DNA of 64,000 nt from Bacteroidota bacterium (GTDB taxonomy: Bacteria; Bacteroidota; Bacteroidia; NS11-12g; UBA9320). The translations under genes and the position numbers were made by a program. The stretch spans positions 62,001 through 126,000 of the forward strand of contig JABWCE010000006.1 of the NCBI GenBank assembly GCA_013359235.1, read 5' to 3'. The notes under the pieces are model-generated. The model was not told the DNA's origin, did no database searches, and saw only the letters and a list, made by a program, of their open reading frames with translations. Within the stretch, counting starts at the first letter, position 1; each line of letters opens with the position of its first letter. This document shows positions 1 through 64,000 of the stretch, one piece after another.

Positions 1-2722
1 CAGTTGCAAGCCAATATATGCTATCACAAAAAATGCTGTCGTTAAAGTTTATAATATCCGGTATTTTCAAAAATTTAACATCTGTAGAATCTGTAATACT
101 ACCGCAATAAGTTGTAGAAATATTTACCTTATACAAACCGGGCTTAGTAACTTTAATTAGTTGTGATGTGTCATTGGTATTCCAAAGGTACTTGCAATCA
201 ATACTGTCATTAAGTGCATCAAGAAAAATTCCTGCACTGTTGTTGCAAAGCAATGAATCGTCTGGCAATTTAGGTTTTGGAGAATGTTTTAGGTAAAATC
301 TAATTGTATCGCTTACTGTATCACAACCATAAGTAGCACGTACCCAGTATAAACCTGTGTCTGTAACGATAAGGTTTTTTTTCTTAGAACCATCACTCCA
401 AAGATAATCTGCACCTCTGTTTTTTGCATCAAGCACTTCATATACATTATCGCATTCAATTATATTATCTTTAAATTCAATTGGCTCAGTGTATAGTGTA
501 TCTCTAAATCGTGAAATAAAGCCTGAATATGCAAAACCGGTACTACTTTTTCCTTTCTCGTGATAAACACCTTTTGTTGTTGGGTAATCGTCAGACAGTG
601 TTACTCCGCCATATAAAATGCTGCTCATACAACTTATTTTTTTCACTTTTAGTGAAGTTGGATATTCCCAGTAAGAACCTCCAAAATATGTTCCATACAA
701 TTGCTTGCTCCCATCATAACTGAGCTTAGAAATAGCCAAGTTTGTTGCCCATCCGCTTTTTGCATGATTTGTGGTTTGTAATGCATCTGTTGTTACAGGA
801 TAATTTTGTGATTTGGTAACACCTCCTATAATAGCTTCGTCTTTTACGTTTGCTGCTATTCTAATATTTGAATTCCACCAATATCCAGCCCATAAAAAAT
901 CGTCTCCACTTCCTCCAAGATAAGTACTGAAATAAATGTTAGTTCCGGCTTTATTCATTTTTACAATTACATGGTCATATCCGCCTTTTGAAGTAGGTTG
1001 AACAACTCCGGTAGTTGTATAAAAATCGCCTGAATTTGAATATCCTGCAATATAAAGTTCATCATTGCTGTTTACATACAAACCTTCAAAATAATCTAAA
1101 TTGCTTCCGCCCATCATTTTGCTCCACAATAATTTTTTACCATCGTATTGTATTTTGGCAACCCAGCCATCCATAGCATCAGAATTAGTGTATTTAAATG
1201 GTCCTTTGGCTCCGGTTGTAAGTGGAAAATTGGAATTTGATGTAGAGCCTACAAGGTAAACATCTTCATTTGCATTTAAGCTCAAGTCGGTAGATATGTC
1301 ATTACCTGTTCCGCCAAAAAAAGTAGAATATATGAGTTTAGAACCATCAGCACTCATTCTTGTTAAAAAACCATCGTAAGAGCCGCCTGCATAGGTATTT
1401 TGCAAACATCCTGTTGTAACAGGAAAATCATTTGCATTTGTTTGACCGGTAAATAAAACATCGCCATTTGCAGCTACTGCCATACTTTGAATTACATTCC
1501 ACGATGTATTAGCTTTGCCAAAATATGTAGAAAATATAAGGGTTTTAAAATCTTTTGAAATTTTGGTAATAAAGCCTCGGTAACCTGCACCCCCGTTTTT
1601 ATCATAAGCATTTGATGTTATAGGAAAATCGGCAGACATTGTCAAACCTGAAATAACAGGCTGTTCTTGCTGATTTACTGCAATTGACAAGGTATATTCC
1701 CAACTAGAACCTCCAATATAAGTAAAAAGAAGTAACGAATCAGCATTAAGTGACATTTTTGCAATAAATCCTTCGTAATTAGTAGTACTTCCCATAGAGG
1801 TATCATAAGTTCCCACTTTTGTAGGGAAACTTTCTGATGTCATTCCGGTTACATATACATTGTTGTCTTTGTCAATGTCCATATCAAGAACATAAGTCCA
1901 GCCCCAAGTGCTTGTACCTACATTTTTACCATAAAAATAAGAACTCCAGTCAAGCATCAATGGGTCTATTACAAGTGTGGCATTGGGTTGTATATTTTCT
2001 TTTGAATAATAACTAAGAACATTTTCGGAAACTGAATAATTAATTTCTACAGGAATTTTACCATTTGATGTTATTTGCCAAGCTATTGGTTTTCCTTCTT
2101 TTATTTTTTCATTCCATGGAGTTTCTATAATAAGATTTCCAATTTTATCGGTTTGCAAACTATTGAGTCCGTTGTATTTTAGTTTAATTTCATTATAGTT
2201 TCCGCCAGGGTTTACAATAAAATCGTATTTTAGATTTGATTCTTTATCAAGATAAAAAACAAGGTCAATGTTATTGTAAATATTCTTATATATCAGTTTT
2301 TCAAATTCTTCAATTTCTGTAGCCGATTCGCACCCGTAAGCAAATCTAGTAATTTTTGAATTTATCTTATTTTGTGATAATAAACAGGAATTTTTGTTTT
2401 GGTTTTCAAATTCCATTTCCCATATTACATATTCAAGTTTTTCTAAATCATAGTTGTTCTTTTTCATTAGTTTATTATTAAGGTTTTTTACAGCTTTTCT
2501 TATTCCAAATTGCACTTTATTTTCATAAAATGCAATTGAAGTTTTCCCGCTGCTTAAACGATACTTGATTTCGCAATCATACTGTCCAGCATTTTTTCTG
2601 AACACAGGTTTATTTACAAATGCATTAATTACCGATGCTGAATTTAAATTACTTAAATTTTCTTGTGAAAAAGAAATAAATGGAAAAAGAATACAAATGA
2701 AAATTAATGCTTTTCTAAACAT
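1..2722 (-). CDS. Secreted SBBP-repeat beta-propeller protein (partial, 3' end outside window)
   Basis: The frame is open from an ATG at 2722 to the left edge, giving about 907 residues with no stop. The start begins with a signal peptide (MFRKALIFICILFPFISFSQ). Residues of roughly 30-240 look like the N-terminal domain usually found before SBBP repeats (segments KNAGQYDCEIKYRL and YNNIDLVFYLD). Then come about eight repeats of the type DNNVYVTGMT...TYIGGSSW, a beta-propeller fold. The last 150 residues before the edge look like Ig-like or PKD-like modules (CNNSAGIFLDA, PGLYKVNISTTYCG). Such proteins are surface or secreted adhesin-like proteins in Bacteroidota and normally end in a T9SS sorting domain, which would lie outside this window. 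The precise function is unknown. A -7 box lies 13 bases upstream. Confidence 0.85.
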   Translation of the reverse strand, partial: MFRKALIFICILFPFISFSQENLSNLNSASVINAFVNKPVFRKNAGQYDCEIKYRLSSGKTSIAFYENKVQFGIRKAVKNLNNKLMKKNNYDLEKLEYVIWEMEFENQNKNSCLLSQNKINSKITRFAYGCESATEIEEFEKLIYKNIYNNIDLVFYLDKESNLKYDFIVNPGGNYNEIKLKYNGLNSLQTDKIGNLIIETPWNEKIKEGKPIAWQITSNGKIPVEINYSVSENVLSYYSKENIQPNATLVIDPLMLDWSSYFYGKNVGTSTWGWTYVLDMDIDKDNNVYVTGMTSESFPTKVGTYDTSMGSTTNYEGFIAKMSLNADSLLLFTYIGGSSWEYTLSIAVNQQEQPVISGLTMSADFPITSNAYDKNGGAGYRGFITKISKDFKTLIFSTYFGKANTSWNVIQSMAVAANGDVLFTGQTNANDFPVTTGCLQNTYAGGSYDGFLTRMSADGSKLIYSTFFGGTGNDISTDLSLNANEDVYLVGSTSNSNFPLTTGAKGPFKYTNSDAMDGWVAKIQYDGKKLLWSKMMGGSNLDYFEGLYVNSNDELYIAGYSNSGDFYTTTGVVQPTSKGGYDHVIVKMNKAGTNIYFSTYLGGSGDDFLWAGYWWNSNIRIAANVKDEAIIGGVTKSQNYPVTTDALQTTNHAKSGWATNLAISKLSYDGSKQLYGTYFGGSYWEYPTSLKVKKISCMSSILYGGVTLSDDYPTTKGVYHEKGKSSTGFAYSGFISRFRDTLYTEPIEFKDNIIECDNVYEVLDAKNRGADYLWSDGSKKKNLIVTDTGLYWVRATYGCDTVSDTIRFYLKHSPKPKLPDDSLLCNNSAGIFLDALNDSIDCKYLWNTNDTSQLIKVTKPGLYKVNISTTYCGSITDSTDVKFLKIPDIINFNDSIFCDSIYWLAT

Positions 2723-2735
2723 TATAAATGATATA

Positions 2736-2743
2736 CAAATTTA
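2736..2743 (-). promoter_or_regulatory. -7 promoter box TAAATTTG
   Basis: On the minus strand this is an exact match to the Bacteroidota -7 consensus TAnnTTTG. It ends 13 bases before the start of the SBBP-repeat gene. No -33 TTG was found at the usual 19-20 bp spacing, so support comes from the box and its position only. Confidence 0.45.
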
Positions 2744-2814
2744 ATATTAAAGACAACAAATAATATAAAACGTTGCTTTTTTTCTATTTTTTTGCAAAGT
2801 ATTTTCATTTAAAC

Positions 2815-3159
2815 ATGGATATTGAATTTTACAGAAATTTTTGCATAAATAAAAAAGGGGTAACCGAAGAATTCCCTTTTGATAAATCTACTCTTGTATT
2901 CAAAGTTTTCGGTAAAATGTTTGCATTGTTTGATATTGATAGTTTTGAATCGGTAAACTTAAAATGCGACCCTGAAAAGGCTATTGCTCTCAGAGAGCAA
3001 TTTAATGATATTATCCCGGGATTTCACATGAATAAAAAGCATTGGAATACTATAAACTTCAATGGGTCGGTTTCTGATAAATTGATTTTAGAACTCACCA
3101 ACCACTCTTACGAACTTGTACTAAATTCAATCCCTAAAAAATTATTAATTGACAAATGA
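2815..3159 (+). CDS. MmcQ/YjbR family protein
   Basis: A 114-residue protein of the MmcQ/YjbR family (CyaY-like fold, often called DNA-binding although the role is uncertain). Visible family features are the N-terminal GVTEEFPFDKSTLVFKVFGK stretch, LKCDPEKAIALREQF, GFHMNKKHWNTI and the C-terminal SYELVLNSIPKK. The frame also opens upstream at a TTG (2773), but family length and the MDIEFYRNF beginning favour the ATG at 2815. Its TGA overlaps the ATG of the next gene (ATGA), so the two are probably translationally coupled. That neighbour is a membrane glycosyltransferase with no obvious functional link. Confidence 0.85.
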   Translation: MDIEFYRNFCINKKGVTEEFPFDKSTLVFKVFGKMFALFDIDSFESVNLKCDPEKAIALREQFNDIIPGFHMNKKHWNTINFNGSVSDKLILELTNHSYELVLNSIPKKLLIDK

Positions 3160-4724
3160 TTAATATCAAATTTTACAACCTAAACAATCGTTTTAATTCG
3201 AGAATTTCAAAAACTCCTGGGTTTGCAATATATTTTATACTCTTTATAGTTTGTTTTTTCACTTATTTTAAAATTTTTGATGGCTATAAAAGTGATTTTA
3301 GGCCTCAAGGAGTTCATTTTTGGGCACAAGCTGATAGAAGCAGTATAGCATTAAATTACTATGATAATGGATTAAATTTTTTTGTTCCACAAACCAATTA
3401 TCTTGAATTTTCGAACGGCAAAACAGGGGTTGAGTTTCCCATTGTTCAATATATTTCGGCTTTAGTTACAAAAATTTCGGGCAACAGAAACAATATTTTT
3501 CTAATTTACCGCAGCATAACTTTTTTAATTCTGGTTATTGGTATTTTTTTTCTTTCAAAAACTATAAAATTACACGGGGGCAACGGATTTCAACAGGTTT
3601 TAATTCCTGTATTTTATCTTTTTTCGCCAATTTTACTTTTTTACGGGTTTAATCTATTGCCCGACATTCCTGCTTTTTCATTTATTTTAATAAGCTTTTA
3701 TTTTTTTGAAAAACACAGACTTAAAATCCATTTCAACTCTATTTTTTCGGCTTTTATATGGTCGTGTTTTGCAACATTACTCAAACTCACTTCGGCAATT
3801 TTTCCTGTTGCATACTTTATTTGGTTTTTGGCAGATTCAATTTTTGTAGAAAAACAATATTCAAAAACTCTTATCTTAAAAGTTGCAGGTGTTTTTATTG
3901 CTTTATTTGGAATTACAGTTTCTATTAATTTTTTATTTACTGTATATGCAAATTCTATCTATAAATCAACTGTTTTTCTAAGCACATCAAGGCATATCAA
4001 CCAATGGACAGACTTTAGCGATATTTGGGAAAATGTTGTTTGCTGGCATCGCGAATATTTTTCAGAAACACAATATTGGATAGTTGTTGCTGCATTTATT
4101 ACGTCACTTTATACTCCTTATCTTCAAAAAAAAGTTATAATTTTAAAATTGATTTTAATACTTGGATTTGTTTTTTTCATATTGCTTATGGGAAAACAAC
4201 TCATGCACCACGATTATTATGCAATTTGTACAATAATTCCTGTAATTTTAATTTTAAGTATTGATGGGCTAATGTTGCTTACCAGAGGATGTTTGGGCAG
4301 TTTGCTATTGCTTTATTTTGTAAATTCTATTTATAATTCAAATACTAAACAATCAGAGCGAAGAATTGCCGAAGTATATAATATCCCTTGTCGCGAAGTA
4401 TGGGATTACAGAGGCTATATGGTTGAGGCGGCAAAGTGGTTTGAACAAAACAAAATGAGCAAAAAATCAAAGGTTTTTGTATTGTACGATTATCCGCTAA
4501 ATACTCCACTTGTGTACCTTGACCGCAAAGGAATGGTGATAGATCATTACAAAATGAAAGATAAAAAATTAGTTAATATGTGGTTTGATTTGCACAAACC
4601 GCATTACATTGTAATTCCGAGCCAATGGAAAAGCAAACTGTACATTGACAATGCTGAAATTTCATTTAAATCATCATTAATTTTTGAAGGGAAACAAGTT
4701 TTAATTTTTAAAGTAAAATATTAA
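3156..4724 (+). CDS. GT39-family-like membrane glycosyltransferase
   Basis: A 522-residue integral membrane protein with about ten hydrophobic segments. The first segment (FAIYFILFIVCFFTYFKIF) is followed by a periplasmic loop with RPQGVHFWAQADRSSIALNYY, the acidic-motif loop typical of ArnT/PMT-like (GT39/GT83, GT-C fold) transferases, which use polyprenyl-phosphate sugars outside the inner membrane. A soluble tail (last 110 residues, VFVLYDYPLNTPLVYLDRKG) follows. Substrate and acceptor cannot be read from the sequence. It shares an ATGA overlap with the MmcQ-like gene upstream, and its 3' end overlaps the converging RsmB-like gene by 4 bases. Confidence 0.75.
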   Translation: MINIKFYNLNNRFNSRISKTPGFAIYFILFIVCFFTYFKIFDGYKSDFRPQGVHFWAQADRSSIALNYYDNGLNFFVPQTNYLEFSNGKTGVEFPIVQYISALVTKISGNRNNIFLIYRSITFLILVIGIFFLSKTIKLHGGNGFQQVLIPVFYLFSPILLFYGFNLLPDIPAFSFILISFYFFEKHRLKIHFNSIFSAFIWSCFATLLKLTSAIFPVAYFIWFLADSIFVEKQYSKTLILKVAGVFIALFGITVSINFLFTVYANSIYKSTVFLSTSRHINQWTDFSDIWENVVCWHREYFSETQYWIVVAAFITSLYTPYLQKKVIILKLILILGFVFFILLMGKQLMHHDYYAICTIIPVILILSIDGLMLLTRGCLGSLLLLYFVNSIYNSNTKQSERRIAEVYNIPCREVWDYRGYMVEAAKWFEQNKMSKKSKVFVLYDYPLNTPLVYLDRKGMVIDHYKMKDKKLVNMWFDLHKPHYIVIPSQWKSKLYIDNAEISFKSSLIFEGKQVLIFKVKY

Positions 4725-5842
4725 TTTTTTTTCGATATTTCTGCCCAAAACATATTGTCAGCCCGGTTTTCAAAGCCTTTTATATAATCGTAATTTACAA
4801 TTTCAATAATTTTATCGTTTTCTAATTTTTTTATAACATTAAAATTCTCTTCATCAAAAATAGAGCATGTAATATAATAAAATTTTCCATTGGGTTTTAA
4901 AAATTTCAGCGAATTTTTTACAATTAAATATTGTTTTTCGGCAAAAAAATTTATTTTATGTTTATCAAAAAAATAAAGATTTTCAGGCTCTCTAACCCAT
5001 GTCCCAGAGCCTGAACACGGCACATCGGCTATTATTACATCAAAAAAATCAAAACCTATTTGTTTATTATCAAAAATCAATTTTTCAATATTATTTTCTA
5101 TATTTATTGTTGAACAAAAAGGTGTATTAAGTTTATTTTTCTTAAATCTGTTTTTGAGATTGGACAAAACACTACTGCGTTTGTCCGAAACAAATAAATT
5201 AAAATTTTTAAAATTTTCGGCTATGAAAAGTGACTTACCTCCTGCTCCACTACAGCAATCCCATACATTTTCTCCACTATGTATCTTTATTTTTGAAGCA
5301 GCTATTTGTGAACTCAAATCTTGAATTTCAAAATATTTTTCATTTTCGCTCACATTCAAATTTTCAAAGCCCCAAGAACTTGTATTTTCATTAATTTGAA
5401 CTTTTTCTAATGGTAAAATACCTGTTTTAAAGATACAATCGTATTTTTTATTTTTATTTATTCTAACCCATATCAAAGGTTTTACAGCATAGCTTTCAAA
5501 ATATTTTTTGTTATTGAATTGCTCATTGATCAATTCAGGAAATGGAAATACAAATTCTGATTTTTCAATATTATAAGGTATTCCATTAAAGAAATCTTTT
5601 AACAAATTGCAGCTATTTAAGTTGTTTGCCAACATAAATAAATTTTGGTCATCAAAAGTTGAATATTTTCCGCTTCTAAAAGCCAAATAGAATATTTCTT
5701 TGATAATTTTTCTATCTTTTGAACCTAAAGATTTGTTTTTAATACAATAATTTTTAAAAAAATGCCGGAATGGTAAACTGCCGTCATACAAACTTTTTAT
5801 TTGTTTAAAATGCGAAAAAATATAATTCTGTCGTGAGTTCAA
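4721..5842 (-). CDS. RsmB-like 16S rRNA (cytosine-C5) methyltransferase
   Basis: A 373-residue SAM-dependent RNA m5C methyltransferase of the NOL1/NOP2/Sun family. SAM motif I (DCCSGAGGKSLFIAE) is at residues 195-209, motif IV with Cys276 (DVPCSGSG) at 273-280, and motif VI with catalytic Cys326 (ITCSIFDEENF) close to the end. The N-terminal 150 residues are the RNA-binding part. The start is a TTG overlapping the TGA of the upstream gene (TATTGA), with no plausible ATG nearby, so translation is probably coupled. Both conserved cysteines are present. The exact rRNA target is inferred from family. Confidence 0.85.
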   Translation of the reverse strand: MNSRQNYIFSHFKQIKSLYDGSLPFRHFFKNYCIKNKSLGSKDRKIIKEIFYLAFRSGKYSTFDDQNLFMLANNLNSCNLLKDFFNGIPYNIEKSEFVFPFPELINEQFNNKKYFESYAVKPLIWVRINKNKKYDCIFKTGILPLEKVQINENTSSWGFENLNVSENEKYFEIQDLSSQIAASKIKIHSGENVWDCCSGAGGKSLFIAENFKNFNLFVSDKRSSVLSNLKNRFKKNKLNTPFCSTINIENNIEKLIFDNKQIGFDFFDVIIADVPCSGSGTWVREPENLYFFDKHKINFFAEKQYLIVKNSLKFLKPNGKFYYITCSIFDEENFNVIKKLENDKIIEIVNYDYIKGFENRADNMFWAEISKKN

Positions 5843-6978
5843 TAGGAGCTAATTACTTCTTCAAGCAATTTGTCATTGTATTTTAAAATAAATAAACTAC
5901 GGTTTTGGTTGCAATGTGGGTCTTTTTTGAAAAGAAATTTTGTAGAGTAAAATTTAAAGTTCTCACCTGTAAAATCAACAGCTCTGAAACGTTTGTATTT
6001 TAAAAATATTTCGGAAATTAAGCAAGCCTGGTCATGCCCTATTATTGAATAACGGCTAGGAAACAAAGAAAATTCGGTTTTGTAAAAGTTTTTGAAATCG
6101 TGCATTTTTTCGGCACTATCTAATGGGTTTATATAGTCTGACGAAATAATTTTTATGTTGTATTTATTGCGTTTTGAATAATGAATTGCTTTTAAGACCA
6201 AAGGTTTGTAGTCTGCAAGTATTTCGATATTTGCGTTTTGCTTGTCGAGAAAGGAAATGAGTGTTTTAACTTCTTTTGCGTTTTCGGCTTTGTGATACAA
6301 AAAATACTCTTTATAGTTTGGCAAAAAACTACTGTCGGCATTCAAAATGTCGTCTTCAGTAATAAAGCGGTATTCAACGTTATTTTTGTTTAATATTAAT
6401 TCTTCAAGTCTATTTTCAAAATTTTCATTTTTCTCGCTATCACTTTTAAAAATCAATATTTTTTTATCATTACAATTTTTTCTATAATAATCAAAGAAGG
6501 CTTCAGCTTTTGATTTTTCTGATGGTGCTGCATTAAAAAAAAGTGGATTTTTAGGAAAAAGGCTATCAGCAGCCGTAAATGGCGAAAACACAGCAATTTG
6601 ATTTTTTGATGAAAAATGATTTAAAATATGCAAATGCTCATCAAGTATAGGTGAAATGATTAAATCCATTTTTTTCAATTCAGGTTTTTGCAATATTTCC
6701 TTTGTTATATTAGTATCATGCTCGTTGTCGTATATAAAAAGTTTAAGTTTTAATCCTTTGGTTTCATAGTATTTCAAAGCGGTGTAAAATCCTTGATAAT
6801 AGTCTAACATTATGTTTGAACGGTTGATATTAGCTCCATTGTAATCATTAAAATGAAATGGCAAAATCATTGCAATTTTATAAGCTGAATCAACATGTTT
6901 AACAGCATATAAATTTATACCTGAAAAGATAAATGAAAGAATAAAAAAGAATAATTTTATCGTTTTATTCCCATTCAA
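5839..6978 (-). CDS. Exported periplasmic-binding-protein type 1-like protein
   Basis: About 380 residues: a signal peptide ([20 protein letters not shown]) followed by a type 1 periplasmic binding protein fold ([41 protein letters not shown]). Relatives in the phylum are annotated as amino-acid ABC transporter substrate-binding proteins, often with LysM modules, but no LysM and no permease is encoded here. Its role is therefore open; it may be a sensor or envelope protein. ATGs at 7014 and 7008 lie well inside guaA. The TTG at 6978, overlapping the last codons of guaA, gives a normal signal peptide and is preferred. It overlaps the RsmB-like gene by 4 bases. Confidence 0.65.
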
Positions 6979-8491
6979 TTGTAGCCGGAGGTTTTGAACT
7001 AATATCATATACAACTCTGTTAATTCCTTTTACTTTATTAATAATATCACCCGAAGTTTTTACAAGAAAATCACGAGGTAAATCAGCCCAGTCGGCAGTC
7101 ATTCCGTCAACCGATGTTACAGCTCTTAGGCAAATTACATTTTGGTAAGTTCTTTCATCGCCCATAACTCCTACCGTTTTTACAGGTAAAAATATTGCTC
7201 CAGCCTGCCACACTTTGTCATACAAACCAAATGTTTTAAGGTTATTTATAAAAATATCATCGGCTTCTTGCAAAATTCTTACTTTTTCGGAGGTTATATC
7301 ATCTATAATTCTGATAGCAAGCCCTGGTCCTGGAAATGGATGCCGATTCAAAATATTTTCGGGAATATCTAGTACTTTACCTATTTTTCTCACCTCATCT
7401 TTAAAAAGTGAATTAATCGGTTCAAGTACTTTTAAGTGCATTTTTTCGGGCAAACCACCCACGTTATGATGAGATTTTATAGTAGCTGATGGTCCTTTAA
7501 CACTTACTGATTCTATCATGTCGGGGTAAATAGTACCTTGTCCTAACCATTTTGCACCTTTCACTTTTTTTGATTCCTCTTCAAAAACCTCAACAAAAAT
7601 TCTGCCAATTGTTTTTCGTTTTTTTTCGGGGTCGGCTATTCCTTCAAGTTCTTTGAGAAATATGTTGCCGGCTCTAATTGGTACTATGTTAAACCCTAAG
7701 TGTTTGTAAGCCTCAAGTACATTTTCATACTCATTTTTGCGAAGCAAACCATTATCAATAAAAATGCAAACTAATTTTTCGCCTATTGCTTCCTGAATAA
7801 GCCTTGCTGCAACAGTACTATCAACCCCGCCAGATAACCCCATGATTACAACATCATCATTAATTTTATTTTTAATTTCAGAAATTGTTGTTTGTACAAA
7901 ATTATCGGGAGTCCATGTTTGGGAGCATTTGCATAAGTCAACCACAAAATTTTTGATAATATTTTGTCCTTCTTCGCTATGAGTAACTTCGGGGTGAAAT
8001 TGCAAACCAAATACTTGTTTATCTTTTATTTTAAATGCTGCAAGAATTCCATTTTCGGTTGTAGCTTGAGGTTCAAAATTTTCAGGAAGTTTGGTAATTG
8101 TATCACCATGGCTCATCCAAACCACAGAATTTTGCTTAACGTTTTTGAATATTGCAGAGTTATTGTGTTCTGCCAATGGCGAACGTCCATATTCGCGGTG
8201 TTCTGATGCTTTTACTTCACCTCCAAATTTTTTTGCCAACCATTGTGCCCCATAGCATAATCCTAATATTGGCACATCGAAGTTTAAAATGTCAAGCAAT
8301 GGAAATGGAGCGTTTTTATCGTTTACCGAACAAGGACTTCCTGATAATATCACACCTTTTACATCTTTATTTAATACCGGAATTTTGTTGTAAGGATGTA
8401 TTTCTGAATAAACATTTATTTCTCTGATACGGCGTGCAATTAATTGTGTGAATTGAGAACCAAAATCGAGAATTATTATTTTTTCTGCCAT
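6965..8491 (-). CDS. guaA: GMP synthase (glutamine-hydrolysing)
   Basis: The 508-residue bifunctional enzyme converts XMP, ATP and glutamine to GMP in the cytoplasm. The class I glutaminase domain has Cys79 (GLCYGAQW), His166 and Glu168 ([12 protein letters not shown]). The ATP pyrophosphatase P-loop SGGVDS is at 220-225, and the C-terminal dimerisation domain ends KPPATIEWE as in canonical GuaA. Length is normal. It leads a three-gene overlapping set with the binding-protein-like and RsmB-like genes. A -7 box (TAACTTTG) lies 14 bases upstream, so the leader is only a few bases long. Confidence 0.97.
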
Positions 8492-8505
8492 TATAAAAAG
8501 TATGG

Positions 8506-8513
8506 CAAAGTTA
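8506..8513 (-). promoter_or_regulatory. -7 promoter box TAACTTTG (guaA)
   Basis: An exact TAnnTTTG match on the minus strand ending 14 bases before the guaA ATG. With initiation about seven bases downstream of the box, the leader would be about 7-8 nt. No -33 TTG at standard spacing was found. Confidence 0.5.
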
Positions 8514-8569
8514 TTAAATATAAGGTTTGGTAATTGTTTTAATTTTTAAATATTTTTTAACAGAATAGT

Positions 8570-9259
8570 TTATTCTATAAATTTATATCCTACTCCTCTA
8601 AGCGATTTAAAATGTATGGGATTGCCGGGATCAATTTCAAAATATTTTCTGAAAGAAAGTATAAAATTATCAATTGTACGTGTTGAAGGATAAACTGAAT
8701 ATCCCCAAACTGTGTGTAATATTTTATCGCGTCCTACAACTTCGTTCTTGTTTTCGATAAGCAATTTAAGCAACAATGCTTCTTTTTTGGTAAGTGTAAA
8801 GGCTCCGTTGGTACCAAAGGCTTCGTAGCTTTCAAAATTTATGTAATTTGAGCCAAAACTAAACTCAATCAAATTGCTTTTTTGTTGTTCCTGTACGTTT
8901 CGTGATATTAGTTTTTTAATTCTGATAAATAATTCTTCAAGGTTAAAAGGTTTTGTTAAATAATCATCTCCACCTTTTCTCAAGCCTATTACTCTGTCTT
9001 CGGGCGAACTTTTAGCCGATAAAAACAAAATAGGAACTTTATTATTCATTAATCTAATGCTTTCTGCTACTCTAATTCCGTCAATTAATGGAACCATAAT
9101 ATCGAGAATAGCTATATCAAATTTTTCATTTTTGAATGCAGAAATTGCCGATTCTCCATCTTTTACAGGTATTACAAGATATCCTTCAAGTTCGAGATTA
9201 AATTTTAGATTGTCAAGCAAATGCTTTTCGTCTTCAAGCAAAAGTATTCTCTTTTTCAT
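8570..9259 (-). CDS. OmpR/PhoB-family response regulator
   Basis: About 229 residues. An N-terminal receiver has the acidic pair in ILLLEDE, phospho-acceptor Asp53 (ILDIMVP) and Lys103 (LTKPF). A C-terminal winged-helix DNA-binding domain follows (FTLTKKEALLLKLL, GYSVYPSTRTIDNFILSFRK, LRGVGYKFIE). An ATG six codons upstream (9277) is also in frame, but the receiver begins directly at the ATG at 9259 (MKKRILLLEDE). It lies upstream of, and on the same strand as, the sensor kinase gene at 9347-10483, though here the kinase is transcribed first. The two are very probably cognate partners. The stimulus is unknown. Confidence 0.92.
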   Translation of the reverse strand: MKKRILLLEDEKHLLDNLKFNLELEGYLVIPVKDGESAISAFKNEKFDIAILDIMVPLIDGIRVAESIRLMNNKVPILFLSAKSSPEDRVIGLRKGGDDYLTKPFNLEELFIRIKKLISRNVQEQQKSNLIEFSFGSNYINFESYEAFGTNGAFTLTKKEALLLKLLIENKNEVVGRDKILHTVWGYSVYPSTRTIDNFILSFRKYFEIDPGNPIHFKSLRGVGYKFIE

Positions 9260-9346
9260 TTTAAAATTTTGAAGCATTTTTTTACAAATATTATTATTTT
9301 AATCTTATTGTATTCATTCTATTTAATTAAATGATAATAATATGAC

Positions 9347-10483
9347 TTAAGTTTTTGCTTTAAATTTAATTTTCACAATGGTACCTTGGGGTTTATTGTC
9401 TGATATTTCAATTTTACCTTTGTGTTTTTTAACCGCTTGATTAACTATAAACAAACCTAATCCGCTTCCTGTAGTTCTTCTTATTTCATCATCTTCAATT
9501 CTATAAAATTTCTTAAATATTTTTTTGCGGTATTTGTTATCTATACCCATACCGAAGTCTGAAATTTCTATTTGTATTTCATTTTCATTTTTCTTTAGTG
9601 AAATATTTACAGGTTTGTTTTCAGAGTATTTAATGGCATTTTCAATAATATTGTTCAATGTCATTTTCATTATTGCAATATCTCCAAAAAATATAACATT
9701 GTCTTGTATATCAGTATTTATTTGATTTTTTAAAGAGAAACTTACGGAAATATTTTTTAGCAGTTCAGAAAGGTCAAAATCAGCTTTGCGAATAAAAAAT
9801 TTACGATTTTCTATTTGCATTGCTGTTAACATATTTTCTGTCATATCTTTTAATCTATCTGCGTTTTCTATTATGCTTCCAAGAAGTTCGTTATGTTTTT
9901 CGGTAGGCAAAATTCTCTTTTGCAGTGTTTCGCTTATAAGTATTATTGAAGCAATGGGAGTTTTTAACTCGTGTGTAACCGATAACAGAAAATTGTTTTG
10001 TTGCTTATGCAATTCCCATAATGTACTAACACTAAAATACAAGCCTAAAATACCTGCAGTAATCAAAATTATAAGAATTATGGCTTCGGAAATAAAACTC
10101 CGTTTGCGGATGTTCATTTTACTATTTAATTTATCTAAAGTTGCAGGATTAAGTTTAATTGATGCCAATTTTTGATTTTTACTGAAAGTGTATTTCATAA
10201 CATATTTGTTGTTAAATGAATATTTTACATAGTTTTTCACAATTTGAGTATCGGCAAAAACAGTAAAATTAAGTATGGAAAAAGTGTCGGTTTTATTTGA
10301 AATAAATTTATGTAATCTCGCTTCTTCAATCACTTTAAAGTTGCAAATTTGTCTCTCGCTTTTAAGTAGTTTTAATTTTAATTTTAAATCGTTTTCGTTG
10401 TATTTCATAAGAGAATAAGACCACCATAAAATTCCGGCAATTACATAAGTTGTGATTAGCAAAAAAAGTATTTTTAGTTTCAC
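9347..10483 (-). CDS. Membrane sensor histidine kinase
   Basis: About 378 residues: a transmembrane segment at 3-22, a periplasmic region of about 110 residues, a second segment at about 132-152, HisKA with phospho-acceptor His171 (LSVTHELKTPIASI), and HATPase_c with N, G1 (DFGMGID) and G2 (GSGLGLFIV) boxes. The frame can be extended to a TTG at 10510, but that codon lies inside a perfect -7 box (10508-10515), so it would not be transcribed as a start. The GTG at 10483 (MKLKILFLL) is chosen. It is the likely partner of the OmpR-type regulator downstream. Confidence 0.88.
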   Translation of the reverse strand: MKLKILFLLITTYVIAGILWWSYSLMKYNENDLKLKLKLLKSERQICNFKVIEEARLHKFISNKTDTFSILNFTVFADTQIVKNYVKYSFNNKYVMKYTFSKNQKLASIKLNPATLDKLNSKMNIRKRSFISEAIILIILITAGILGLYFSVSTLWELHKQQNNFLLSVTHELKTPIASIILISETLQKRILPTEKHNELLGSIIENADRLKDMTENMLTAMQIENRKFFIRKADFDLSELLKNISVSFSLKNQINTDIQDNVIFFGDIAIMKMTLNNIIENAIKYSENKPVNISLKKNENEIQIEISDFGMGIDNKYRKKIFKKFYRIEDDEIRRTTGSGLGLFIVNQAVKKHKGKIEISDNKPQGTIVKIKFKAKT

Positions 10484-10507
10484 AGTTGCATTTTTTAAAA
10501 TGTAAAA

Positions 10508-10515
10508 CAAATTTA
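10508..10515 (-). promoter_or_regulatory. -7 promoter box TAAATTTG (sensor kinase)
   Basis: An exact TAnnTTTG match on the minus strand directly after the terminator of the M16 gene and 24 bases before the GTG start of the kinase. It decides the start of the kinase, because the upstream TTG lies within it. Confidence 0.5.
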
Positions 10516-10549
10516 TAAAAAAAGGGAAGTTTTTTACGACTTCCCCTTT
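10516..10549 (-). terminator. Rho-independent terminator of the M16 peptidase gene
   Basis: Read on the minus strand: GGGAAGT, an eight-base loop, ACTTCCC, then seven T. It separates the M16 gene from the two-component pair. Confidence 0.8.
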
Positions 10550-10570
10550 AAAACATTTTAAAATTATGAA

Positions 10571-13393
10571 TTAATCTATCTTTATTTCCTTAATTTTTCC
10601 GTAACCGAGTTTGTTCAGTTTTTCTCTTATTTTATAAGCATGACCTACTACTATAATAGTCATTGTTTCGGGATGCAGTACCTTTTTGGCTATTTCATTT
10701 ATTTCGTCCTTTGTCAAATTATTTATAATTTTCATTTGTTCCTGGCTGAAATTTTTGGGTAAATTATAATTGATTACTCTTCCAAGAAAACCGGCTTTTT
10801 GTCCCGGTGATTCGTATTTCAAAGCATCTGCAGCAAGCAATGATTTTTTTGCATAATCAAGTTCTTCGTCAGTAATACCGCCACTTTTAAAATTTGAAAT
10901 TTCATACATTACTTCTCTTATTGCACTATCAGTAGCATTAGTTCTTACATCGGCTCGCCACATCAAAAATCCATAATATTTATTTCCCGAAAAAGCAGAC
11001 TGAGGACTATATGCAAATCCGTGTTTTTCGCGAATATTCAAGGTAAGACGGCTATTAAAACTGCCTCCCAGTGGATAATACATAACTGTAGATTTGAAGT
11101 AATCGCCATTGTAATCATAAGGAATGTGCTTTTGGGTAACCATAATTACTGATTGTGGAGCATAGGGTTTGTCTATTAAATAAATTTGAACTTTCTCAGG
11201 TTCGGGCATATTGCCAAGTGAAGGTATTGTTAATTCTTTTCTGTTCCATTTGTTTAAAAAATCGAAGTATTTTCTTGCTTCTTCGTCACTTAAATCGCCT
11301 GTAATAATCAAAGATGAAACATTTGGAGCAAAGTTGTTATTAAAATACTCTTTTACATCGTCAAGTTTTATTTTTGAAACTGATTTAAAATTTCCCGAAT
11401 TATCGTCTTCAAGCAAAGTACCTTTAAACATAATGTTTTGAAAAGCTATCTCAGCCATTGCACTTGGATTTTTCTTTAAACTCTGTACACTTTCGAGCAT
11501 TTGCTTTTTTATTCTTTTAAAATCTGAACTTTCAAATCTTGGAGACAAAAGTACTCCTTCAAAAAGTTTAAGAGTTTTTTCAATATTTTCTTTTGTACTG
11601 GTCAAATAGCATGAAAACTGTGTTTGACCTGCGTAAAACGATATTGAACTACCCATTTTATCAAGTTCATTTTGAAATTGTTCTGACGTTAAATCCTTTG
11701 TTCCTTCGGTTAATAAACTTGCAAGTAATTGTGTTGTACCTGTAGGATATTTTCCTGTTTCCAACAATTGGCCACCTTCAATATTGAGTTGTACAATCAC
11801 TTTTGGGGTTTCACTTGTTTTAGTGCCAATTACCTTCAAATCGTTTGTAAGTTTAAATTCATAGACATCGGGCAAAGTTACAGGTTTATTGGGTTTTACT
11901 GTTGGCCATAGCGAACGGTCAAAATTATCTTTTACCGGTGTATATGTTAATCCATTATATTGAGGGTCGGCAATTTTTTCTTCATTTGCATGTGGATTTA
12001 CACTTTTACTTATTGAAGTATCTCTTTCTTCGGGGTCGGGAACTACATTAATAATTACAGCATACTTATCTTTAATATATGTTCTGAACACACGCATTAT
12101 ATCATCTTTGGTAACTCTATTAAAAGCATCAATTTCATCATTGATGTTATACTTTTTGTTTAGCATCATATTCCAATGGCTAAGCGACAAAGCTTTTGAA
12201 CTTACACCATCCATCACATCTATAATATTAGTTTTATAAACCACTTTTGCTTTTTCCAATTCTTCATTGCTACATCCATTTTTATCAAATTCTGCGAGTG
12301 TTTCTCTTATTTTCTTTTCAATTTCTTTGGTTGACAAACCTCCATAAGTTCCAACAACATCAACTGAAAAAAATCCGGCAAGTTCAAGTGAACTATGACC
12401 TGCTGATGCCTGAACAGCATCTTCGGTTTTTACAAATTTTTTATAAAATGGCGAACTGTTATTGCCCGAAAGTATGTAAGAAAGCAATGTAAGAGGAACC
12501 TCGTCTTTGTTAAATTCGGGGACTGTAGGCCAAACCATCATTGTTAATGGCAAATAAATATTGTCTTTTATTTCTACATATTGGTCATAAGGTAATATAA
12601 CATTTACTTTTTTGGGTTTTGTAATTGTTTTTCCTTTGGCAATTGTACCATAATATTTGTTTACCCATTCTTTTACTTCTTCGGGGTTTACATCACCCGA
12701 TACAACTATTGTAGCATTATTTGGTTTGTACCATTTAAGAAAAAATCTTCTTAAATCTTCGAATGAAGCTATATCTAAATCATCGGTAAAACCAATAGGA
12801 GTCCATTCGTAAGAACTTTGATTTGCAAACAAAGTTTTAAATAATACTTCGCTAACCATTCCGTAGGGTTGGTTGTCGTAACTTTGTTTTTTTTCATTTT
12901 TTACAGCATTTCTTTGGCTTTCAAATTTTTCTTTTGTAAAACCTTCTAATAAAGACGACATACGGTCTGCCTCCATCCACAACAGAGTTTCGGTAAAATT
13001 TGAAGGAGCGGTATTTATATACACAGTTTTATCAAACGAAGTGAAGGCATTACAAGTTCCACCTGCTTTTGATATCATTTTAAAATGTTCTTCATCTGCT
13101 ACATTTTTAGAGCCTTGAAACATCATGTGCTCGAAAAAGTGTGCAAACCCACTGTTTCTGACGCTTTCACGTGCCGAGCCAACGTGATATGCAATTTGTA
13201 CATGTACTATTGGGTCAGAATGGTCTTCGTGTATTATAAGAGTTAGGTCGTTACTTGTAAGTTTATACTTTTCGTAGGGAATTATAATTTCTCCGGGTTT
13301 TTGTTCTACTTTTTCAATAAATTCAAATTGAGAAAATGCTTTAAGGCTAAAAAGAAATAAAGCTGATAAAATAAAAGTTTTAATTTTTGACAT
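10571..13393 (-). CDS. M16 family zinc metallopeptidase (two-domain, exported)
   Basis: A 940-residue fused-dimer M16 peptidase. A signal peptide is followed by the catalytic half with the inverted zinc motif HFFEH at residues 85-89 and the downstream conserved glutamate region (ESQRNAVKNEKK). A second, non-catalytic M16 half begins near residue 510 (NDLKVIGTKTSETPKVIVQLNI). Bacteroidota members are periplasmic or envelope proteases that degrade peptides. The gene stands alone with its own terminator and a -7-like box (TTAATTTG, 13409-13416). Confidence 0.93.
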   Translation of the reverse strand: MSKIKTFILSALFLFSLKAFSQFEFIEKVEQKPGEIIIPYEKYKLTSNDLTLIIHEDHSDPIVHVQIAYHVGSARESVRNSGFAHFFEHMMFQGSKNVADEEHFKMISKAGGTCNAFTSFDKTVYINTAPSNFTETLLWMEADRMSSLLEGFTKEKFESQRNAVKNEKKQSYDNQPYGMVSEVLFKTLFANQSSYEWTPIGFTDDLDIASFEDLRRFFLKWYKPNNATIVVSGDVNPEEVKEWVNKYYGTIAKGKTITKPKKVNVILPYDQYVEIKDNIYLPLTMMVWPTVPEFNKDEVPLTLLSYILSGNNSSPFYKKFVKTEDAVQASAGHSSLELAGFFSVDVVGTYGGLSTKEIEKKIRETLAEFDKNGCSNEELEKAKVVYKTNIIDVMDGVSSKALSLSHWNMMLNKKYNINDEIDAFNRVTKDDIMRVFRTYIKDKYAVIINVVPDPEERDTSISKSVNPHANEEKIADPQYNGLTYTPVKDNFDRSLWPTVKPNKPVTLPDVYEFKLTNDLKVIGTKTSETPKVIVQLNIEGGQLLETGKYPTGTTQLLASLLTEGTKDLTSEQFQNELDKMGSSISFYAGQTQFSCYLTSTKENIEKTLKLFEGVLLSPRFESSDFKRIKKQMLESVQSLKKNPSAMAEIAFQNIMFKGTLLEDDNSGNFKSVSKIKLDDVKEYFNNNFAPNVSSLIITGDLSDEEARKYFDFLNKWNRKELTIPSLGNMPEPEKVQIYLIDKPYAPQSVIMVTQKHIPYDYNGDYFKSTVMYYPLGGSFNSRLTLNIREKHGFAYSPQSAFSGNKYYGFLMWRADVRTNATDSAIREVMYEISNFKSGGITDEELDYAKKSLLAADALKYESPGQKAGFLGRVINYNLPKNFSQEQMKIINNLTKDEINEIAKKVLHPETMTIIVVGHAYKIREKLNKLGYGKIKEIKID

Positions 13394-13408
13394 ATTTTAA
13401 ATTTTTGG

Positions 13409-13416
13409 CAAATTAA
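13409..13416 (-). promoter_or_regulatory. -7-like box TTAATTTG (M16 gene)
   Basis: Differs from TAnnTTTG at one position. The same octamer occurs at a similar distance before the genes starting at 34538 and 63793, which suggests it is a working -7 variant here. It ends 15 bases before the ATG. Confidence 0.35.
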
Positions 13417-13490
13417 TAATTTACCAACTTAAATATCATAATTTGTTTCGATATTAAAACTGTTTTTATCGAATTTGCAGCATAATAAAT

Positions 13491-14675
13491 TTAATAAAAT
13501 GCTATCCAAGCTTGTTTTGTACCATTTTCTGTTACAAGTTCTAAAAGTTTTTGAGCTACAAGCTTGTCTTTACCTGCCCAAATTGCAGTTCGATAAAATC
13601 CATTAGGTTGCGAAATTACTTTCACATTAGAATATTTTAATTTAAGCTTTTCGGCTTCTTTCACAGCCAAATCCTGATTTAATGCAGAAATTGTTATTAC
13701 ATAATAAGTATTGGTTTTTTCTTTAACAATTTCTACATTTTCATCTTTATTTTCTGGTTCGTTTTTATTTTTTTCTGTTTTAATTTCTTTCTCATTATCG
13801 GCAGTTACAATTTTTGTATCATCATTTTTCTGATTTTTGTTTTTATCCTTCAGTTTTGTATTAATGGCTTCAATTTCTGCATTCAACTTTTCCATTTTTG
13901 TTTTAAGATGAAGCAAAATTGCTTCCATCGAATCGAGTTTTGATTTTGAAACAGAAACTTTAAATTCATAGCCATCAGGGCAGCCCATATTGCCAAATTT
14001 GCCCGCAAGTGTTGGGCATTTATCATCTATATCGGCAATTCCGTCTTTATCATAATCATTTTTAAATTTTTCATCAATTTTATTTTTTTCAGTTGGAGTA
14101 TTTCTACCCGCCAAAACCTGTGTAATTCCTATTCTGTGAATAAAATGGGTACTAAAATTTCCATTCAATTGCTGGTTTAACATGCTGTGCAACTGAAATG
14201 ATGTTCGTTTTTTCAGATTCAAATTAAATCCCAATCCATATTGAAGTGAAATCTGGCTTGGGTTATAGCCATATTTCTTTAACTTATTTATAAAATAGTA
14301 TTGGTATCCAAAAGAAAAATATGGTGAAAAAGGTGCATCGTTTCTAAAAATTTTGCCGTTGTTAGTTATAAACATTGAGGTTACATCAATACCTGCAGAA
14401 TAGTTTTTTGAAAGATGGGTGGTTTCTATTTGATTATTCCATAAAAAACCATTCGAAATTCCTACCGATAAAATTATTGAATTTGATAGTTGACGGTTAT
14501 AACCTATCCTTAGAGATTGGGATAAACTACTGTCAAATTTAAATAATTTATGTTCTAATACATTTATTCCATAATCATGAAAATCTTCTTGAAATGAAAT
14601 TGAATTTTTACTTGTGTTTTGTGAAAAAGTAAAAATTGTCAAAAAAGTAAAGCAAAGCAGTAGTTTCTCCCTCAT
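13491..14675 (-). CDS. Outer-membrane beta-barrel-like protein with TSP3 repeat, coiled coil and SPOR domain
   Basis: 394 residues. A signal peptide (LLLCFTFLTIFTFSQ) leads into a beta-rich region resembling an OMP barrel (residues about 20-195, with QQLNGNFSTHFIHRIG). Then come a thrombospondin type-3-like calcium-binding repeat (DYDKDGIADIDDKCP) near 210, a lysine/glutamate-rich coiled coil (about 240-320), and a C-terminal SPOR-like peptidoglycan-binding domain (TYYVITISALNQDLAVKEAEKL). The architecture suggests a protein linking the outer membrane to septal or lateral peptidoglycan. A -7 box TATTTTTG is at 14694-14701. The barrel call is by pattern only. Confidence 0.7.
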   Translation of the reverse strand: MREKLLLCFTFLTIFTFSQNTSKNSISFQEDFHDYGINVLEHKLFKFDSSLSQSLRIGYNRQLSNSIILSVGISNGFLWNNQIETTHLSKNYSAGIDVTSMFITNNGKIFRNDAPFSPYFSFGYQYYFINKLKKYGYNPSQISLQYGLGFNLNLKKRTSFQLHSMLNQQLNGNFSTHFIHRIGITQVLAGRNTPTEKNKIDEKFKNDYDKDGIADIDDKCPTLAGKFGNMGCPDGYEFKVSVSKSKLDSMEAILLHLKTKMEKLNAEIEAINTKLKDKNKNQKNDDTKIVTADNEKEIKTEKNKNEPENKDENVEIVKEKTNTYYVITISALNQDLAVKEAEKLKLKYSNVKVISQPNGFYRTAIWAGKDKLVAQKLLELVTENGTKQAWIAFY

Positions 14676-14693
14676 TGCTAATAATTATTAAAA

Positions 14694-14701
14694 CAAAAAT
14701 A
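14694..14701 (-). promoter_or_regulatory. -7 promoter box TATTTTTG
   Basis: An exact TAnnTTTG match on the minus strand, ending 18 bases before the start of the SPOR-domain gene. Confidence 0.4.
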
Positions 14702-14808
14702 AAACAAAAAGTTTCAATTTTACAAGCTAAAAGTTTGATTTTCCCATACTACGAACAAAAAATTATACATCTAATGAGTTAAGGAAATTATGAAAATAAT
14801 TAATTTGG

Positions 14809-14882
14809 GGTGAAAGACGGGACTCGAACCCGCGACTTCTTGAACCACAATCAAGCGCTCTAACCAACTGAGCTACAATCAC
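14809..14882 (-). tRNA. tRNA-His (anticodon GTG)
   Basis: The minus strand folds as a tRNA: D arm (TAGCTCAGTTGGTTAGAGC), anticodon arm CTTGA-TTGTGGT-TCAAG giving GTG, five-base variable loop, and T arm GCGGG-TTCGAGT-CCCGT. The His identity pair is present: an encoded G at 14883 (position -1) faces discriminator C73. CCA is not encoded. The acceptor stem GTGATTG/CTTTCAC has two adjacent T-T mismatches (positions 5-68 and 6-67), which is unusual. Confidence 0.93.
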
Positions 14883-15063
14883 CGTATTTGTGCATTTTAA
14901 TAAAATGCCAAAAGCGCTGCGAAATTAATACTTTTAAATTTTAACTCAAATTCTTTTTATAGTTTTGTCAAAAAAATAAATTAAAACAATTTTTAGTTTA
15001 AAATACATCAGGCACTATTTATCACAAAACGCAGGTTTAGGCTTTTTACAGCTTTTTAATCTG

Positions 15064-16299
15064 ATGAAAACATTTTCTATTGTAGTAGTTTCGGTAGTTT
15101 TTGCAAAACTTGTAAAAAATCAATTTGAAATTGCCAAATGGGAAACATTGATGTTGTATTCTGGAGGATTTACATTTTTTTACGTTTCTGGGCTTGGCTA
15201 CACGCTATTAAGTTTCATAAAAAAATATGAAAATTATGAGTATAATAATATTTTTAAAAATTCATTCATTTTGCTGTTTGCATTTGGTTTTTTTTCGTGC
15301 ATTGCTATTGTTATTACTGATTATTTCACAAAATCATCGCAAATTGATTTGATGATTTTTTCAGTTTTCGGCTTATATATTTTGGGTAATGTATGCAGTT
15401 CGGTTACTGAGTATATTTTTATAGCTAAAAAGCAATTTTCAAATTTAGTTTTATGGGGAATTTTTAACTTGATAACGTTTTGCATTTCGCCATTTTTGTT
15501 AATTATTGAAGGATTAAATTTCAATACCTTAATTATTTATCTTTCGGCTATAGGGTTTATAAAACTTTTCATAACTTTATTTTTTATTGAAACCCCTTTT
15601 GAATTTAAAAATTTGAGTTATATAAAACCTCTGCTGAAGTTTAATTTACCCGTAATTTTATCATTATTACTCGGCAGCGGTTACATTTATATAGCAAATT
15701 TCATCATAAAAAAAGAAGTTTCTGAGAGTGATTTTAATATTTTCAGATATGGCAGCCGTGAATTTCCGCTATTTGTGGTGCTTGCAAATTCATTTAGCAT
15801 TATACTTGGCAGTACTGCATCAACAGATTTTGAAGAGAAAAATTTTTGGACAAAACTTCAAATAAACCATCGCCGTCTTATATTTCAAATATTTATTCCT
15901 GCTTTATTTTTGGTTTTGTTTTCGCCTTTTATTTTCAAAGTTTTGTTTTCGGTACATTTTGTAAAATCATACAAAATATTCAATATTCTGCTTTTAACTA
16001 TCATTGCACGTGTTCTTTTCCCACAGTCATTGTTGATGGGCAGAGGCATAACAAAGTTTTCATTTTATGCTTCATTTGCCGAGTTTATTACAGGTATTTT
16101 ACTTTCGTATTTTTTATTAAAAATTTATGGAATTGAAGGGGTTGCGTGGGCTATAACCATTGCATTTTTTATAGAAAAAATAGTTCTTATATTTTTTTGC
16201 TACCGCAATAATATTGCATTTCACAGAAGTATTAATTTTAAATGGTATTTGTTGTTTTCGATAGTGCTTTTATTGTGTTTTTTATTCAATTATTTTTAA
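15064..16299 (+). CDS. Polysaccharide flippase-like membrane protein (Wzx/MATE-type)
   Basis: 411 residues from the first ATG, with about eleven to twelve hydrophobic segments, resembling lipopolysaccharide or O-antigen flippases of the MOP superfamily (KPLLKFNLPVILSLLLGSGYIYI is the typical mid-protein repeat of the first helix). Flippases move lipid-linked sugars across the inner membrane. The frame stays open for 28 codons upstream (14980-15063) and these encode what looks like the missing first helix (LSQNAGLGFLQLFNLMKTF), but no ATG, GTG or TTG is present there. The true start may be a rare ATT, or the 5' end may be damaged. The gene is monocistronic and not in a visible polysaccharide cluster. 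Confidence 0.7.
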   Translation: MKTFSIVVVSVVFAKLVKNQFEIAKWETLMLYSGGFTFFYVSGLGYTLLSFIKKYENYEYNNIFKNSFILLFAFGFFSCIAIVITDYFTKSSQIDLMIFSVFGLYILGNVCSSVTEYIFIAKKQFSNLVLWGIFNLITFCISPFLLIIEGLNFNTLIIYLSAIGFIKLFITLFFIETPFEFKNLSYIKPLLKFNLPVILSLLLGSGYIYIANFIIKKEVSESDFNIFRYGSREFPLFVVLANSFSIILGSTASTDFEEKNFWTKLQINHRRLIFQIFIPALFLVLFSPFIFKVLFSVHFVKSYKIFNILLLTIIARVLFPQSLLMGRGITKFSFYASFAEFITGILLSYFLLKIYGIEGVAWAITIAFFIEKIVLIFFCYRNNIAFHRSINFKWYLLFSIVLLLCFLFNYF

Positions 16300-16368
16300 A
16301 TGTATAAATAAATAGAATAAAAATATGTACTGTTCAGAATTTTAAAAGCCTGCAATACACTTTACTTT

Positions 16369-16376
16369 TAACTTTG
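16369..16376 (+). promoter_or_regulatory. -7 promoter box TAACTTTG
   Basis: An exact TAnnTTTG match ending 11 bases before the ATG of the large TPR gene, so the leader would be only about five bases. Confidence 0.45.
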
Positions 16377-16387
16377 TCGTTTAATAA

Positions 16388-19300
16388 ATGAACATGCGCC
16401 AATTTGTTTTAGCAATATTTTTTTTAATTTTTGTAAAAGTACAAGCACAAAAAACGTTTGTATATTCAAGTCCCGAATACAATTACAATCATGCAGTAGA
16501 ACTGTATCAAAATGAACTTTACGGCTCTGCAATAGAATTTTTTGAGAAATACATTAAACTATCAAATGATAAACTCAAAAAAAATGATGCTAAAATTTAC
16601 ACTGAAATATGCAAACTAAAAAATGGCAATGAAAATGCCGAGAATGTTCTTTTGGAAATGATTGAAAACAATCCCGAAAATGCCCTGAACAACCTTGTTA
16701 ATCTTGAGTTAGGAAATTTTTATTTTGAAAACAATAAGTTTAAAAGAGCTTCGGGATATTATGAAAAGACCGATTTAGCCGGACTTGACGAAAGCAAAAC
16801 CGAAGAATTGAATTTTAGAATGGCATATTCGTATTTTAAAGCCGGAAAACACGACAAAGCAAAACAAAAGTTTGAATTAACAAGAAACCGTCAAGGAAAA
16901 TATTTTGCAATTTCAAATTATTACTACGGATATATTTGTTACAGTGCAAAGAATTACGATTGTGCAATAAAAAGTTTCGAAAAAATAAAAGATGAAAACT
17001 ATGAGTCAATTCCCATTTTCATTGCACAGATTTATTATGCAAAAGGCGAATATCAAAAGGCAATTGATTACAGTAATAAAATTTCGAACGAAAAATACAC
17101 TAATGTATTAAATTTGATAAAAGGCAAATCGAGTTTTCAATTAGGAAAATACGACGAAGCCTATAAATACTTTAGCAAATGCGACCTGACGGGGCTAAAA
17201 CCCACAAACGAAGAAAGCTATGAAATAGGATTTTCGGCATTTAAGCAAAAAGACTACGAAAATGCAATAGTTCAATTTCTAAAACTTTCATCACTCGACT
17301 CACCGCTGGGGCAAATTGCAAATTACAATATGGCTCTGTCATTTTTTAATTTAGGCAAAAAGCAAAATGCTTATAATGCTTTTGCAGCAGCTAAAAAAAT
17401 GAATCACGACAAGGACATTAAAGAACTTTCGCATTTTAATTACGCAAAACTTGCAGTAGAACTGGGCTACTCAAATATTGCTTTAAAATCAATACAAGAT
17501 TTTATCTCTGATTTTCCAAAATCTGAATACAATGATGAAGCAAAGGGCTTGCTTGCCGAAATTTTTCTTCAAACAAAAAATTACAGTCAAGCTTGCGAAA
17601 TATTATCACAAATAAAAACTCATAATGACCAAAGTAAAAAAGCATTTCAAATAGTACATTTTCATAGGGGCGAAGAACTTTATATTGATAAAAATTACAA
17701 TGAAGCAAAGACTTTTTTTAAAAAATCATTAAATTTTACTCCCGAAAAAAAATTGGAAGGCGAAGCATGGTATTGGCTTGGCGAAATTGCATTTAAAAAC
17801 AATGATTTTTCGAATGCAATAATTTGCTACAATAGATTTATTAATATTTCGGATGCAACGCAAAGCGAATTGTACAATACTGCCTTTTATAATCTTGGAT
17901 ATTGTTATTACTCTGAAAAAAACTACTCTCAATCACTCAATTTCTTTAAAAAATACAAAGATGTGAGTACTTATGTATCGCCTAATTCTGAAAGGTATAT
18001 TGATAATATTTTAAGACTTGCTGATTGTTATTTTTTGAGTAACCAATACGATAAAGCAGCCGAAACTTACGGTTTTGTAAGTAGCAAAAGAATAAAAGAA
18101 AGTGATTATGCTACGTTTCAGCAAGGCATAATTTATGGGTTAATGGAAAAACGCGACTTAAAAATTGCTACTTTAAGAAATATACCGCAATACTATCCAA
18201 AAAGTGCTTTTACTGATGATGCAATTTACGAAATTGGGGCAGAATATCTTGAAGGAGAAAATAATTCGTTAGCAGAAAGTTTTTTAACTAAATTACTGAC
18301 TGAACATCCTACAAGCATTCATATACCTGATGCCTTGCTAAAGCTTGGGTTGATTAGCTATAATCAGAAAAATGAAACAAAAGCAATTAATTACTATACA
18401 GAGGTAATAAAAAGGTTTCCGAAAACATCGCAATCAGAAGTGGCACTTGATGCGCTTGAAATTATTTATATACAAAACGGAAAAGGCGATGAATACATAG
18501 AACTTGTAAACAAATTGCCGGGTGCCAAAATGCGTTTATCTTATCAAGACTCTGTACTTTATCAATCTGCACTTACCAATTACAACGAAGGCAACTGTAG
18601 CAAAGCAGTATCGGGTTTCAACAGTTATTTGACTAAATTTGGTGTAAATGCATTTTTTTTCATTCAGGCAAACTTTATGAAAGCCGAATGTGAATATAAA
18701 GACAAAAAATACGACGAAGCTCTTGTTGGCTACAAAACAGTAGCAGATGTTTCAAAAAGCGAATATTCTGAAAAATCGTGCTTGAGGGTTGCAAGAATTT
18801 ATTATTTCAAAAAAGAATATAAATTAGCATTACCCTATTACGAAATGCTTAACAAACTGGCTACAACAAAAGAAAACAATGTTGAATCGCTTGTGGGAAT
18901 GATGCGATGCAATTATATAAACGAAAATTTTTCTTCAGCAAAAAAATACGCAATAGAAATTTTGCCATTGACAAATGTGCCAAAAGATATTTTAGTAGAA
19001 GCAAATATGAATTTGGGACGTATTGCTATGAAAGACAAAAGCTGGCGTACTGCACAGTTTCACTTCAATTATGTATTAAAAGAAAACAAAGCAGCACTTG
19101 GGGCTGAGGCTATGTACAATAAGGCTGAAATTGCATATAATATTAATAAAAAAGATTCATGCAAAAATATCGTTTTCAAACTCAACGACGATTTTCCTTC
19201 GTATGAATACTGGGTGGTAAAAGGTTTTATACTTCTTAGCGATGTTTATAGAGATGAAAAAGATATTTTTCAGGCAAAGGCTACAATACAAAGCATAATT

Positions 19301-19408
19301 GACAATTATGAGGGGGAAGAATTGCTGGCAATTGCTAAGAAAAAATTAGAAGAATTAGAAGCAATTGAAAAATCATCTGCCGAAACAATAAAGGAAGAAG
19401 AAGAATAG
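16388..19408 (+). CDS. Large exported TPR-repeat protein
   Basis: 1006 residues: a signal peptide (FVLAIFFLIFVKVQAQ) and then TPR-type helical repeats almost to the end (YNYNHAVELYQNELYGSAIEFFEKYI, YYGYICYSAKNYDCAIKSFEKI, NYNMALSFFNLGKKQNAYNAFAAA). Several repeats are of the YbgF/BamD type that occur in Bacteroidota envelope proteins. It is probably a periplasmic or outer-membrane-associated scaffold; the binding partner cannot be deduced. The C-terminus is acidic (IKEEEE). A second ATG two codons in (16394) is an alternative start. The converging phospholipase-like gene ends six bases away. Confidence 0.85.
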   Translation: MNMRQFVLAIFFLIFVKVQAQKTFVYSSPEYNYNHAVELYQNELYGSAIEFFEKYIKLSNDKLKKNDAKIYTEICKLKNGNENAENVLLEMIENNPENALNNLVNLELGNFYFENNKFKRASGYYEKTDLAGLDESKTEELNFRMAYSYFKAGKHDKAKQKFELTRNRQGKYFAISNYYYGYICYSAKNYDCAIKSFEKIKDENYESIPIFIAQIYYAKGEYQKAIDYSNKISNEKYTNVLNLIKGKSSFQLGKYDEAYKYFSKCDLTGLKPTNEESYEIGFSAFKQKDYENAIVQFLKLSSLDSPLGQIANYNMALSFFNLGKKQNAYNAFAAAKKMNHDKDIKELSHFNYAKLAVELGYSNIALKSIQDFISDFPKSEYNDEAKGLLAEIFLQTKNYSQACEILSQIKTHNDQSKKAFQIVHFHRGEELYIDKNYNEAKTFFKKSLNFTPEKKLEGEAWYWLGEIAFKNNDFSNAIICYNRFINISDATQSELYNTAFYNLGYCYYSEKNYSQSLNFFKKYKDVSTYVSPNSERYIDNILRLADCYFLSNQYDKAAETYGFVSSKRIKESDYATFQQGIIYGLMEKRDLKIATLRNIPQYYPKSAFTDDAIYEIGAEYLEGENNSLAESFLTKLLTEHPTSIHIPDALLKLGLISYNQKNETKAINYYTEVIKRFPKTSQSEVALDALEIIYIQNGKGDEYIELVNKLPGAKMRLSYQDSVLYQSALTNYNEGNCSKAVSGFNSYLTKFGVNAFFFIQANFMKAECEYKDKKYDEALVGYKTVADVSKSEYSEKSCLRVARIYYFKKEYKLALPYYEMLNKLATTKENNVESLVGMMRCNYINENFSSAKKYAIEILPLTNVPKDILVEANMNLGRIAMKDKSWRTAQFHFNYVLKENKAALGAEAMYNKAEIAYNINKKDSCKNIVFKLNDDFPSYEYWVVKGFILLSDVYRDEKDIFQAKATIQSIIDNYEGEELLAIAKKKLEELEAIEKSSAETIKEEEE

Positions 19409-19414
19409 TTTGTA

Positions 19415-20407
19415 TTAATCATCAGTTCTTCCTTTTATTTTTCCTTTTTTCATCAATTTATCAATTTCCTTTTTGGGGGTATCTTCAGTTTTGTCAGGTT
19501 CAGTATAATCGAGATTAGATAAATCCGGCTGACCTGCATCAATCCAGCATGTAAGCCACATCGAACCTACAAATTCAATCGAAGCTCTTATACGTCGTTC
19601 AATCATTCCATTTAGTAACATGTTGTAATAGTTGCAAAATTCTTTATGGTAAACTTTTGTAGTATTTTTACCTTTTGTCTTTAAAACAAATTTATCGGGC
19701 AATTTTTTGCTTACAACTTTTTCAAAAAGAAAAACACTGTCTTTGGCCGCAAAGCTTTGAGAAAATCTATACCATATTGCACTATCAAGGTTTTCAATAT
19801 ATTTTGCTTTGTTAGTAATAAAATCATAGTTGTTTCTGTACAGTTCGTACATTCTCGATTCAAACAAACTGTGTATTCCTCTTTGATTAGTAAACTGTCC
19901 ATTGTAATTTATTGTAGAATGAAGAGGCACATGCAAGTCGGCACAATAATGCCCCATATCTGCACTTAGTTTTATAATTTGATAAACATTTTTTTGCTCA
20001 AAAGCCTCAGTAAGTTTTGATTTGAATTGCTTTAAATACCAAGGCAAAATGCCGTATTCTAATAAAGTATCTTTTGTAAATTTCTTTACAGCTTGGTCCC
20101 AATTATGAGGTATAGTATCAAAAGGTAAGGCTTTTTCGTAATGGTCGGCATCAAGATAATGCCGCCCACCCTCTTGCGCTACTGCATACCTGCGTTTATC
20201 AGGATTAACAGCTTTTTCGGTTATGTCGTTTATATACTTTTTATAAAAATGAAATAGTTCGCCCCGCAAAGTAAATACTGCAGCAAAATTTATATCTTTA
20301 TGAGCCTTAAAACCCCATGATTGAATCTTTACAGGAAAAAAAACTAAAAAAAATAAAACAATAAAAACAGAAATCGCTTTAATCGTCTTTTTCCCATGGA
20401 TTGGCAT
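19415..20407 (-). CDS. Zinc-dependent phospholipase C / S1-P1 nuclease-like exported protein
   Basis: About 330 residues. A signal peptide (TIKAISVFIVLFFLVFFPVKIQS) is followed by WGFKAHKDINFAAVF, where the mature N-terminal Trp and the His of WGFKAH match zinc ligands of the phospholipase C/S1-P1 fold. Further ligand-like segments are RHYLDADHYEK and ADMGHYCADLHVPLHS (the GHxxxDxHVPLH signature). The enzyme would act in the periplasm or outside, hydrolysing phospholipids or nucleic acids; the substrate is not determined by these motifs. The frame extends to 20443, but the ATG at 20407 already overlaps the rhomboid gene by 29 bases and retains a full signal peptide. Confidence 0.75.
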   Translation of the reverse strand: MPIHGKKTIKAISVFIVLFFLVFFPVKIQSWGFKAHKDINFAAVFTLRGELFHFYKKYINDITEKAVNPDKRRYAVAQEGGRHYLDADHYEKALPFDTIPHNWDQAVKKFTKDTLLEYGILPWYLKQFKSKLTEAFEQKNVYQIIKLSADMGHYCADLHVPLHSTINYNGQFTNQRGIHSLFESRMYELYRNNYDFITNKAKYIENLDSAIWYRFSQSFAAKDSVFLFEKVVSKKLPDKFVLKTKGKNTTKVYHKEFCNYYNMLLNGMIERRIRASIEFVGSMWLTCWIDAGQPDLSNLDYTEPDKTEDTPKKEIDKLMKKGKIKGRTDD

Positions 20408-21146
20408 TTTTTGGAACATATTTATATTTAATTGAACTCTCACTGTTTTTCAATTCATCTTTTTCTTGTGTATCAATTTCATTTTCATTTACACCTTCCA
20501 TCCAATAGGGAATTTGCCCTATTTCAATTTCGTCATCTTCATCTTCAATAATTTCATGTTTAGGGGTTTGAGGTCCCTTTTTCAAAAGCAAAATTGCAAT
20601 TAAAATTCCCGACATTGCACCTCCTAAATGACCTTCCCAAGATATATTTTCTTTGAGCAATTTTACATAATCCGGAAAAAGACCCCACATTATACTACCA
20701 TATAAAAAAACCATTATAAGTGCTACTGCCAGCAGTTGCTTATGCCGTCTTAAAAATCCTGTTATGAGCAAAAAAAACACAAGCCCATAAACAATTCCGC
20801 TTGCTCCAATATGCAAAGTTCCGTTTTGTCCAACAAACCAAATAAAAATGCCACTTCCCAACCATATAAAAGATAAGATAAGCCATGTGAGATTTTTGAA
20901 ATAATAAAACAGAAAAAATCCTGCAACAAGTACAGGTACAGTATTGCTGAATAAATGTTCAAAATTTTCATGCAAAAATGGCATAAATAAAATACCTTTT
21001 AATCCTGTTATATCATGTGGCTTTAACCCGTATATTTCCAAATTTAGATTGTATTTTATATTAAAGAAAAAAGCTACCCACATTGCCATTACCAATATTA
21101 ATGGGTAAATAGCATCATCAATCAAATTTGCAATAAGTCTAAACAT
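20379..21146 (-). CDS. Rhomboid family intramembrane serine protease
   Basis: 255 residues with six or so transmembrane segments. The rhomboid loop (LKGILFMPFLHENFEHLFSN), the catalytic serine motif HIGASGIVYG and the histidine helix WEGHLGGAMSG are all present, so the Ser-His dyad is intact. A charged cytoplasmic tail of about 65 residues follows. It cleaves membrane proteins within the lipid bilayer; the substrates are unknown. Its 3' end overlaps the phospholipase C-like gene, suggesting co-expression. Confidence 0.9.
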   Translation of the reverse strand: MFRLIANLIDDAIYPLILVMAMWVAFFFNIKYNLNLEIYGLKPHDITGLKGILFMPFLHENFEHLFSNTVPVLVAGFFLFYYFKNLTWLILSFIWLGSGIFIWFVGQNGTLHIGASGIVYGLVFFLLITGFLRRHKQLLAVALIMVFLYGSIMWGLFPDYVKLLKENISWEGHLGGAMSGILIAILLLKKGPQTPKHEIIEDEDDEIEIGQIPYWMEGVNENEIDTQEKDELKNSESSIKYKYVPKNANPWEKDD

Positions 21147-21184
21147 TTTTTTTATTTATTAATTAAATGCAAATAATTATCCAT

Positions 21185-23554
21185 TTATCTCGAAATTATA
21201 AAACTTTCGGCAACTATTGGCAACCCATTTCTGAACAATGTAAAAAAATAGCTTCCGTTAATAAAGCCACATGTATCAATTTTTACTGAGTTTTTATTTT
21301 CAGTATCTTTATTTAAAATTATTTTGCCCGAAAAGTCAGTTATTTCATAATATGTATTGCTTGAACTTTCGTTCCAGATTGCATAAATGTATTCTTCGGC
21401 GGGATTGGGATAAATTTTTATTTTTTTTTTATTAAATTCATTAATGCCTGATGATTGTTGTTTGCCCTTTAGAGCAAACGTGTATTCGCCTTTTTTAAGT
21501 TCATTAATTGTAATTGTACCCTTTTTATCTGTTTTTCCACCTGTGCTTTTTGTAATGTTATTTTCAATTTGCCAATTGCTAATTGCATCAGGTCTGTAAA
21601 GTAATATTATACTGTCTTCGGCATTGTTTTGAAGCAACTTGTTATCAAGCCAGCCACTTGTATATGAGGTGAGTTTGCTGCCATCGTAATTTACAATTGC
21701 CGATGCTTTAAAAGATTTATCTAAAATACCATCAACTTTCCAAAATCTTTCTTTTGAAATTGTAATTCCCGGAATATCTAAAAAATACTCGTCTGGATAA
21801 TTCCAATGATGCTCTACCCTTAATAGCGATGTATCATCATTAGCAGTTATATTTATATTCATCATTGCATAATCAAGATTATAATTGCCGGTTTTGTCTG
21901 TTAAAATATATTCATCTGTAATGGCATCAGATACTTTACCATCAAAATCAAAACAAATAAATTCAGGTTTAAATTTGCTTTGAAATTTTATATTTTCATT
22001 TTTTCCTAAAAAAACATTAAAAATTTCTTTTTTAAAATTTTTATCAAAAACATATAGTTCATAAGGTATTGAATCGTAAATGTGATTGCCCATGCGGGTT
22101 CGGTTTTTGTAAGTTACATCTGTTTCCCATAAGTTGTTTTTAAATTCCGAATTTTGTTTGAAAATAGTAAAATGACAAAAACCTGTATCACTTATCATTT
22201 GTTTCAAAAAAAATTGCGAAGTACCATATTTACTAAATTCGCCAATAAAATCTGAAGTATTAATGTTATTGAACTTATACTTTTCCATTATCGAAACACA
22301 TGCTTGTTTAAAGTTGTTATCGCCCATTGATTGTCTGATTGTGTGAACCATATCTGCTCCTTTTTTGTAAACATGACTGCCATAAGTATTTTGGTGGCTT
22401 ACATTGCTTACAGCAGTAACAGTGGCATCTTTGAGATGCGAAAATTGCAATACTTCTTTGTGAATTTTATTAATGTATTTTTTATATGCTTCTTCGCCAT
22501 AAATTTTTTCGGTAAACAGTGCTTCTGAAAAACTTGCCCAACCTTCGTTTATCCACATATCAGAAGCATTTGAACAAGTTACATTATTGCCCCACCAATG
22601 GTGACTGAGTTCATGAGCCATTAATGTTTCGAAAGCCAAAGTACCGTCAACTGCATAAATAGGATAGGCAATATTGCAGGCGTGTTCCATAGCTCCACTA
22701 TTAAAGGGCACAAGACAGTAACCAACTCTTTCAAACAAGTATTTCCCATAATAATCTTCAAAAATTTCAACTGCATTTTTCAAATTTTTAAATGAACTTT
22801 TAAGTTTTGATGTATCAGAAGCTATTGCCGCTAATTTTACAGGAATAACAGTGTTTCTGCCATTTATTGCATACTCTACAAATTTATAAGGGGCTACTGC
22901 TATAGAAGCCAGATAAGTATTTATAGGAATGCTATGTGACCAATTCCAAATTGTACAATTATCGGGCGTTTGAAGGGTATCAATAAACAAACCTCCACAA
23001 ACTGCTGTATAACCTCTTGGTACTTTAACCGAATAACTAAAAATAGCTTTATCAGTAAAATTATCAATACACGGAAACCAAACTCTGCCAAAATTGTGTG
23101 GCGATGAACTAAAAGCTACTCCAAGATTAAAAGCATATTCGCCACTAAAATAAAAACCTCCCCACATCTCGTCTTTTTGGGGATTGCCATGATAGTAAAT
23201 GCAAATTTCAGAAGTATAATCGAGGCTTTTATTTAATATTATTAAAGTATCATTGTATTCAAAATCAACTTTTGTGTATTTATTAGAAATTGAATCTTTG
23301 AAAAATACACTGTCAACATTAAGTTTTAGCAACATGAATTTTATTTTTTTAACAGAATAATTTTTTAAAGGTTTGCATTTTATTACAGTACTTGAGCTTA
23401 ATGTTTTACTTTTAAACTTGGTAAAATCAATATTTATTTTATAGCTCAAAACATTAATGCTGTCAATACTTACAGCACTTGATGGATTAAACAAAAAACA
23501 TAAAATTATTATAGATAAAAAATTAGTTATAATTTTGAGTAATTTATATTTCAT
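21185..23554 (-). CDS. M1 family aminopeptidase with T9SS sorting domain
   Basis: About 789 residues. Signal peptide, M1 N-terminal beta domain, the GAMEH variant of the exopeptidase motif near residue 288, and the zinc site HELSHHWWGN near 314-318 with the third ligand in NEGWASF near 337. The C-terminal 75 residues form a type A T9SS sorting domain (KIKIYPNPAEEYIYAIW, with the final strand ending SFIISR). It is a cell-surface or secreted metallopeptidase trimming N-terminal residues. The start at 23554 (MKYKLLKIITNFLSIIILCF) is chosen over 23572, which would overlap the divergent gene. Only four bases separate the two divergent starts. Confidence 0.92.
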   Translation of the reverse strand: MKYKLLKIITNFLSIIILCFLFNPSSAVSIDSINVLSYKINIDFTKFKSKTLSSSTVIKCKPLKNYSVKKIKFMLLKLNVDSVFFKDSISNKYTKVDFEYNDTLIILNKSLDYTSEICIYYHGNPQKDEMWGGFYFSGEYAFNLGVAFSSSPHNFGRVWFPCIDNFTDKAIFSYSVKVPRGYTAVCGGLFIDTLQTPDNCTIWNWSHSIPINTYLASIAVAPYKFVEYAINGRNTVIPVKLAAIASDTSKLKSSFKNLKNAVEIFEDYYGKYLFERVGYCLVPFNSGAMEHACNIAYPIYAVDGTLAFETLMAHELSHHWWGNNVTCSNASDMWINEGWASFSEALFTEKIYGEEAYKKYINKIHKEVLQFSHLKDATVTAVSNVSHQNTYGSHVYKKGADMVHTIRQSMGDNNFKQACVSIMEKYKFNNINTSDFIGEFSKYGTSQFFLKQMISDTGFCHFTIFKQNSEFKNNLWETDVTYKNRTRMGNHIYDSIPYELYVFDKNFKKEIFNVFLGKNENIKFQSKFKPEFICFDFDGKVSDAITDEYILTDKTGNYNLDYAMMNINITANDDTSLLRVEHHWNYPDEYFLDIPGITISKERFWKVDGILDKSFKASAIVNYDGSKLTSYTSGWLDNKLLQNNAEDSIILLYRPDAISNWQIENNITKSTGGKTDKKGTITINELKKGEYTFALKGKQQSSGINEFNKKKIKIYPNPAEEYIYAIWNESSSNTYYEITDFSGKIILNKDTENKNSVKIDTCGFINGSYFFTLFRNGLPIVAESFIISR
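23530..23537 (+). promoter_or_regulatory. -7 box TAATTTTG for the rightward PKD gene, inside the leftward M1 gene
   Basis: An exact TAnnTTTG match ending 21 bases before the ATG at 23559. It lies within the first codons of the opposite-strand peptidase gene. Confidence 0.4.
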
Positions 23555-23558
23555 TATT

Positions 23559-24941
23559 ATGGCAATGAGCAATTACAAAGTTATTACAATTATTATTTCT
23601 TTAGTTGTATTTATCAATAATTCAAAATCACAAATTACTATAACATCAACAGAAATGCCTTCGGCAAATGACACAATTAGGTACAGCATTGTACAACAAG
23701 CTTTGGGGGCAGACTTTAAGTCAACCGGGACAAACAAAACATGGAATTTTTCTTCATTGAATGCAAGTTCGCAAGATATTTACCATTTCAAAAGTTCTTC
23801 AACTACTCCATATATTTTCAATTTCGGATTTGGAGCCATTGGGCTAAAGATGGCTGATTCGCTTGGTACAGGACAAATGGGGTTAAAAGATATTTATAAT
23901 TTTTTCAAAAAGTCAACTTCAAGATGGGAAGCAATTGGTATTGGTTTTAAGCTAAGTGTACTGCCGGTGCCACAAGCAGGCAAATACACTAATAATGATG
24001 AAATATATCAATTTCCTTTAAATTATGGCGATAAAGACAGTTCAACTTTTAATTTGAATTTACCTCTTTCGGCATATTCTTTTTCAATAGGCAATTTTTT
24101 TCGTTGGGGAACAAGAGTAAATTATGTTGACGGTTGGGGAAAAATTACAACTCCATACAAAGCAGACCAAGAATGTTTGAGAATTAAATCAATAATAACA
24201 GAGACTGATTCATTTTCAATTTCAATTAGTGGTCAAGCTCCAATAAATTTTGCTTTCCCAAGCAATCGTACAGAATACAAATGGTTATCTAAAACAGAGA
24301 AAATCCCTGTTTTAGAAGTTACAGGAAACGAAATAGGAGGCAATTTTGTAGCTACCGCTATTAAATACAGAGATAATTACAAAAACATATCTAATCCATT
24401 AGCACCATTGGCTGACTTTACTGCAGATGATATAACTCCCGAAACCGGCCAAACAGTGAATTTTACAAATTTAAGCTCAAATAATCCGATGAATTTTCTT
24501 TGGGAAATCACACCACCAAATTACACTTGGGAAAATAGCACAAACAATCAAAGCAAAAATCCTAAAGTGAAATTTTCTGCTGCCGGAAAATATACTGTAA
24601 AACTTACAGCATCTAATTTAGCGGGCAAAAACACTACAACAAAAACTGAATATATAACTGTAAACAACAATGCTTCGGCAATTGAATTAGATAATTTGAT
24701 GATTAAATCGTACCCTAATCCGGCAAATGATGTAATTAATTTTGAATTACCGGATTTGAAAAATCAATTTATTAAAATCTTTGTATTTGATATTAATGGT
24801 AAAAATGTAATTTCAGAAAATTTTCAATGTAATGGCAAAAAATCTCTTAATGTATCAACTTTGGCTGAAGGTAAATACTCAGCAGTTTTATTGGCAGATA
24901 ATAGTATGTTTATTTCTATTTTTGGAGTAAAAAAACAATAA
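23559..24941 (+). CDS. Secreted PKD-domain protein with T9SS sorting domain
   Basis: About 461 residues: signal peptide (VITIIISLVVFINNSKSQ), a beta-rich N-terminal region of about 280 residues that I do not recognise, one PKD domain near 290-370 (DITPETGQTVNFTNLSS, GKYTVKLTASNLAG), and a C-terminal type A T9SS sorting domain (IKSYPNPANDVINFELPD...). It is a secreted or surface-anchored protein of unknown binding activity. The frame opens earlier at 23457, but those codons lie inside the M1 gene; the ATGs at 23559 or 23565 precede the signal peptide. It converges with the receiver gene at 24947. Confidence 0.85.
   Translation: MAMSNYKVITIIISLVVFINNSKSQITITSTEMPSANDTIRYSIVQQALGADFKSTGTNKTWNFSSLNASSQDIYHFKSSSTTPYIFNFGFGAIGLKMADSLGTGQMGLKDIYNFFKKSTSRWEAIGIGFKLSVLPVPQAGKYTNNDEIYQFPLNYGDKDSSTFNLNLPLSAYSFSIGNFFRWGTRVNYVDGWGKITTPYKADQECLRIKSIITETDSFSISISGQAPINFAFPSNRTEYKWLSKTEKIPVLEVTGNEIGGNFVATAIKYRDNYKNISNPLAPLADFTADDITPETGQTVNFTNLSSNNPMNFLWEITPPNYTWENSTNNQSKNPKVKFSAAGKYTVKLTASNLAGKNTTTKTEYITVNNNASAIELDNLMIKSYPNPANDVINFELPDLKNQFIKIFVFDINGKNVISENFQCNGKKSLNVSTLAEGKYSAVLLADNSMFISIFGVKKQ
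23576..23583 (-). promoter_or_regulatory. -7 box TAACTTTG for the leftward M1 gene, inside the rightward PKD gene
   Basis: An exact TAnnTTTG match on the minus strand ending 21 bases before the ATG at 23554. Together with the box at 23530-23537 it makes an interlocked divergent promoter. Confidence 0.4.
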
Positions 24942-24946
24942 ATTCA

Positions 24947-25351
24947 TTATTTGATAATATTATTATCTCTCAAAACCTTTACCAGTTCGTCAACCTGCAA
25001 TGGCTTTGTAAGAAAATGAAGCACTTTGGGATTTTCTTTAGCTTTATTTATATCTCCTGCATCAATTGATGATGAAACCATAATTACTGCTGTATTTTTA
25101 GTTTTATTTTCATCCAATATTGAGTAAAGTTCTAAAAATTTAAACCCATTAATTACCGGCATGTGAATATCGAGAAGTATTAAATCCGGTGTTTCATCGG
25201 TCGAACAATTTTCTAAAAATTTTAGAGCTTTTTCTGCAAATTGAAATTTTAAAATTTTATGTGCTATTTTTTTATTTTCAATAAATTTTTCTTGTAGAAA
25301 CAAATCAAATTCATTGTCATCTACAAGCATTATTATTAGCGTATCAATCAT
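24947..25351 (-). CDS. Stand-alone response-regulator receiver protein
   Basis: 134 residues consisting only of a receiver domain: acidic residues in IIMLVDDNEFD, phospho-acceptor Asp in LILLDIHMPVING, conserved Ser in MVSSSID, and Lys in FLTKPLQ. It has no output domain. This CheY/Rcp1-like type usually acts by protein contact or as a phosphorelay intermediate. It is the last gene of the five-gene leftward operon, three bases after the receiver-kinase hybrid, which is its likely phosphodonor. Confidence 0.9.
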   Translation of the reverse strand: MIDTLIIMLVDDNEFDLFLQEKFIENKKIAHKILKFQFAEKALKFLENCSTDETPDLILLDIHMPVINGFKFLELYSILDENKTKNTAVIMVSSSIDAGDINKAKENPKVLHFLTKPLQVDELVKVLRDNNIIK

Positions 25352-25354
25352 TAA

Positions 25355-26461
25355 TTATGATGTTGGAGAAGTAGTATATTGTGATATTTTATTTGGTATT
25401 GAAATTTCGAATGAAGATCCTTCATTTAATTTAGAGGTAACTGTAATATCACCACCAACTTTATTTAGCGACTCTTTTACGATAAACAACCCTAATCCCG
25501 AGCCTTGTTTGTTATTTGTAATTTGTGCCCTGTAAAACATTTTAAATATTTTATCAATATGTTCTTCATCTATTCCTATTCCCGAATCGCTCACTGTAAT
25601 TTTAACAATTTCAGGCTTTGCATCAATTTTTACAGTTACTTTATGTTTTTCTCTTTCGGGATGTTTGTATTTTATGGCATTTCCAATTATATTATTTAAT
25701 ACAACTTTTAATCTGAAAGCATCTCCAGCAAATTCGCTATCTGATATATCCTGCACTTCAAATTCAGTATTTTGGTCTTGATTTCTAAGCAAATCAATAA
25801 TATCGTGAACCATTTCGTTTATATCAGCTTTTTCAATGCTTTCTTCAGAACGAGAGTTTTGATAATATTCAATTATATTTTTAACGTATCTGTCTAATTT
25901 GTTTACGCTGTTTTCAATAATATTAAAGTATTCATGATTTGTTGATTCGTCCATTTTTGCAAGCTGCACAATTCCTAAAATTGACATCAATGGTGAACGC
26001 AAATCATGAGAAACACTGTAAATAAACCTATTCAGTTCATCATTGGCTTTTTGGAGTTCTTCGTTTTTAAACTTCAATTCCTGTCCTTTCCAGTAAAGGT
26101 CACAGCAATTTTCCATCATCAATTTTAGTTTATCCCAGTCCCATGGTTTTTGTATGTATTTATTCACCCTTCCTCTGTTTATTGACTCAATTACAAGGTT
26201 TATATCAGATTGCCCTGTAATTAGCAATCTTATAGATTCGGGGTTTGAATCTAAAGTTTTCTCAAGAAACTCAACACCCGTCATAATAGGCATACGCTGG
26301 TCTGTTACTATTATTTGTATTGGTTGTTCTTTTAGTAAAGCTAAAGCTTCGTCGGGTACTGTTGCGGTATATACTTCATATTCTTTTCTAAAAAATGATT
26401 TGAAAGCCGTAAGGTTGTTTTCCTCATCATCAAGATACAATACTTTTATCTTATCACTCAT
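25355..26461 (-). CDS. Receiver-histidine kinase hybrid (cytoplasmic)
   Basis: 368 residues: an N-terminal receiver (VLYLDDEENNLTAFKSFF, phospho-acceptor in VTDQRMPIMTG, Lys in YIQKPWD), a short coiled coil, HisKA (FIYSVSHDLRSPLMSILG), and HATPase_c with DSGIGID and GSGLGLFIV. There is no transmembrane segment, so it is a cytoplasmic kinase controlled by phosphorylation of its own receiver. This is the usual layout for a kinase acting downstream of another kinase. The receiver is clearly paralogous to the lone receiver at 31881-32348. It sits 10 bases after the 7TM-DISM kinase gene. Confidence 0.92.
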   Translation of the reverse strand: MSDKIKVLYLDDEENNLTAFKSFFRKEYEVYTATVPDEALALLKEQPIQIIVTDQRMPIMTGVEFLEKTLDSNPESIRLLITGQSDINLVIESINRGRVNKYIQKPWDWDKLKLMMENCCDLYWKGQELKFKNEELQKANDELNRFIYSVSHDLRSPLMSILGIVQLAKMDESTNHEYFNIIENSVNKLDRYVKNIIEYYQNSRSEESIEKADINEMVHDIIDLLRNQDQNTEFEVQDISDSEFAGDAFRLKVVLNNIIGNAIKYKHPEREKHKVTVKIDAKPEIVKITVSDSGIGIDEEHIDKIFKMFYRAQITNNKQGSGLGLFIVKESLNKVGGDITVTSKLNEGSSFEISIPNKISQYTTSPTS

Positions 26462-26471
26462 ATTTTAATAT

Positions 26472-28646
26472 TTATACGGTTTCTATAGGTTTATTCTGTA
26501 ATTTGAGGTTTAAAATTAATGTGATTTTTGTGCCTTGACCCGGCTCTGATTCAATTTCAATTTTGGCACCATGACTTTCTATAATTCCAAATACTATTGA
26601 CATTCCAAGACCTGTGCCCTCGCCTACATCTTTTGTGGTAAAGAATGGTTCAAAAATTTTATCTTTCACTTCCTGTGTCATACCCATTCCTGTATCAATA
26701 CATTCAATATACACATGTTCATTTTTCAAATAACTGTTTATAGTAAGTTTGTGTTTTTCTCGTTCTTTATATTTATCCATTGCTTGTATGGCATTGTTAA
26801 ATATATTCATAAATACTTGATTCAATTTACCCGGATAACATTCTACAAGTGGAAGCTCGGCAAGATTTGTTTCTACTTCAATATTAGGAGGTGTAGAACT
26901 TCTCAATATTACAAGTGTAGATTCAATGCCTTTGTTAATATCAGCTTCTTTAATATCGCTTTCGTCTAAGTGGGAGAAATTTTTTAACCCTTTTACTATT
27001 TCGGCAGTGCGTTTAGCACCATCTTCAATTCCATTCATCAAAGTATCAATTTCGGTTTTTATATAATCTAAATCTATTTCTTTTTTGAATTTTTCAATTT
27101 CATTTATTTTTTCACTCAAATTTCCATCATCTGGTGAAATGGAACTATATTTATCAATTAATTCTAAAACATCTTTTATGTCCATATTTAAAGGTCTGAT
27201 GTTTGCACTTACAAAATTTATAGGATTATTAATTTCATGAGCAATTCCGGCTGTAAGTTGTCCGAGTGATGCCATTTTTTCAACCGAAACGAGTTGCGAT
27301 TGTGTTTCTTTCAGGTTTTTAAGTGTTACTTCTAATTCTGAATTTGATTGAGCAAGCTCTTCAGTTCTTTCATGTACTTTTTGTTCAAGAATTATATTTT
27401 GCTCTGTTATAAGTTTTCTGTTTTCTTCTAATGCATGCAAAGCTTCAACTTGTGACTTTTCTTTTTCTTTTTTCAATATGTTTATTCGGTCAGCAAGTGC
27501 AAATGACAAAAGAATAACTTCGGCTCCCGAACCAAAGTGCATTGTATAACGGGTAAAGTTGTTGTAAGGCAAAACCTCAAAATCTTTAAGTACATATATA
27601 CATATACCTACAAGAAACAATGACCAACCCACAAGAAAGAAACGGGCTTCGTGATTTCCCTGTCTGTAAACTTTAAAAGCAAATACCATCATAAAAACCG
27701 AGACTGCCGAAGCTGTAACTTCCATTACCTGAAAACTAAGACCATATTTGCCAGTAAAGCTTAAAATTATTGATACTGTGTAAGGTATTATAAACAAATA
27801 TGAATATAAAAAAACCTTGTAATTTCTTACCCTCATTTGCAAAAATTCTTTAAAAAACTCAAGCCCGGCAATACCTACTAATGAAGGAAAAATATAAGGG
27901 CTGTATATAGCAAGCCATGGGGTATTGGGCCACAAAAATTGAAATGGCAACCCTTGTAAACTTGTTTGAGTTAAAAGTATTAAAACTATATAAATTGAAT
28001 ACCACAGGTAACTTTTATCTCGTACTATTCCAAAAATAAAAAGGTTGTAAAGAAGCATTACCATCATTATTCCTATGTAAATACCAGAACCTATATTTCT
28101 GTTTGAAACTAATTTAAAGGCTGATTTTGTTGTTCCAACAAAAAGAGGTATTTGCATATTTTCTTTGCATTTTAATTCGAGGTAAAATGTTTTTTCGGTA
28201 CCCTTGGGTATTTCAATATCAAATAAATATTCAGGAGTTAAATATTTTCGGAGATGAAAAAACTGGTATTCACCCATCTTTAATACTTCAAATTTGTTAG
28301 TGTTTGCTTTAAAATCGTAAAAAACCACTTCATCTATTATCGGTTGATTAAGCTGAAGTATAAGATTATCGAGGTTAGATGTGTTTTTTATTATTATTTT
28401 CAACCAAACAGTAGATGATGTAATACCCATATTTGGCACATCTTTTTTACTTTTTTCAAACTTGTCAGATTTTACAATTTCATTAATTCCAAGTTTTCCT
28501 TTGGGATCGACAAGAATATACACATCTTTGCCAATGCTCAGATTTTGAGTTTCGTCATTGTAATTTACCTGAGCTATTAATTTTGAATTGTAAGCTACTA
28601 TACTTAAAAATAAAATAACTTTAACTAAAATATTTTTTTTAATCAT
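26472..28646 (-). CDS. 7TM-DISM sensor histidine kinase
   Basis: 724 residues: signal peptide, periplasmic 7TMR-DISMED2-like domain (about 35-180; jelly-roll fold thought to bind ligands), seven transmembrane helices (about 185-390, beginning [20 protein letters not shown]), a long coiled coil (about 390-460), HisKA with His470 ([19 protein letters not shown]), and HATPase_c ([17 protein letters not shown]). It senses an extracellular ligand and starts a phosphorelay. Its ATG overlaps the stop of the GNAT gene by four bases (ATGA), so sensing and acyltransferase are translationally coupled. Confidence 0.93.
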
Positions 28647-29350
28647 TTTTTATAATTTGGTAGTGTTAATTGATACTGAATTTCTATTTTTTCTTTGGTT
28701 CCCTGTTCTACAGTAAGTTGTTCGGGAAATAAACGTAGTGATTCCATTCTCATTTTATCATATTCATCCGCAGTAGAAAGTGTAGCTGCATTCATAATTC
28801 CCAATACTCTTGCAATGTAATTTTCGTTTGGATATTGAAATTCACCATTCATTCCTAAAGAATCATCTACAACAAAGCCTACCCTTCTGAACATTTCTAA
28901 AGTATATTCTGCACAAATTCCTACAAGTGTTCCAAAATCAAGCTGGTTTGCCATTGAAATACCGGCACGTGTAAGCAAAATGCTAATTCCTATGCCGGCA
29001 ACTCTTTTTGCGTTCCACAATGCACATAGCTCACCTACTCCACCGTTTTCTCTGTATTTTTTTACAATGTCGTGTATTTTTGGGTCCATTTTGCTTATTG
29101 CCTTTTCTACCGGTAGCCAATTTTGTTCATCAGATATTTGAACTCTTATACCTCCAACTATTTCCATATCAGGATAAATTTCTGCAACTATTCCGTAAAT
29201 GTTAGGGTTTTTCATCCACTCTGAGTTATTTGTTGTGATATTTGTTATACCATAGTCTTTTAAAACAGCAACATGACCATTAAGAAACTTTTCGCAAGTT
29301 TCAGGTTCTTCTATTGCTCTAAAAGCTCTAAAGCATAATCTTTCACTCAT
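28643..29350 (-). CDS. GNAT-fold acyltransferase resembling autoinducer / N-acyl amino acid synthases
   Basis: 235 residues. The pattern EIYPDMEIVGGIRVQIS followed by VGELCALWNAKRVAGIGIS and a C-terminal GICAEYTLEMFRRVGF resembles the GNAT fold of FeeM/LuxI-like synthases, which acylate small amines or amino acids. This is a pattern-based assignment; I see no single diagnostic catalytic residue and the substrate is unknown. Its ATG shares one base with the stop of the E1-nitroreductase gene (TAATG) and its stop overlaps the kinase start, so it is in the middle of a coupled operon. It could instead be an acyltransferase for a protein or lipid. Confidence 0.6.
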   Translation of the reverse strand: MSERLCFRAFRAIEEPETCEKFLNGHVAVLKDYGITNITTNNSEWMKNPNIYGIVAEIYPDMEIVGGIRVQISDEQNWLPVEKAISKMDPKIHDIVKKYRENGGVGELCALWNAKRVAGIGISILLTRAGISMANQLDFGTLVGICAEYTLEMFRRVGFVVDDSLGMNGEFQYPNENYIARVLGIMNAATLSTADEYDKMRMESLRLFPEQLTVEQGTKEKIEIQYQLTLPNYKK

Positions 29351-31653
29351 TACTCAATTTTATGAAATACCGCCTCCAACGGCCTTCTTAATGTTTTAAC
29401 TTTTGGCAAATCTGCTTTTGTAAGTCTGAATATCAAAATATCACCTTCACCTGGTTTTATTTTAAATATTTCTTCAAACTTAGGCCTCAATGCCCATAAT
29501 TTCTTTTGTCCTTCATCTGAAATATTATCTCCTTTTCCTTGTATAAGTCTGTTGTAAACAAAAATTGAAGAAGAAGTTGGCTGAAATGCCAAACCTTTCA
29601 AATTAGACGATATCCATACTCTTTGTAAAACTCTGCCTCCATTAAAATAATCGGTAAGTGTTTGTCCGTCCATTGAGAGAATTCCAACGGCACCGGCAGA
29701 ATCAATTGATTTTTTGGTTAATTTTTTAAAAGCATTCCCTCCCCCCCATTTGTTTACAAGTTCAATAACATCGCCTTCTTTTGCTATTCTTAATCCTGCC
29801 TTTTCAGAGTTAGAAACATCAAGTGTATTAATATCTACACCATCTCTTCTGGCATTGTTTTCGGCATCAGTCCACCTTATTTCATCAGAAAAATCAAGTT
29901 GACCTCCTTTTTCAAGAAGTCTTAATTTTTCAAGTTCACCAAGAATTTCACCAATATTGTTTAATTCCTCTTCGCTTGTAAAAAATCTTAGGTCTGCTCC
30001 TTTTGTTTCTTTTGCCAAACTTACCAAATCGTCAAGAATTTGGGGTTCAATATACGGTCTTTTTACCAAATTTCTATTAGTACATCTCAAATTTATTCCA
30101 TTTGCCATTTCAATCATTCGCATATCTGAAGATTTTTCGGGGAAAAACTTCACTTGAGCAACCAATTCTTTAATATTTTTTTCAGGAAAAACTTCAACTT
30201 TTGCATCAAGTTTCATTGTTTTGGCGTGAAGTACAGCATTTTCAAGACAAGCACCTAATGCAATACTTGCAGAAATATTTCCCCAACCTAAAAATACAGG
30301 ATTGCCATCAAGTGCAAAATACAACAGCAAAGAATTATTTTTCATAGCCCATTGCCAGGGTTGATAATTACCGCCCGAAGGAGCTCTTATAGCAGCTTCT
30401 AATATTTGTTTAACTTGCAAATCGCTTATTTGAGCTTGATTGGCTTCAAGTTGCACATTTAATTTTTGAGAAATACCTACCACATCGGTATAAGTAAATG
30501 GATCAACCCAAGGTTGAGGTTCTTTTGCTGGCACTTTATCACCAATCAACTCTTCGATGTCCACATGATATCTACCAGATTCAGAATAATAGCCTAAGAG
30601 TATTCTTCTTCCAACGTCTGCTGTAATGCCACCACCCATCGTTACAGAACTTGCAAGCTGTGGCCATGTAGTAATGGTTTGTTCTATTTCGAGCATTGAT
30701 GCTTTTAATCTTAACGAAGATGTTTCTATACCTAAAATATCGAGCATGTATGGTATTTTTTCTTCATTTGTTTTAAGAGTTTTTAAAGTTGCAATATCAA
30801 GATGATCAACCAAACCATGTAAAATTGCACGATTAGGTTCAAGGTCAAATCTTTCAACATCAACCATACATTTATCACTTGCTTCCATTATAACCGGAAC
30901 ACCAAGTTCTCTGGCTTTATGACGACATAATATTTTAATATCAAGCCCATCAGATTCTTCAATCAACAAATCAAGTTTGCCACCACCTGTAAAAAATTCA
31001 TTCATGTTTTCTTCAGTCAATCCGTCAATAAAACAAGTAACTTTTAAAAATGGATCTATCTCTGCTATCTCACGAGCTACCGAGTAAACTTTATAAATTC
31101 CCAAATTTTTAATTCCTGTTCTAATTCGGTTCAGGTTTGTAAGTTCTAATATATCAAAATCTGCAAGACGTATTTCATTGCAAATTCTTTCCATTGCAAT
31201 AGTAATAGCAACTGATTGACCTACAGAAAGCCCTATAACGCCAATTTTCTTATTGCTTAAAATTGCTTTTTCTTCGGGTGTAATTTTATATTGATTTCTA
31301 CTTGTTCGTATTTCAATAAATTCTTTTTCATCCGGTATATGCACCAATCTGTCAGACCAAGGATAATAAACCCACACACCATATTCTTCATTAGTTAAGG
31401 GCGAAATATGTTTAGCGGCTTGCTCCGACAATTGTTCGCTAGTAAACTTAATATTAGGCGTTCTCATTTTCATAAGTTCTTTCATCTGGTCAAACATGTA
31501 ATCATGCACTTTAAGACCGGGCTTCTTTAATAATTCAAAAAATTCTTGTTTTTGTTTTTCATCTGTCAATCTATAAAAGACAGGCTTTATCAGATTTTCA
31601 TTCTTTGATTGCTCAATTATTAATTCTTCAAGCTTTAATTTAATATTTTTCAT
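29350..31653 (-). CDS. E1/ThiF-like adenylyltransferase-nitroreductase fusion (MoeY/Rv1355c family)
   Basis: 767 residues in three parts. Residues 1-130 are a family-specific N-terminal region. Residues about 130-400 are a ThiF/E1 Rossmann domain: KKIGVIGLSVGQS nucleotide loop (138-147), DFDILELTNLNR with the ATP-Mg Asp and Arg (165-176), and Lys188. No CxxC zinc pairs are visible. Residues about 410-767 are an FMN-dependent nitroreductase fold (AIRAPSGGNYQPW at 422-433). The combination matches the Rv1355c/MoeY family, whose reaction is unknown. The fusion could adenylate a carboxylate and then oxidise or reduce it. It is the first gene of the leftward signalling operon. Confidence 0.85.
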   Translation of the reverse strand: MKNIKLKLEELIIEQSKNENLIKPVFYRLTDEKQKQEFFELLKKPGLKVHDYMFDQMKELMKMRTPNIKFTSEQLSEQAAKHISPLTNEEYGVWVYYPWSDRLVHIPDEKEFIEIRTSRNQYKITPEEKAILSNKKIGVIGLSVGQSVAITIAMERICNEIRLADFDILELTNLNRIRTGIKNLGIYKVYSVAREIAEIDPFLKVTCFIDGLTEENMNEFFTGGGKLDLLIEESDGLDIKILCRHKARELGVPVIMEASDKCMVDVERFDLEPNRAILHGLVDHLDIATLKTLKTNEEKIPYMLDILGIETSSLRLKASMLEIEQTITTWPQLASSVTMGGGITADVGRRILLGYYSESGRYHVDIEELIGDKVPAKEPQPWVDPFTYTDVVGISQKLNVQLEANQAQISDLQVKQILEAAIRAPSGGNYQPWQWAMKNNSLLLYFALDGNPVFLGWGNISASIALGACLENAVLHAKTMKLDAKVEVFPEKNIKELVAQVKFFPEKSSDMRMIEMANGINLRCTNRNLVKRPYIEPQILDDLVSLAKETKGADLRFFTSEEELNNIGEILGELEKLRLLEKGGQLDFSDEIRWTDAENNARRDGVDINTLDVSNSEKAGLRIAKEGDVIELVNKWGGGNAFKKLTKKSIDSAGAVGILSMDGQTLTDYFNGGRVLQRVWISSNLKGLAFQPTSSSIFVYNRLIQGKGDNISDEGQKKLWALRPKFEEIFKIKPGEGDILIFRLTKADLPKVKTLRRPLEAVFHKIE

Positions 31654-31783
31654 ATTTATTTTTTTACTAACTAATCATAGCAAAATTGAATAATATAAAG
31701 CAATTTGTGATATTTTTTTTTAACATCAAAACAATAGTGAACTATTTATTTGACACATTTTTTTTAAATTATAAAATTATGTT

Positions 31784-31813
31784 TTGAATAAAGTTTTATT
31801 TACTTTATCTTTG
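31784..31813 (+). promoter_or_regulatory. Distal promoter P1 of the lone receiver gene (TTG-19 bp-TATCTTTG)
   Basis: TTG at 31784-31786, 19-bp spacer, and TATCTTTG at 31806-31813: a full match to the Bacteroidota -33/-7 promoter. Confidence 0.65.
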
Positions 31814-31841
31814 AAAAAGAAATTTAAACAAGTTACATTTG
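31811..31841 (+). promoter_or_regulatory. Proximal promoter P2 of the lone receiver gene (TTG-20 bp-TACATTTG)
   Basis: TTG at 31811-31813 (the end of the P1 -7 box), 20-bp spacer, and TACATTTG at 31834-31841. The two promoters overlap, so polymerase bound at one should exclude the other. The ATG is 39 bases after the box. The remaining part of the 227-base spacer (31654-31880) towards the leftward operon shows no exact -7 box for that operon. Confidence 0.6.
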
Positions 31842-31880
31842 AAGATTAATTTATAAGTAATTATTTAAATAAAGAAAACA

Positions 31881-32348
31881 ATGGAAAACACACAGGAAAT
31901 TAGTGTTTTGTACGTTGATGACGAAGAAAACAACTTAGTTGCTTTTAAAGCTAGTTTTAGAAGAGAATTTAAAGTGTTTACTGCTCTCTCGGCTGTTGAT
32001 GCAAAAGAAATTCTTAAAAATAATATAATTCATGTATTAATAACAGACCAACGTATGCCTGTAACAACTGGTTCTGAATTGCTTGCACAGGCCGTACAAG
32101 ATTACCCCGACCAAATAAGAATTTTACTTACCGGATACTCTGATATTGACGCTTTGAAAGATGCCATTAACCTTGGACAAATTTATTGCTATCTTCAGAA
32201 GCCATGGAATGAAAACGAATTGAAAGACACAATAATTAAAGCTTACAGCATTTATAAAAGTAAAAAGGATAAAGAAGCCTATACAGGTAAACTTGAAGAA
32301 AGCAACGAACAACTTGAATTTTATCTTAGACAAAAGTTGTTGTCTTAA
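31881..32348 (+). CDS. Stand-alone receiver protein with C-terminal coiled coil
   Basis: 155 residues: a receiver (VLYVDDEENNLVAFKASF, phospho-acceptor in LITDQRMPVTTG, Thr in LLTGYSD, Lys in YLQKPWN) and then about 35 residues of charged helix (KLEESNEQLEFYLRQKLLS) that stop where a kinase or cyclase would begin in longer relatives. It is clearly paralogous to the receiver of the hybrid kinase at 25355-26461 and is transcribed away from that operon. It may be a phosphate sink or connector; the stop appears genuine because a strong terminator follows. Confidence 0.88.
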   Translation: MENTQEISVLYVDDEENNLVAFKASFRREFKVFTALSAVDAKEILKNNIIHVLITDQRMPVTTGSELLAQAVQDYPDQIRILLTGYSDIDALKDAINLGQIYCYLQKPWNENELKDTIIKAYSIYKSKKDKEAYTGKLEESNEQLEFYLRQKLLS

Positions 32349-32366
32349 TTTTTTATGATATTAAAT

Positions 32367-32402
32367 AAAAAAAGGACAAATCAGTTGATTTGTCCTTTTT
32401 TT
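32367..32402. terminator. Bidirectional terminator hairpin
   Basis: Perfect 17-bp arms around a GT loop: seven A, GGACAAATCA / TGATTTGTCC, seven T. It works after the receiver gene on the plus strand and after tRNA-Leu on the minus strand. Confidence 0.85.
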
Positions 32403-32406
32403 ATTG

Positions 32407-32488
32407 TGCGGATGATAGGACTCGAACCTACACGCCGCGAAGCACCAGATCCTAAGTCTGGCATGGCTACCAATTACATCACATCCGC
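32407..32488 (-). tRNA. tRNA-Leu (anticodon TAG)
   Basis: The minus strand gives acceptor GCGGATG/CATCCGC with discriminator A, anticodon arm CCAGA-CTTAGGA-TCTGG (anticodon TAG), a long class II variable arm (TGCTTCGCGGCGT), and a T arm with GGTTCGAGTCC. CCA is not encoded. All stems pair. Confidence 0.95.
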
Positions 32489-32531
32489 AAAAGATGTCGC
32501 AAAGTTACATTTTTAAATTATACATATCAAT

Positions 32532-32564
32532 AAAAAAAGCCGAAAATTTCTTTCGGCTTTTTTT
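32532..32564. terminator. Bidirectional terminator hairpin
   Basis: Arms AAAAAAAGCCGAAA and TTTCGGCTTTTTTT are perfect inverted repeats around a five-base loop. It lies after the stop of the frameshifted T9SS gene on the minus strand. Confidence 0.85.
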
Positions 32565-32589
32565 ATTTCTTATTTTAATTAATACTTTT

Positions 32590-34538
32590 TCAATTAACCT
32601 GCATTTTTTGAGTTATGCTATAACTTTCGTTTGACAAAGTATAGAAATAAATGCCGGTATTTAATCCATCAGCATTTATTAATATTAGGCTGTTACCAGC
32701 AGAATAATATCCAAGATTTTGGTTTTTTACAACTTTTCCGGTAATATCAGTTATTTTCAAATTCAATTCACTTCCATCTCTCAAATATATATTTGCGTAA
32801 GTTTCAGAATTAAATGGATTTGGGTGATTTTGGCTTACAAAGAATATTTTAGGATCTACATTTACTCTTTTTACTGCAGCCACATCGCCAATTTTGTTTT
32901 GTAAAATATCTGCAACAGGTATTGCACGGTACATAATTCTCTGCTCGTCATTAGGGTGCGTTCCACTATTTCCATTATTTTGAAGATTTGTACCTGGCAA
33001 ATCATCTTCCTGATATACTAAATGCAAATAATTATCACAATTTTTTGCAACTGAACCAAAAACATTTTCTTTATTGGCTATCAAACCATTTGCATTCGCT
33101 GTAATATTCTGACCAATAGTCCAGGTTATACCACCATCTTTTGAATAAGAAACATATATATCGCGGTAGTTTGCATTATATGGGCTCAATGCTTCTTCGT
33201 GAGGAGCACTATATGTTACAAATAAATTTCCATCAGCATCTATTGCCGACGAAGGAAATGAAACCAATGAAGTATTATTATATCTCGTAGCTGATGAAAC
33301 ATTTGCAGGCAAATTGTTAGATTGGTCTAACGCACTTGTTGTTTCTCTTGTAATATCAAGTGTAGAATTTTGATTATAGTCTTTTGCATATCCGCAAATG
33401 TTTACACTATCCCAACCTTCAGCCCAATGAATTAAACTTGCAGTACCTGGGTAAAAACTATATGAATCATCAGTAGTATCTTCATCAGAAACATAGCTTC
33501 TGCCATAAAACACATGTGTTTTATAGTTGTTGTCAATTATTACATCGAAAGAACCATCAGACGTTGCAGCACGATTGTCATTTGCAATATATTTTTTTGT
33601 AAATGGTGAATATGGGAATTCTTCTACCATAATTTTGGTAAAGCTATTTCCGTTATCGGTAGATTTATATAATACCACATCTTCACCAGTACCGCCCAAT
33701 ACTATTGCTACTATTGAATCTTTTACATCAATAGCATAATTGTCTCCACCTCCAGCTACTATTCTTGTTGAATCGTAGCCTGGAAGTACAACAAATTGTT
33801 TATCCCATGTTACTCCTCCGTCATAAGAACGGCAGTATGTTGTTGGGTTACTTACACCATTAATTTTTACAACCGGAATACCATCTGCAGTACTTGAATA
33901 ATAATTTGAAACAAGGTGAATATAATTTTTATTGTTTGATGCTGCTCTTCCCCATATTGACACTTTATTGTTTAACTGTGTTAAAACAGTAGTTTGATTT
34001 GAAAAACTTGTATTTCCAATAGATGAGTTTTTGCTAAGTACCCAACCGCCTGTTGTGGCAATATGACCCATTGTAAATTCATAATTTGTATTTCCGTCTT
34101 TTAAAATACCTATGCTGGGCCATCCTGTTCTTTGGCTTTCTATTCTAGTATTTACAGGCAAACCCCAATTTGTTGATGCTTTATGATTGTATCCAATACC
34201 TCTGGATGGCCAACCGGCTTCGCTTACTGATGCGGTAGTCCATACAGCCGAAACCTGATGAGCATCGTGCAACAAAACTCTTCTGCCTACTGATGCATTA
34301 GTTTGCAAATCATAATATGTATTCCCATTAATATAGCAGAATAGTTTGGATGTTTTTTATTTAGCTGTGTTTTGTTTGAATTTCCTCTCAAAAACGGATC
34401 GTCATTAAACTCAGTTCTAATAAAACTTCTTTCATATTTCTGGGGTAAATCCGCTTCGGGATTAACTTTTGTAACATTTTTTTGAGCCATTAACAGAGCT
34501 GGCATAAAACTTAAAATTAAAAGTAACTTATTTTTCAT
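32590..34538 (-). pseudogene. Secreted T9SS cargo protein (BNR/sialidase-like repeats), frameshifted
   Basis: Two minus-strand frames make one gene of about 650 codons. The first (34538-34287) has the signal peptide (LLLILSFMPALLMAQK) and ends shortly after a run of unlikely residues. The second, open upstream of 34308, continues as YINGNTYYDLQTNASVGRR. Joining NYSA to YINGN needs one extra base near 34335, so one base has been lost, or misread. The body contains BNR-like repeats (YCRSYDGGVTWDKQF, VLYKSTDNGNSFTKI, SYSKDGGITWTIGQ) and ends with a type A T9SS domain (NHPNPFNSETYANIYL). If the shift is real, the surface protein is inactivated. A -7-like box is at 34561-34568. Confidence 0.8.
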
Positions 34539-34560
34539 GATTTTTTATAAATTTTTTAGG

Positions 34561-34568
34561 CAAATTAA
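34561..34568 (-). promoter_or_regulatory. -7-like box TTAATTTG (frameshifted T9SS gene)
   Basis: The same octamer as before the M16 and folB genes, ending 22 bases before the ATG at 34538. Confidence 0.35.
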
Positions 34569-34678
34569 AACATATTTTATCTATGTTTTATGATATTTTT
34601 TTAAAAAAAAATTATCTATTAAAATTATTTTTAAAATATAGTTAAGCAGATTTGAAAAAAACAGTTTTTCTTTGCAAA

Positions 34679-35221
34679 ATGGAATTAAAAGACGTAGCTT
34701 CGGTTTTTGGGAAATCCGGTTTACATAAAATTATTGGAAAAGGCGCTTCGGGTTTGGTTTTAGAATCAATTGACGAATTTAAAAAACGCACAATTACCCC
34801 TCTATCTCAAAAGGTTTCAATTCTTGAAGATGTTTCAGTTTTTTTGAATGATGGCGATGTAAAACTTCACGATGTTTTTGCCAAAATGCAGGAAATGTCT
34901 AAGGAAAATAATCTTTCTTCTATTTCAAAAAATTCGTCAGCAGATGAAATAAAAAAGTGGTTTGCTTCCATAGTTCCTGATTTTGACAGAGAAAAAGTTT
35001 ATAATTCTGATATCATTAAAATTTCAAATTGGTTTTCAATTCTTAATAATTTTATTGATTTCAGTGTAAAACAAAGCGAAGAAAATGCAGAACAAAGTAG
35101 CGAAACCGACAAAACAAAGCACAAAACAATAAAACCAATTAAAAAAGTTGAAGCTAAAGCCAAGACAAAAACATCGAAAGGTGCTGCAAAAACTACTATT
35201 ACAAGCAGAAAAATGAGTTAA
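34679..35221 (+). CDS. DUF5606 family protein
   Basis: 180 residues. The first 135 match the DUF5606 pattern known from Bacteroidota: MELKDVASVFGKSGLHKII, GLVLESIDEF, KVSILEDVSVFLNDGDVKL, ADEIKKWFASIVPDFDREKVY and SDIIKISNWFSILNNF. The tail is lysine/threonine-rich and low-complexity. Function is unknown; it is a soluble, cytoplasmic protein. The start at the ATG 34679 is chosen because the family begins there, although the frame extends to a TTG at 34652. Confidence 0.85.
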   Translation: MELKDVASVFGKSGLHKIIGKGASGLVLESIDEFKKRTITPLSQKVSILEDVSVFLNDGDVKLHDVFAKMQEMSKENNLSSISKNSSADEIKKWFASIVPDFDREKVYNSDIIKISNWFSILNNFIDFSVKQSEENAEQSSETDKTKHKTIKPIKKVEAKAKTKTSKGAAKTTITSRKMS

Positions 35222-35232
35222 TTTGCGTGTTA

Positions 35233-36207
35233 TTATTTTAAATAATAGTCAGAATCAATTAATTTATTTTCTCCATCAATGTAAAGTGCATATTGAAAGC
35301 CCTTTTGAATACTGTAAGCACCAATTTGATTGTTTTGGTTTATTGCAATAAATCCAACTTGAAAATCTTTAAAATCTTTTTGTTTTTTAACAATTCTATT
35401 TATTGCTTCTTTACAGGCTTCCATTGGGGTTTTTCCATTTCTCATCAATTCTACAATAAGCAAAGAACCTGCAATTTTTATAACAGCTTCGCCTTTGCCA
35501 GTGGCACATGCTGCTCCTATTTCGTTATCAACAAACATACCTGCTCCTATTATTGGCGAATCACCTACCCTGCCATGATATTTCCAAGCCAAACCACTTG
35601 TAGTGCATGCACCTGATAAATTTCCAAAATTATCAATTGCAAGCATACCGATTGTATCATGATTGTTTATATCAATTTTTTCAGGTTCGTAATTTTTTTT
35701 TATTTTCCATTTTTCCCATTCAATACGCGATTTTTCGGTAAGTAAATTTTCTTTTTTAAAACCATTGTTCAGGGCAAATTTCAAAGCTCCCTCTCCTACC
35801 AGCATTACATGGGGAGTTTTATCCATTACTAAACGGGCTACTGAAATTGGATTTTTTATATGTTGAAGAAATGCTACCGAACCACAATTGCCGTTTTCAT
35901 CCATTATTGAAGCATCAAGTGTTACATTTCCATCACGGTCAGGCAAACCTCCATAGCCGACACTTTGTACTTCGGGGTCTGATTCTGATACTTTCACTCC
36001 TTGCTCAACAGCATCAATAGATTTGCCGTTTTCTGTAATTATTTTCCATGCTGCATTGTTTGCAGCCAAGCCGTGTTTCCATGTAGAAATTACTAAAGGT
36101 TTCACATTCACTTTTTCATTATTTTTTACAAACGCTTCATTTACGCCAGTTATTAGCAATGCTGAAGTTAATGTTGTGTTTTTAAGAAATTTTCTTCGTG
36201 TTATCAT
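35233..36207 (-). CDS. Glycosylasparaginase / isoaspartyl peptidase-like Ntn-hydrolase, Tat-exported
   Basis: 324 residues. An N-terminal twin-arginine signal (TRRKFLKNTTLTSALLITG) precedes an Ntn-hydrolase domain. The autoprocessing site is HDTIGMLAID, where Thr becomes the N-terminal nucleophile of the beta chain. Substrate-binding features WKYHGRVGDSPIIGAGMFVD and ATGKGEA follow. Family members cleave the N-acetylglucosamine-asparagine bond of glycopeptides or isoaspartyl peptides. A folded, Tat-exported form in the periplasm fits scavenging of glycopeptides. The lipoprotein gene lies 26 bases upstream on the same strand. Confidence 0.92.
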   Translation of the reverse strand: MITRRKFLKNTTLTSALLITGVNEAFVKNNEKVNVKPLVISTWKHGLAANNAAWKIITENGKSIDAVEQGVKVSESDPEVQSVGYGGLPDRDGNVTLDASIMDENGNCGSVAFLQHIKNPISVARLVMDKTPHVMLVGEGALKFALNNGFKKENLLTEKSRIEWEKWKIKKNYEPEKIDINNHDTIGMLAIDNFGNLSGACTTSGLAWKYHGRVGDSPIIGAGMFVDNEIGAACATGKGEAVIKIAGSLLIVELMRNGKTPMEACKEAINRIVKKQKDFKDFQVGFIAINQNNQIGAYSIQKGFQYALYIDGENKLIDSDYYLK

Positions 36208-36233
36208 TTCGATTGTTTTTTTAATAAATTTCT

Positions 36234-36704
36234 TTACTCGAAAAACTTATCAAATTCTTCAAATGACGATTTAATCTTTAAATAGAGATGTTCTGCTTCT
36301 TTTGACTCAGTATTTTCCGAAAATTCATCAACCAATTCAATAAATGGCACTAACCATTTGTGAAGTTCGTCGTGGGCTTTTCCCTCCATAGTACAATTAG
36401 ATGTAAGTGAATCTAACCCTTTACTCAAATTTTTTGCTAAAGTATTATAATCTCTTTTTTTATTTTTTTCAAAAATCGCTACATCACTTTTCATTTTTGA
36501 AATATGTAACATCATATCAGTGTTTACTTTCCATTTTTTTCCTTCATTTAACGAAATACTATCATTTTCGGTGTTGTGTTGGTGTTCATCTATTTCAGAA
36601 AGTGAATCAGAAGTATTTATGTTTGATTTTTTTGAAGTGTTTGTACATGAAACTATCATATTTACTGAAAAAAGTAGTAATAAAATTTTAAGTTTTGTAT
36701 TCAT
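36234..36704 (-). CDS. Lipoprotein of unknown function
   Basis: 156 residues with a lipobox at the end of the signal peptide (LLLFSVNMIVSC, Cys20). The mature part starts with a Ser/Asn-rich linker (about 20-55), then all-helical charged segments (WKVNTDMMLHISKMKSD, HLYLKIKSSFEEFDKFF). I do not recognise the family. It lies between a VPS10/BNR propeller gene upstream (14 bases away) and the glycosylasparaginase gene, on the same strand, so the three may form an operon of exported proteins. Confidence 0.7.
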   Translation of the reverse strand: MNTKLKILLLLFSVNMIVSCTNTSKKSNINTSDSLSEIDEHQHNTENDSISLNEGKKWKVNTDMMLHISKMKSDVAIFEKNKKRDYNTLAKNLSKGLDSLTSNCTMEGKAHDELHKWLVPFIELVDEFSENTESKEAEHLYLKIKSSFEEFDKFFE

Positions 36705-36717
36705 TTTTATTTGTTTT

Positions 36718-39525
36718 TTACTTTGTATTGCTAATAATTAGGTTTCCTTCGGCTGTTTTGGTTTTTGAATTTACATTTAATTTATATTTACCAGGTTTGA
36801 GATAATATTTCTCATTATCAGCTTTTCTTAAAAATCTTGAAATTGTAACGTTTTTGTTGGCTGAAAAGTTAAAGTTGAAATAGTTTACGCCTTTATTTGC
36901 ATTAATCTTTTCAAATTTAACCAATACACCTGCTGAATCTGTAATTGCTATTTCTATATCTTGATTAATTGCCGAAAAAAATGGAATTTGAACTTTTGAT
37001 TCTATTTCAGGCTCCCAAAATCCTGACTTTTTTCCCCAGTTTTCTGAATATTGATATTCGGGCAGATTGTATAAAAAAAGATTGTTTTCAAAAATCAAAC
37101 TATCCAAGCTATTTATTTCGTTTAGAGAAATTACATAAACCGAACGTCCATGAGTACCAATAACTAATTCATTAGTTTCACTATTTATTACAATATCGTG
37201 TACTGCAACACGTGGTAATGATGACATTTTCTCCCAACTTTTCCCCTGATTTAGGGTAAAATATATTCCATTGTCGGTTCCAATATATAAAATTGATTTA
37301 TTTTTATAATCTTCACGTATTACATTTACAGGTTCCATAGGTAAATTGCTGCTTATATTTTTCCATGTAGAGCCATAATCGTCAGAAATCATAACAAAAG
37401 GAGTAAAAATATCATTTCTAAAAGCACTTAATGTTGCATAAACTCTTGATTCTACAAATTTTGAAGCTTGTACTCTGGTAACCCAAAACTGGTTAAATTG
37501 CTTTATAGAAATGTTTTGCCAAGAGTTTCCTGCATCTTTTGTAACATAAATATTTCCATCGTCACTTCCTGTATAAATCAACCCGAATTTCATTGTACTT
37601 TCGTCAATTGTGGTAATCGTGCCAAAAGGAACGTTCCCTTCTTTTTTACCAGAGGTAAGATCTGGCGATATTTTTTTCCAAGTATCGCCATTATCAAAAG
37701 TTCTGAAAAGAAAGTTTCCTCCAAAATACATTGTATTTTTTGCATGTTTTGACTGTAATATCGGCGTTTGCCAATTAAAACGATATGGCAATTCGCCCAG
37801 TTCATGTCTTGGAGTAATGTATTTTCTTGTTTTATCAGTATTATTTATTCTGAAATAATTACCAAACTGATAGCCTGTAAATACAAGTTTTTGCTTAGTA
37901 TCTACTGAAATCTGCATTCCATCGCCACCCAAAATAAACTGCCATGAATATTTGCCGTATTGATGCCATGATGTGCCTTGATTATAGTATCGCGAACCTT
38001 TCCAAACTCCATTATCCTGCATTCCGCCATAAATATTATACGGTTCTTCTTCGTCAATTGCTATTGCATAAAACTGCCCAACTGCAGGGGTATTGCATTT
38101 TACCCAATTTTTTCCTTTGTCGTAAGAAATATTCAAACCCCCATCGTTGCCGCAAATAATATGATTTTCATTGTTCGGGTTTATCCAAAGGGCATGATAG
38201 TCTGCATGAACATTTTCATCATTGAGTTTATAAAATTTATTTCCTCCATCATCAGATTTTGCTAATACAACACCAAGTATATATATTTCTTTTGAGTTAA
38301 CCGGCGATACCCTAATTTGCCCGAAATAATATCCATAAGTATAATAAAAATCGTCTATTGAGTCATTAACAGTAATCCAATCCACTTTTTCGATATTATC
38401 AGTTTTAATTATTACAGCACCTTTAAATTTTGAATTAAAAAGATTATGATTGGCATCTCCAAGATAATTTACCAAATCTATAACTTTGTTTTTTCCTGAT
38501 TTTATTAAATGTTTTACGGTTTTAGAATTGTATTTTTCAGGGAAATTATTATTTCGTAAAAAATCTTCAAGTTTATTATCATCAATTTTTAAAAATTCAT
38601 TTACATTTTTTAAACTGTATTTTCTAATGTCATCAATACTTAAAACTGTTGAATCTGTTTTTTTAATAGCAATTGGGTTTTGGTCATCAATTATGGCATA
38701 AAGTCCTGTTTTTCCACTTTCGTTAAAAACACTAAGCCCAATTCTACCAATATTTTTCCCTGAATAGATTTTTTCCCAATTTTCACCGCCATTTTTTGAT
38801 ATAAAAATTCCGGAACCATCGCCCGAACCATTGAAATGAAATGTGCTTCGTATTCTTTCCCAAGTAGCAGCAATAAGTATTTCGGGGTTTTGCGGATCAA
38901 AACACAAATCAATTGCTCCTGTTTTGTCATTTATATACAAAACTTTTTTCCATGTTTTACCAAAATCTACACTTTTAAAAACGCCGCGTTCTGTATTTGC
39001 AGAATTCAGGTGCCCCATTGCTGCAACATAAATTATATTTTTTTGCGAAGGATGTAATAAAACTCTACCGATATGTTGAGTTTCGGCAAGTCCGCAATGT
39101 ATCCATGTTTTTCCTGTGTCCGAAGTGTAATAAATTCCTGTACCTGCGTAACTCGAACGGCTTGAATTGTTTTCGCCTGTGCCAACCCAAAGTGTAAATT
39201 CGTTCCAGTTTACAGCAATATCGCCAACTGTTATAGAATGTTGATTGTCAAAAACAGGTTTAAAAGATTGCCCATTGTTGCATGAATACCAAACTCCACC
39301 TGAGGCATAAGCTACAAACATTTCAATAGGGTTATTAGGATTTATTTCAATGTCAGTTACTCTTCCACTCATTATAGTAGGTCCAACTGATTCGAATGGG
39401 ATGTTTACAAAATTACCGGTTAAAGACAAGTTTAAGTTTTCTAGTCTTTTGTTTGCAGGCGTTTGAGAATGAATATTAACATTAAATAAAAAGGAACAAA
39501 AAATAGATAAAAACAATTTTTTCAT
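36718..39525 (-). CDS. Secreted VPS10/BNR-type beta-propeller protein
   Basis: 935 residues: signal peptide, then many BNR/sortilin-like repeats (GVWYSCNNGQSFKPVFDNQ, GIYYTSDTGKTWIHCGL, GVFKSVDFGKTWKKV, NIYVTKDAGNSWQNI) forming a large propeller. The last 100 residues form a beta-sandwich. Similar Bacteroidota proteins are annotated as glycosyl hydrolases or photosystem II stability factor-like proteins, but no catalytic residues can be named here. No T9SS sorting domain with the usual YPNP motif is visible at the end (it ends KTAEGNLIISNTK). It is the first gene of a possible exported-protein operon. Confidence 0.8.
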   Translation of the reverse strand: MKKLFLSIFCSFLFNVNIHSQTPANKRLENLNLSLTGNFVNIPFESVGPTIMSGRVTDIEINPNNPIEMFVAYASGGVWYSCNNGQSFKPVFDNQHSITVGDIAVNWNEFTLWVGTGENNSSRSSYAGTGIYYTSDTGKTWIHCGLAETQHIGRVLLHPSQKNIIYVAAMGHLNSANTERGVFKSVDFGKTWKKVLYINDKTGAIDLCFDPQNPEILIAATWERIRSTFHFNGSGDGSGIFISKNGGENWEKIYSGKNIGRIGLSVFNESGKTGLYAIIDDQNPIAIKKTDSTVLSIDDIRKYSLKNVNEFLKIDDNKLEDFLRNNNFPEKYNSKTVKHLIKSGKNKVIDLVNYLGDANHNLFNSKFKGAVIIKTDNIEKVDWITVNDSIDDFYYTYGYYFGQIRVSPVNSKEIYILGVVLAKSDDGGNKFYKLNDENVHADYHALWINPNNENHIICGNDGGLNISYDKGKNWVKCNTPAVGQFYAIAIDEEEPYNIYGGMQDNGVWKGSRYYNQGTSWHQYGKYSWQFILGGDGMQISVDTKQKLVFTGYQFGNYFRINNTDKTRKYITPRHELGELPYRFNWQTPILQSKHAKNTMYFGGNFLFRTFDNGDTWKKISPDLTSGKKEGNVPFGTITTIDESTMKFGLIYTGSDDGNIYVTKDAGNSWQNISIKQFNQFWVTRVQASKFVESRVYATLSAFRNDIFTPFVMISDDYGSTWKNISSNLPMEPVNVIREDYKNKSILYIGTDNGIYFTLNQGKSWEKMSSLPRVAVHDIVINSETNELVIGTHGRSVYVISLNEINSLDSLIFENNLFLYNLPEYQYSENWGKKSGFWEPEIESKVQIPFFSAINQDIEIAITDSAGVLVKFEKINANKGVNYFNFNFSANKNVTISRFLRKADNEKYYLKPGKYKLNVNSKTKTAEGNLIISNTK

Positions 39526-39531
39526 AAAAAT

Positions 39532-40347
39532 TTAATATTGCTCTTCTTCATTAGGAAAATCAAGTGATTTAACATCGTCAACATAACGACCAACTGCCGA
39601 AGAAATATCATCGTGCAAATTCATATAACGGCGTAAAAACCTGGGATTAAATTCTTTTGTCATCCCAAGCATATCGTGCAAAACCAAAACTTGACCATCA
39701 ACATATTTTCCGGCACCTATACCAATTACAGGTATAGTAAGGCTTTCGGCTACTTTTTTGGCAAGTTTGGCGGGAATTTTTTCGAGTACAATTGCAAAAC
39801 AACCAGTTTCTTCTAACAATTTTGCATCAGAAATAAGTTGTTCGGCTTCTTTTTCTTCTTTTGCTCTTACACTGTAAGTACCGAATTTGTATATAGATTG
39901 TGGTGTAAGTCCTAAATGCCCCATAACCGGAATACCAGCCGAAATTATTCTTCTTACAGAATCAACAACCTCTACCCCACCCTCTAATTTCACGGCATGT
40001 GCTTCTGCCTCTTTCATAATTCTGATAGATGAATTTAAAGCATTTTTGCTATCGCCCTGATAAGAACCAAAAGGCATATCGCATACTACCAAAGCTCTGT
40101 TTACAGCCCTTACTACCGATTGTGCATGATATATCATTTGATCTAAAGTAATGGGTAAAGTAGAAATATGACCTGCCATAACATTTGAAGCCGAATCGCC
40201 AACTAAAATTACATCTATCCCGGCATTGTCAATTATTTTGGCAAAAGTATAATCATAAGCAGTAAGCATTGATATTTTCACCCCTTCATGTTTCATTTCT
40301 ACAAGGGTATGAGTAGTTATCTTTTTTAGTTTCTTAAAAGTTGTCAT
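39532..40347 (-). CDS. panB: 3-methyl-2-oxobutanoate hydroxymethyltransferase
   Basis: 271 residues with the full PanB pattern: [67 protein letters not shown] and [20 protein letters not shown]. It transfers a hydroxymethyl group to 2-oxoisovalerate to make ketopantoate, the first committed step of pantothenate and CoA synthesis. The 2-oxoisovalerate connects it to the branched-chain aminotransferase gene at 56708. Its ATG shares one base with the stop of the upstream coiled-coil gene (TAATG), an unexpected coupling. Confidence 0.97.
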
Positions 40348-41471
40348 TATTTTTCTTTTTTAAGTTCTTTAATAATACTAATCAATTGCTGGTTTTCTTT
40401 ATTCAAATCTTGTATTTTTTTCAAAAGTTCTTCATTTTTACTCTTTTCGCGGTTAATGATATCGTTTAAGGTAAGTATAATATCACCATTTTTATCTTCT
40501 TCAATTGCTTTTTTCAAAATTTCAAATTCGGCAAGTTTGTCTTTAGCTTTTTTGAGTTCTATTTCTAATTTTCCCTTTTCTATCATAAGTGTTTCGTTCA
40601 TTAGGCTAAGTTCTAAGTTTTTTATTTCAAGGGTAGTATCATTAGTTTTTTGTTTTTTACACCTATCCAATGAATGAGTAAGTTCTGCAATTTTTTTCTG
40701 TTGTTTATCAATTTTGCTTTTTAAAAGCAGTATTACTTCGTTGTCTTCATTTTTGCTCTTTTTGGGCTGTTTTTTATCTTCATTTTCAATCTCGGGTGAA
40801 ATTGATGAATCTTTTTGTACTATGTTACTTTCATGGATTGATTTTTTTAAAACTTTAACATAATCTATCTTCCCTGACGAGTTTTTGGCTGCAAAAAAAC
40901 CAATATTGCCGTTTATATATTTTTTTTCGATAAAAGAGAAAATGAAAACCGAATTTATGTAAAAATCAAAAATACCCGAATTGCAAACTACTGTAATTTC
41001 GTTGAAAGATTTTGATTTCAACGATTTTGAGCGATTCCAACCATTTTCGCCTGCAAACGAAAGTATTTGCCATTGTCCATTATTAAATTTTCTCACCCTG
41101 TACTGTCCTTTGCTGTTTATTTCACAAATTATTGCACCGGTGCCGTCTGATGTGGCGTTTATCATAAGCCCAATACTGTTTTCCATACTCTTAGCTCCAT
41201 CAGTTTTAAATGATGCCGAAACCGAAAAATCATTGAAATCCTTAAAAGGTTTAAGCAATGAAACTGCAAAATTTTCGGAATTTTTATTTTTGAATACATA
41301 AAAACCTTCATCTGTAATTGCAAATTCTAAATCAGACGAACGTTGTTCCCAATTATCGTTTACACTCATAAACTGTTCTTCATAAACCACACTGTCGTAT
41401 TTATCGTTTAATTTCTGAGAGTAACAATTTATTTGATATACGATGAATAAAATTAATAAAATAAATCTCAT
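40347..41471 (-). CDS. Exported protein with LamG-like domain and coiled coil
   Basis: About 374 residues: signal peptide ([17 protein letters not shown]), a concanavalin A/LamG-like beta-sandwich (about 20-200, with [16 protein letters not shown] and [17 protein letters not shown]), a polar linker ([15 protein letters not shown]), and a long coiled coil to the C-terminus. I cannot assign a function. It is the upstream partner of panB with overlapping stop and start. The ATG at 41471 is chosen over 41492, which would overlap the divergent DUF4249 gene. Confidence 0.65.
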
Positions 41472-41486
41472 TTTTGTGATTTGATA

Positions 41487-42554
41487 ATGCACAAAACTAA
41501 GTTTAATTTTTATAAAATAAATAACAGCCTTTTATTTCTGTTTTTAATTTCTTTATTAATCAACTCTTGCAAAAACGAAATAGATGTAGCAGCACCTTGG
41601 AAAGAAACAATTATAGTATATGGTTTGTTAGACCCTGCATCACCCGAAAATTACATTCGCATACAAAAAGCATATCTCGACCCTCAAGGCAACGCATATA
41701 AGTTTACTGGTGTAAATGATTCAATTTATTCGTATAAGCTCGATGTAAAACTATATGTAAAACGAAATGGAAATATCATAGATACAATATTTCCTGAATA
41801 TATAAATGGCGATTTAGAAGGTATAAAAAAAGATACTGGCTTGTTTTCAAATTCGCCAAATTATCTCTATAAAATTAACCAACCAATAAAAGCTTCGGCT
41901 TTAAGCCCCAACCCCGAAGACTACACATATAATATAGAAGTTAAAGACCCAAAAACAGGTTATATTTGCACTTCGTCAACTATTACTACCGGATATTTAG
42001 AGCCGTTAAGCCCTGTAACAAATAATATTACACCAATAACTATTAATTCAAAACCCGGCACATATCTCACTATTGGTTACAGAGAAGGAAGAAATGTAAA
42101 ATCTTATGATATGAAAATTAGATTTTGGTATAGGGAATACAATAAAAATTCGCCTTCTGATTCGCAAACTCAGTTTGTTGACTGGATACTTTTCAAAAAC
42201 AGACTAACCTCATCTTTAAGAGGATATGAATTGAAAACCAATTCTATCGAAGGGTTTATTTTTTACGAATTATTACAGTACACAATAGCTCCAAACCAAG
42301 ATATTAATAGAAAAGCATTGTACTGCGATGTTGAATATTATGGCGTTGGTGAAGATTTGTACACGTATATACAAGTAAATATTCCATCAATAGGAATAAT
42401 TCAAAAAAAACCCGAATACACTAATATTACCAATGGACTTGGACTGTTTTCGTCGAGATATATAACTGCATTTAGAAAAATACCTATCAGTGCAGAAATG
42501 AAATCGCAACTCCAAAATTCAAATTATACAAAAACTCTAAATTTCAAACCATAA
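41487..42554 (+). CDS. DUF4249 family lipoprotein
   Basis: About 355 residues. The signal peptide ends in the lipobox LLINSC (Cys near residue 28), followed by the DUF4249 pattern: ETIIVYGLLDPASPENYIRIQKAYL and later CDVEYYGVGEDLYTYIQV. DUF4249 proteins are surface or outer-membrane lipoproteins of Bacteroidota commonly beside a TonB-dependent receptor, as here (receptor 84 bases downstream). They may be substrate-capturing partners comparable to SusD. Its start is 15 bases from that of the divergent coiled-coil gene, and the latter's -7 box (TAGTTTTG, 41492-41499) lies inside this gene. Confidence 0.88.
   Translation: MHKTKFNFYKINNSLLFLFLISLLINSCKNEIDVAAPWKETIIVYGLLDPASPENYIRIQKAYLDPQGNAYKFTGVNDSIYSYKLDVKLYVKRNGNIIDTIFPEYINGDLEGIKKDTGLFSNSPNYLYKINQPIKASALSPNPEDYTYNIEVKDPKTGYICTSSTITTGYLEPLSPVTNNITPITINSKPGTYLTIGYREGRNVKSYDMKIRFWYREYNKNSPSDSQTQFVDWILFKNRLTSSLRGYELKTNSIEGFIFYELLQYTIAPNQDINRKALYCDVEYYGVGEDLYTYIQVNIPSIGIIQKKPEYTNITNGLGLFSSRYITAFRKIPISAEMKSQLQNSNYTKTLNFKP
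41492..41499 (-). promoter_or_regulatory. -7 box TAGTTTTG for the leftward coiled-coil/panB operon
   Basis: An exact TAnnTTTG match on the minus strand ending 20 bases before the ATG at 41471, inside the first codons of the DUF4249 gene. A one-mismatch rightward box (CATTTTTG, 41469-41476) overlaps the leftward start codon. Confidence 0.35.
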
Positions 42555-42613
42555 TTTTTTAAAATAAATCAAAATTCAATTAAAATAAATTTTTTTTCTT
42601 ATTAAATAAAATT

Positions 42614-42621
42614 TAGGTTTG
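42614..42621 (+). promoter_or_regulatory. -7 promoter box TAGGTTTG (TonB receptor)
   Basis: An exact TAnnTTTG match ending 16 bases before the ATG at 42638. It makes the alternative TTG at 42626 an unlikely start, because transcription would begin at about that point. Confidence 0.4.
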
Positions 42622-42637
42622 GATTTTGAAAAAAGTT

Positions 42638-45475
42638 ATGATTGGCAAAATATTTAGATTTTTTCACATCTTTTTAATTTTCATATCAAATTTTTGTTGT
42701 GCACAATATATACTTAAAGGGAAAGTAAGCGACAAAAAAAACGGAGAAGAACTACCCGGAGCTACAATCAAAATAAAAGGTACAAACATAGCAACAGCAA
42801 CAGGAAACAATGGAAGTTTTACAATAGAAGTTGCAAAATTTCCGGTAACATTACAAGTAAAATATATAGGTTATGAAAACTTTGAACTAAAAATAAACAA
42901 ATACACAAATAACATACTAAAAATAGAACTTAAAGAAAAAGAAGCCGATTTGAAAGAAATAGAAATAAAATCAAGCCGCATTACCGAAAAAGAAAAGGAA
43001 TCTCCCATTACAGTAGAATCAATGGGGAGCAAACAAATAAAAGAAGCTGCTGCAAGCACATTTTACGAAGGTTTGGGCAATATGAAAGGGGTTGATATTA
43101 CAGCGGCAAGTTTAGGTTTTAGGGTTGTGAATACAAGAGGCTTTAACAGTACCAGCCCGGTGAGAAGTTTACAATTGATAGATGGGGTTGACAATCAATC
43201 TCCGGGGTTAAACTTTTCGCTTGGAAATTTTTTGGGAGCCTGCGAACTCGACTTGAAAAAGGTTGATATAATTTCGGGTGCAAGTTCAGCTTTTTATGGA
43301 CCCAATGCTTTTAATGGGGTTATTAGTATGGAATCAAAAAATCCGTTTGAATCAAAAGGTTTAACGATTCAAAGTAAGATTGGCGAAAGGCAATTGCGTG
43401 AGTTTTGTTTTAGACTTGCCCAAGTGATAAAAGGCAAAAACGGTAAAGAAAAATTAGCTTATAAAGTATGCTTTTTGGGTATGAGTGCTTATGACTGGGA
43501 AGCTAATAATTACAACCCATCGAGCGATTCGAAAAAAGGGCTTGGCAATCCCGGAAGATTTGATGCTATTAATATTTATGGTGATGAAGTAACTTCTTAT
43601 GGCAACGATTATACCGATGCCGAGAGCCAAAGAAGCTACCCAGGTTTGGGAGTGATATACCGCGATGGATATTTTGAAAAAGATTTAGTTGATTACAATA
43701 CTCACAACAACAAATTTAATCTTTCAATACATTACAAAATAACGCCTAAAACCGAATTGATATACGCTTTTAATATGGGTGGAGGCACAACAGTATATCA
43801 AGGCGAAAACCGATACAGTTTAAAAAATATAAGATTTTGGCAAAACAGAATAGAATGGCAACAAAAAGATAAATTTTTTATTAGAATTTATACTACAAAC
43901 GAAGATGCAGGTGATTCTTATGACGCAGTATTTACGGCAATGAGGCTAAACGATGCAATTGACAACAACGTGCATTGGTACGATACATACAGAACTTATT
44001 GGTCACACCCAATGTTTGGTTTCAAGGGTAAAGTGAAAGCCTTGCCCGGATATCCCGAATGGTATGTAGCCGATAGTATTTCAAAAGAAGAATGGGTTGA
44101 AAAAAAACTCACTCCATTTTTAGATTTTTACAAAGATTCATTAATTAAATGGCATCAATTGTGTCTTAATAACCTAAACAGGTACAGCTATAATAAATAC
44201 TCACCTGGTACAGAGAGGTTCGATTCTATGTTTAATGATATAGTTACAAGAAAATTTAATGACCGTGGCACAAGATTTTATGATAGGTCGGCATTGTATA
44301 ACATACAAGCTGAATATAAGTTTAAAACTAAACTTGGCGAAATTACTAATGGTATAAGCGGAAGAATGTACAGGCCAGACAGCCGTGGAACAATTTTCAG
44401 GGATACAGCGGGAAAAAAAATTACAAATTTTGAATTTGGAATTTATGCAGGTATTGATAAAAAATTTAATAACAACCATTGGAAAATAAACATTACAACA
44501 AGGCTTGACAAAAACGAAAACTTCAATTTTTTGTTTTCGCCGGCTGCTTCAATATTGTATTTACCTTTGAAAGAACATAATTTTAGATTTACAGTTTCAA
44601 GAGCTATAAGAAATCCTACACTTGCCGACCAATATCTATATTATAATGTAGGTAGAGCAATACTTATTGGCAACCTCAATGGTTTTGATTCATTAATAAC
44701 TATAGAATCAATAGATGAATGGAGAAAAAATCTTGATGTTTCTAAAATTGTTTACAGAAAAGTTGATCCTATATCGCCCGAAAAAGTTTTAACTTTTGAA
44801 TTGGGCTATAAAGCTGAACTTTTCAAATCATTATTTTTAGATATGGGATATTATTACAGCGTATATACCGATTTTATCGGGTATAACATTGGTGCGGTTG
44901 CACATTTTGGTTTAGGGGGTTTTCCAGTTGGAGGGATTCAGGTATATCGGCTTGCCGCAAACTCTGCTGACAAAGTAAATACATCAGGTTTTAATTTTGG
45001 TTTTAGTTATTTTTTCAAAAAATACAGCTTTACAGGTAATTATTCAATAAACACTATAAATTTAAGAAATACCAACGACCCAATTGTTCCTGCATTTAAT
45101 ACTCCAAAAAACAAATTCAATTTAGGTTTTTCGGGCAGAGAATGTAAAATACCTTTTACAAAACTAAAAAATTTAGGCTTCGGTTTTAGTTATAAATGGA
45201 TTGAAGGTTTTGAATTTACAGGTTCGCCACAATTTACAGGTTATATAAGAAATTATGATATGTTTGATGCTCAATTGAATTATTACTTTCCCAAACAATT
45301 TCTTACTTTGAAAATTGGCGGTTCAAATCTATTGGGAATTGTACCTTTGTTCAGAAAAAATGAGAGCAACAAATTAAAAGCTGTTTTTAATAATTTGAAC
45401 ACTCAAGTATATGGAGGACCTTTTGTAGGTCGGCTTGCATATATTTCTATTTTATTTGAACTATCTTATAAATAA
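42638..45475 (+). CDS. TonB-dependent outer-membrane receptor
   Basis: About 945 residues: signal peptide, N-terminal carboxypeptidase-regulatory-like domain (LKGKVSDKKNGEELPGATIKI, about 25-110), TonB box/plug region (about 120-240, with VNTRGFNSTSPVRSLQLIDG and ISGASSAFYGPNAFNGVI), and a 22-strand beta barrel ending in an aromatic strand (LAYISILFELSYK). It transports an unknown substrate using TonB energy. Loop size and the absence of a SusD gene argue against a glycan locus. The DUF4249 lipoprotein gene immediately before is its probable partner. Confidence 0.93.
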   Translation: MIGKIFRFFHIFLIFISNFCCAQYILKGKVSDKKNGEELPGATIKIKGTNIATATGNNGSFTIEVAKFPVTLQVKYIGYENFELKINKYTNNILKIELKEKEADLKEIEIKSSRITEKEKESPITVESMGSKQIKEAAASTFYEGLGNMKGVDITAASLGFRVVNTRGFNSTSPVRSLQLIDGVDNQSPGLNFSLGNFLGACELDLKKVDIISGASSAFYGPNAFNGVISMESKNPFESKGLTIQSKIGERQLREFCFRLAQVIKGKNGKEKLAYKVCFLGMSAYDWEANNYNPSSDSKKGLGNPGRFDAINIYGDEVTSYGNDYTDAESQRSYPGLGVIYRDGYFEKDLVDYNTHNNKFNLSIHYKITPKTELIYAFNMGGGTTVYQGENRYSLKNIRFWQNRIEWQQKDKFFIRIYTTNEDAGDSYDAVFTAMRLNDAIDNNVHWYDTYRTYWSHPMFGFKGKVKALPGYPEWYVADSISKEEWVEKKLTPFLDFYKDSLIKWHQLCLNNLNRYSYNKYSPGTERFDSMFNDIVTRKFNDRGTRFYDRSALYNIQAEYKFKTKLGEITNGISGRMYRPDSRGTIFRDTAGKKITNFEFGIYAGIDKKFNNNHWKINITTRLDKNENFNFLFSPAASILYLPLKEHNFRFTVSRAIRNPTLADQYLYYNVGRAILIGNLNGFDSLITIESIDEWRKNLDVSKIVYRKVDPISPEKVLTFELGYKAELFKSLFLDMGYYYSVYTDFIGYNIGAVAHFGLGGFPVGGIQVYRLAANSADKVNTSGFNFGFSYFFKKYSFTGNYSINTINLRNTNDPIVPAFNTPKNKFNLGFSGRECKIPFTKLKNLGFGFSYKWIEGFEFTGSPQFTGYIRNYDMFDAQLNYYFPKQFLTLKIGGSNLLGIVPLFRKNESNKLKAVFNNLNTQVYGGPFVGRLAYISILFELSYK

Positions 45476-45538
45476 TTTAAATTAACTATTGTTTTTCAAT
45501 AAAATTTATATATAATTGCTCAATTAAAATTTAAAAAA

Positions 45539-47233
45539 ATGAAAAAAATTACTCTATTTATCTTGTTAAGTTTCTTACTATTAGTATCGAGTGTAAAATC
45601 GCAAACTACTTATAGGTACAAAAACGAAGTATTTACTGATGCCCAGTTATCAATTGCTAAAAATATTACTTATGGTATAAATATAAACTGGCTAATTATC
45701 AATCAAACCGACCTTGGAACACCATCAAATGCTCCACAAATCATTTCAGAATTAACATTTCTGAAAACGAAAGTTTTATCAGGGCAAGCAGCCTCAATTC
45801 CTTTAAAATATTTTTATCCTAAAACTACACCTCCAGGCGATTCTACGATTTTAAAAGTAACACAATTAAAACTCGATGCATATATGCCGAGTTTAATGGT
45901 TGATACCGCTAAAAAACGCCCTGTAATAATTTACTTACATACAGGAAATTTTTTACCTCCAGGAATTAACGGCAGCCCATGTGGAGCAAAAAATGACAGT
46001 GTAGCAGTTGATTTATGCAAAGCCTTTGCCAGACGCGGTTATGTAGTACTTTGTATTGATTATCGTTTGGGATGGAATCCTTTAGCATCTACTGTTGATG
46101 GTAGGCGTGCAGGTTTGTTAAATGCTGTTTATCGTTCAATACAAGATGTAAAAGAATGTGTAAGAGTAATAAAAAGCCCCAATATGTCTCCATACAAATT
46201 AGATACAGCTAATATTGCATTATTTGGCGAGGGGTCTGGAGCTTATTTGGCACATGCTTACAATACATTAGACAAATACCCTGAATTTATGGTATTGCCA
46301 AAATTTGCTGGCTATATTGATACTTCTAAAGTAGGGTATATTGATGGTACACATGGTCTTTTCAATCTTTATGCCAATAGCAAAGTAAATACTAAGATTA
46401 AAGTAATTGGAACAATTGGAGGAGCACTTGCCGATACTACATGGTTAGAAGCCGGTGATGCTCCAACTATATCTATGCAATGTGTTCGCGACCCCTTTGC
46501 ACCATTCGGATACGGAATGGTAAAAGTTCCAAATTTAGGATTAGATGTTGTAGAGGTTGATGGAGCAAACAACACTATTGCAAGAGCTCAAAGATTGGGC
46601 AACAACAGTATATTTGCTACTGTTCCAAGTGGCGACCCATATACAATTAAAGCCAGATCACTTTATAATAAAACCGTAGATTACATTTATCCTGCTCCTG
46701 CTGATAAGATAACAATCAGAAATGGTGAAGGCATGTACCCGTTTTTATTGCCAAAAGCATCTTCTGTTGAAGCCAATCAAGCATCACCTTGGCAATGGTG
46801 GGATCCAAATTCTGCCGAAGCAAAATATATTGTTCAAGCACCAAGTGTTACAGCACACATGGCTGCTTCAGCATCTAACAGCGATATGAGTAAATCAAAA
46901 TCTCGTATTTATCAAGACACTATTCTTGGCTTTGTTTCACCAAGATTTGCTCTTGTAATGGGATATTTAACTGCTGCACAACTTAGTACTAAAGCACCAA
47001 AACTTGCCGAAGTAAAGATATATCCTAATCCTGCCTCAAATAATGTAAATATTTCATATAGAGGAATTATAAATTACATTACAATTACTGATTTATCAGG
47101 CAAAACAGTTTATTCAACCAACGTAAACGATAATTTTGTTTCAATATCAACACTTAGCCTAAAAACAGGGTTGTATCTTGTAAACATAAATACAAATGAT
47201 GGTTCTGCAACCCAAAAGTTGTTGATTGATTAG
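45539..47233 (+). CDS. Secreted alpha/beta-hydrolase-fold protein with T9SS domain, nucleophile missing
   Basis: 564 residues: signal peptide (LFILLSFLLLVSSVKSQ), an alpha/beta-hydrolase domain (RPVIIYLHTGNFLPPG oxyanion region; RGYVVLCIDYRLGWNP; SIQDVKECVRVIKSP), and a type A T9SS sorting domain (VKIYPNPASNNVNISYRG...QKLLID). At the nucleophile elbow the sequence is LFGEGSGAYLAHA, where carboxylesterases have GESAG; the serine position is Gly and Ser is one residue later. It may be a non-catalytic binding protein or use an altered active site. It follows the TonB receptor by 63 bases and ends before a perfect palindrome. Confidence 0.8.
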   Translation: MKKITLFILLSFLLLVSSVKSQTTYRYKNEVFTDAQLSIAKNITYGININWLIINQTDLGTPSNAPQIISELTFLKTKVLSGQAASIPLKYFYPKTTPPGDSTILKVTQLKLDAYMPSLMVDTAKKRPVIIYLHTGNFLPPGINGSPCGAKNDSVAVDLCKAFARRGYVVLCIDYRLGWNPLASTVDGRRAGLLNAVYRSIQDVKECVRVIKSPNMSPYKLDTANIALFGEGSGAYLAHAYNTLDKYPEFMVLPKFAGYIDTSKVGYIDGTHGLFNLYANSKVNTKIKVIGTIGGALADTTWLEAGDAPTISMQCVRDPFAPFGYGMVKVPNLGLDVVEVDGANNTIARAQRLGNNSIFATVPSGDPYTIKARSLYNKTVDYIYPAPADKITIRNGEGMYPFLLPKASSVEANQASPWQWWDPNSAEAKYIVQAPSVTAHMAASASNSDMSKSKSRIYQDTILGFVSPRFALVMGYLTAAQLSTKAPKLAEVKIYPNPASNNVNISYRGIINYITITDLSGKTVYSTNVNDNFVSISTLSLKTGLYLVNINTNDGSATQKLLID

Positions 47234-47248
47234 ATATTTTTCTTTATT

Positions 47249-47290
47249 AATAAAAGAGGTCTTTTGTAATTACAAAAGACCTCTTTTATT
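47249..47290. terminator. Perfect 42-bp palindromic terminator
   Basis: Two 21-base arms with no loop spacer: AATAAAAGAGGTCTTTTGTAA followed by its exact reverse complement. T-rich flanks favour a Rho-independent terminator after the T9SS hydrolase. Only convergent use on the opposite strand would make it bidirectional, and no minus-strand gene ends here. Confidence 0.75.
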
Positions 47291-47325
47291 TTACGGCAAT
47301 ATTCAGTTAGTTTTGCTATCTGTAT

Positions 47326-49188
47326 ATGAAAGATTTTATCAAATATTCAGCAAAGCAATATTTTTTTTGGTTTTTTTATTTTGTTGTTTTACAAATTGCT
47401 TTTGTATTGTTTTTTAAAAATGAACTTAGAAATGTACCAACATTGCATGTATTAAATACCTTTTTGAATGGTTTGAGTTTAAATTTTTCAGCATCTGCCT
47501 ATCTTTCAGTATTATCAATTTCAATTTATTTTAGTTCAGTTTTTATTCAAAAAAGCAAAACTCTTCAAAATATCAACACATTTTATTTGATAGTTGCACT
47601 AATTATATGTACTCTTATTTACACTGTAGATTTCAGCCTGTATCAAAGTTGGGGGACAAAAATCAACGGCAAAGCCTTATGGTATTTGCAATTTTCGGAT
47701 AGTACAAATACAGTAAAAGGTGATTGGGGCTTTGTAAAATATTTTTTGGTTTTATTTACAGTTTCTTTGATTTTTGGTTATGTATTTTTCAAAAAATTAA
47801 AAAATTTTAAACCAATAAAGGCAAAATTTGTTAAATTATTTCCTGTTTATTTTATAGTTTTATTACTTTTGTTTTATGCTTTAAGAGGCGGATTAACAGG
47901 AAGACCGATTGATAAAGGCAATAGTTTTTATTCAAAATATTCATCTCTGAATTATGCAGCAGTAAATGGTTTCTGGAATTTTTTCGATATTGTTTCAAAT
48001 TTAAAAAAACCATCAAAACCTTATAATTTTTTTAATGAAACAGAACTTGAAAACTTTAAAAATTTCTTTAATCAAAAAAAATCAGATTCATTAAATTTTA
48101 AACTCAGCAATATCCAAAAACCAAATATAATTTTTATATTTCTCGAAAGTTGGAGTGCCGATGTAGTTGGGTGCTTGGGTGGCGAAAGCGGTATAACACC
48201 ATGCTTTGATAAATTGAAAAATGAAGGAATACTATTCAAAAATTTTTACAGTACAGGCTTTAGAACAGAACAAGGTTTAATGGCTTCATTAAGTGGTTTT
48301 CCGGCTCAAGCACAAACATACCCTATGCTTGATTTTGATAGATTTGATAATTATCCAAACATAATAAAATCACTTAGTAAAATCGGCTATTTTACATCGT
48401 ACTTTACAGGCGGAAATCCACATTTTGCAAATACTGATGTATATCTTATTTCGGCAGGTATTGATAAAATCAATAAAGATTTACTTGGTAGAGCAAAGAA
48501 AAGATCAGCATGGGGTGCTTATGACCAAGAGTCTTTTGAATATTTATTAAATGGACTATCAAAACAACATCAACCATTTTTTTCTACAATGGTAACTATT
48601 ACCAGCCATGAATGGTTTGAAGCCGATGTACCGCAAATTTTCAAAGACAAAGACCCTGTTGCGGCAAGGTATAAAAACACTGTACATTATACCGATAGTT
48701 GCCTTTACGATTTTATAACCAAAAGCAAAAAATACAACTGGTTTAAAAATTCATTAATATTTATTATGGCAGACCATGCCTGCTCATATCCTTTGCATCA
48801 TAATTTTAATAACCCTAAAAGATACCATATCCCATTTTTAATAACCGGAGGAGCATTGAAACCCCAATTTAAAAACACAATAAATAATGCTTTTGGCGGA
48901 CATCTTACAATACCTTCAATATTATGCAACGAGGTAAACTTAGATGATTCGGTTTTTATGTTTTCAAAAAATATGATAACCGACAGTTTAAATTCATTTT
49001 CATATTTCACTTATGATCATGGGTTTGGTTTGATGCAAGGCTCTGGTGCAGTAGTTTGGGATCAAAACCTAAAAAAATTAATTTACAGCAACGGAAACAA
49101 AGAAAAAAATAAAACCTTACTAAAAACCGGTAAATTTATTTTACAATATTCTGCAAAACTCAAAGATGAATATCAAATTAAAAAATAA
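47326..49188 (+). CDS. LtaS-like phosphoglycerol transferase (alkaline phosphatase superfamily)
   Basis: 620 residues: five transmembrane helices in the first 190 residues, then a periplasmic sulfatase-type domain with the metal site and nucleophile of lipoteichoic acid synthases: IFLESWSADVVG (Glu274), Thr314 in GFRTEQGLMASLSGF, and MADHACSYPLHHN. LtaS-type enzymes move phosphoglycerol from phosphatidylglycerol to a glycan or lipid, releasing diacylglycerol. Gram-negative homologues modify periplasmic glucans or lipids; the acceptor is unknown here. A diacylglycerol kinase gene 276 bases away could recycle the by-product. Confidence 0.88.
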   Translation: MKDFIKYSAKQYFFWFFYFVVLQIAFVLFFKNELRNVPTLHVLNTFLNGLSLNFSASAYLSVLSISIYFSSVFIQKSKTLQNINTFYLIVALIICTLIYTVDFSLYQSWGTKINGKALWYLQFSDSTNTVKGDWGFVKYFLVLFTVSLIFGYVFFKKLKNFKPIKAKFVKLFPVYFIVLLLLFYALRGGLTGRPIDKGNSFYSKYSSLNYAAVNGFWNFFDIVSNLKKPSKPYNFFNETELENFKNFFNQKKSDSLNFKLSNIQKPNIIFIFLESWSADVVGCLGGESGITPCFDKLKNEGILFKNFYSTGFRTEQGLMASLSGFPAQAQTYPMLDFDRFDNYPNIIKSLSKIGYFTSYFTGGNPHFANTDVYLISAGIDKINKDLLGRAKKRSAWGAYDQESFEYLLNGLSKQHQPFFSTMVTITSHEWFEADVPQIFKDKDPVAARYKNTVHYTDSCLYDFITKSKKYNWFKNSLIFIMADHACSYPLHHNFNNPKRYHIPFLITGGALKPQFKNTINNAFGGHLTIPSILCNEVNLDDSVFMFSKNMITDSLNSFSYFTYDHGFGLMQGSGAVVWDQNLKKLIYSNGNKEKNKTLLKTGKFILQYSAKLKDEYQIKK

Positions 49189-49205
49189 GGAAATTTTCTA
49201 ATTAT

Positions 49206-49430
49206 TTATCTGTGTTTACGTTTGGGTTTAAATGGGCTTGGATGTGTTTTTCGGGTACTGAACCTAAAAATTGAATAAATAGGGCAAAAATTAATCATCG
49301 CAGTAATTAATACAATTGCCGAAACAATCAAAAACCAATAAATAGCAGTGAAATAGCCAATAATTGCAAAAGATATGCTTATTGTTATTCTTATAAGTTT
49401 ATCACCCTGACTCATATTAGATTTTACCAT
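49206..49430 (-). CDS. DUF2892 family small membrane protein
   Basis: 74 residues: two transmembrane helices (ITISISFAIIGYFTAIYWFLI and the following hydrophobic stretch), NFCPIYSIF after the second helix, and a basic tail (FKPKRKHR). The layout and the CP-Y motif match DUF2892 (YgaP-like membrane part), of unknown function. An alternative start is the ATG at 49415. It is on the same strand as and follows the diacylglycerol kinase gene by 33 bases. Confidence 0.78.
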   Translation of the reverse strand: MVKSNMSQGDKLIRITISISFAIIGYFTAIYWFLIVSAIVLITAMINFCPIYSIFRFSTRKTHPSPFKPKRKHR

Positions 49431-49463
49431 TTTCTATAAATTTTTCTAACAAAAATAGAATTT

Positions 49464-49826
49464 TTATATTTTAAAAAACACAAATAATTTAGGTAGAAAT
49501 ATAATTAAACCAACAACTAAGCTCGTAAAACCAACAATAAGTACTGCTGCTGCAGCCAAATCTTTAATAACTTTTATTTTCATATTAGTTTGAGGGTTTA
49601 CAATATCGCAGAGATACTCAATTGATGTATTTAAAATTTCAAAACCTAAAACAATTGAAATACAAATTGAAAGTAATGCCCATTCAATAGTATTTACTTC
49701 AAAAAAATACCCTAAAGATATTGTAATTATTGCACAAACAAGCTGAATTTTGAAATTGCGTTGTGTTAAAATCATATACTTTAACCCATTAAAAGCAAAT
49801 TTTGCCGATTTGTAAAATCTTTTCAT
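49464..49826 (-). CDS. dgkA: Diacylglycerol kinase family protein
   Basis: 120 residues with three transmembrane helices and the DgkA signature ILNTSIEYLCDIV, in which Glu is catalytic, plus KFAFNGLKYMILTQRNFKIQL at the N-terminus. Members phosphorylate diacylglycerol or undecaprenol. The nearby LtaS-like transferase would produce diacylglycerol, so this gene fits lipid recycling. A TTAATTTG octamer is only six bases upstream, too close to be a normal -7 unless the transcript is leaderless. Confidence 0.9.
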   Translation of the reverse strand: MKRFYKSAKFAFNGLKYMILTQRNFKIQLVCAIITISLGYFFEVNTIEWALLSICISIVLGFEILNTSIEYLCDIVNPQTNMKIKVIKDLAAAAVLIVGFTSLVVGLIIFLPKLFVFFKI

Positions 49827-49929
49827 TAGTTCAAATTAATAAAAAATTTCATTTAAAAATCAAATTATTGAATAATAAGATTTGAAAAATGATAAATTTA
49901 GCCCGAAATTGCATAAAATTTTAAAAAAT

Positions 49930-51552
49930 ATGAATTTGAAATCTAATTTGTTTATCCCTGTAAGTTTGATTATTCTGTTTTTCAGTTCTTGCACACCCGA
50001 AGAATTAAATACTTCAGGTTTTGTTATTGACGACCTAAGTCCTGAGTATGCTGTACCCATTGTAAATTCAGACCTTACACTCGACAATATTGTATCTAAC
50101 TCTGAAAATGGATACATAAGAAAATACAATGACGGATTTGTATCGCTAATGTATAGAGGTAGTATGAGTTCGCAAACAGCAGAAGAATTGATAAAAATAA
50201 ACAATCAAAATTATATTAAAACCATAACCTTGAACAGCACTCAGGCAAATGCCCTTATGAATGGACAGCAACAAGTAATTGATTTACAAACAATACAAGC
50301 ATTTGATGCAGGAAGTATAGAAATAGACTCTATTTGGCTTAAAGCAGGAACTTTTGCAAGTCAAATTACAAGTACAATTAAAACTGGAGGTAGTTTAAAA
50401 GTTATAATAGCTGATGCCAAGAAAAACGGAAATACTCTTATAGCCGACATTCCATTTACATACAATGGCTCAATACCGGTAAATGAAGCAAAATACCTTC
50501 CGCTTGTAGGTCACCATTGGGATATGAGCACAGGAATACAGGGATATAACGAAATTAGAATAAACTATACATTGGTTTTAAACCCAACAACAGAAACAAT
50601 TAATGCTGGCGACGAAATGCAAATTTCAACTTCGTTTCAAGGCATAAACTTCAGCCGCTTATATGGCTACATCGGTAAAATAGATTTACTTGACATACGA
50701 GATACAATAGATTTATCAATTTTTGACAATTCAAAAACAGGGCAATTTTCGATAGACGATGCTATAATAAAAATTAAATCTGGTAATTCGTTTGGAGCAG
50801 AAATAAGTTCAGGTTTTACAAAACTCGAAGGATATACAAAGGGTGCCGGAAATTACAACATTACCAACCCTCCAAACCCAATGCCTTTTAATATGCCAAC
50901 CATTAATAATATTGGAATAATGGCTTACGATTCGGCACAAATTGATAAATCAAATTCAAATGTACCGCAAGTTATTAATCAAAAACCCAAACAATTAATT
51001 TATCAGGCATTCATAAAGCTTAACCCCAATGGAAAAACTATGAGAAATTACATTGCCGACAAAAGCAAAATAAAATTAGATATTGAAATTGAATTGCCAC
51101 TATATGGTACTGTAAAAAATTTAGTAATGGAATCAGAAAGTGAAGCAGAACTTGAAATGCCCGAAAACGATGATTTTATTGAAAATCTAATGATAAGATT
51201 TATTGCTAAAAACGGCTTCCCGATTGATCTTAGCACCCAGGTTTATCTTGTTGATTCATTTAATGTAGTTTTCGATTCGCTTTTTACTGATTTGTCATAC
51301 AAATTTCTTGAATCTGCACAAGTTGGGGTTGATGGCAAAGTTTCTGCACCTACTTCAAAAACTACAGATATAATGCTAACCAACGAAAGAGCCAAACGGC
51401 TTGGCAGGCTAAAAAACATTAGAATAAGAGCAGAAGTGGCAACTCTAAATAATGGAGGCTTGTACCCAAGCGTAAAGCTTTATGCAAATTACGTTTTAGG
51501 AATAAAAATAGGTATTAAAACAAAACTGAACATTAAACTTAAAGAACTCTAA
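49930..51552 (+). CDS. Large lipoprotein of unknown function
   Basis: About 540 residues. Signal peptide and lipobox FFSSC (Cys about residue 21), then a beta-rich body with no catalytic motif that I can name (LSPEYAVPIVNSDLTLDNIVS near the start, as in some Bacteroidota surface lipoproteins). The frame extends upstream to 49882, but the ATG at 49930 starts the signal peptide. It is separated from the DUF5723 gene by four bases and both face the outer membrane, so they probably function together. Confidence 0.7.
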   Translation: MNLKSNLFIPVSLIILFFSSCTPEELNTSGFVIDDLSPEYAVPIVNSDLTLDNIVSNSENGYIRKYNDGFVSLMYRGSMSSQTAEELIKINNQNYIKTITLNSTQANALMNGQQQVIDLQTIQAFDAGSIEIDSIWLKAGTFASQITSTIKTGGSLKVIIADAKKNGNTLIADIPFTYNGSIPVNEAKYLPLVGHHWDMSTGIQGYNEIRINYTLVLNPTTETINAGDEMQISTSFQGINFSRLYGYIGKIDLLDIRDTIDLSIFDNSKTGQFSIDDAIIKIKSGNSFGAEISSGFTKLEGYTKGAGNYNITNPPNPMPFNMPTINNIGIMAYDSAQIDKSNSNVPQVINQKPKQLIYQAFIKLNPNGKTMRNYIADKSKIKLDIEIELPLYGTVKNLVMESESEAELEMPENDDFIENLMIRFIAKNGFPIDLSTQVYLVDSFNVVFDSLFTDLSYKFLESAQVGVDGKVSAPTSKTTDIMLTNERAKRLGRLKNIRIRAEVATLNNGGLYPSVKLYANYVLGIKIGIKTKLNIKLKEL

Positions 51553-51556
51553 AAAA

Positions 51557-52939
51557 ATGAAAAAAATCATAACATTTATATTAACTATTTCAACTTTTCA
51601 ACTTTTTGCACAGCATAACCTTACTATGTACAATATGCACACTTTACCTCAAAGAATAAGCGTAAATCCTGCACAAATAGTTGATTCGCGTTTTTTTATT
51701 GGAATTCCAGGTTTGACTTCTTTTCATTTTTTATATGGAAATAATGGCTTTAAACTCAAAAATCTCATAAGTGTTGACGACTCGAACAGGTTGCTCATTA
51801 AACCAAAAGATTTTTACAATGCCCTAAATAATGATAATATTATAAACTTAAGCAGCAGTATTGATGTTTTTTATATGGGATTTAAACTTCGCAAAAACTA
51901 CTTTACTATTGGCGTTAGCGAAAAAATAAAATCACAAGTAGTTTTTCCAAAAGATTTATTGGGTTTGCTTATCATAGGAAATGCAGGACAAAACATCGGT
52001 AAAGACCTTAATTTTAACCTTGCATACGACCTCATGATTTATAACGACATCAGTTTATCATATTCGAGAGAACTAATGAAAAAGAAACTCAGATTAGGTG
52101 CAAAATTATCATACCTTAATGGAGCCTTCAATTTGAATACTGAAAAAAGCGATTTAGTTTTTAATACCAATCAAGACGATTTCCATTATACAATTAGAAA
52201 TAATATAAAGTTTAACACATCAAATGTTATAGATACTTTGAATGAAAATTTTGAATTTGATGACAGCAAAAATTACAAAACGCTTTTGAATAGAAATCGC
52301 GGTATGGGTTTTAGTTTTGGTGCAGTATATACAGTTTTTCCAAAATTAACATTAAATGCAAGTGTGGTTGATGTAGGCTATATTGACTGGAAAGATAATG
52401 TGATTAATTACAGCACGACAAATCCAAACAAAAACATAGAATTTTATGGCTTAGACATGAATTCAATCTTTGTAGATTCTGCTGATTATAATGAATCTGT
52501 AGATAAACTTTTAGATACACTAAAAGAAAAATTTGATATGACAAAAACCTATAAGGGATATAGAACAAAATTACCTTCTACATTTTACTTTGGTGGTAAT
52601 TTTTGGGTGACCAAACGCCACAATTTCGGAGCATTGTTTTATGGAAATTACTATCAGAAAAAACTTAATCCCGCTATAACACTTTCGTACAATGGCAAAC
52701 TTACAAGAGCTTTTGGCATTTCGGTAAGTTACTCAATGATTAACAAAACATTTACTAATGGCGGACTTGGATTTACACTAAATGGCGGTCCGTTTCAGTT
52801 TTATATGATTTCTGATAATGTTTTAGGAATGATAAAATACAGAGATACAAAAACAATAGATTTAAGATTCGGTATAAATCTCACATTTTTTAGAAAAGAT
52901 AAACTATCAGGGTTATCGGGCAAAGGGCTTAAAAAATAG
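51557..52939 (+). CDS. DUF5723 family outer-membrane-like protein
   Basis: 460 residues: signal peptide (IITFILTISTFQLFAQ), then the DUF5723 pattern (NMHTLPQRISVNPAQIVDSRFF and GIPGLTSFHFLYGNNGF), and alternating beta strands to the end (KTIDLRFGINLTFF). It is predicted to be an outer-membrane barrel of unknown role. It starts four bases after the lipoprotein gene, so they are co-transcribed and perhaps a complex. It converges on the rhomboid gene two bases away. Confidence 0.8.
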   Translation: MKKIITFILTISTFQLFAQHNLTMYNMHTLPQRISVNPAQIVDSRFFIGIPGLTSFHFLYGNNGFKLKNLISVDDSNRLLIKPKDFYNALNNDNIINLSSSIDVFYMGFKLRKNYFTIGVSEKIKSQVVFPKDLLGLLIIGNAGQNIGKDLNFNLAYDLMIYNDISLSYSRELMKKKLRLGAKLSYLNGAFNLNTEKSDLVFNTNQDDFHYTIRNNIKFNTSNVIDTLNENFEFDDSKNYKTLLNRNRGMGFSFGAVYTVFPKLTLNASVVDVGYIDWKDNVINYSTTNPNKNIEFYGLDMNSIFVDSADYNESVDKLLDTLKEKFDMTKTYKGYRTKLPSTFYFGGNFWVTKRHNFGALFYGNYYQKKLNPAITLSYNGKLTRAFGISVSYSMINKTFTNGGLGFTLNGGPFQFYMISDNVLGMIKYRDTKTIDLRFGINLTFFRKDKLSGLSGKGLKK

Positions 52940-52941
52940 AT

Positions 52942-53550
52942 TCAAAATCTAAAAATTTGTTTAATAAAATTCAAAAATAAAACCGGATATAATAACCCTG
53001 TAAAAACAAAACCGAAAATTGCTCCGTAAAAATGAGCATCGTGTCCAATGTTATCATTTCCCTTTTGAGCCATATATTGAGAATAAGCCAAATAAATAAA
53101 ACCATAAATAAACGCCGGTACAGGTAAGATGCCAAAAAACAGAATTTTTTCGAGCGGTGCAAATAAAACAAACGAAAATACAACTGCCGATACTGCCCCC
53201 GAAGCTCCTACTGCATTGTACCAATGGTTGTTTTTATGCTGATATAGTGTTTTGATATTTGCTGCAGCTATTGAAAAAACATACAAAACCAAATACATCA
53301 CTTTACCAAATTTTATATATGATTCAAAAATATTTTCAACCACTTCGCCAAACGAAAAAAGTACAAGCATATTAATTAAAAGATGTATAAAATCAGCATG
53401 AAGCAAAGCCCCGCTAAATAAGCGATACCATTGTTTTTTATTAATAGTTTTTGATGGGTTAAAAATTAAAATATCAAAAACTCTACTATCGTTCCATGCC
53501 CAAAATGATATACCGCATGTTATTATTATTATTATTATTGTTAAACTCAT
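52942..53550 (-). CDS. Rhomboid family intramembrane serine protease
   Basis: 202 residues with six transmembrane helices. Visible are the WR-like loop (KKQWYRLFSGALLHADFIHLLINM), the catalytic serine motif AVGASGAVSA, and the His in DAHFYGAIFG. The first helix contains six isoleucine codons encoded by a trinucleotide run (MSLTIIIIII; bases 53521-53539). This is the second rhomboid in the window. It is unlike the first (20379-21146) in lacking a charged C-terminal tail. Confidence 0.9.
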   Translation of the reverse strand: MSLTIIIIIITCGISFWAWNDSRVFDILIFNPSKTINKKQWYRLFSGALLHADFIHLLINMLVLFSFGEVVENIFESYIKFGKVMYLVLYVFSIAAANIKTLYQHKNNHWYNAVGASGAVSAVVFSFVLFAPLEKILFFGILPVPAFIYGFIYLAYSQYMAQKGNDNIGHDAHFYGAIFGFVFTGLLYPVLFLNFIKQIFRF

Positions 53551-53609
53551 TTAAAGAATATTAAAATACATTTGAAAATTCAAACATATATTTTTATTGT
53601 ACATTTTTT

Positions 53610-54119
53610 TTGAAAAAAATTGTAATTATATCAGACACCCACGGTTTCACAGACAAAAATATAATTAAATACTGTGAACAAGCAGATGAAATATGGCATG
53701 CTGGCGACTGGGGACCTGATGTGAACAATCATTTTGAAAACCTCTATAAAACTATAAGAGGAGTGTATGGTAATATAGATGGTGCCGAAATAAGAAAAAT
53801 CTATCCCGAAACAAACATCTTTAACATCGAAAACATGAAAGTCATAATTAAACACATTGGCGGCTATCCCCAAAATTACAATATCGAAACAAAAAAAATG
53901 TTAAGTATTGAAAAACCTTCGATTTTGATTTGTGGTCATTCTCATATATTACGTGTAATTAATGACAGACAAAACAATTGTTTGTATATAAACCCTGGTG
54001 CAGCAGGTATATATGGCTTTCATAAAAAACGCACTTTAATAACCTGCAAAATTGATAATGGAAAGATTTTTGATATGAATGTTGTTGAACTTGGAAACAG
54101 AAATACATTAGAAAAATAA
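53610..54119 (+). CDS. YfcE/MJ0936-type metallophosphoesterase
   Basis: 169 residues with the calcineurin-like metal motifs: IISDTHG (residues 6-12), WHAGDWG, GNIDG and GHSHILR. The family has phosphodiesterase activity on small substrates; the physiological substrate is unknown. The start is a TTG at 53610: family members begin MKKIxIISDTHG, so no later ATG is acceptable. A -7 box TACATTTG occurs at 53567-53574. The PorE-like gene starts six bases after its stop. Confidence 0.88.
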   Translation: MKKIVIISDTHGFTDKNIIKYCEQADEIWHAGDWGPDVNNHFENLYKTIRGVYGNIDGAEIRKIYPETNIFNIENMKVIIKHIGGYPQNYNIETKKMLSIEKPSILICGHSHILRVINDRQNNCLYINPGAAGIYGFHKKRTLITCKIDNGKIFDMNVVELGNRNTLEK

Positions 54120-54124
54120 ATATT

Positions 54125-56032
54125 ATGAAACTCAAAATCTTTATACTTTTTTTAATAAATTTCATATCATATAATATCATTGCACAACCCTTACCCGACG
54201 GCAAATCAAACAATAAAAAAGCAAATGAATTATTTGAAAAAGCAATGGTACAATTTGACCTTATGGAATATGAAAATGCTATTCAACTTTTAAATTCAGC
54301 AATAAAAAAAGACCCTGAATTTATTGATGCTTACGACTTACTTGGGCAAGTTTACATAAAAACATCAAATCTTAAAGAAGCAGAAAATACATATCTTAAA
54401 TTATATGAAATAAATAACGGATACTGGATTTTGTACTACGAACTTGGAAACATAACCTTTGATATGATGAAATACGACTCTGCCAAACAATGGTACAGCA
54501 CCTTTTTAAAATACAGAAACATTCCCGAAAAAGAAAAATTGGAAACTGAAAAACAACTGAAAAGTTGTGACTTTGCAAAAAATGCAATAAAAAACCCTGT
54601 AAAATTCAGTCCAGTGAATTTGGGAGACGGCATAAATACACAACTTAGTGAATATTTTCCAACACTCACAGCCGACGAACAAACAATGTTTTTTACATTT
54701 ATGGACTTACGTCACCAAGAAGATTTTTTTATTTCAACCTATAAAGATGGAAAATGGAGCGAAGCTGTAAACTTGGGAGCACCAATAAACACACCCGAAA
54801 ACGAAGGTGCATCTACCATTTCGGCTGACGGGCAATATTTATTTTTTACAGCTTGCCAAAATCCTCTGAATATAGGCTCTTGCGACCTCTGGCTTACTTT
54901 TATAAAAGGCGATAAATGGCAGCAACCTATTCACATGCCAGATAATGTAAATTCAAAATACAAAGAAACTCAACCATCGCTTAGTGCCGATGGCAAAACA
55001 CTTTACTTTGCAAGCAACAGACCTGGAGGTATGGGCGGTATGGACATCTGGAAAACTACTTTTGAAAAAAATGCTTGGACCAATCCTGTAAATTTGGGAA
55101 GTACCATAAATACTCCATTTGATGATGAGTGTCCGTTTATACATCAAGATGGAATTACACTTTATTTTGCTTCTGATGGGCATCCGGGAATGGGTGCAAG
55201 AGATTTATTTTTTTCAAAACTTAAAGAAGACGAAACTTGGGAAACTCCAATAAATTTGGGATACCCAATAAATACCCCGGGAAATGAAGAAGGCTTAATT
55301 ATTAACCGTTCGGGAACAACAGGTTATTTTTCGAGTGATATAAAAACTAACCCAGGACATAAAGGCAAGGTAGATATATATAGTTTTGAAATACCCGATA
55401 AAATTAAACCCGGAATTGCAAGTTATGTAAAAGGAAAAGTGTATGACGAAGAAACGGGGCAACCCATTCAAACATTGGTAGAACTTACAGAACTGTCAAA
55501 AAACAAAATTGCAGCTTTTTGTAAATCGAATTTAAAAACCGGTAATTTTCTACTTGTAATTTCTGGAAACAAAAACTATGGATTAAATGTAAATGCTCCA
55601 GGGTATTTAATATTTTCTGAAAACTTCTCGATAAGAGAAAACCCTTCGTCAAATCCATATTTGATTGACGTGCCATTAAAAAAAATTAAACCCGGAAAAA
55701 CATTTCAACTATATAATATTTTGTTTGATATAAACAAATCTGACCTTAAAACAGAATCGAGTGCCGAACTTGAAAAACTATACAATTTAGTTAATTCAAA
55801 TCCGAAAATAAAAATTGAAATTGGTGGTCATACAGACAATTCAGGTTCAGAGAGCCTAAACCTGCCACTATCACAAAACCGTGCAAAAGCAGTATATGAT
55901 TGGCTTGTAACCAAAGGCATTTCAAAAGATAGAATGACGTTTAAAGGCTATGGTTCAAGCGTACCACTGATGAGTAATGACACCCCCGAAGGCAAAAGAA
56001 AAAACCGAAGAACTGAAATAAAAATAATTTAA
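54125..56032 (+). CDS. PorE-like outer-membrane protein (TPR, WD40-like, CRD, OmpA)
   Basis: 635 residues in the order: signal peptide; TPR helices (about 30-150); a PD40/WD40-like propeller (about 160-420; repeats such as YFPTLTADEQTMFFTF and QPSLSADGKTLYFASNRPGG); a carboxypeptidase-regulatory domain (VKGKVYDEETGQPIQTLVEL); and an OmpA-like peptidoglycan-binding domain (EIGGHTDNSGS, LPLSQNRAKAVYDWL, KNRRTEIKII). This order is that of PorE, a T9SS component linking the outer membrane to peptidoglycan. The phylum contains many similar proteins, so orthology to PorE is not proven. It fits the T9SS cargo proteins in the window. Confidence 0.82.
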   Translation: MKLKIFILFLINFISYNIIAQPLPDGKSNNKKANELFEKAMVQFDLMEYENAIQLLNSAIKKDPEFIDAYDLLGQVYIKTSNLKEAENTYLKLYEINNGYWILYYELGNITFDMMKYDSAKQWYSTFLKYRNIPEKEKLETEKQLKSCDFAKNAIKNPVKFSPVNLGDGINTQLSEYFPTLTADEQTMFFTFMDLRHQEDFFISTYKDGKWSEAVNLGAPINTPENEGASTISADGQYLFFTACQNPLNIGSCDLWLTFIKGDKWQQPIHMPDNVNSKYKETQPSLSADGKTLYFASNRPGGMGGMDIWKTTFEKNAWTNPVNLGSTINTPFDDECPFIHQDGITLYFASDGHPGMGARDLFFSKLKEDETWETPINLGYPINTPGNEEGLIINRSGTTGYFSSDIKTNPGHKGKVDIYSFEIPDKIKPGIASYVKGKVYDEETGQPIQTLVELTELSKNKIAAFCKSNLKTGNFLLVISGNKNYGLNVNAPGYLIFSENFSIRENPSSNPYLIDVPLKKIKPGKTFQLYNILFDINKSDLKTESSAELEKLYNLVNSNPKIKIEIGGHTDNSGSESLNLPLSQNRAKAVYDWLVTKGISKDRMTFKGYGSSVPLMSNDTPEGKRKNRRTEIKII

Positions 56033-56081
56033 AAAAAAGTTTATGTTTTGATGCTTTTATAATAATTTCGCAACAATAATT

Positions 56082-56237
56082 ATGAAAGAAAAAAGAAAAT
56101 ACGTTGGCTTTTACTGGGCTTTATGCTTTGCTTCACTTATAGCTTTAATTTTACTTTTTATTTATTCTCCAGGCGGATTTTGGATGGGTTTACCTACATT
56201 TTTTGGTGGACTTGCACTTGCTATGGATTGGGTATAG
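56082..56237 (+). CDS. Small membrane protein (51 residues)
   Basis: The ATG at 56082 opens a frame ending with TAG at 56235-56237. The product is MKEKRKYVGFYWALCFASL followed by a hydrophobic helix, then SPGGFWMGLPTFFGGLALAM and DWV. It has a positively charged start and two short membrane segments, and ends four bases before the converging gene's stop. Spacing after the PorE-like gene (49 bases) and dense packing support it as a gene. No family is recognised. Confidence 0.6.
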   Translation: MKEKRKYVGFYWALCFASLIALILLFIYSPGGFWMGLPTFFGGLALAMDWV

Positions 56238-56241
56238 TTTA

Positions 56242-56658
56242 TTAAAGAAATATACCTTTAAGGCAATTCCATAATTTAGCTTTTAATTGCTGGTTTGAAC
56301 CAATTTTATTCAAACTATCACATTTCAAAATTGTACTTTTTTCGTTTTTTACAACATTGTATTTTTCATTTTCATGTTCAGCATCATCCCAAAATACTGT
56401 TACTTCAAAACTTTGTTCTATAAATTTTCCATAATCACTTTTTAAAACGATTTCAACTTCGTCATTTCTAATTTTAACAGCCGACAATATTTTTTCAAGT
56501 AAAATTCTGTTATTTTCATCAGGTAATTTATCAAAAACCAGCAAAACTCTTTTAATTTCGATTTTCTTGTTTTCAAGATTTATTTCATCTGGTATATCAT
56601 CATTTATGTAATAAAAATTTTCAAACAATAAACTTACCGAATCATTTTCTAATGCCAT
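56242..56658 (-). CDS. Small protein of unknown function
   Basis: 138 residues, acidic, without signal peptide or membrane segment. The middle (KRVLLVFDKLPDENNRILLEKILSAVKIRNDEVEIV) and the end (QQLKAKLWNCLKGIF) resemble the layout of DNA polymerase III psi-like proteins found in this phylum, but that is a weak pattern-based guess. It is transcribed divergently from ilvE with 49 bases between starts. Confidence 0.55.
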   Translation of the reverse strand: MALENDSVSLLFENFYYINDDIPDEINLENKKIEIKRVLLVFDKLPDENNRILLEKILSAVKIRNDEVEIVLKSDYGKFIEQSFEVTVFWDDAEHENEKYNVVKNEKSTILKCDSLNKIGSNQQLKAKLWNCLKGIFL

Positions 56659-56707
56659 ATTTTATTTTGAATAACTGCAAATTAAAAGCAAATTTGCAAA
56701 AAAAATT

Positions 56708-57784
56708 ATGGTTTTAAAAATTACAAAGTGCGAAAAATCGAGGATAAATGATGTTGATTTTAATAATCTTTCATTTGGGAAAGAAATTTCTGACCACGTA
56801 TTCATTGCTGAATTTGATGGAAATAGTTGGATAAATGAGAGAATTCAACCATACACGCCACTACAGCTTAATATTTCGCTTTCGGCATTGCATTACGGTC
56901 AATCAATTTTTGAAGGATTAAAAGCTTTTAGAGATATTAATAATCAAATTCAAATTTTCAGACCTATTGATAATTTTAAGAGAATGAACCTGAGTGCAAA
57001 AAGAATGTGTATGCAGGAAATTCCTGAAGAGTTGTTTTTTAAAGGCTTAAACCATTTATGTAATATTGATAAAAATTGGATAAGCAACAAACAAGGAAAT
57101 TCATTTTATTTACGTCCATTGCTTTTTGCTACTGACGAATCACTCGGAGTTCATGCTTCAAAAAAATATATATTTGCTATTTTTGGTTGTGCAGTAGGTG
57201 CATATTATTCAAAATCTTTAAAAATAAAAGTTGAAACTAATTTTACAAGAGCTTGTATTGGTGGAACAGGCGAAGCCAAGACAGCAGGCAATTATGCAGC
57301 TTCGCTCTTAGCAGCAAAAATCGCATCTGAACAAGGTTTTGACCAAATTCTATGGACAGATTCAATCGAGCATAAATATATTGAAGAATTAGGTTCGTCA
57401 AACATTTTTATACTATCAGATAAAAATTTGATAACGCCTCAAACCTCTGGAACTGTATTAAAAGGCATAACTCGTGATTCTGTAATAAAACTTGCAAAAA
57501 GTATGAATTACAATGTAGAAGAAAGGAAAATTTCTATTGATGAAATTTTTGAACTAAGCACACAACAAAAATTAACCGAAGTTTTTGCTACGGGCACTGC
57601 TGCTACAATAGTTTCAATTAAAGAATTGAATTATAATGGAAATTCTATTTTTATAAATCAAAAAAATGATACATTGTCATCAATATTAAAAAACAAACTT
57701 GATGAAATAAAACATTCAAAAACTGCCGATATTTTTGGATGGAACTACACAGTAAAAATTAATGAACCTTCAACAAGTTTTTAA
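56708..57784 (+). CDS. ilvE: Branched-chain amino acid aminotransferase
   Basis: 358 residues, PLP fold type IV. PLP lysine lies in GTGEAKTAGNYAASLLA. Substrate and cofactor motifs ALHYGQSIFEGLKAFRD, EELGSSNIFIL and GTVLKGITRDSVIKLA are present. It interconverts leucine, isoleucine and valine with their 2-oxo acids using glutamate. Length and motifs are those of a complete bacterial BCAT. A tract CAAATTTG 13 bases before the ATG is a poor -7 match. The next 236 bases hold a candidate small RNA. Confidence 0.95.
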   Translation: MVLKITKCEKSRINDVDFNNLSFGKEISDHVFIAEFDGNSWINERIQPYTPLQLNISLSALHYGQSIFEGLKAFRDINNQIQIFRPIDNFKRMNLSAKRMCMQEIPEELFFKGLNHLCNIDKNWISNKQGNSFYLRPLLFATDESLGVHASKKYIFAIFGCAVGAYYSKSLKIKVETNFTRACIGGTGEAKTAGNYAASLLAAKIASEQGFDQILWTDSIEHKYIEELGSSNIFILSDKNLITPQTSGTVLKGITRDSVIKLAKSMNYNVEERKISIDEIFELSTQQKLTEVFATGTAATIVSIKELNYNGNSIFINQKNDTLSSILKNKLDEIKHSKTADIFGWNYTVKINEPSTSF

Positions 57785-57859
57785 ACCTTAAATAACAATA
57801 AATCAAAACTTTTTCAATTTTATTTATTTAAGAAATATATTTATCAAAATTTGCCTAAA

Positions 57860-57964
57860 AAGAAACGGGGCAATCTCTCGACTACCCCGCTACAAATTAA
57901 CTAAACCTTATGAATAAACTGATACAAATCTATACTTGATTTTTATTCAGTTCAAATTTTTTTT
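57860..57964 (+). ncRNA. Candidate small structured RNA
   Basis: Between ilvE and a lipoprotein gene lies an isolated GC-rich hairpin (CGGGG, 14-base loop, CCCCG; 57866-57889), then an A-rich stretch, then a second inverted repeat (TGAATAAA/TTTATTCA; 57911-57918 and 57942-57949) followed by eight T (57957-57964), all within 110 bases. A poor -7 match (AAAATTTG) precedes it. It has no protein-coding sense apart from a nine-codon ORF (57910-). It could equally be only the ilvE terminator region. The Rfam family was not identified. Confidence 0.35.
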
Positions 57965-58020
57965 AATTTTTTTTTCAATTAAAATTTATCTTATTTTTTA
58001 ATTACTTTTTTGTCTCTTTT

Positions 58021-58692
58021 TTAAAGAGAAAATTTAATTAAACTCTTTAAAAATCTTGTACCTATGGTGTCATTGGCAGGTACATCAAGATAGGTTGATT
58101 CATGGTAAATAATCCCAATATTTTTACTAAAGACCGAAAAACGTGTGTGATTTTGAACACTATTTATGGTACTGTCCATTCTTACTTTTAATGAATTTGG
58201 AAAAATCCTGTCAAAAGATTTAAAATCATATCCCAAAATTGAATATTCATACTCCTGAAAATCCAAATTATTAAATTCATTTCCGTTCCAATAGTAATGT
58301 AATGAAACAGGAAAAACAAGTTCGGTAGTTAGCAAATCGTCTTCTTTATGAATAACTCTAAATTTTTCAACTTCGTAAAAATGATATTTCACAAAATTCC
58401 ATTTAACCGAATCTTTTGAGTGATATCTTGCAAAAGTGTAAACTATTCTGTTTGTATCAGCACTTTTATATATTACTTCTTCTTTAATGTAAAAGCTTTT
58501 CCAGATACCATTTATTGGCAAACCCTGATAACCAATTTTGAAAGAATCAGCTTTGTAAATAAATATTTGACCTTTCTTTACAGGAAAAAATGATTGTCCG
58601 ATATCAGTTACGGTAGGTTCATAAACATTCTTTCGGCAGTTATAAAAAATAACCGAAATAAATACTAAAAGCACTAATATCTTTTTCATCAA
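58021..58692 (-). CDS. Lipoprotein of unknown function
   Basis: 223 residues. Signal peptide with lipobox IFYNC (Cys19), then a beta-rich body (GQIFIYKADSFKIGYQG, NRIVYTFARYHSKDSVKW) with no motif that I recognise. It is probably an outer-membrane or periplasmic lipoprotein. It stands alone, divergent from folD, with 113 bases between starts. Confidence 0.7.
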   Translation of the reverse strand: MMKKILVLLVFISVIFYNCRKNVYEPTVTDIGQSFFPVKKGQIFIYKADSFKIGYQGLPINGIWKSFYIKEEVIYKSADTNRIVYTFARYHSKDSVKWNFVKYHFYEVEKFRVIHKEDDLLTTELVFPVSLHYYWNGNEFNNLDFQEYEYSILGYDFKSFDRIFPNSLKVRMDSTINSVQNHTRFSVFSKNIGIIYHESTYLDVPANDTIGTRFLKSLIKFSL

Positions 58693-58780
58693 ATTGATTT
58701 AACACAAAATTAACATATCGTTTTATATTAATAATTAACCATTTTTTAACTTTATGTTCATAAAAAACATCAATAAATGG

Positions 58781-58788
58781 TAAATTTG
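58781..58788 (+). promoter_or_regulatory. -7 promoter box TAAATTTG (folD)
   Basis: An exact TAnnTTTG match ending 17 bases before the folD ATG; no -33 TTG at standard spacing. Confidence 0.45.
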
Positions 58789-58805
58789 CGGCACTAAAAA
58801 ACAAA

Positions 58806-59699
58806 ATGCTTTTACTTAACGGAAATCAAGTTGCAAAAATCATTAAAGAACAAATTTCGCAAAATGTTTTAAAATTTAAAGAACAAGGGTACCGTTTGCC
58901 ACATCTTGCTGCAATACTTGTGGGAAACGATGGGGCAAGTACTACTTATGTTAACAGTAAAGAAGCCGACTGCCGTCAGGTTGGTTTTAATTCTTCAGTT
59001 TTCAGATATGAAGAAACAATTACCGAAGATTTTCTACTCAATAAAATAGAAGAAATAAATATAAACAATGAAATTGATGGATTAATTGTTCAATTGCCAC
59101 TACCTAAACATATCTCAGAACTTAAAGTTACACAAACTATTAGTCCAGATAAGGATGTTGATGGATTTCACAGCATGAATCTGGGAAAACTGTTGAAAGG
59201 TGAAGACACATTTATACCTGCTACACCTTATGGAATTATGATGATGCTCGAAATATACAATATTGAAACATCGGGCAAACACTGTGTGGTAATTGGTAGA
59301 AGCAATATTGTTGGAAGACCAATGAGTATTTTAATGTCTCAAAATTCAAAATTTGGCAATTGTACTGTTACGCTTTGCCATAGTAGAACAAAAAATTTAG
59401 AAGAATACACAAAGAATGCTGATATTGTTGTAGCAGCTTTAGGAAAACCTGAATTTTTGAAAGCAGAAATGGTAAAAAACGGCTCAATAGTTATTGATGT
59501 AGGAATTACACGGGTAAAAGATGATTCAAACCCCAAAGGTTATTTATTAAAAGGAGATGTAGATTTTGAAAGAGTAAAAGAAGTAGCCTCAGCTATTACG
59601 CCTGTCCCGGGTGGTGTTGGTCCTCTTACCAGAATCGGTTTACTAAAAAACACATATAAATCATATCTTAAATCTCAAAAAATTACAGGATTTGAGTAA
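58806..59699 (+). CDS. folD: Bifunctional methylenetetrahydrofolate dehydrogenase / cyclohydrolase
   Basis: 297 residues with complete FolD signatures: LVGNDGASTTYVNSKEADC, the catalytic-site region DGLIVQLPLPKHI, DKDVDGFHSMNLGKLL, the NADP-binding VIGRSNIVGRPMSILM, and AITPVPGGVGPLTRIGLL near the end. It interconverts methylene- and formyl-THF in the cytoplasm, the one-carbon supply for purines and formyl-methionine. It overlaps the queE TTG by eight bases and begins a rightward set with queE and ychF. Confidence 0.97.
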   Translation: MLLLNGNQVAKIIKEQISQNVLKFKEQGYRLPHLAAILVGNDGASTTYVNSKEADCRQVGFNSSVFRYEETITEDFLLNKIEEININNEIDGLIVQLPLPKHISELKVTQTISPDKDVDGFHSMNLGKLLKGEDTFIPATPYGIMMMLEIYNIETSGKHCVVIGRSNIVGRPMSILMSQNSKFGNCTVTLCHSRTKNLEEYTKNADIVVAALGKPEFLKAEMVKNGSIVIDVGITRVKDDSNPKGYLLKGDVDFERVKEVASAITPVPGGVGPLTRIGLLKNTYKSYLKSQKITGFE

Positions 59700-60297
59700 A
59701 ACATTATATCCCATTTTCGAAATTTTTTACTCAATACAAGGCGAAGGTGAACATAGCGGTATGCCAGCAGTATTTGTAAGACTTGGAGGCTGCGATGTTG
59801 GCTGTCATTGGTGCGATGTAAAAGAAAGTTGGGATGCAAGTAAAAATAAACAAATAAGTACTGATGAAATAATCTCAAAAGTTAAAAGTTTTAATTGCAA
59901 AACAGTAATAATTACCGGAGGCGAACCTTTAATATATAACTTAGATTATTTAACCAGTGAATTAAAGTCATTAGATTTTAAAATTCATATTGAAACTTCA
60001 GGAGCATATCCAATTTCAGGAACTTTTGACTGGGTATGTTTTTCGCCAAAAAAATTCAAAAAACCCATAGAAAATTTTGGACTGAATGCAAATGAGCTAA
60101 AAGTTGTAATATATAATAAGTCTGATTTTCAATGGGCTGAAGAAGTAAGAAAGACAGTGAAAAGTAATTGTAAATTGTTTTTGCAACCTGAATGGAGTAA
60201 AAGAAAAACTGCAAACAAATTAATTGTTGATTATATTAAAACCAATAATGAATGGAAAATTTCAATTCAAACTCACAAATTTTTAGAAATACCCTAA
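59692..60297 (+). CDS. queE: 7-carboxy-7-deazaguanine synthase (radical SAM)
   Basis: 201 residues with the radical SAM motif CDVGCHWC (CxxxCxxC) in GGCDVGCHWCDVK and the typical start EIFYSIQGEGEHSGMPAVFVR. ITGGEPLIY is the glycine-rich SAM motif. QueE converts 6-carboxytetrahydropterin to CDG in queuosine synthesis. The start is a TTG at 59692 inside the folD stop region; any later ATG would lose the conserved N-terminus. Neighbouring que genes are not in the window. Confidence 0.92.
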   Translation: MSKTLYPIFEIFYSIQGEGEHSGMPAVFVRLGGCDVGCHWCDVKESWDASKNKQISTDEIISKVKSFNCKTVIITGGEPLIYNLDYLTSELKSLDFKIHIETSGAYPISGTFDWVCFSPKKFKKPIENFGLNANELKVVIYNKSDFQWAEEVRKTVKSNCKLFLQPEWSKRKTANKLIVDYIKTNNEWKISIQTHKFLEIP

Positions 60298-60317
60298 ATT
60301 TAATTAAAAAATAAAAT

Positions 60318-61403
60318 ATGTCATTGCAATGTGGAATTGTGGGCTTGCCCAATGTAGGAAAATCAACTCTTTTCAATTGTTTATCTTCGGCAAAAGCTAC
60401 AGCTGCTAATTTTCCTTTCTGTACAATTGAGCCAAATATTGGCACAATCACAGTACCCGACGAAAGATTGTTTGAATTAGAAAAACTTGTAAAACCAGAA
60501 AGGGTTTTGCCTACGACTATCGAAATTGTAGATATTGCAGGTCTTGTAAAAGGTGCAAGTAAAGGCGAAGGTTTAGGCAACCAGTTTTTAGGCAATATTA
60601 GAAACACTGATGCTATAATTCATGTAATTAGATGTTTTGATGACAATAATGTAATACACGTTGACGGAAGTGTTAATCCCATTCGTGATAAAGAAATTAT
60701 TGATACCGAACTGCAGATAAAAGACCTTGAATCTATAGATGCAAGGCTTTCAAAAATATCTAAATCTAATGATACAATTTCTAAAAAAACCAGTGATTTG
60801 TTGAGGTTATTAAAAAAACATGTAGAATCGGGACAAAATATTAGAACTTTTCGCTTTAGTGAAAATGAAATTGAATTGATAAACGATTTTCATTTTTTAA
60901 CAATAAAACCTGTATTATATGTTTGCAATGTTGACGAAGCCAGTGTTAAAAATGGGAACAATTACACAAAACCCATTGAAGAAATTGCAAAAAAAGAAAA
61001 TGCAAGTTTTATGATTATTTCAGCAAAAACTGAATCAGAAATAGCCGAACTTGACCGCCAAGACCAGATTATGTTTTTAAACGAACTTGGGTTAACACAA
61101 AGTGGCGTTGGCAGGCTTATTAGTGCTGCATATTCATTGCTCAATTACATCACATATTTCACTGCAGGCAAAAAAGAAGTAAGGGCTTGGACAATTACAA
61201 AAGGCACAAAAGCCCCGCAGGCTGCAGGGGTAATTCATACTGATTTTGAAAAAGGTTTTATTAGAGCCGAAGTTATACATTACGATGATTTTATAAAGTA
61301 TAAATCAGAAGCTGCATGTCGCGAAAACGGGAAATTGAATATTGAAGGAAAAGAATACGTAGTACAAGATGGCGATGTTATGCATTTCAGGTTTAATGTG
61401 TAA
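60318..61403 (+). CDS. ychF: Ribosome-binding ATPase YchF/Obg-like
   Basis: 361 residues: Walker A GLPNVGKST at 8-16, DIAGLVKGASKGEGLGNQFL switch region, the altered specificity loop NVDE, the central helical arm, and a C-terminal TGS-like domain (VQDGDVMHFRFNV). YchF proteins hydrolyse ATP rather than GTP and bind ribosomes; they help in stress responses. It is complete. A 20-base spacer separates it from queE. Confidence 0.97.
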   Translation: MSLQCGIVGLPNVGKSTLFNCLSSAKATAANFPFCTIEPNIGTITVPDERLFELEKLVKPERVLPTTIEIVDIAGLVKGASKGEGLGNQFLGNIRNTDAIIHVIRCFDDNNVIHVDGSVNPIRDKEIIDTELQIKDLESIDARLSKISKSNDTISKKTSDLLRLLKKHVESGQNIRTFRFSENEIELINDFHFLTIKPVLYVCNVDEASVKNGNNYTKPIEEIAKKENASFMIISAKTESEIAELDRQDQIMFLNELGLTQSGVGRLISAAYSLLNYITYFTAGKKEVRAWTITKGTKAPQAAGVIHTDFEKGFIRAEVIHYDDFIKYKSEAACRENGKLNIEGKEYVVQDGDVMHFRFNV

Positions 61404-61508
61404 ATTTTCATAGAATGTCAATTTTTTCATCATTTTCTTGTAAAAAACATACTTGCATTTTTAAATTAAAATTAAAACAAACTTATATTGCACTAAAAAA
61501 ATACAACA

Positions 61509-62720
61509 TTGCATAAAAACCTAAATATAATTGCTTTTGATATTCCATTTCCAGCCGATTATGGAGGAGTAATTGATATTTTTTTTAAGATAAAAGAACT
61601 TAAAAAACAAGGTTTCAAAATCAATTTACATTGTTTTCAATATGGAAGAGAAAAATCAATTATTTTGTCACAACTCTGCAAAGAAGTATATTATTACCCC
61701 CGAAAAACATATAAAAATTTGCTGTTTGGAGATATTCCATACATTGTAGCATCAAGGCAAAGCGAAGAACTTTTGCAAAACATAAAAAACAACAATTATC
61801 CAATTTTATTTGAAGGCTTACACTCAACTTTTTTGCTGAAACATCCCGATTTGAAAAATAGATTGAAAATTGTAAGAACTCACAATATTGAACATGAATA
61901 CTATAAACACCTTGAACTTGCAGAGAAAAATTTTTTCAAAAAATACTTTTTCAAAACCGAAGCCGAAAGGTTGAAAAAATATCAAAGTATATTAAAATTT
62001 GCCGATTTAATTTGTGCTATTTCGCCTGCAGATGAGCAATATTTCAAAAAAAAATTTGGCAAAACCATATACCTGCCTGCTTTTCATAACAACGAAAAAG
62101 TTAATATAATTACAGGTTTGGGCAAATATGCTCTTTATCACGGGAACCTATCAGTAGCCGAAAATCATTTGGCAGCAATGTTTCTTACAAACGAAGTATT
62201 TTCAAAAACAAATATTCCATTTATAATTGCTGGTTCAAATCCTAAAAAAGAATTAAAACAAGCCGTTTCAAAATATAAAAATATTGAATTAAGAGCAAAT
62301 GAAAACACCGAAAATATTCATAATCTGATTTCGAATGCTCAAATAAATATATTGTACACCCGCCAAAATACCGGAATAAAACTTAAACTCCTCAACTCAC
62401 TTTACATTGGAAGACATTGCATAGCAAACTCAATAATGACTGACAATACAGGGCTTAATTCGCTTTGCCATATAGCAAATACTCCCGAAAAAATAATTGA
62501 AATGCTAAACAAACTTATGAAAACCGAATTTGATATAAATGAATTGACAAAAAGAAAGAAATTTTTTGCCGAAAATTTCAATAATTCAATTTCTGCCAAT
62601 TTACTCATCGAAAATATAATGATAAAAAATGATGGCAAAAACGAAATACCGCTTCAAAAAAATCATACAATAAATAAAAACAATAAACTTCGTTCAATGC
62701 TGAATATATTTACAATTTGA
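61509..62720 (+). CDS. Glycosyltransferase (GT-B fold, GT4-like)
   Basis: 403 residues. The N-terminal Rossmann half begins NLNIIAFDIPFPADYGGVID and contains IVRTHNIEHEYYK. The C-terminal half has LYHGNLSVAENHLAA and a nucleotide-sugar binding region (LYTRQNTGIKLKLLNSL), though the classical EX7E is degenerate. It probably transfers a sugar to a lipid- or protein-linked glycan. The only start with the N-terminal strand intact is the TTG at 61509. It has its own intergenic region (105 bases). Confidence 0.78.
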   Translation: MHKNLNIIAFDIPFPADYGGVIDIFFKIKELKKQGFKINLHCFQYGREKSIILSQLCKEVYYYPRKTYKNLLFGDIPYIVASRQSEELLQNIKNNNYPILFEGLHSTFLLKHPDLKNRLKIVRTHNIEHEYYKHLELAEKNFFKKYFFKTEAERLKKYQSILKFADLICAISPADEQYFKKKFGKTIYLPAFHNNEKVNIITGLGKYALYHGNLSVAENHLAAMFLTNEVFSKTNIPFIIAGSNPKKELKQAVSKYKNIELRANENTENIHNLISNAQINILYTRQNTGIKLKLLNSLYIGRHCIANSIMTDNTGLNSLCHIANTPEKIIEMLNKLMKTEFDINELTKRKKFFAENFNNSISANLLIENIMIKNDGKNEIPLQKNHTINKNNKLRSMLNIFTI

Positions 62721-62731
62721 AAATTTATTTC

Positions 62732-62762
62732 TTGATAAATCAATATTTAGATATTAAGTTTG
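62732..62762 (+). promoter_or_regulatory. Promoter TTG-20 bp-TAAGTTTG
   Basis: TTG at 62732-62734, 20-bp spacer, and TAAGTTTG at 62755-62762. It would give a leader of about 60 bases before the coiled-coil gene at 62828. Confidence 0.55.
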
Positions 62763-62827
62763 GAGAATAATTTGAAGAATTATACTTCAATTTTATAACT
62801 TTAAAATTCACTTAAATATAAAAAACT

Positions 62828-63211
62828 ATGACAGCAGAAAAAAAAATTTACGAGCTTCATCAGGAAAATCAAGAATGGTTAAAAAAACTTTCATTTTACA
62901 AAGACGAAATCAAAGTTTTTCAAAAACGAGTTGACGAAATTGCAAAGTTGAATACTTCCAAAGAGTTTCAAGCAATGGTTGACCATTATCAAAACCAATT
63001 TTTTATCCAATTAGACAGGATAAACAGCATAAAACACGAAATTAAAAACAATGAAAAAACCATTGAAGATTCAGTAAGAAGCAACTCGGTAGCCGTTGAC
63101 CACCGTAGCATGCCCGACCACGAAGAACAAAGAGAAAAAGTTCAAACTTTTGAAGAAATTTTTTCTTCTTTAAAAGATGAGTTTAACAGTTTTCTTTCAA
63201 AATTTTTATAA
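62828..63211 (+). CDS. Coiled-coil protein of unknown function
   Basis: 127 residues, soluble, nearly all helical: heptad-like spacing in the first 80 residues (KIYELHQENQEWLKKLSFYKD and QNQFFIQLDRINSIKHEIK), then a His/Asp-containing linker (VAVDHRSMPDHEEQREKV) and another helix. It has its own promoter and terminator. No family recognised; the composition suggests a small cytoplasmic protein. Confidence 0.75.
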   Translation: MTAEKKIYELHQENQEWLKKLSFYKDEIKVFQKRVDEIAKLNTSKEFQAMVDHYQNQFFIQLDRINSIKHEIKNNEKTIEDSVRSNSVAVDHRSMPDHEEQREKVQTFEEIFSSLKDEFNSFLSKFL

Positions 63212-63231
63212 AAGTTATATAAAATTACGTT

Positions 63232-63269
63232 AAAAAATCACTTGTAGCTTCTTACAGGTGATTTTTTTT
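63232..63269 (+). terminator. Rho-independent terminator
   Basis: AAAAAATCACTTGTA and TACAGGTGATTTTTT form a 15-bp stem with one G-T pair around a short loop, followed by T. It ends the coiled-coil gene. Confidence 0.8.
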
Positions 63270-63322
63270 ATATCAAATTATTCTATAATCTAAAAAAAAC
63301 TATATGTAGTTTGTATTTATGT

Positions 63323-63391
63323 AGCTCCTTCGGAGCTTTTTATATTTAACTTTTTAATCATTCTATTAATATTTTGCTCTATTGGAGCAAA
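63323..63391. repeat. Two-hairpin intergenic repeat-like element
   Basis: Two hairpins: AGCTCC-TTC-GGAGCT (63323-63337) followed by T, and TTTGCTC-TATTG-GAGCAAA (63373-63391). The two stems share the core GCTC/GAGC. The arrangement resembles short palindromic intergenic repeats found many times in Bacteroidota genomes, but only one copy is in this window. The rest of the 231-base spacer (63212-63442) has the terminator at 63232 and no gene. Confidence 0.4.
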
Positions 63392-63442
63392 GATTGGTTC
63401 TTAAATCGAACTCACGTTAAATAATACTTTTAAAACAAAAAT

Positions 63443-63793
63443 TTATTCTTCAATTATAAATTCAGGAAAGAAACTGCCCGCTCCTACCGGATTGGTTTTT
63501 GAAATACTAATTTTCCAACTTAAAACTTGTGGAAATTCAGATTTTAAAGCCTTCAAAATATTTATTGCAACATTTTCAATCATACTTTCGCGAAATTCAA
63601 AAACTTTTAATACAACGCTATGTAAAAGTTCGTAATTTACAGAATTAGTTAAATCCGGGGCTTCCACAGCAAAATCAGTTTTTAAATGTGCTGTAATATT
63701 TATGGTAAAAAAATTACCTGTCATAGCTTCTTCGCTGTGCGAGCCATGATACCCAAAAAGCCTGATATTATTAAAAGCAATAGTACCTTTCAT
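63443..63793 (-). CDS. folB: Dihydroneopterin aldolase
   Basis: 116 residues from the ATG at 63793 (MKGTIAFNNIRLFGYHG). The FolB pattern includes FYGHG-like LFGYHGSHSEE, TDFAVEAPDLTNSVNYELLHSVV (the tyrosine and leucine region), ENVAINILKALKSEFPQV and a C-terminal SKTNPVGAG. It converts dihydroneopterin to hydroxymethyldihydropterin in folate synthesis. The frame extends to 63820, but FolB proteins begin here. A TTAATTTG box is at 63818-63825. FolD (58806) is the other folate gene in the window. Confidence 0.93.
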   Translation of the reverse strand: MKGTIAFNNIRLFGYHGSHSEEAMTGNFFTINITAHLKTDFAVEAPDLTNSVNYELLHSVVLKVFEFRESMIENVAINILKALKSEFPQVLSWKISISKTNPVGAGSFFPEFIIEE

Positions 63794-63817
63794 TTTTTTA
63801 AAATAATATTTAGCTTG

Positions 63818-63825
63818 CAAATTAA
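63818..63825 (-). promoter_or_regulatory. -7-like box TTAATTTG (folB)
   Basis: The minus-strand octamer seen before other genes, ending 24 bases before the folB ATG. Confidence 0.35.
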
Positions 63826-63830
63826 TGTTT

Positions 63831-63838
63831 TATTTTTG
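63831..63838 (+). promoter_or_regulatory. -7 promoter box TATTTTTG (acyl-CoA dehydrogenase)
   Basis: An exact TAnnTTTG match ending 11 bases before the ATG at 63850, and five bases from the divergent folB box. Confidence 0.45.
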
Positions 63839-63849
63839 CCATATTAATT

Positions 63850-64000
63850 ATGACACAAGAAGAATTATTAAAATTTAAAGAAAACCAAAAAATCACTGAC
63901 CAATTTAAACAACCCGATTTTTATGGAATTGATGAACTGTTGAACGAAGAACATAAACTAATCAGAGATTCCATAAGAGATTGGGTAAAAAAAGAAATTT
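63850..64000 (+). CDS. Acyl-CoA dehydrogenase (glutaryl-CoA dehydrogenase-like), 5' part only
   Basis: The ATG at 63850 opens a frame that runs off the right edge after about 50 residues. The visible N-terminus, DFYGIDELLNEEHKLIRD followed by IRDWVKKEI, is the N-terminal helical region of acyl-CoA dehydrogenases, most like glutaryl-CoA dehydrogenases. The substrate, the FAD site and the catalytic base are all outside the window. Confidence 0.75.
   Translation, partial: MTQEELLKFKENQKITDQFKQPDFYGIDELLNEEHKLIRDSIRDWVKKEI

Follow-up and report, generated by a model that had tools for sequence, protein, structure and literature searches.

In the CqsA/CqsS and LqsA/LqsS systems, a signal synthase gene lies beside the gene of a membrane kinase that reads its product, followed by receivers. 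RetS and LadS, both 7TMR-DISM kinases, are not known to have a putative ligand synthase gene beside their own. On the enzymatic side, TrzAS (Rv1356c-Rv1355c) of mycobacteria and Rhodococcus synthesizes N-acyl tryptazolones, TrzS being an ATP-dependent cyclase and FMN desaturase that converts N-acyl-tryptophan to the oxazolone (PMC12856293, Dec 2025). The TrzAS locus of Mtb is flanked by c-di-GMP signalling genes, and the group characterising it called the function of acyl-oxazolones 'a major unresolved question' (PMC12856293). The same three activities, N-acyltransferase, ThiF cyclase and flavin oxidase, are present in M. tuberculosis TyzACB (PMC10404671) and in Pseudoalteromonas rubra OxzAB. 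A model of TyzA is similar to FeeM and BjaI, and a network places TrzS apart from TyzB and OxzB (PMC10404671).

The window examined here, a stretch of 64,000 nucleotides from a Bacteroidota bacterium (contig JABWCE010000006.1, positions 62,001 to 126,000), carries a six-gene cassette in which enzymes related to these adjoin a two-component system. All six ORFs claimed by the original prediction were found in place:

24947..25351, minus strand: RR1, lone receiver, 134 aa (PF00072, 4e-15; acceptor D61, S93 and K116 kept)
25355..26461, minus strand: RR-HK, soluble receiver-HisKA-HATPase hybrid, 368 aa (domain matches; D54, H152)
26472..28646, minus strand: membrane histidine kinase of the 7TMR-DISM type, 724 aa (DISMED2 at 39-170, 7TM at 185-387, kinase part from about 450 to 715, H470)
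28643..29350, minus strand: GNAT-type N-acyltransferase, 235 aa, a proposed N-acyl amino acid synthase in a TrzA-like position (family HMM)
29350..31653, minus strand: ThiF(E1-like)-FMN oxidase fusion (ThiF-FDO), 767 aa, TrzS/Rv1355c family, proposed cyclase and desaturase (NF005901, 2e-233)
31654..31880, no strand: intergenic stretch between the divergent genes, a presumed bidirectional promoter (28-bp imperfect palindrome at 31726-31753)
31881..32348, plus strand: RR2, 155 aa, a divergent lone receiver that ends in a short tail (D56, T84, K107)

The five leftward genes form the tight chain that had been described, with gaps of 3 nt (RR1/RR-HK) and 10 nt (RR-HK/DISM kinase) and overlaps of 4 nt (DISM kinase/GNAT) and 1 nt (GNAT/ThiF-FDO). 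The cassette shares with TrzAS the NCBIfam family of its ThiF-FDO and a partner N-acyltransferase gene, but its GNAT is only a distant relative, and a 7TMR-DISM kinase, receiver-kinase and lone receivers are not described for TrzAS (PMC12856293). TyzACB and OxzAB differ in having separate genes or another subfamily, with no linked sensor kinase described. The stieleriacine and N-acyl dehydrotyrosine clusters (NasY, ThiF, nitroreductase, methyltransferase) hold the tailoring types of the variants found here, together with the type of synthase proposed for them; they are, however, natural product clusters of Planctomycetota and Proteobacteria, and the portion of their description considered here reports no cognate kinase (PMC12479983). 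The layout of synthase, kinase and receivers is that of CqsA/CqsS and LqsA/LqsS, whereas synthase, sensor domain, product class and phylum all differ. Finally, the kinase has the DISMED2, 7TM and kinase architecture of RetS and LadS but, unlike them, adjoins a putative synthase. Our literature search found no paper connecting these cassette genes.

The identity of the fusion as an E1/ThiF-nitroreductase protein is borne out at two levels: a Pfam-type domain search detects both a ThiF domain (9.5e-13) and a nitroreductase domain (3e-5), and over its full length the protein matches the NCBIfam model NF005901 'Rv1355c family' with 776.8 bits (2e-233), above the curated cut-off of 476. As expected for the Rv1355c/TrzS family, the gene of a partner N-acyltransferase adjoins, here the GNAT with its 1-nt overlap; the identity of ThiF-FDO to homologues on actinobacterial plasmids is only ~31%. 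The putative adenylation Asp, D235 of the EESD/EECD motif, is invariant in 74/74 alignment rows, and we infer that it equals D217 of Msmeg TrzS in the numbering of that protein. The original prediction had taken the Rv1355c family to lack an assigned reaction, which is outdated now that a reaction has been assigned to TrzS (PMC12856293); this oxazolone cyclase-desaturase assignment strengthens the case for linked synthesis and sensing.

The GNAT assignment is probable at the level of the family, in which 10/41 orthologues match Acetyltransf_1 (PF00583, best 3e-4), but not for the 235-aa window protein alone, which has no match of its own in Pfam or NCBIfam. The original prediction had likened this protein to autoinducer and FeeM synthases. 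A few orthologues match FeeM and exosort_acyl weakly; for the FeeM model (PF21926) these are 2/41 orthologues with a best E of 0.1, and the window GNAT has no match at the gathering score. The window GNAT may work like FeeM, though it is not classed as FeeM. Run against PDB sequences, the GNAT profile matched nothing below E 0.2, and an AlphaFold2 model built from five sequences was of low confidence (pLDDT 49). The GNAT family HMM recovers, at 22-23 bits, the protein encoded beside TrzS on two Rhodococcus plasmids, the best of 1560 decoy proteins scoring 4.7 bits; judged by this profile match, the GNAT is homologous to the TrzS-adjacent protein. A Streptomyces GNAT beside a ThiF gene was considered as further support and set aside: the family HMM misses it, and its branch of the GNATs is a different one (Acetyltransf_3).

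Domain matches agree with the original prediction for the 7TM-DISM kinase (7TMR-DISM_7TM 2e-53, DISMED2 8e-27, HisKA/HATPase, with HisKA at 21 bits, under its cut-off), the receiver-kinase hybrid and the receivers. In the kinase, H470 is kept in 63/63 sequences and N618 is also kept; phosphoacceptor and lysine positions are invariant in RR1 (D61 24/24, K116 24/24) and RR2 (D56 64/64, K107 64/64). The divergent receiver does have a paralogue in the cassette, but this is the receiver of RR-HK (38%, 1e-37) and not the other lone receiver, RR1 (E 0.18).

The same order, divergent receiver / ThiF[-FDO], GNAT, 7TMR-DISM kinase, receiver-kinase, receiver, recurs in Bacteroidia and is kept across many families of the class, the RR2 gene adjoining the cassette in most loci. 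The window's genome encodes no 7TMR-DISM protein other than the DISM kinase, and the block is met repeatedly across Bacteroidia, which places the six-gene arrangement far beyond chance. The GNAT is present in 75/395 sampled Bacteroidia genomes, about a fifth, and the kinase lies within 2.7 kb of it in 73/75, or 73/74 where the context is readable, one of the two exceptions being cut by a contig end. A same-strand DISM kinase is present at 66/67 non-truncated loci with both ThiF and GNAT. The proposed co-occurrence therefore stands for the GNAT but not strictly for ThiF-FDO: at 4/71 Bacteroidota loci, which do not form a single clade, ThiF-FDO has neither GNAT nor kinase, so that it is not always accompanied by the kinase. 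A contig scan with one query sequence yielded 4 loci. In Actinomycetota, oxazolone-making enzymes are found without kinases, which counts against a link to sensing.

Loci without ThiF keep GNAT and kinase, and the ThiF slot then holds a SAM methyltransferase at 7 loci and an ICMT-type methyltransferase at 1, and is empty at 1. As a methyltransferase usually takes the slot where ThiF is absent, the constant pair is GNAT and kinase. The sensors of the 7 methyltransferase-type loci form one clade (SH-aLRT 92), although the host genomes come from four families. These exchanges bear on whether the enzymes might instead act on proteins, ThiF adenylating or modifying a receiver or other protein in the manner of an E1 and the GNAT acylating proteins. 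Enzymes that modify proteins are known for each of the two folds, ThiF/E1 and GNAT. We nevertheless consider a protein target most improbable: the alternative tailoring genes are methyltransferases, the cassette ORFs include no ubiquitin-like or carrier protein, and the family is that of TrzS, a small-molecule cyclase (PMC12856293). In Nitratidesulfovibrio, moreover, FeeM, ThiF and nitroreductase are joined in one polypeptide, whose N-terminus matches PF21926 FeeM at 8e-45.

We assessed co-variation by partial Mantel tests over 46 loci, which are liberal where rows share ancestry, part of the signal coming from co-transfer of the linked block. GNAT distances correlate with those of the sensor half given the kinase half (r 0.29-0.46, p 0.001), and ThiF with the extracellular domain (r 0.35, p 0.001). 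For RR2, the correlation is with the kinase half and reaches r 0.57 (p 0.001); receivers and sensor show no significant correlation. GNAT also correlates with the kinase half given the sensor (r 0.40), which weakens the sensor-specific signal. The pattern persists with at most two loci per family. Within the DISM kinase, it is thus the sensor half that co-varies with the biosynthetic enzymes and the kinase half that co-varies with the receivers. A mobile block inherited jointly, with no ligand link, could leave such a gradient as a by-product of linkage, since the 5' end of the kinase gene, which encodes the sensor, is the one next to the enzyme genes, and recombination within the block could have the same effect. 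We regard this as distinctly improbable: RR2 adjoins the enzyme genes on their other side and yet tracks the kinase half and not the sensor, and the GNAT-kinase pair has been conserved in many families despite exchange of the tailoring gene, which argues for selection on the pair. With regard to quorum-sensing pairs, the linkage of putative synthase and sensor genes is regular here and the sensor domain co-varies with the putative synthase. The predicted link between synthesis and sensing through the kinase thereby gains strong comparative support.

Given the TrzS-family placement, the constant GNAT-kinase pair and the co-variation of enzymes with sensor and receivers with kinase, we consider it rather likely that the cassette is a self-contained chemical signalling system: its enzymes would produce an oxazolone-type molecule derived from an N-acyl amino acid, and the DISM kinase would detect this molecule and feed a phosphorelay. 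By homology, the GNAT would acylate an amino acid to give an N-acyl amino acid. Following the Rv1355c/TrzS reaction, ThiF would adenylate and cyclise this to an acyl-oxazolone, which the FMN domain would desaturate. The product or a near relative would bind the DISMED2/7TM half and set kinase activity, as conserved pairing and co-variation suggest, and phosphate would pass from the DISM kinase to the RR-HK receiver and RR2, then to RR1, judging from domains and co-variation. Tryptazolones are mainly intracellular and acyl-tryptophans extracellular (PMC12856293), so the sensed species could be the intermediate.

The cassette could instead make an acyl-oxazolone-type lipid or bioactive compound for another purpose (envelope, antibiosis, stress), its production being switched by a kinase that reads an external signal, for instance an ion, a glycan or envelope stress. 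7TMR-DISM kinases respond to varied cues, and biosynthesis operons commonly have their own regulators. Oxazolone production is reported to be stress-inducible in Proteobacteria (PMC12856293). Most loci, however, have no DNA-binding regulator in the cassette, and an unrelated cue predicts neither an enzyme-sensor co-variation beyond that explained by the kinase half nor a sensor clade that tracks the tailoring enzyme; we find this explanation unlikely.

Under the signalling interpretation, the linked and co-varying kinase is a concrete candidate receptor for acyl-oxazolones and a possible answer to the role of these orphan lipids. More broadly, the evidence seems to us evenly poised on a class-wide self-signalling family in Bacteroidia, in which N-acyltransferase and 7TMR-DISM kinase are constant, the enzymes that probably cap the carboxylate of an N-acyl amino acid are exchangeable (a methyltransferase, or a ThiF cyclase alone or with a desaturase), and the DISM kinase is the first acyl-oxazolone-type receptor. 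If this is true, about a fifth of the sampled class genomes own a cognate synthase-receptor pair, and the ligand class is predictable from the tailoring enzyme.

The window's cassette contains no exporter gene and no gene for a DNA-binding output, and output by protein contact is possible. The intergenic palindrome is within chance expectation for 30% GC DNA by a rough estimate and is a lead only. In a few relatives the cassette is extended by a LuxR/NarL-type response regulator that binds DNA.

Six open reading frames occupy the positions named in the original prediction of a signal-synthesis and sensing module, and Pfam and NCBIfam bear out its domain calls:

24947-25351, minus strand: lone receiver (RR1)
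25355-26461, minus strand: receiver-kinase hybrid (RR-HK)
26472-28646, minus strand: 7TMR-DISM membrane histidine kinase
28643-29350, minus strand: GNAT, a proposed N-acyltransferase
29350-31653, minus strand: ThiF-FDO, a fusion of E1-like ThiF with an FMN oxidase
31881-32348, plus strand: divergent lone receiver (RR2)

Within the leftward run of five genes, two junctions are gaps (3 and 10 nt) and two are overlaps (4 and 1 nt). The source genome comprises 2.65 Mb in 44 contigs, the window has about 30% GC, and the closest named relative is a Bacteroidia MAG (ThiF-FDO identity 88%).

In a sample of 395 Bacteroidia genomes, 68 have ThiF at E 1e-60 or lower; 76 loci were fetched and their genes re-called, and the 71 without contig-end truncation were used for counts. 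ThiF and GNAT occur together in 67 of these 71, and the DISM kinase lies on the same strand in 66 of the 67, usually right behind GNAT (which precedes ThiF in a few loci), with the receiver-kinase next in most loci and the divergent receiver in nearly all. A GNAT profile search found 75 of the 395 genomes, in a two-peaked distribution from E 1e-100 to 4e-61 plus one outlier at 3e-20, with nothing weaker down to 1e-8. When these were matched to a DISM sensor search, the kinase lay no more than 2.7 kb from GNAT in 73 of the 75; of the two exceptions, one runs into a contig end and retains the divergent RR2, and the outlier (genome G298) lacks the kinase. Because the window's genome encodes only one 7TMR-DISM protein, this pairing does not arise from 7TMR-DISM density. 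Beyond Bacteroidia the cassette is rare: the phylum sample yielded it in a single genome from a different class, in identical gene order. Four loci (L039, L040, L041 and L107) carry ThiF-FDO without GNAT, kinase or receivers, among unrelated neighbours; the genome of L107, G304, has a GNAT-kinase cassette without ThiF on a separate contig (L183), and the two possibly act in trans. One cassette (L080, genome G465; 11780-12475 and upstream) has a tandem pair of this family's GNAT genes, possibly with two acyl or amino acid specificities.

The enzymes, the kinase and synthase-kinase pairs are of already known kinds. As far as can be told, the enzyme-kinase combination, its class-wide conservation and the exchangeable tailoring enzyme are new: in the literature searched, with subscription papers and preprints outside its scope, we found no paper treating 7TMR-DISM and ThiF together and, in work on oxazolones, N-acyl amino acid synthases and Bacteroidetes signalling, no account of the cassette.

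ThiF-FDO belongs to the NCBIfam Rv1355c family, matching it over its full length and above the cut-off (2e-233). This family was taken to have no assigned reaction, a view overtaken in December 2025, when Rv1355c was shown to be TrzS: N-acyl-tryptophan, supplied by TrzA (Rv1356c), undergoes ATP-dependent cyclisation in its ThiF domain, and its FMN domain uses O2 to desaturate the ring (PMC12856293). Tyrosine or phenylalanine is used likewise by TyzACB (PMC10404671) and OxzAB. The adenylation Asp of ThiF-FDO, D235, is invariant in all 74 alignment rows and, judged from its motif, is the putative counterpart of D217 in the tested TrzS enzyme. The window GNAT itself matches nothing in Pfam or NCBIfam. 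Of 41 orthologues, 10 hit Acetyltransf_1 (best 3e-4), and a handful show weak matches to FeeM or exosortase acyltransferases. In a search of 1560 proteins, the GNAT family HMM matched the neighbour of an Rv1355c-family gene on two Rhodococcus plasmids (22-23 bits, E 3.5e-6; top decoy 4.7 bits). On a Nitratidesulfovibrio plasmid (L196, 4074-7043), FeeM (8e-45), ThiF and nitroreductase form a single chain, so elsewhere the ThiF/nitroreductase pair shares one pathway with an N-acyl amino acid synthase; PEP-CTERM genes adjoin this gene. On Rhodococcus plasmids, GGDEF genes (L194, 2946-3926; L198, 2825-3907) lie close to TrzS-like genes, much as c-di-GMP genes flank trzAS in Mtb, which ties oxazolone enzymes to signalling a second time and independently.

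ThiF is joined to the FMN domain in about two-thirds of loci and stands alone (about 370 aa) elsewhere, and this label switches several times on both the sensor and ThiF trees. Where the sensor occurs without ThiF, gene order is unchanged and the slot is filled by a 255-aa class I (SAM) methyltransferase in 7 loci and by an ICMT-type membrane methyltransferase in 1, and is empty in 1; the methyltransferase variants, SAM or ICMT-type, are L173-L179 and L181, and L183 has neither ThiF nor methyltransferase. Since cyclisation and ICMT-type methylation both target a carboxylate, the enzyme in the slot probably caps that of an N-acyl amino acid, which would be a possible target of the class I enzyme too.

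The seven methyltransferase-type sensors form a single clade (SH-aLRT 92) even though their genomes come from four families, and two of these families have ThiF-type cassettes as well. In partial Mantel tests on the 46 loci with all parts, controlling for the kinase half, GNAT co-varied with the extracellular domain (r 0.35) and the 7TM region (r 0.46), and ThiF with the extracellular domain (r 0.35), each at p 0.001, values that are liberal when rows are related. The receivers showed no significant co-variation with the sensor on the same control; RR2 instead tracks the kinase half once the sensor is controlled for (r 0.57). The pattern survives rank distances, cubic terms and restriction to at most two loci per family, except that ThiF versus 7TM becomes weaker. 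Plain linkage fails as an explanation, because RR2 adjoins ThiF yet tracks the kinase half. The co-variation of sensor with enzymes is support for their association, not proof.

Each of the three receiver families keeps its acceptor Asp and Lys without exception, and the DISM kinase His is likewise invariant. RR2 is paralogous to the RR-HK receiver (38%), so both are possible targets of the DISM kinase, which may phosphorylate the two, RR2 serving as a parallel output or phosphate sink. The hybrid takes the form of a PAS-HisKA_3 protein in some loci. No NarL/LuxR-type DNA-binding exit is linked to the cassette in the window; such a regulator lies near a few PAS-HisKA_3-core cassettes, on the same strand in L176 (12373-13014) and L084 and on the opposite strand in L124, as a putative DNA-binding exit there. 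A 28-bp imperfect palindrome, TCAAAACAATAGT-GA-ACTATTTATTTGA, lies at 31726-31753 in the presumed divergent promoter region and is partially retained in the closest relative, and a tRNA-Leu gene, a typical insertion edge, stands directly behind RR2 (32406-32488).
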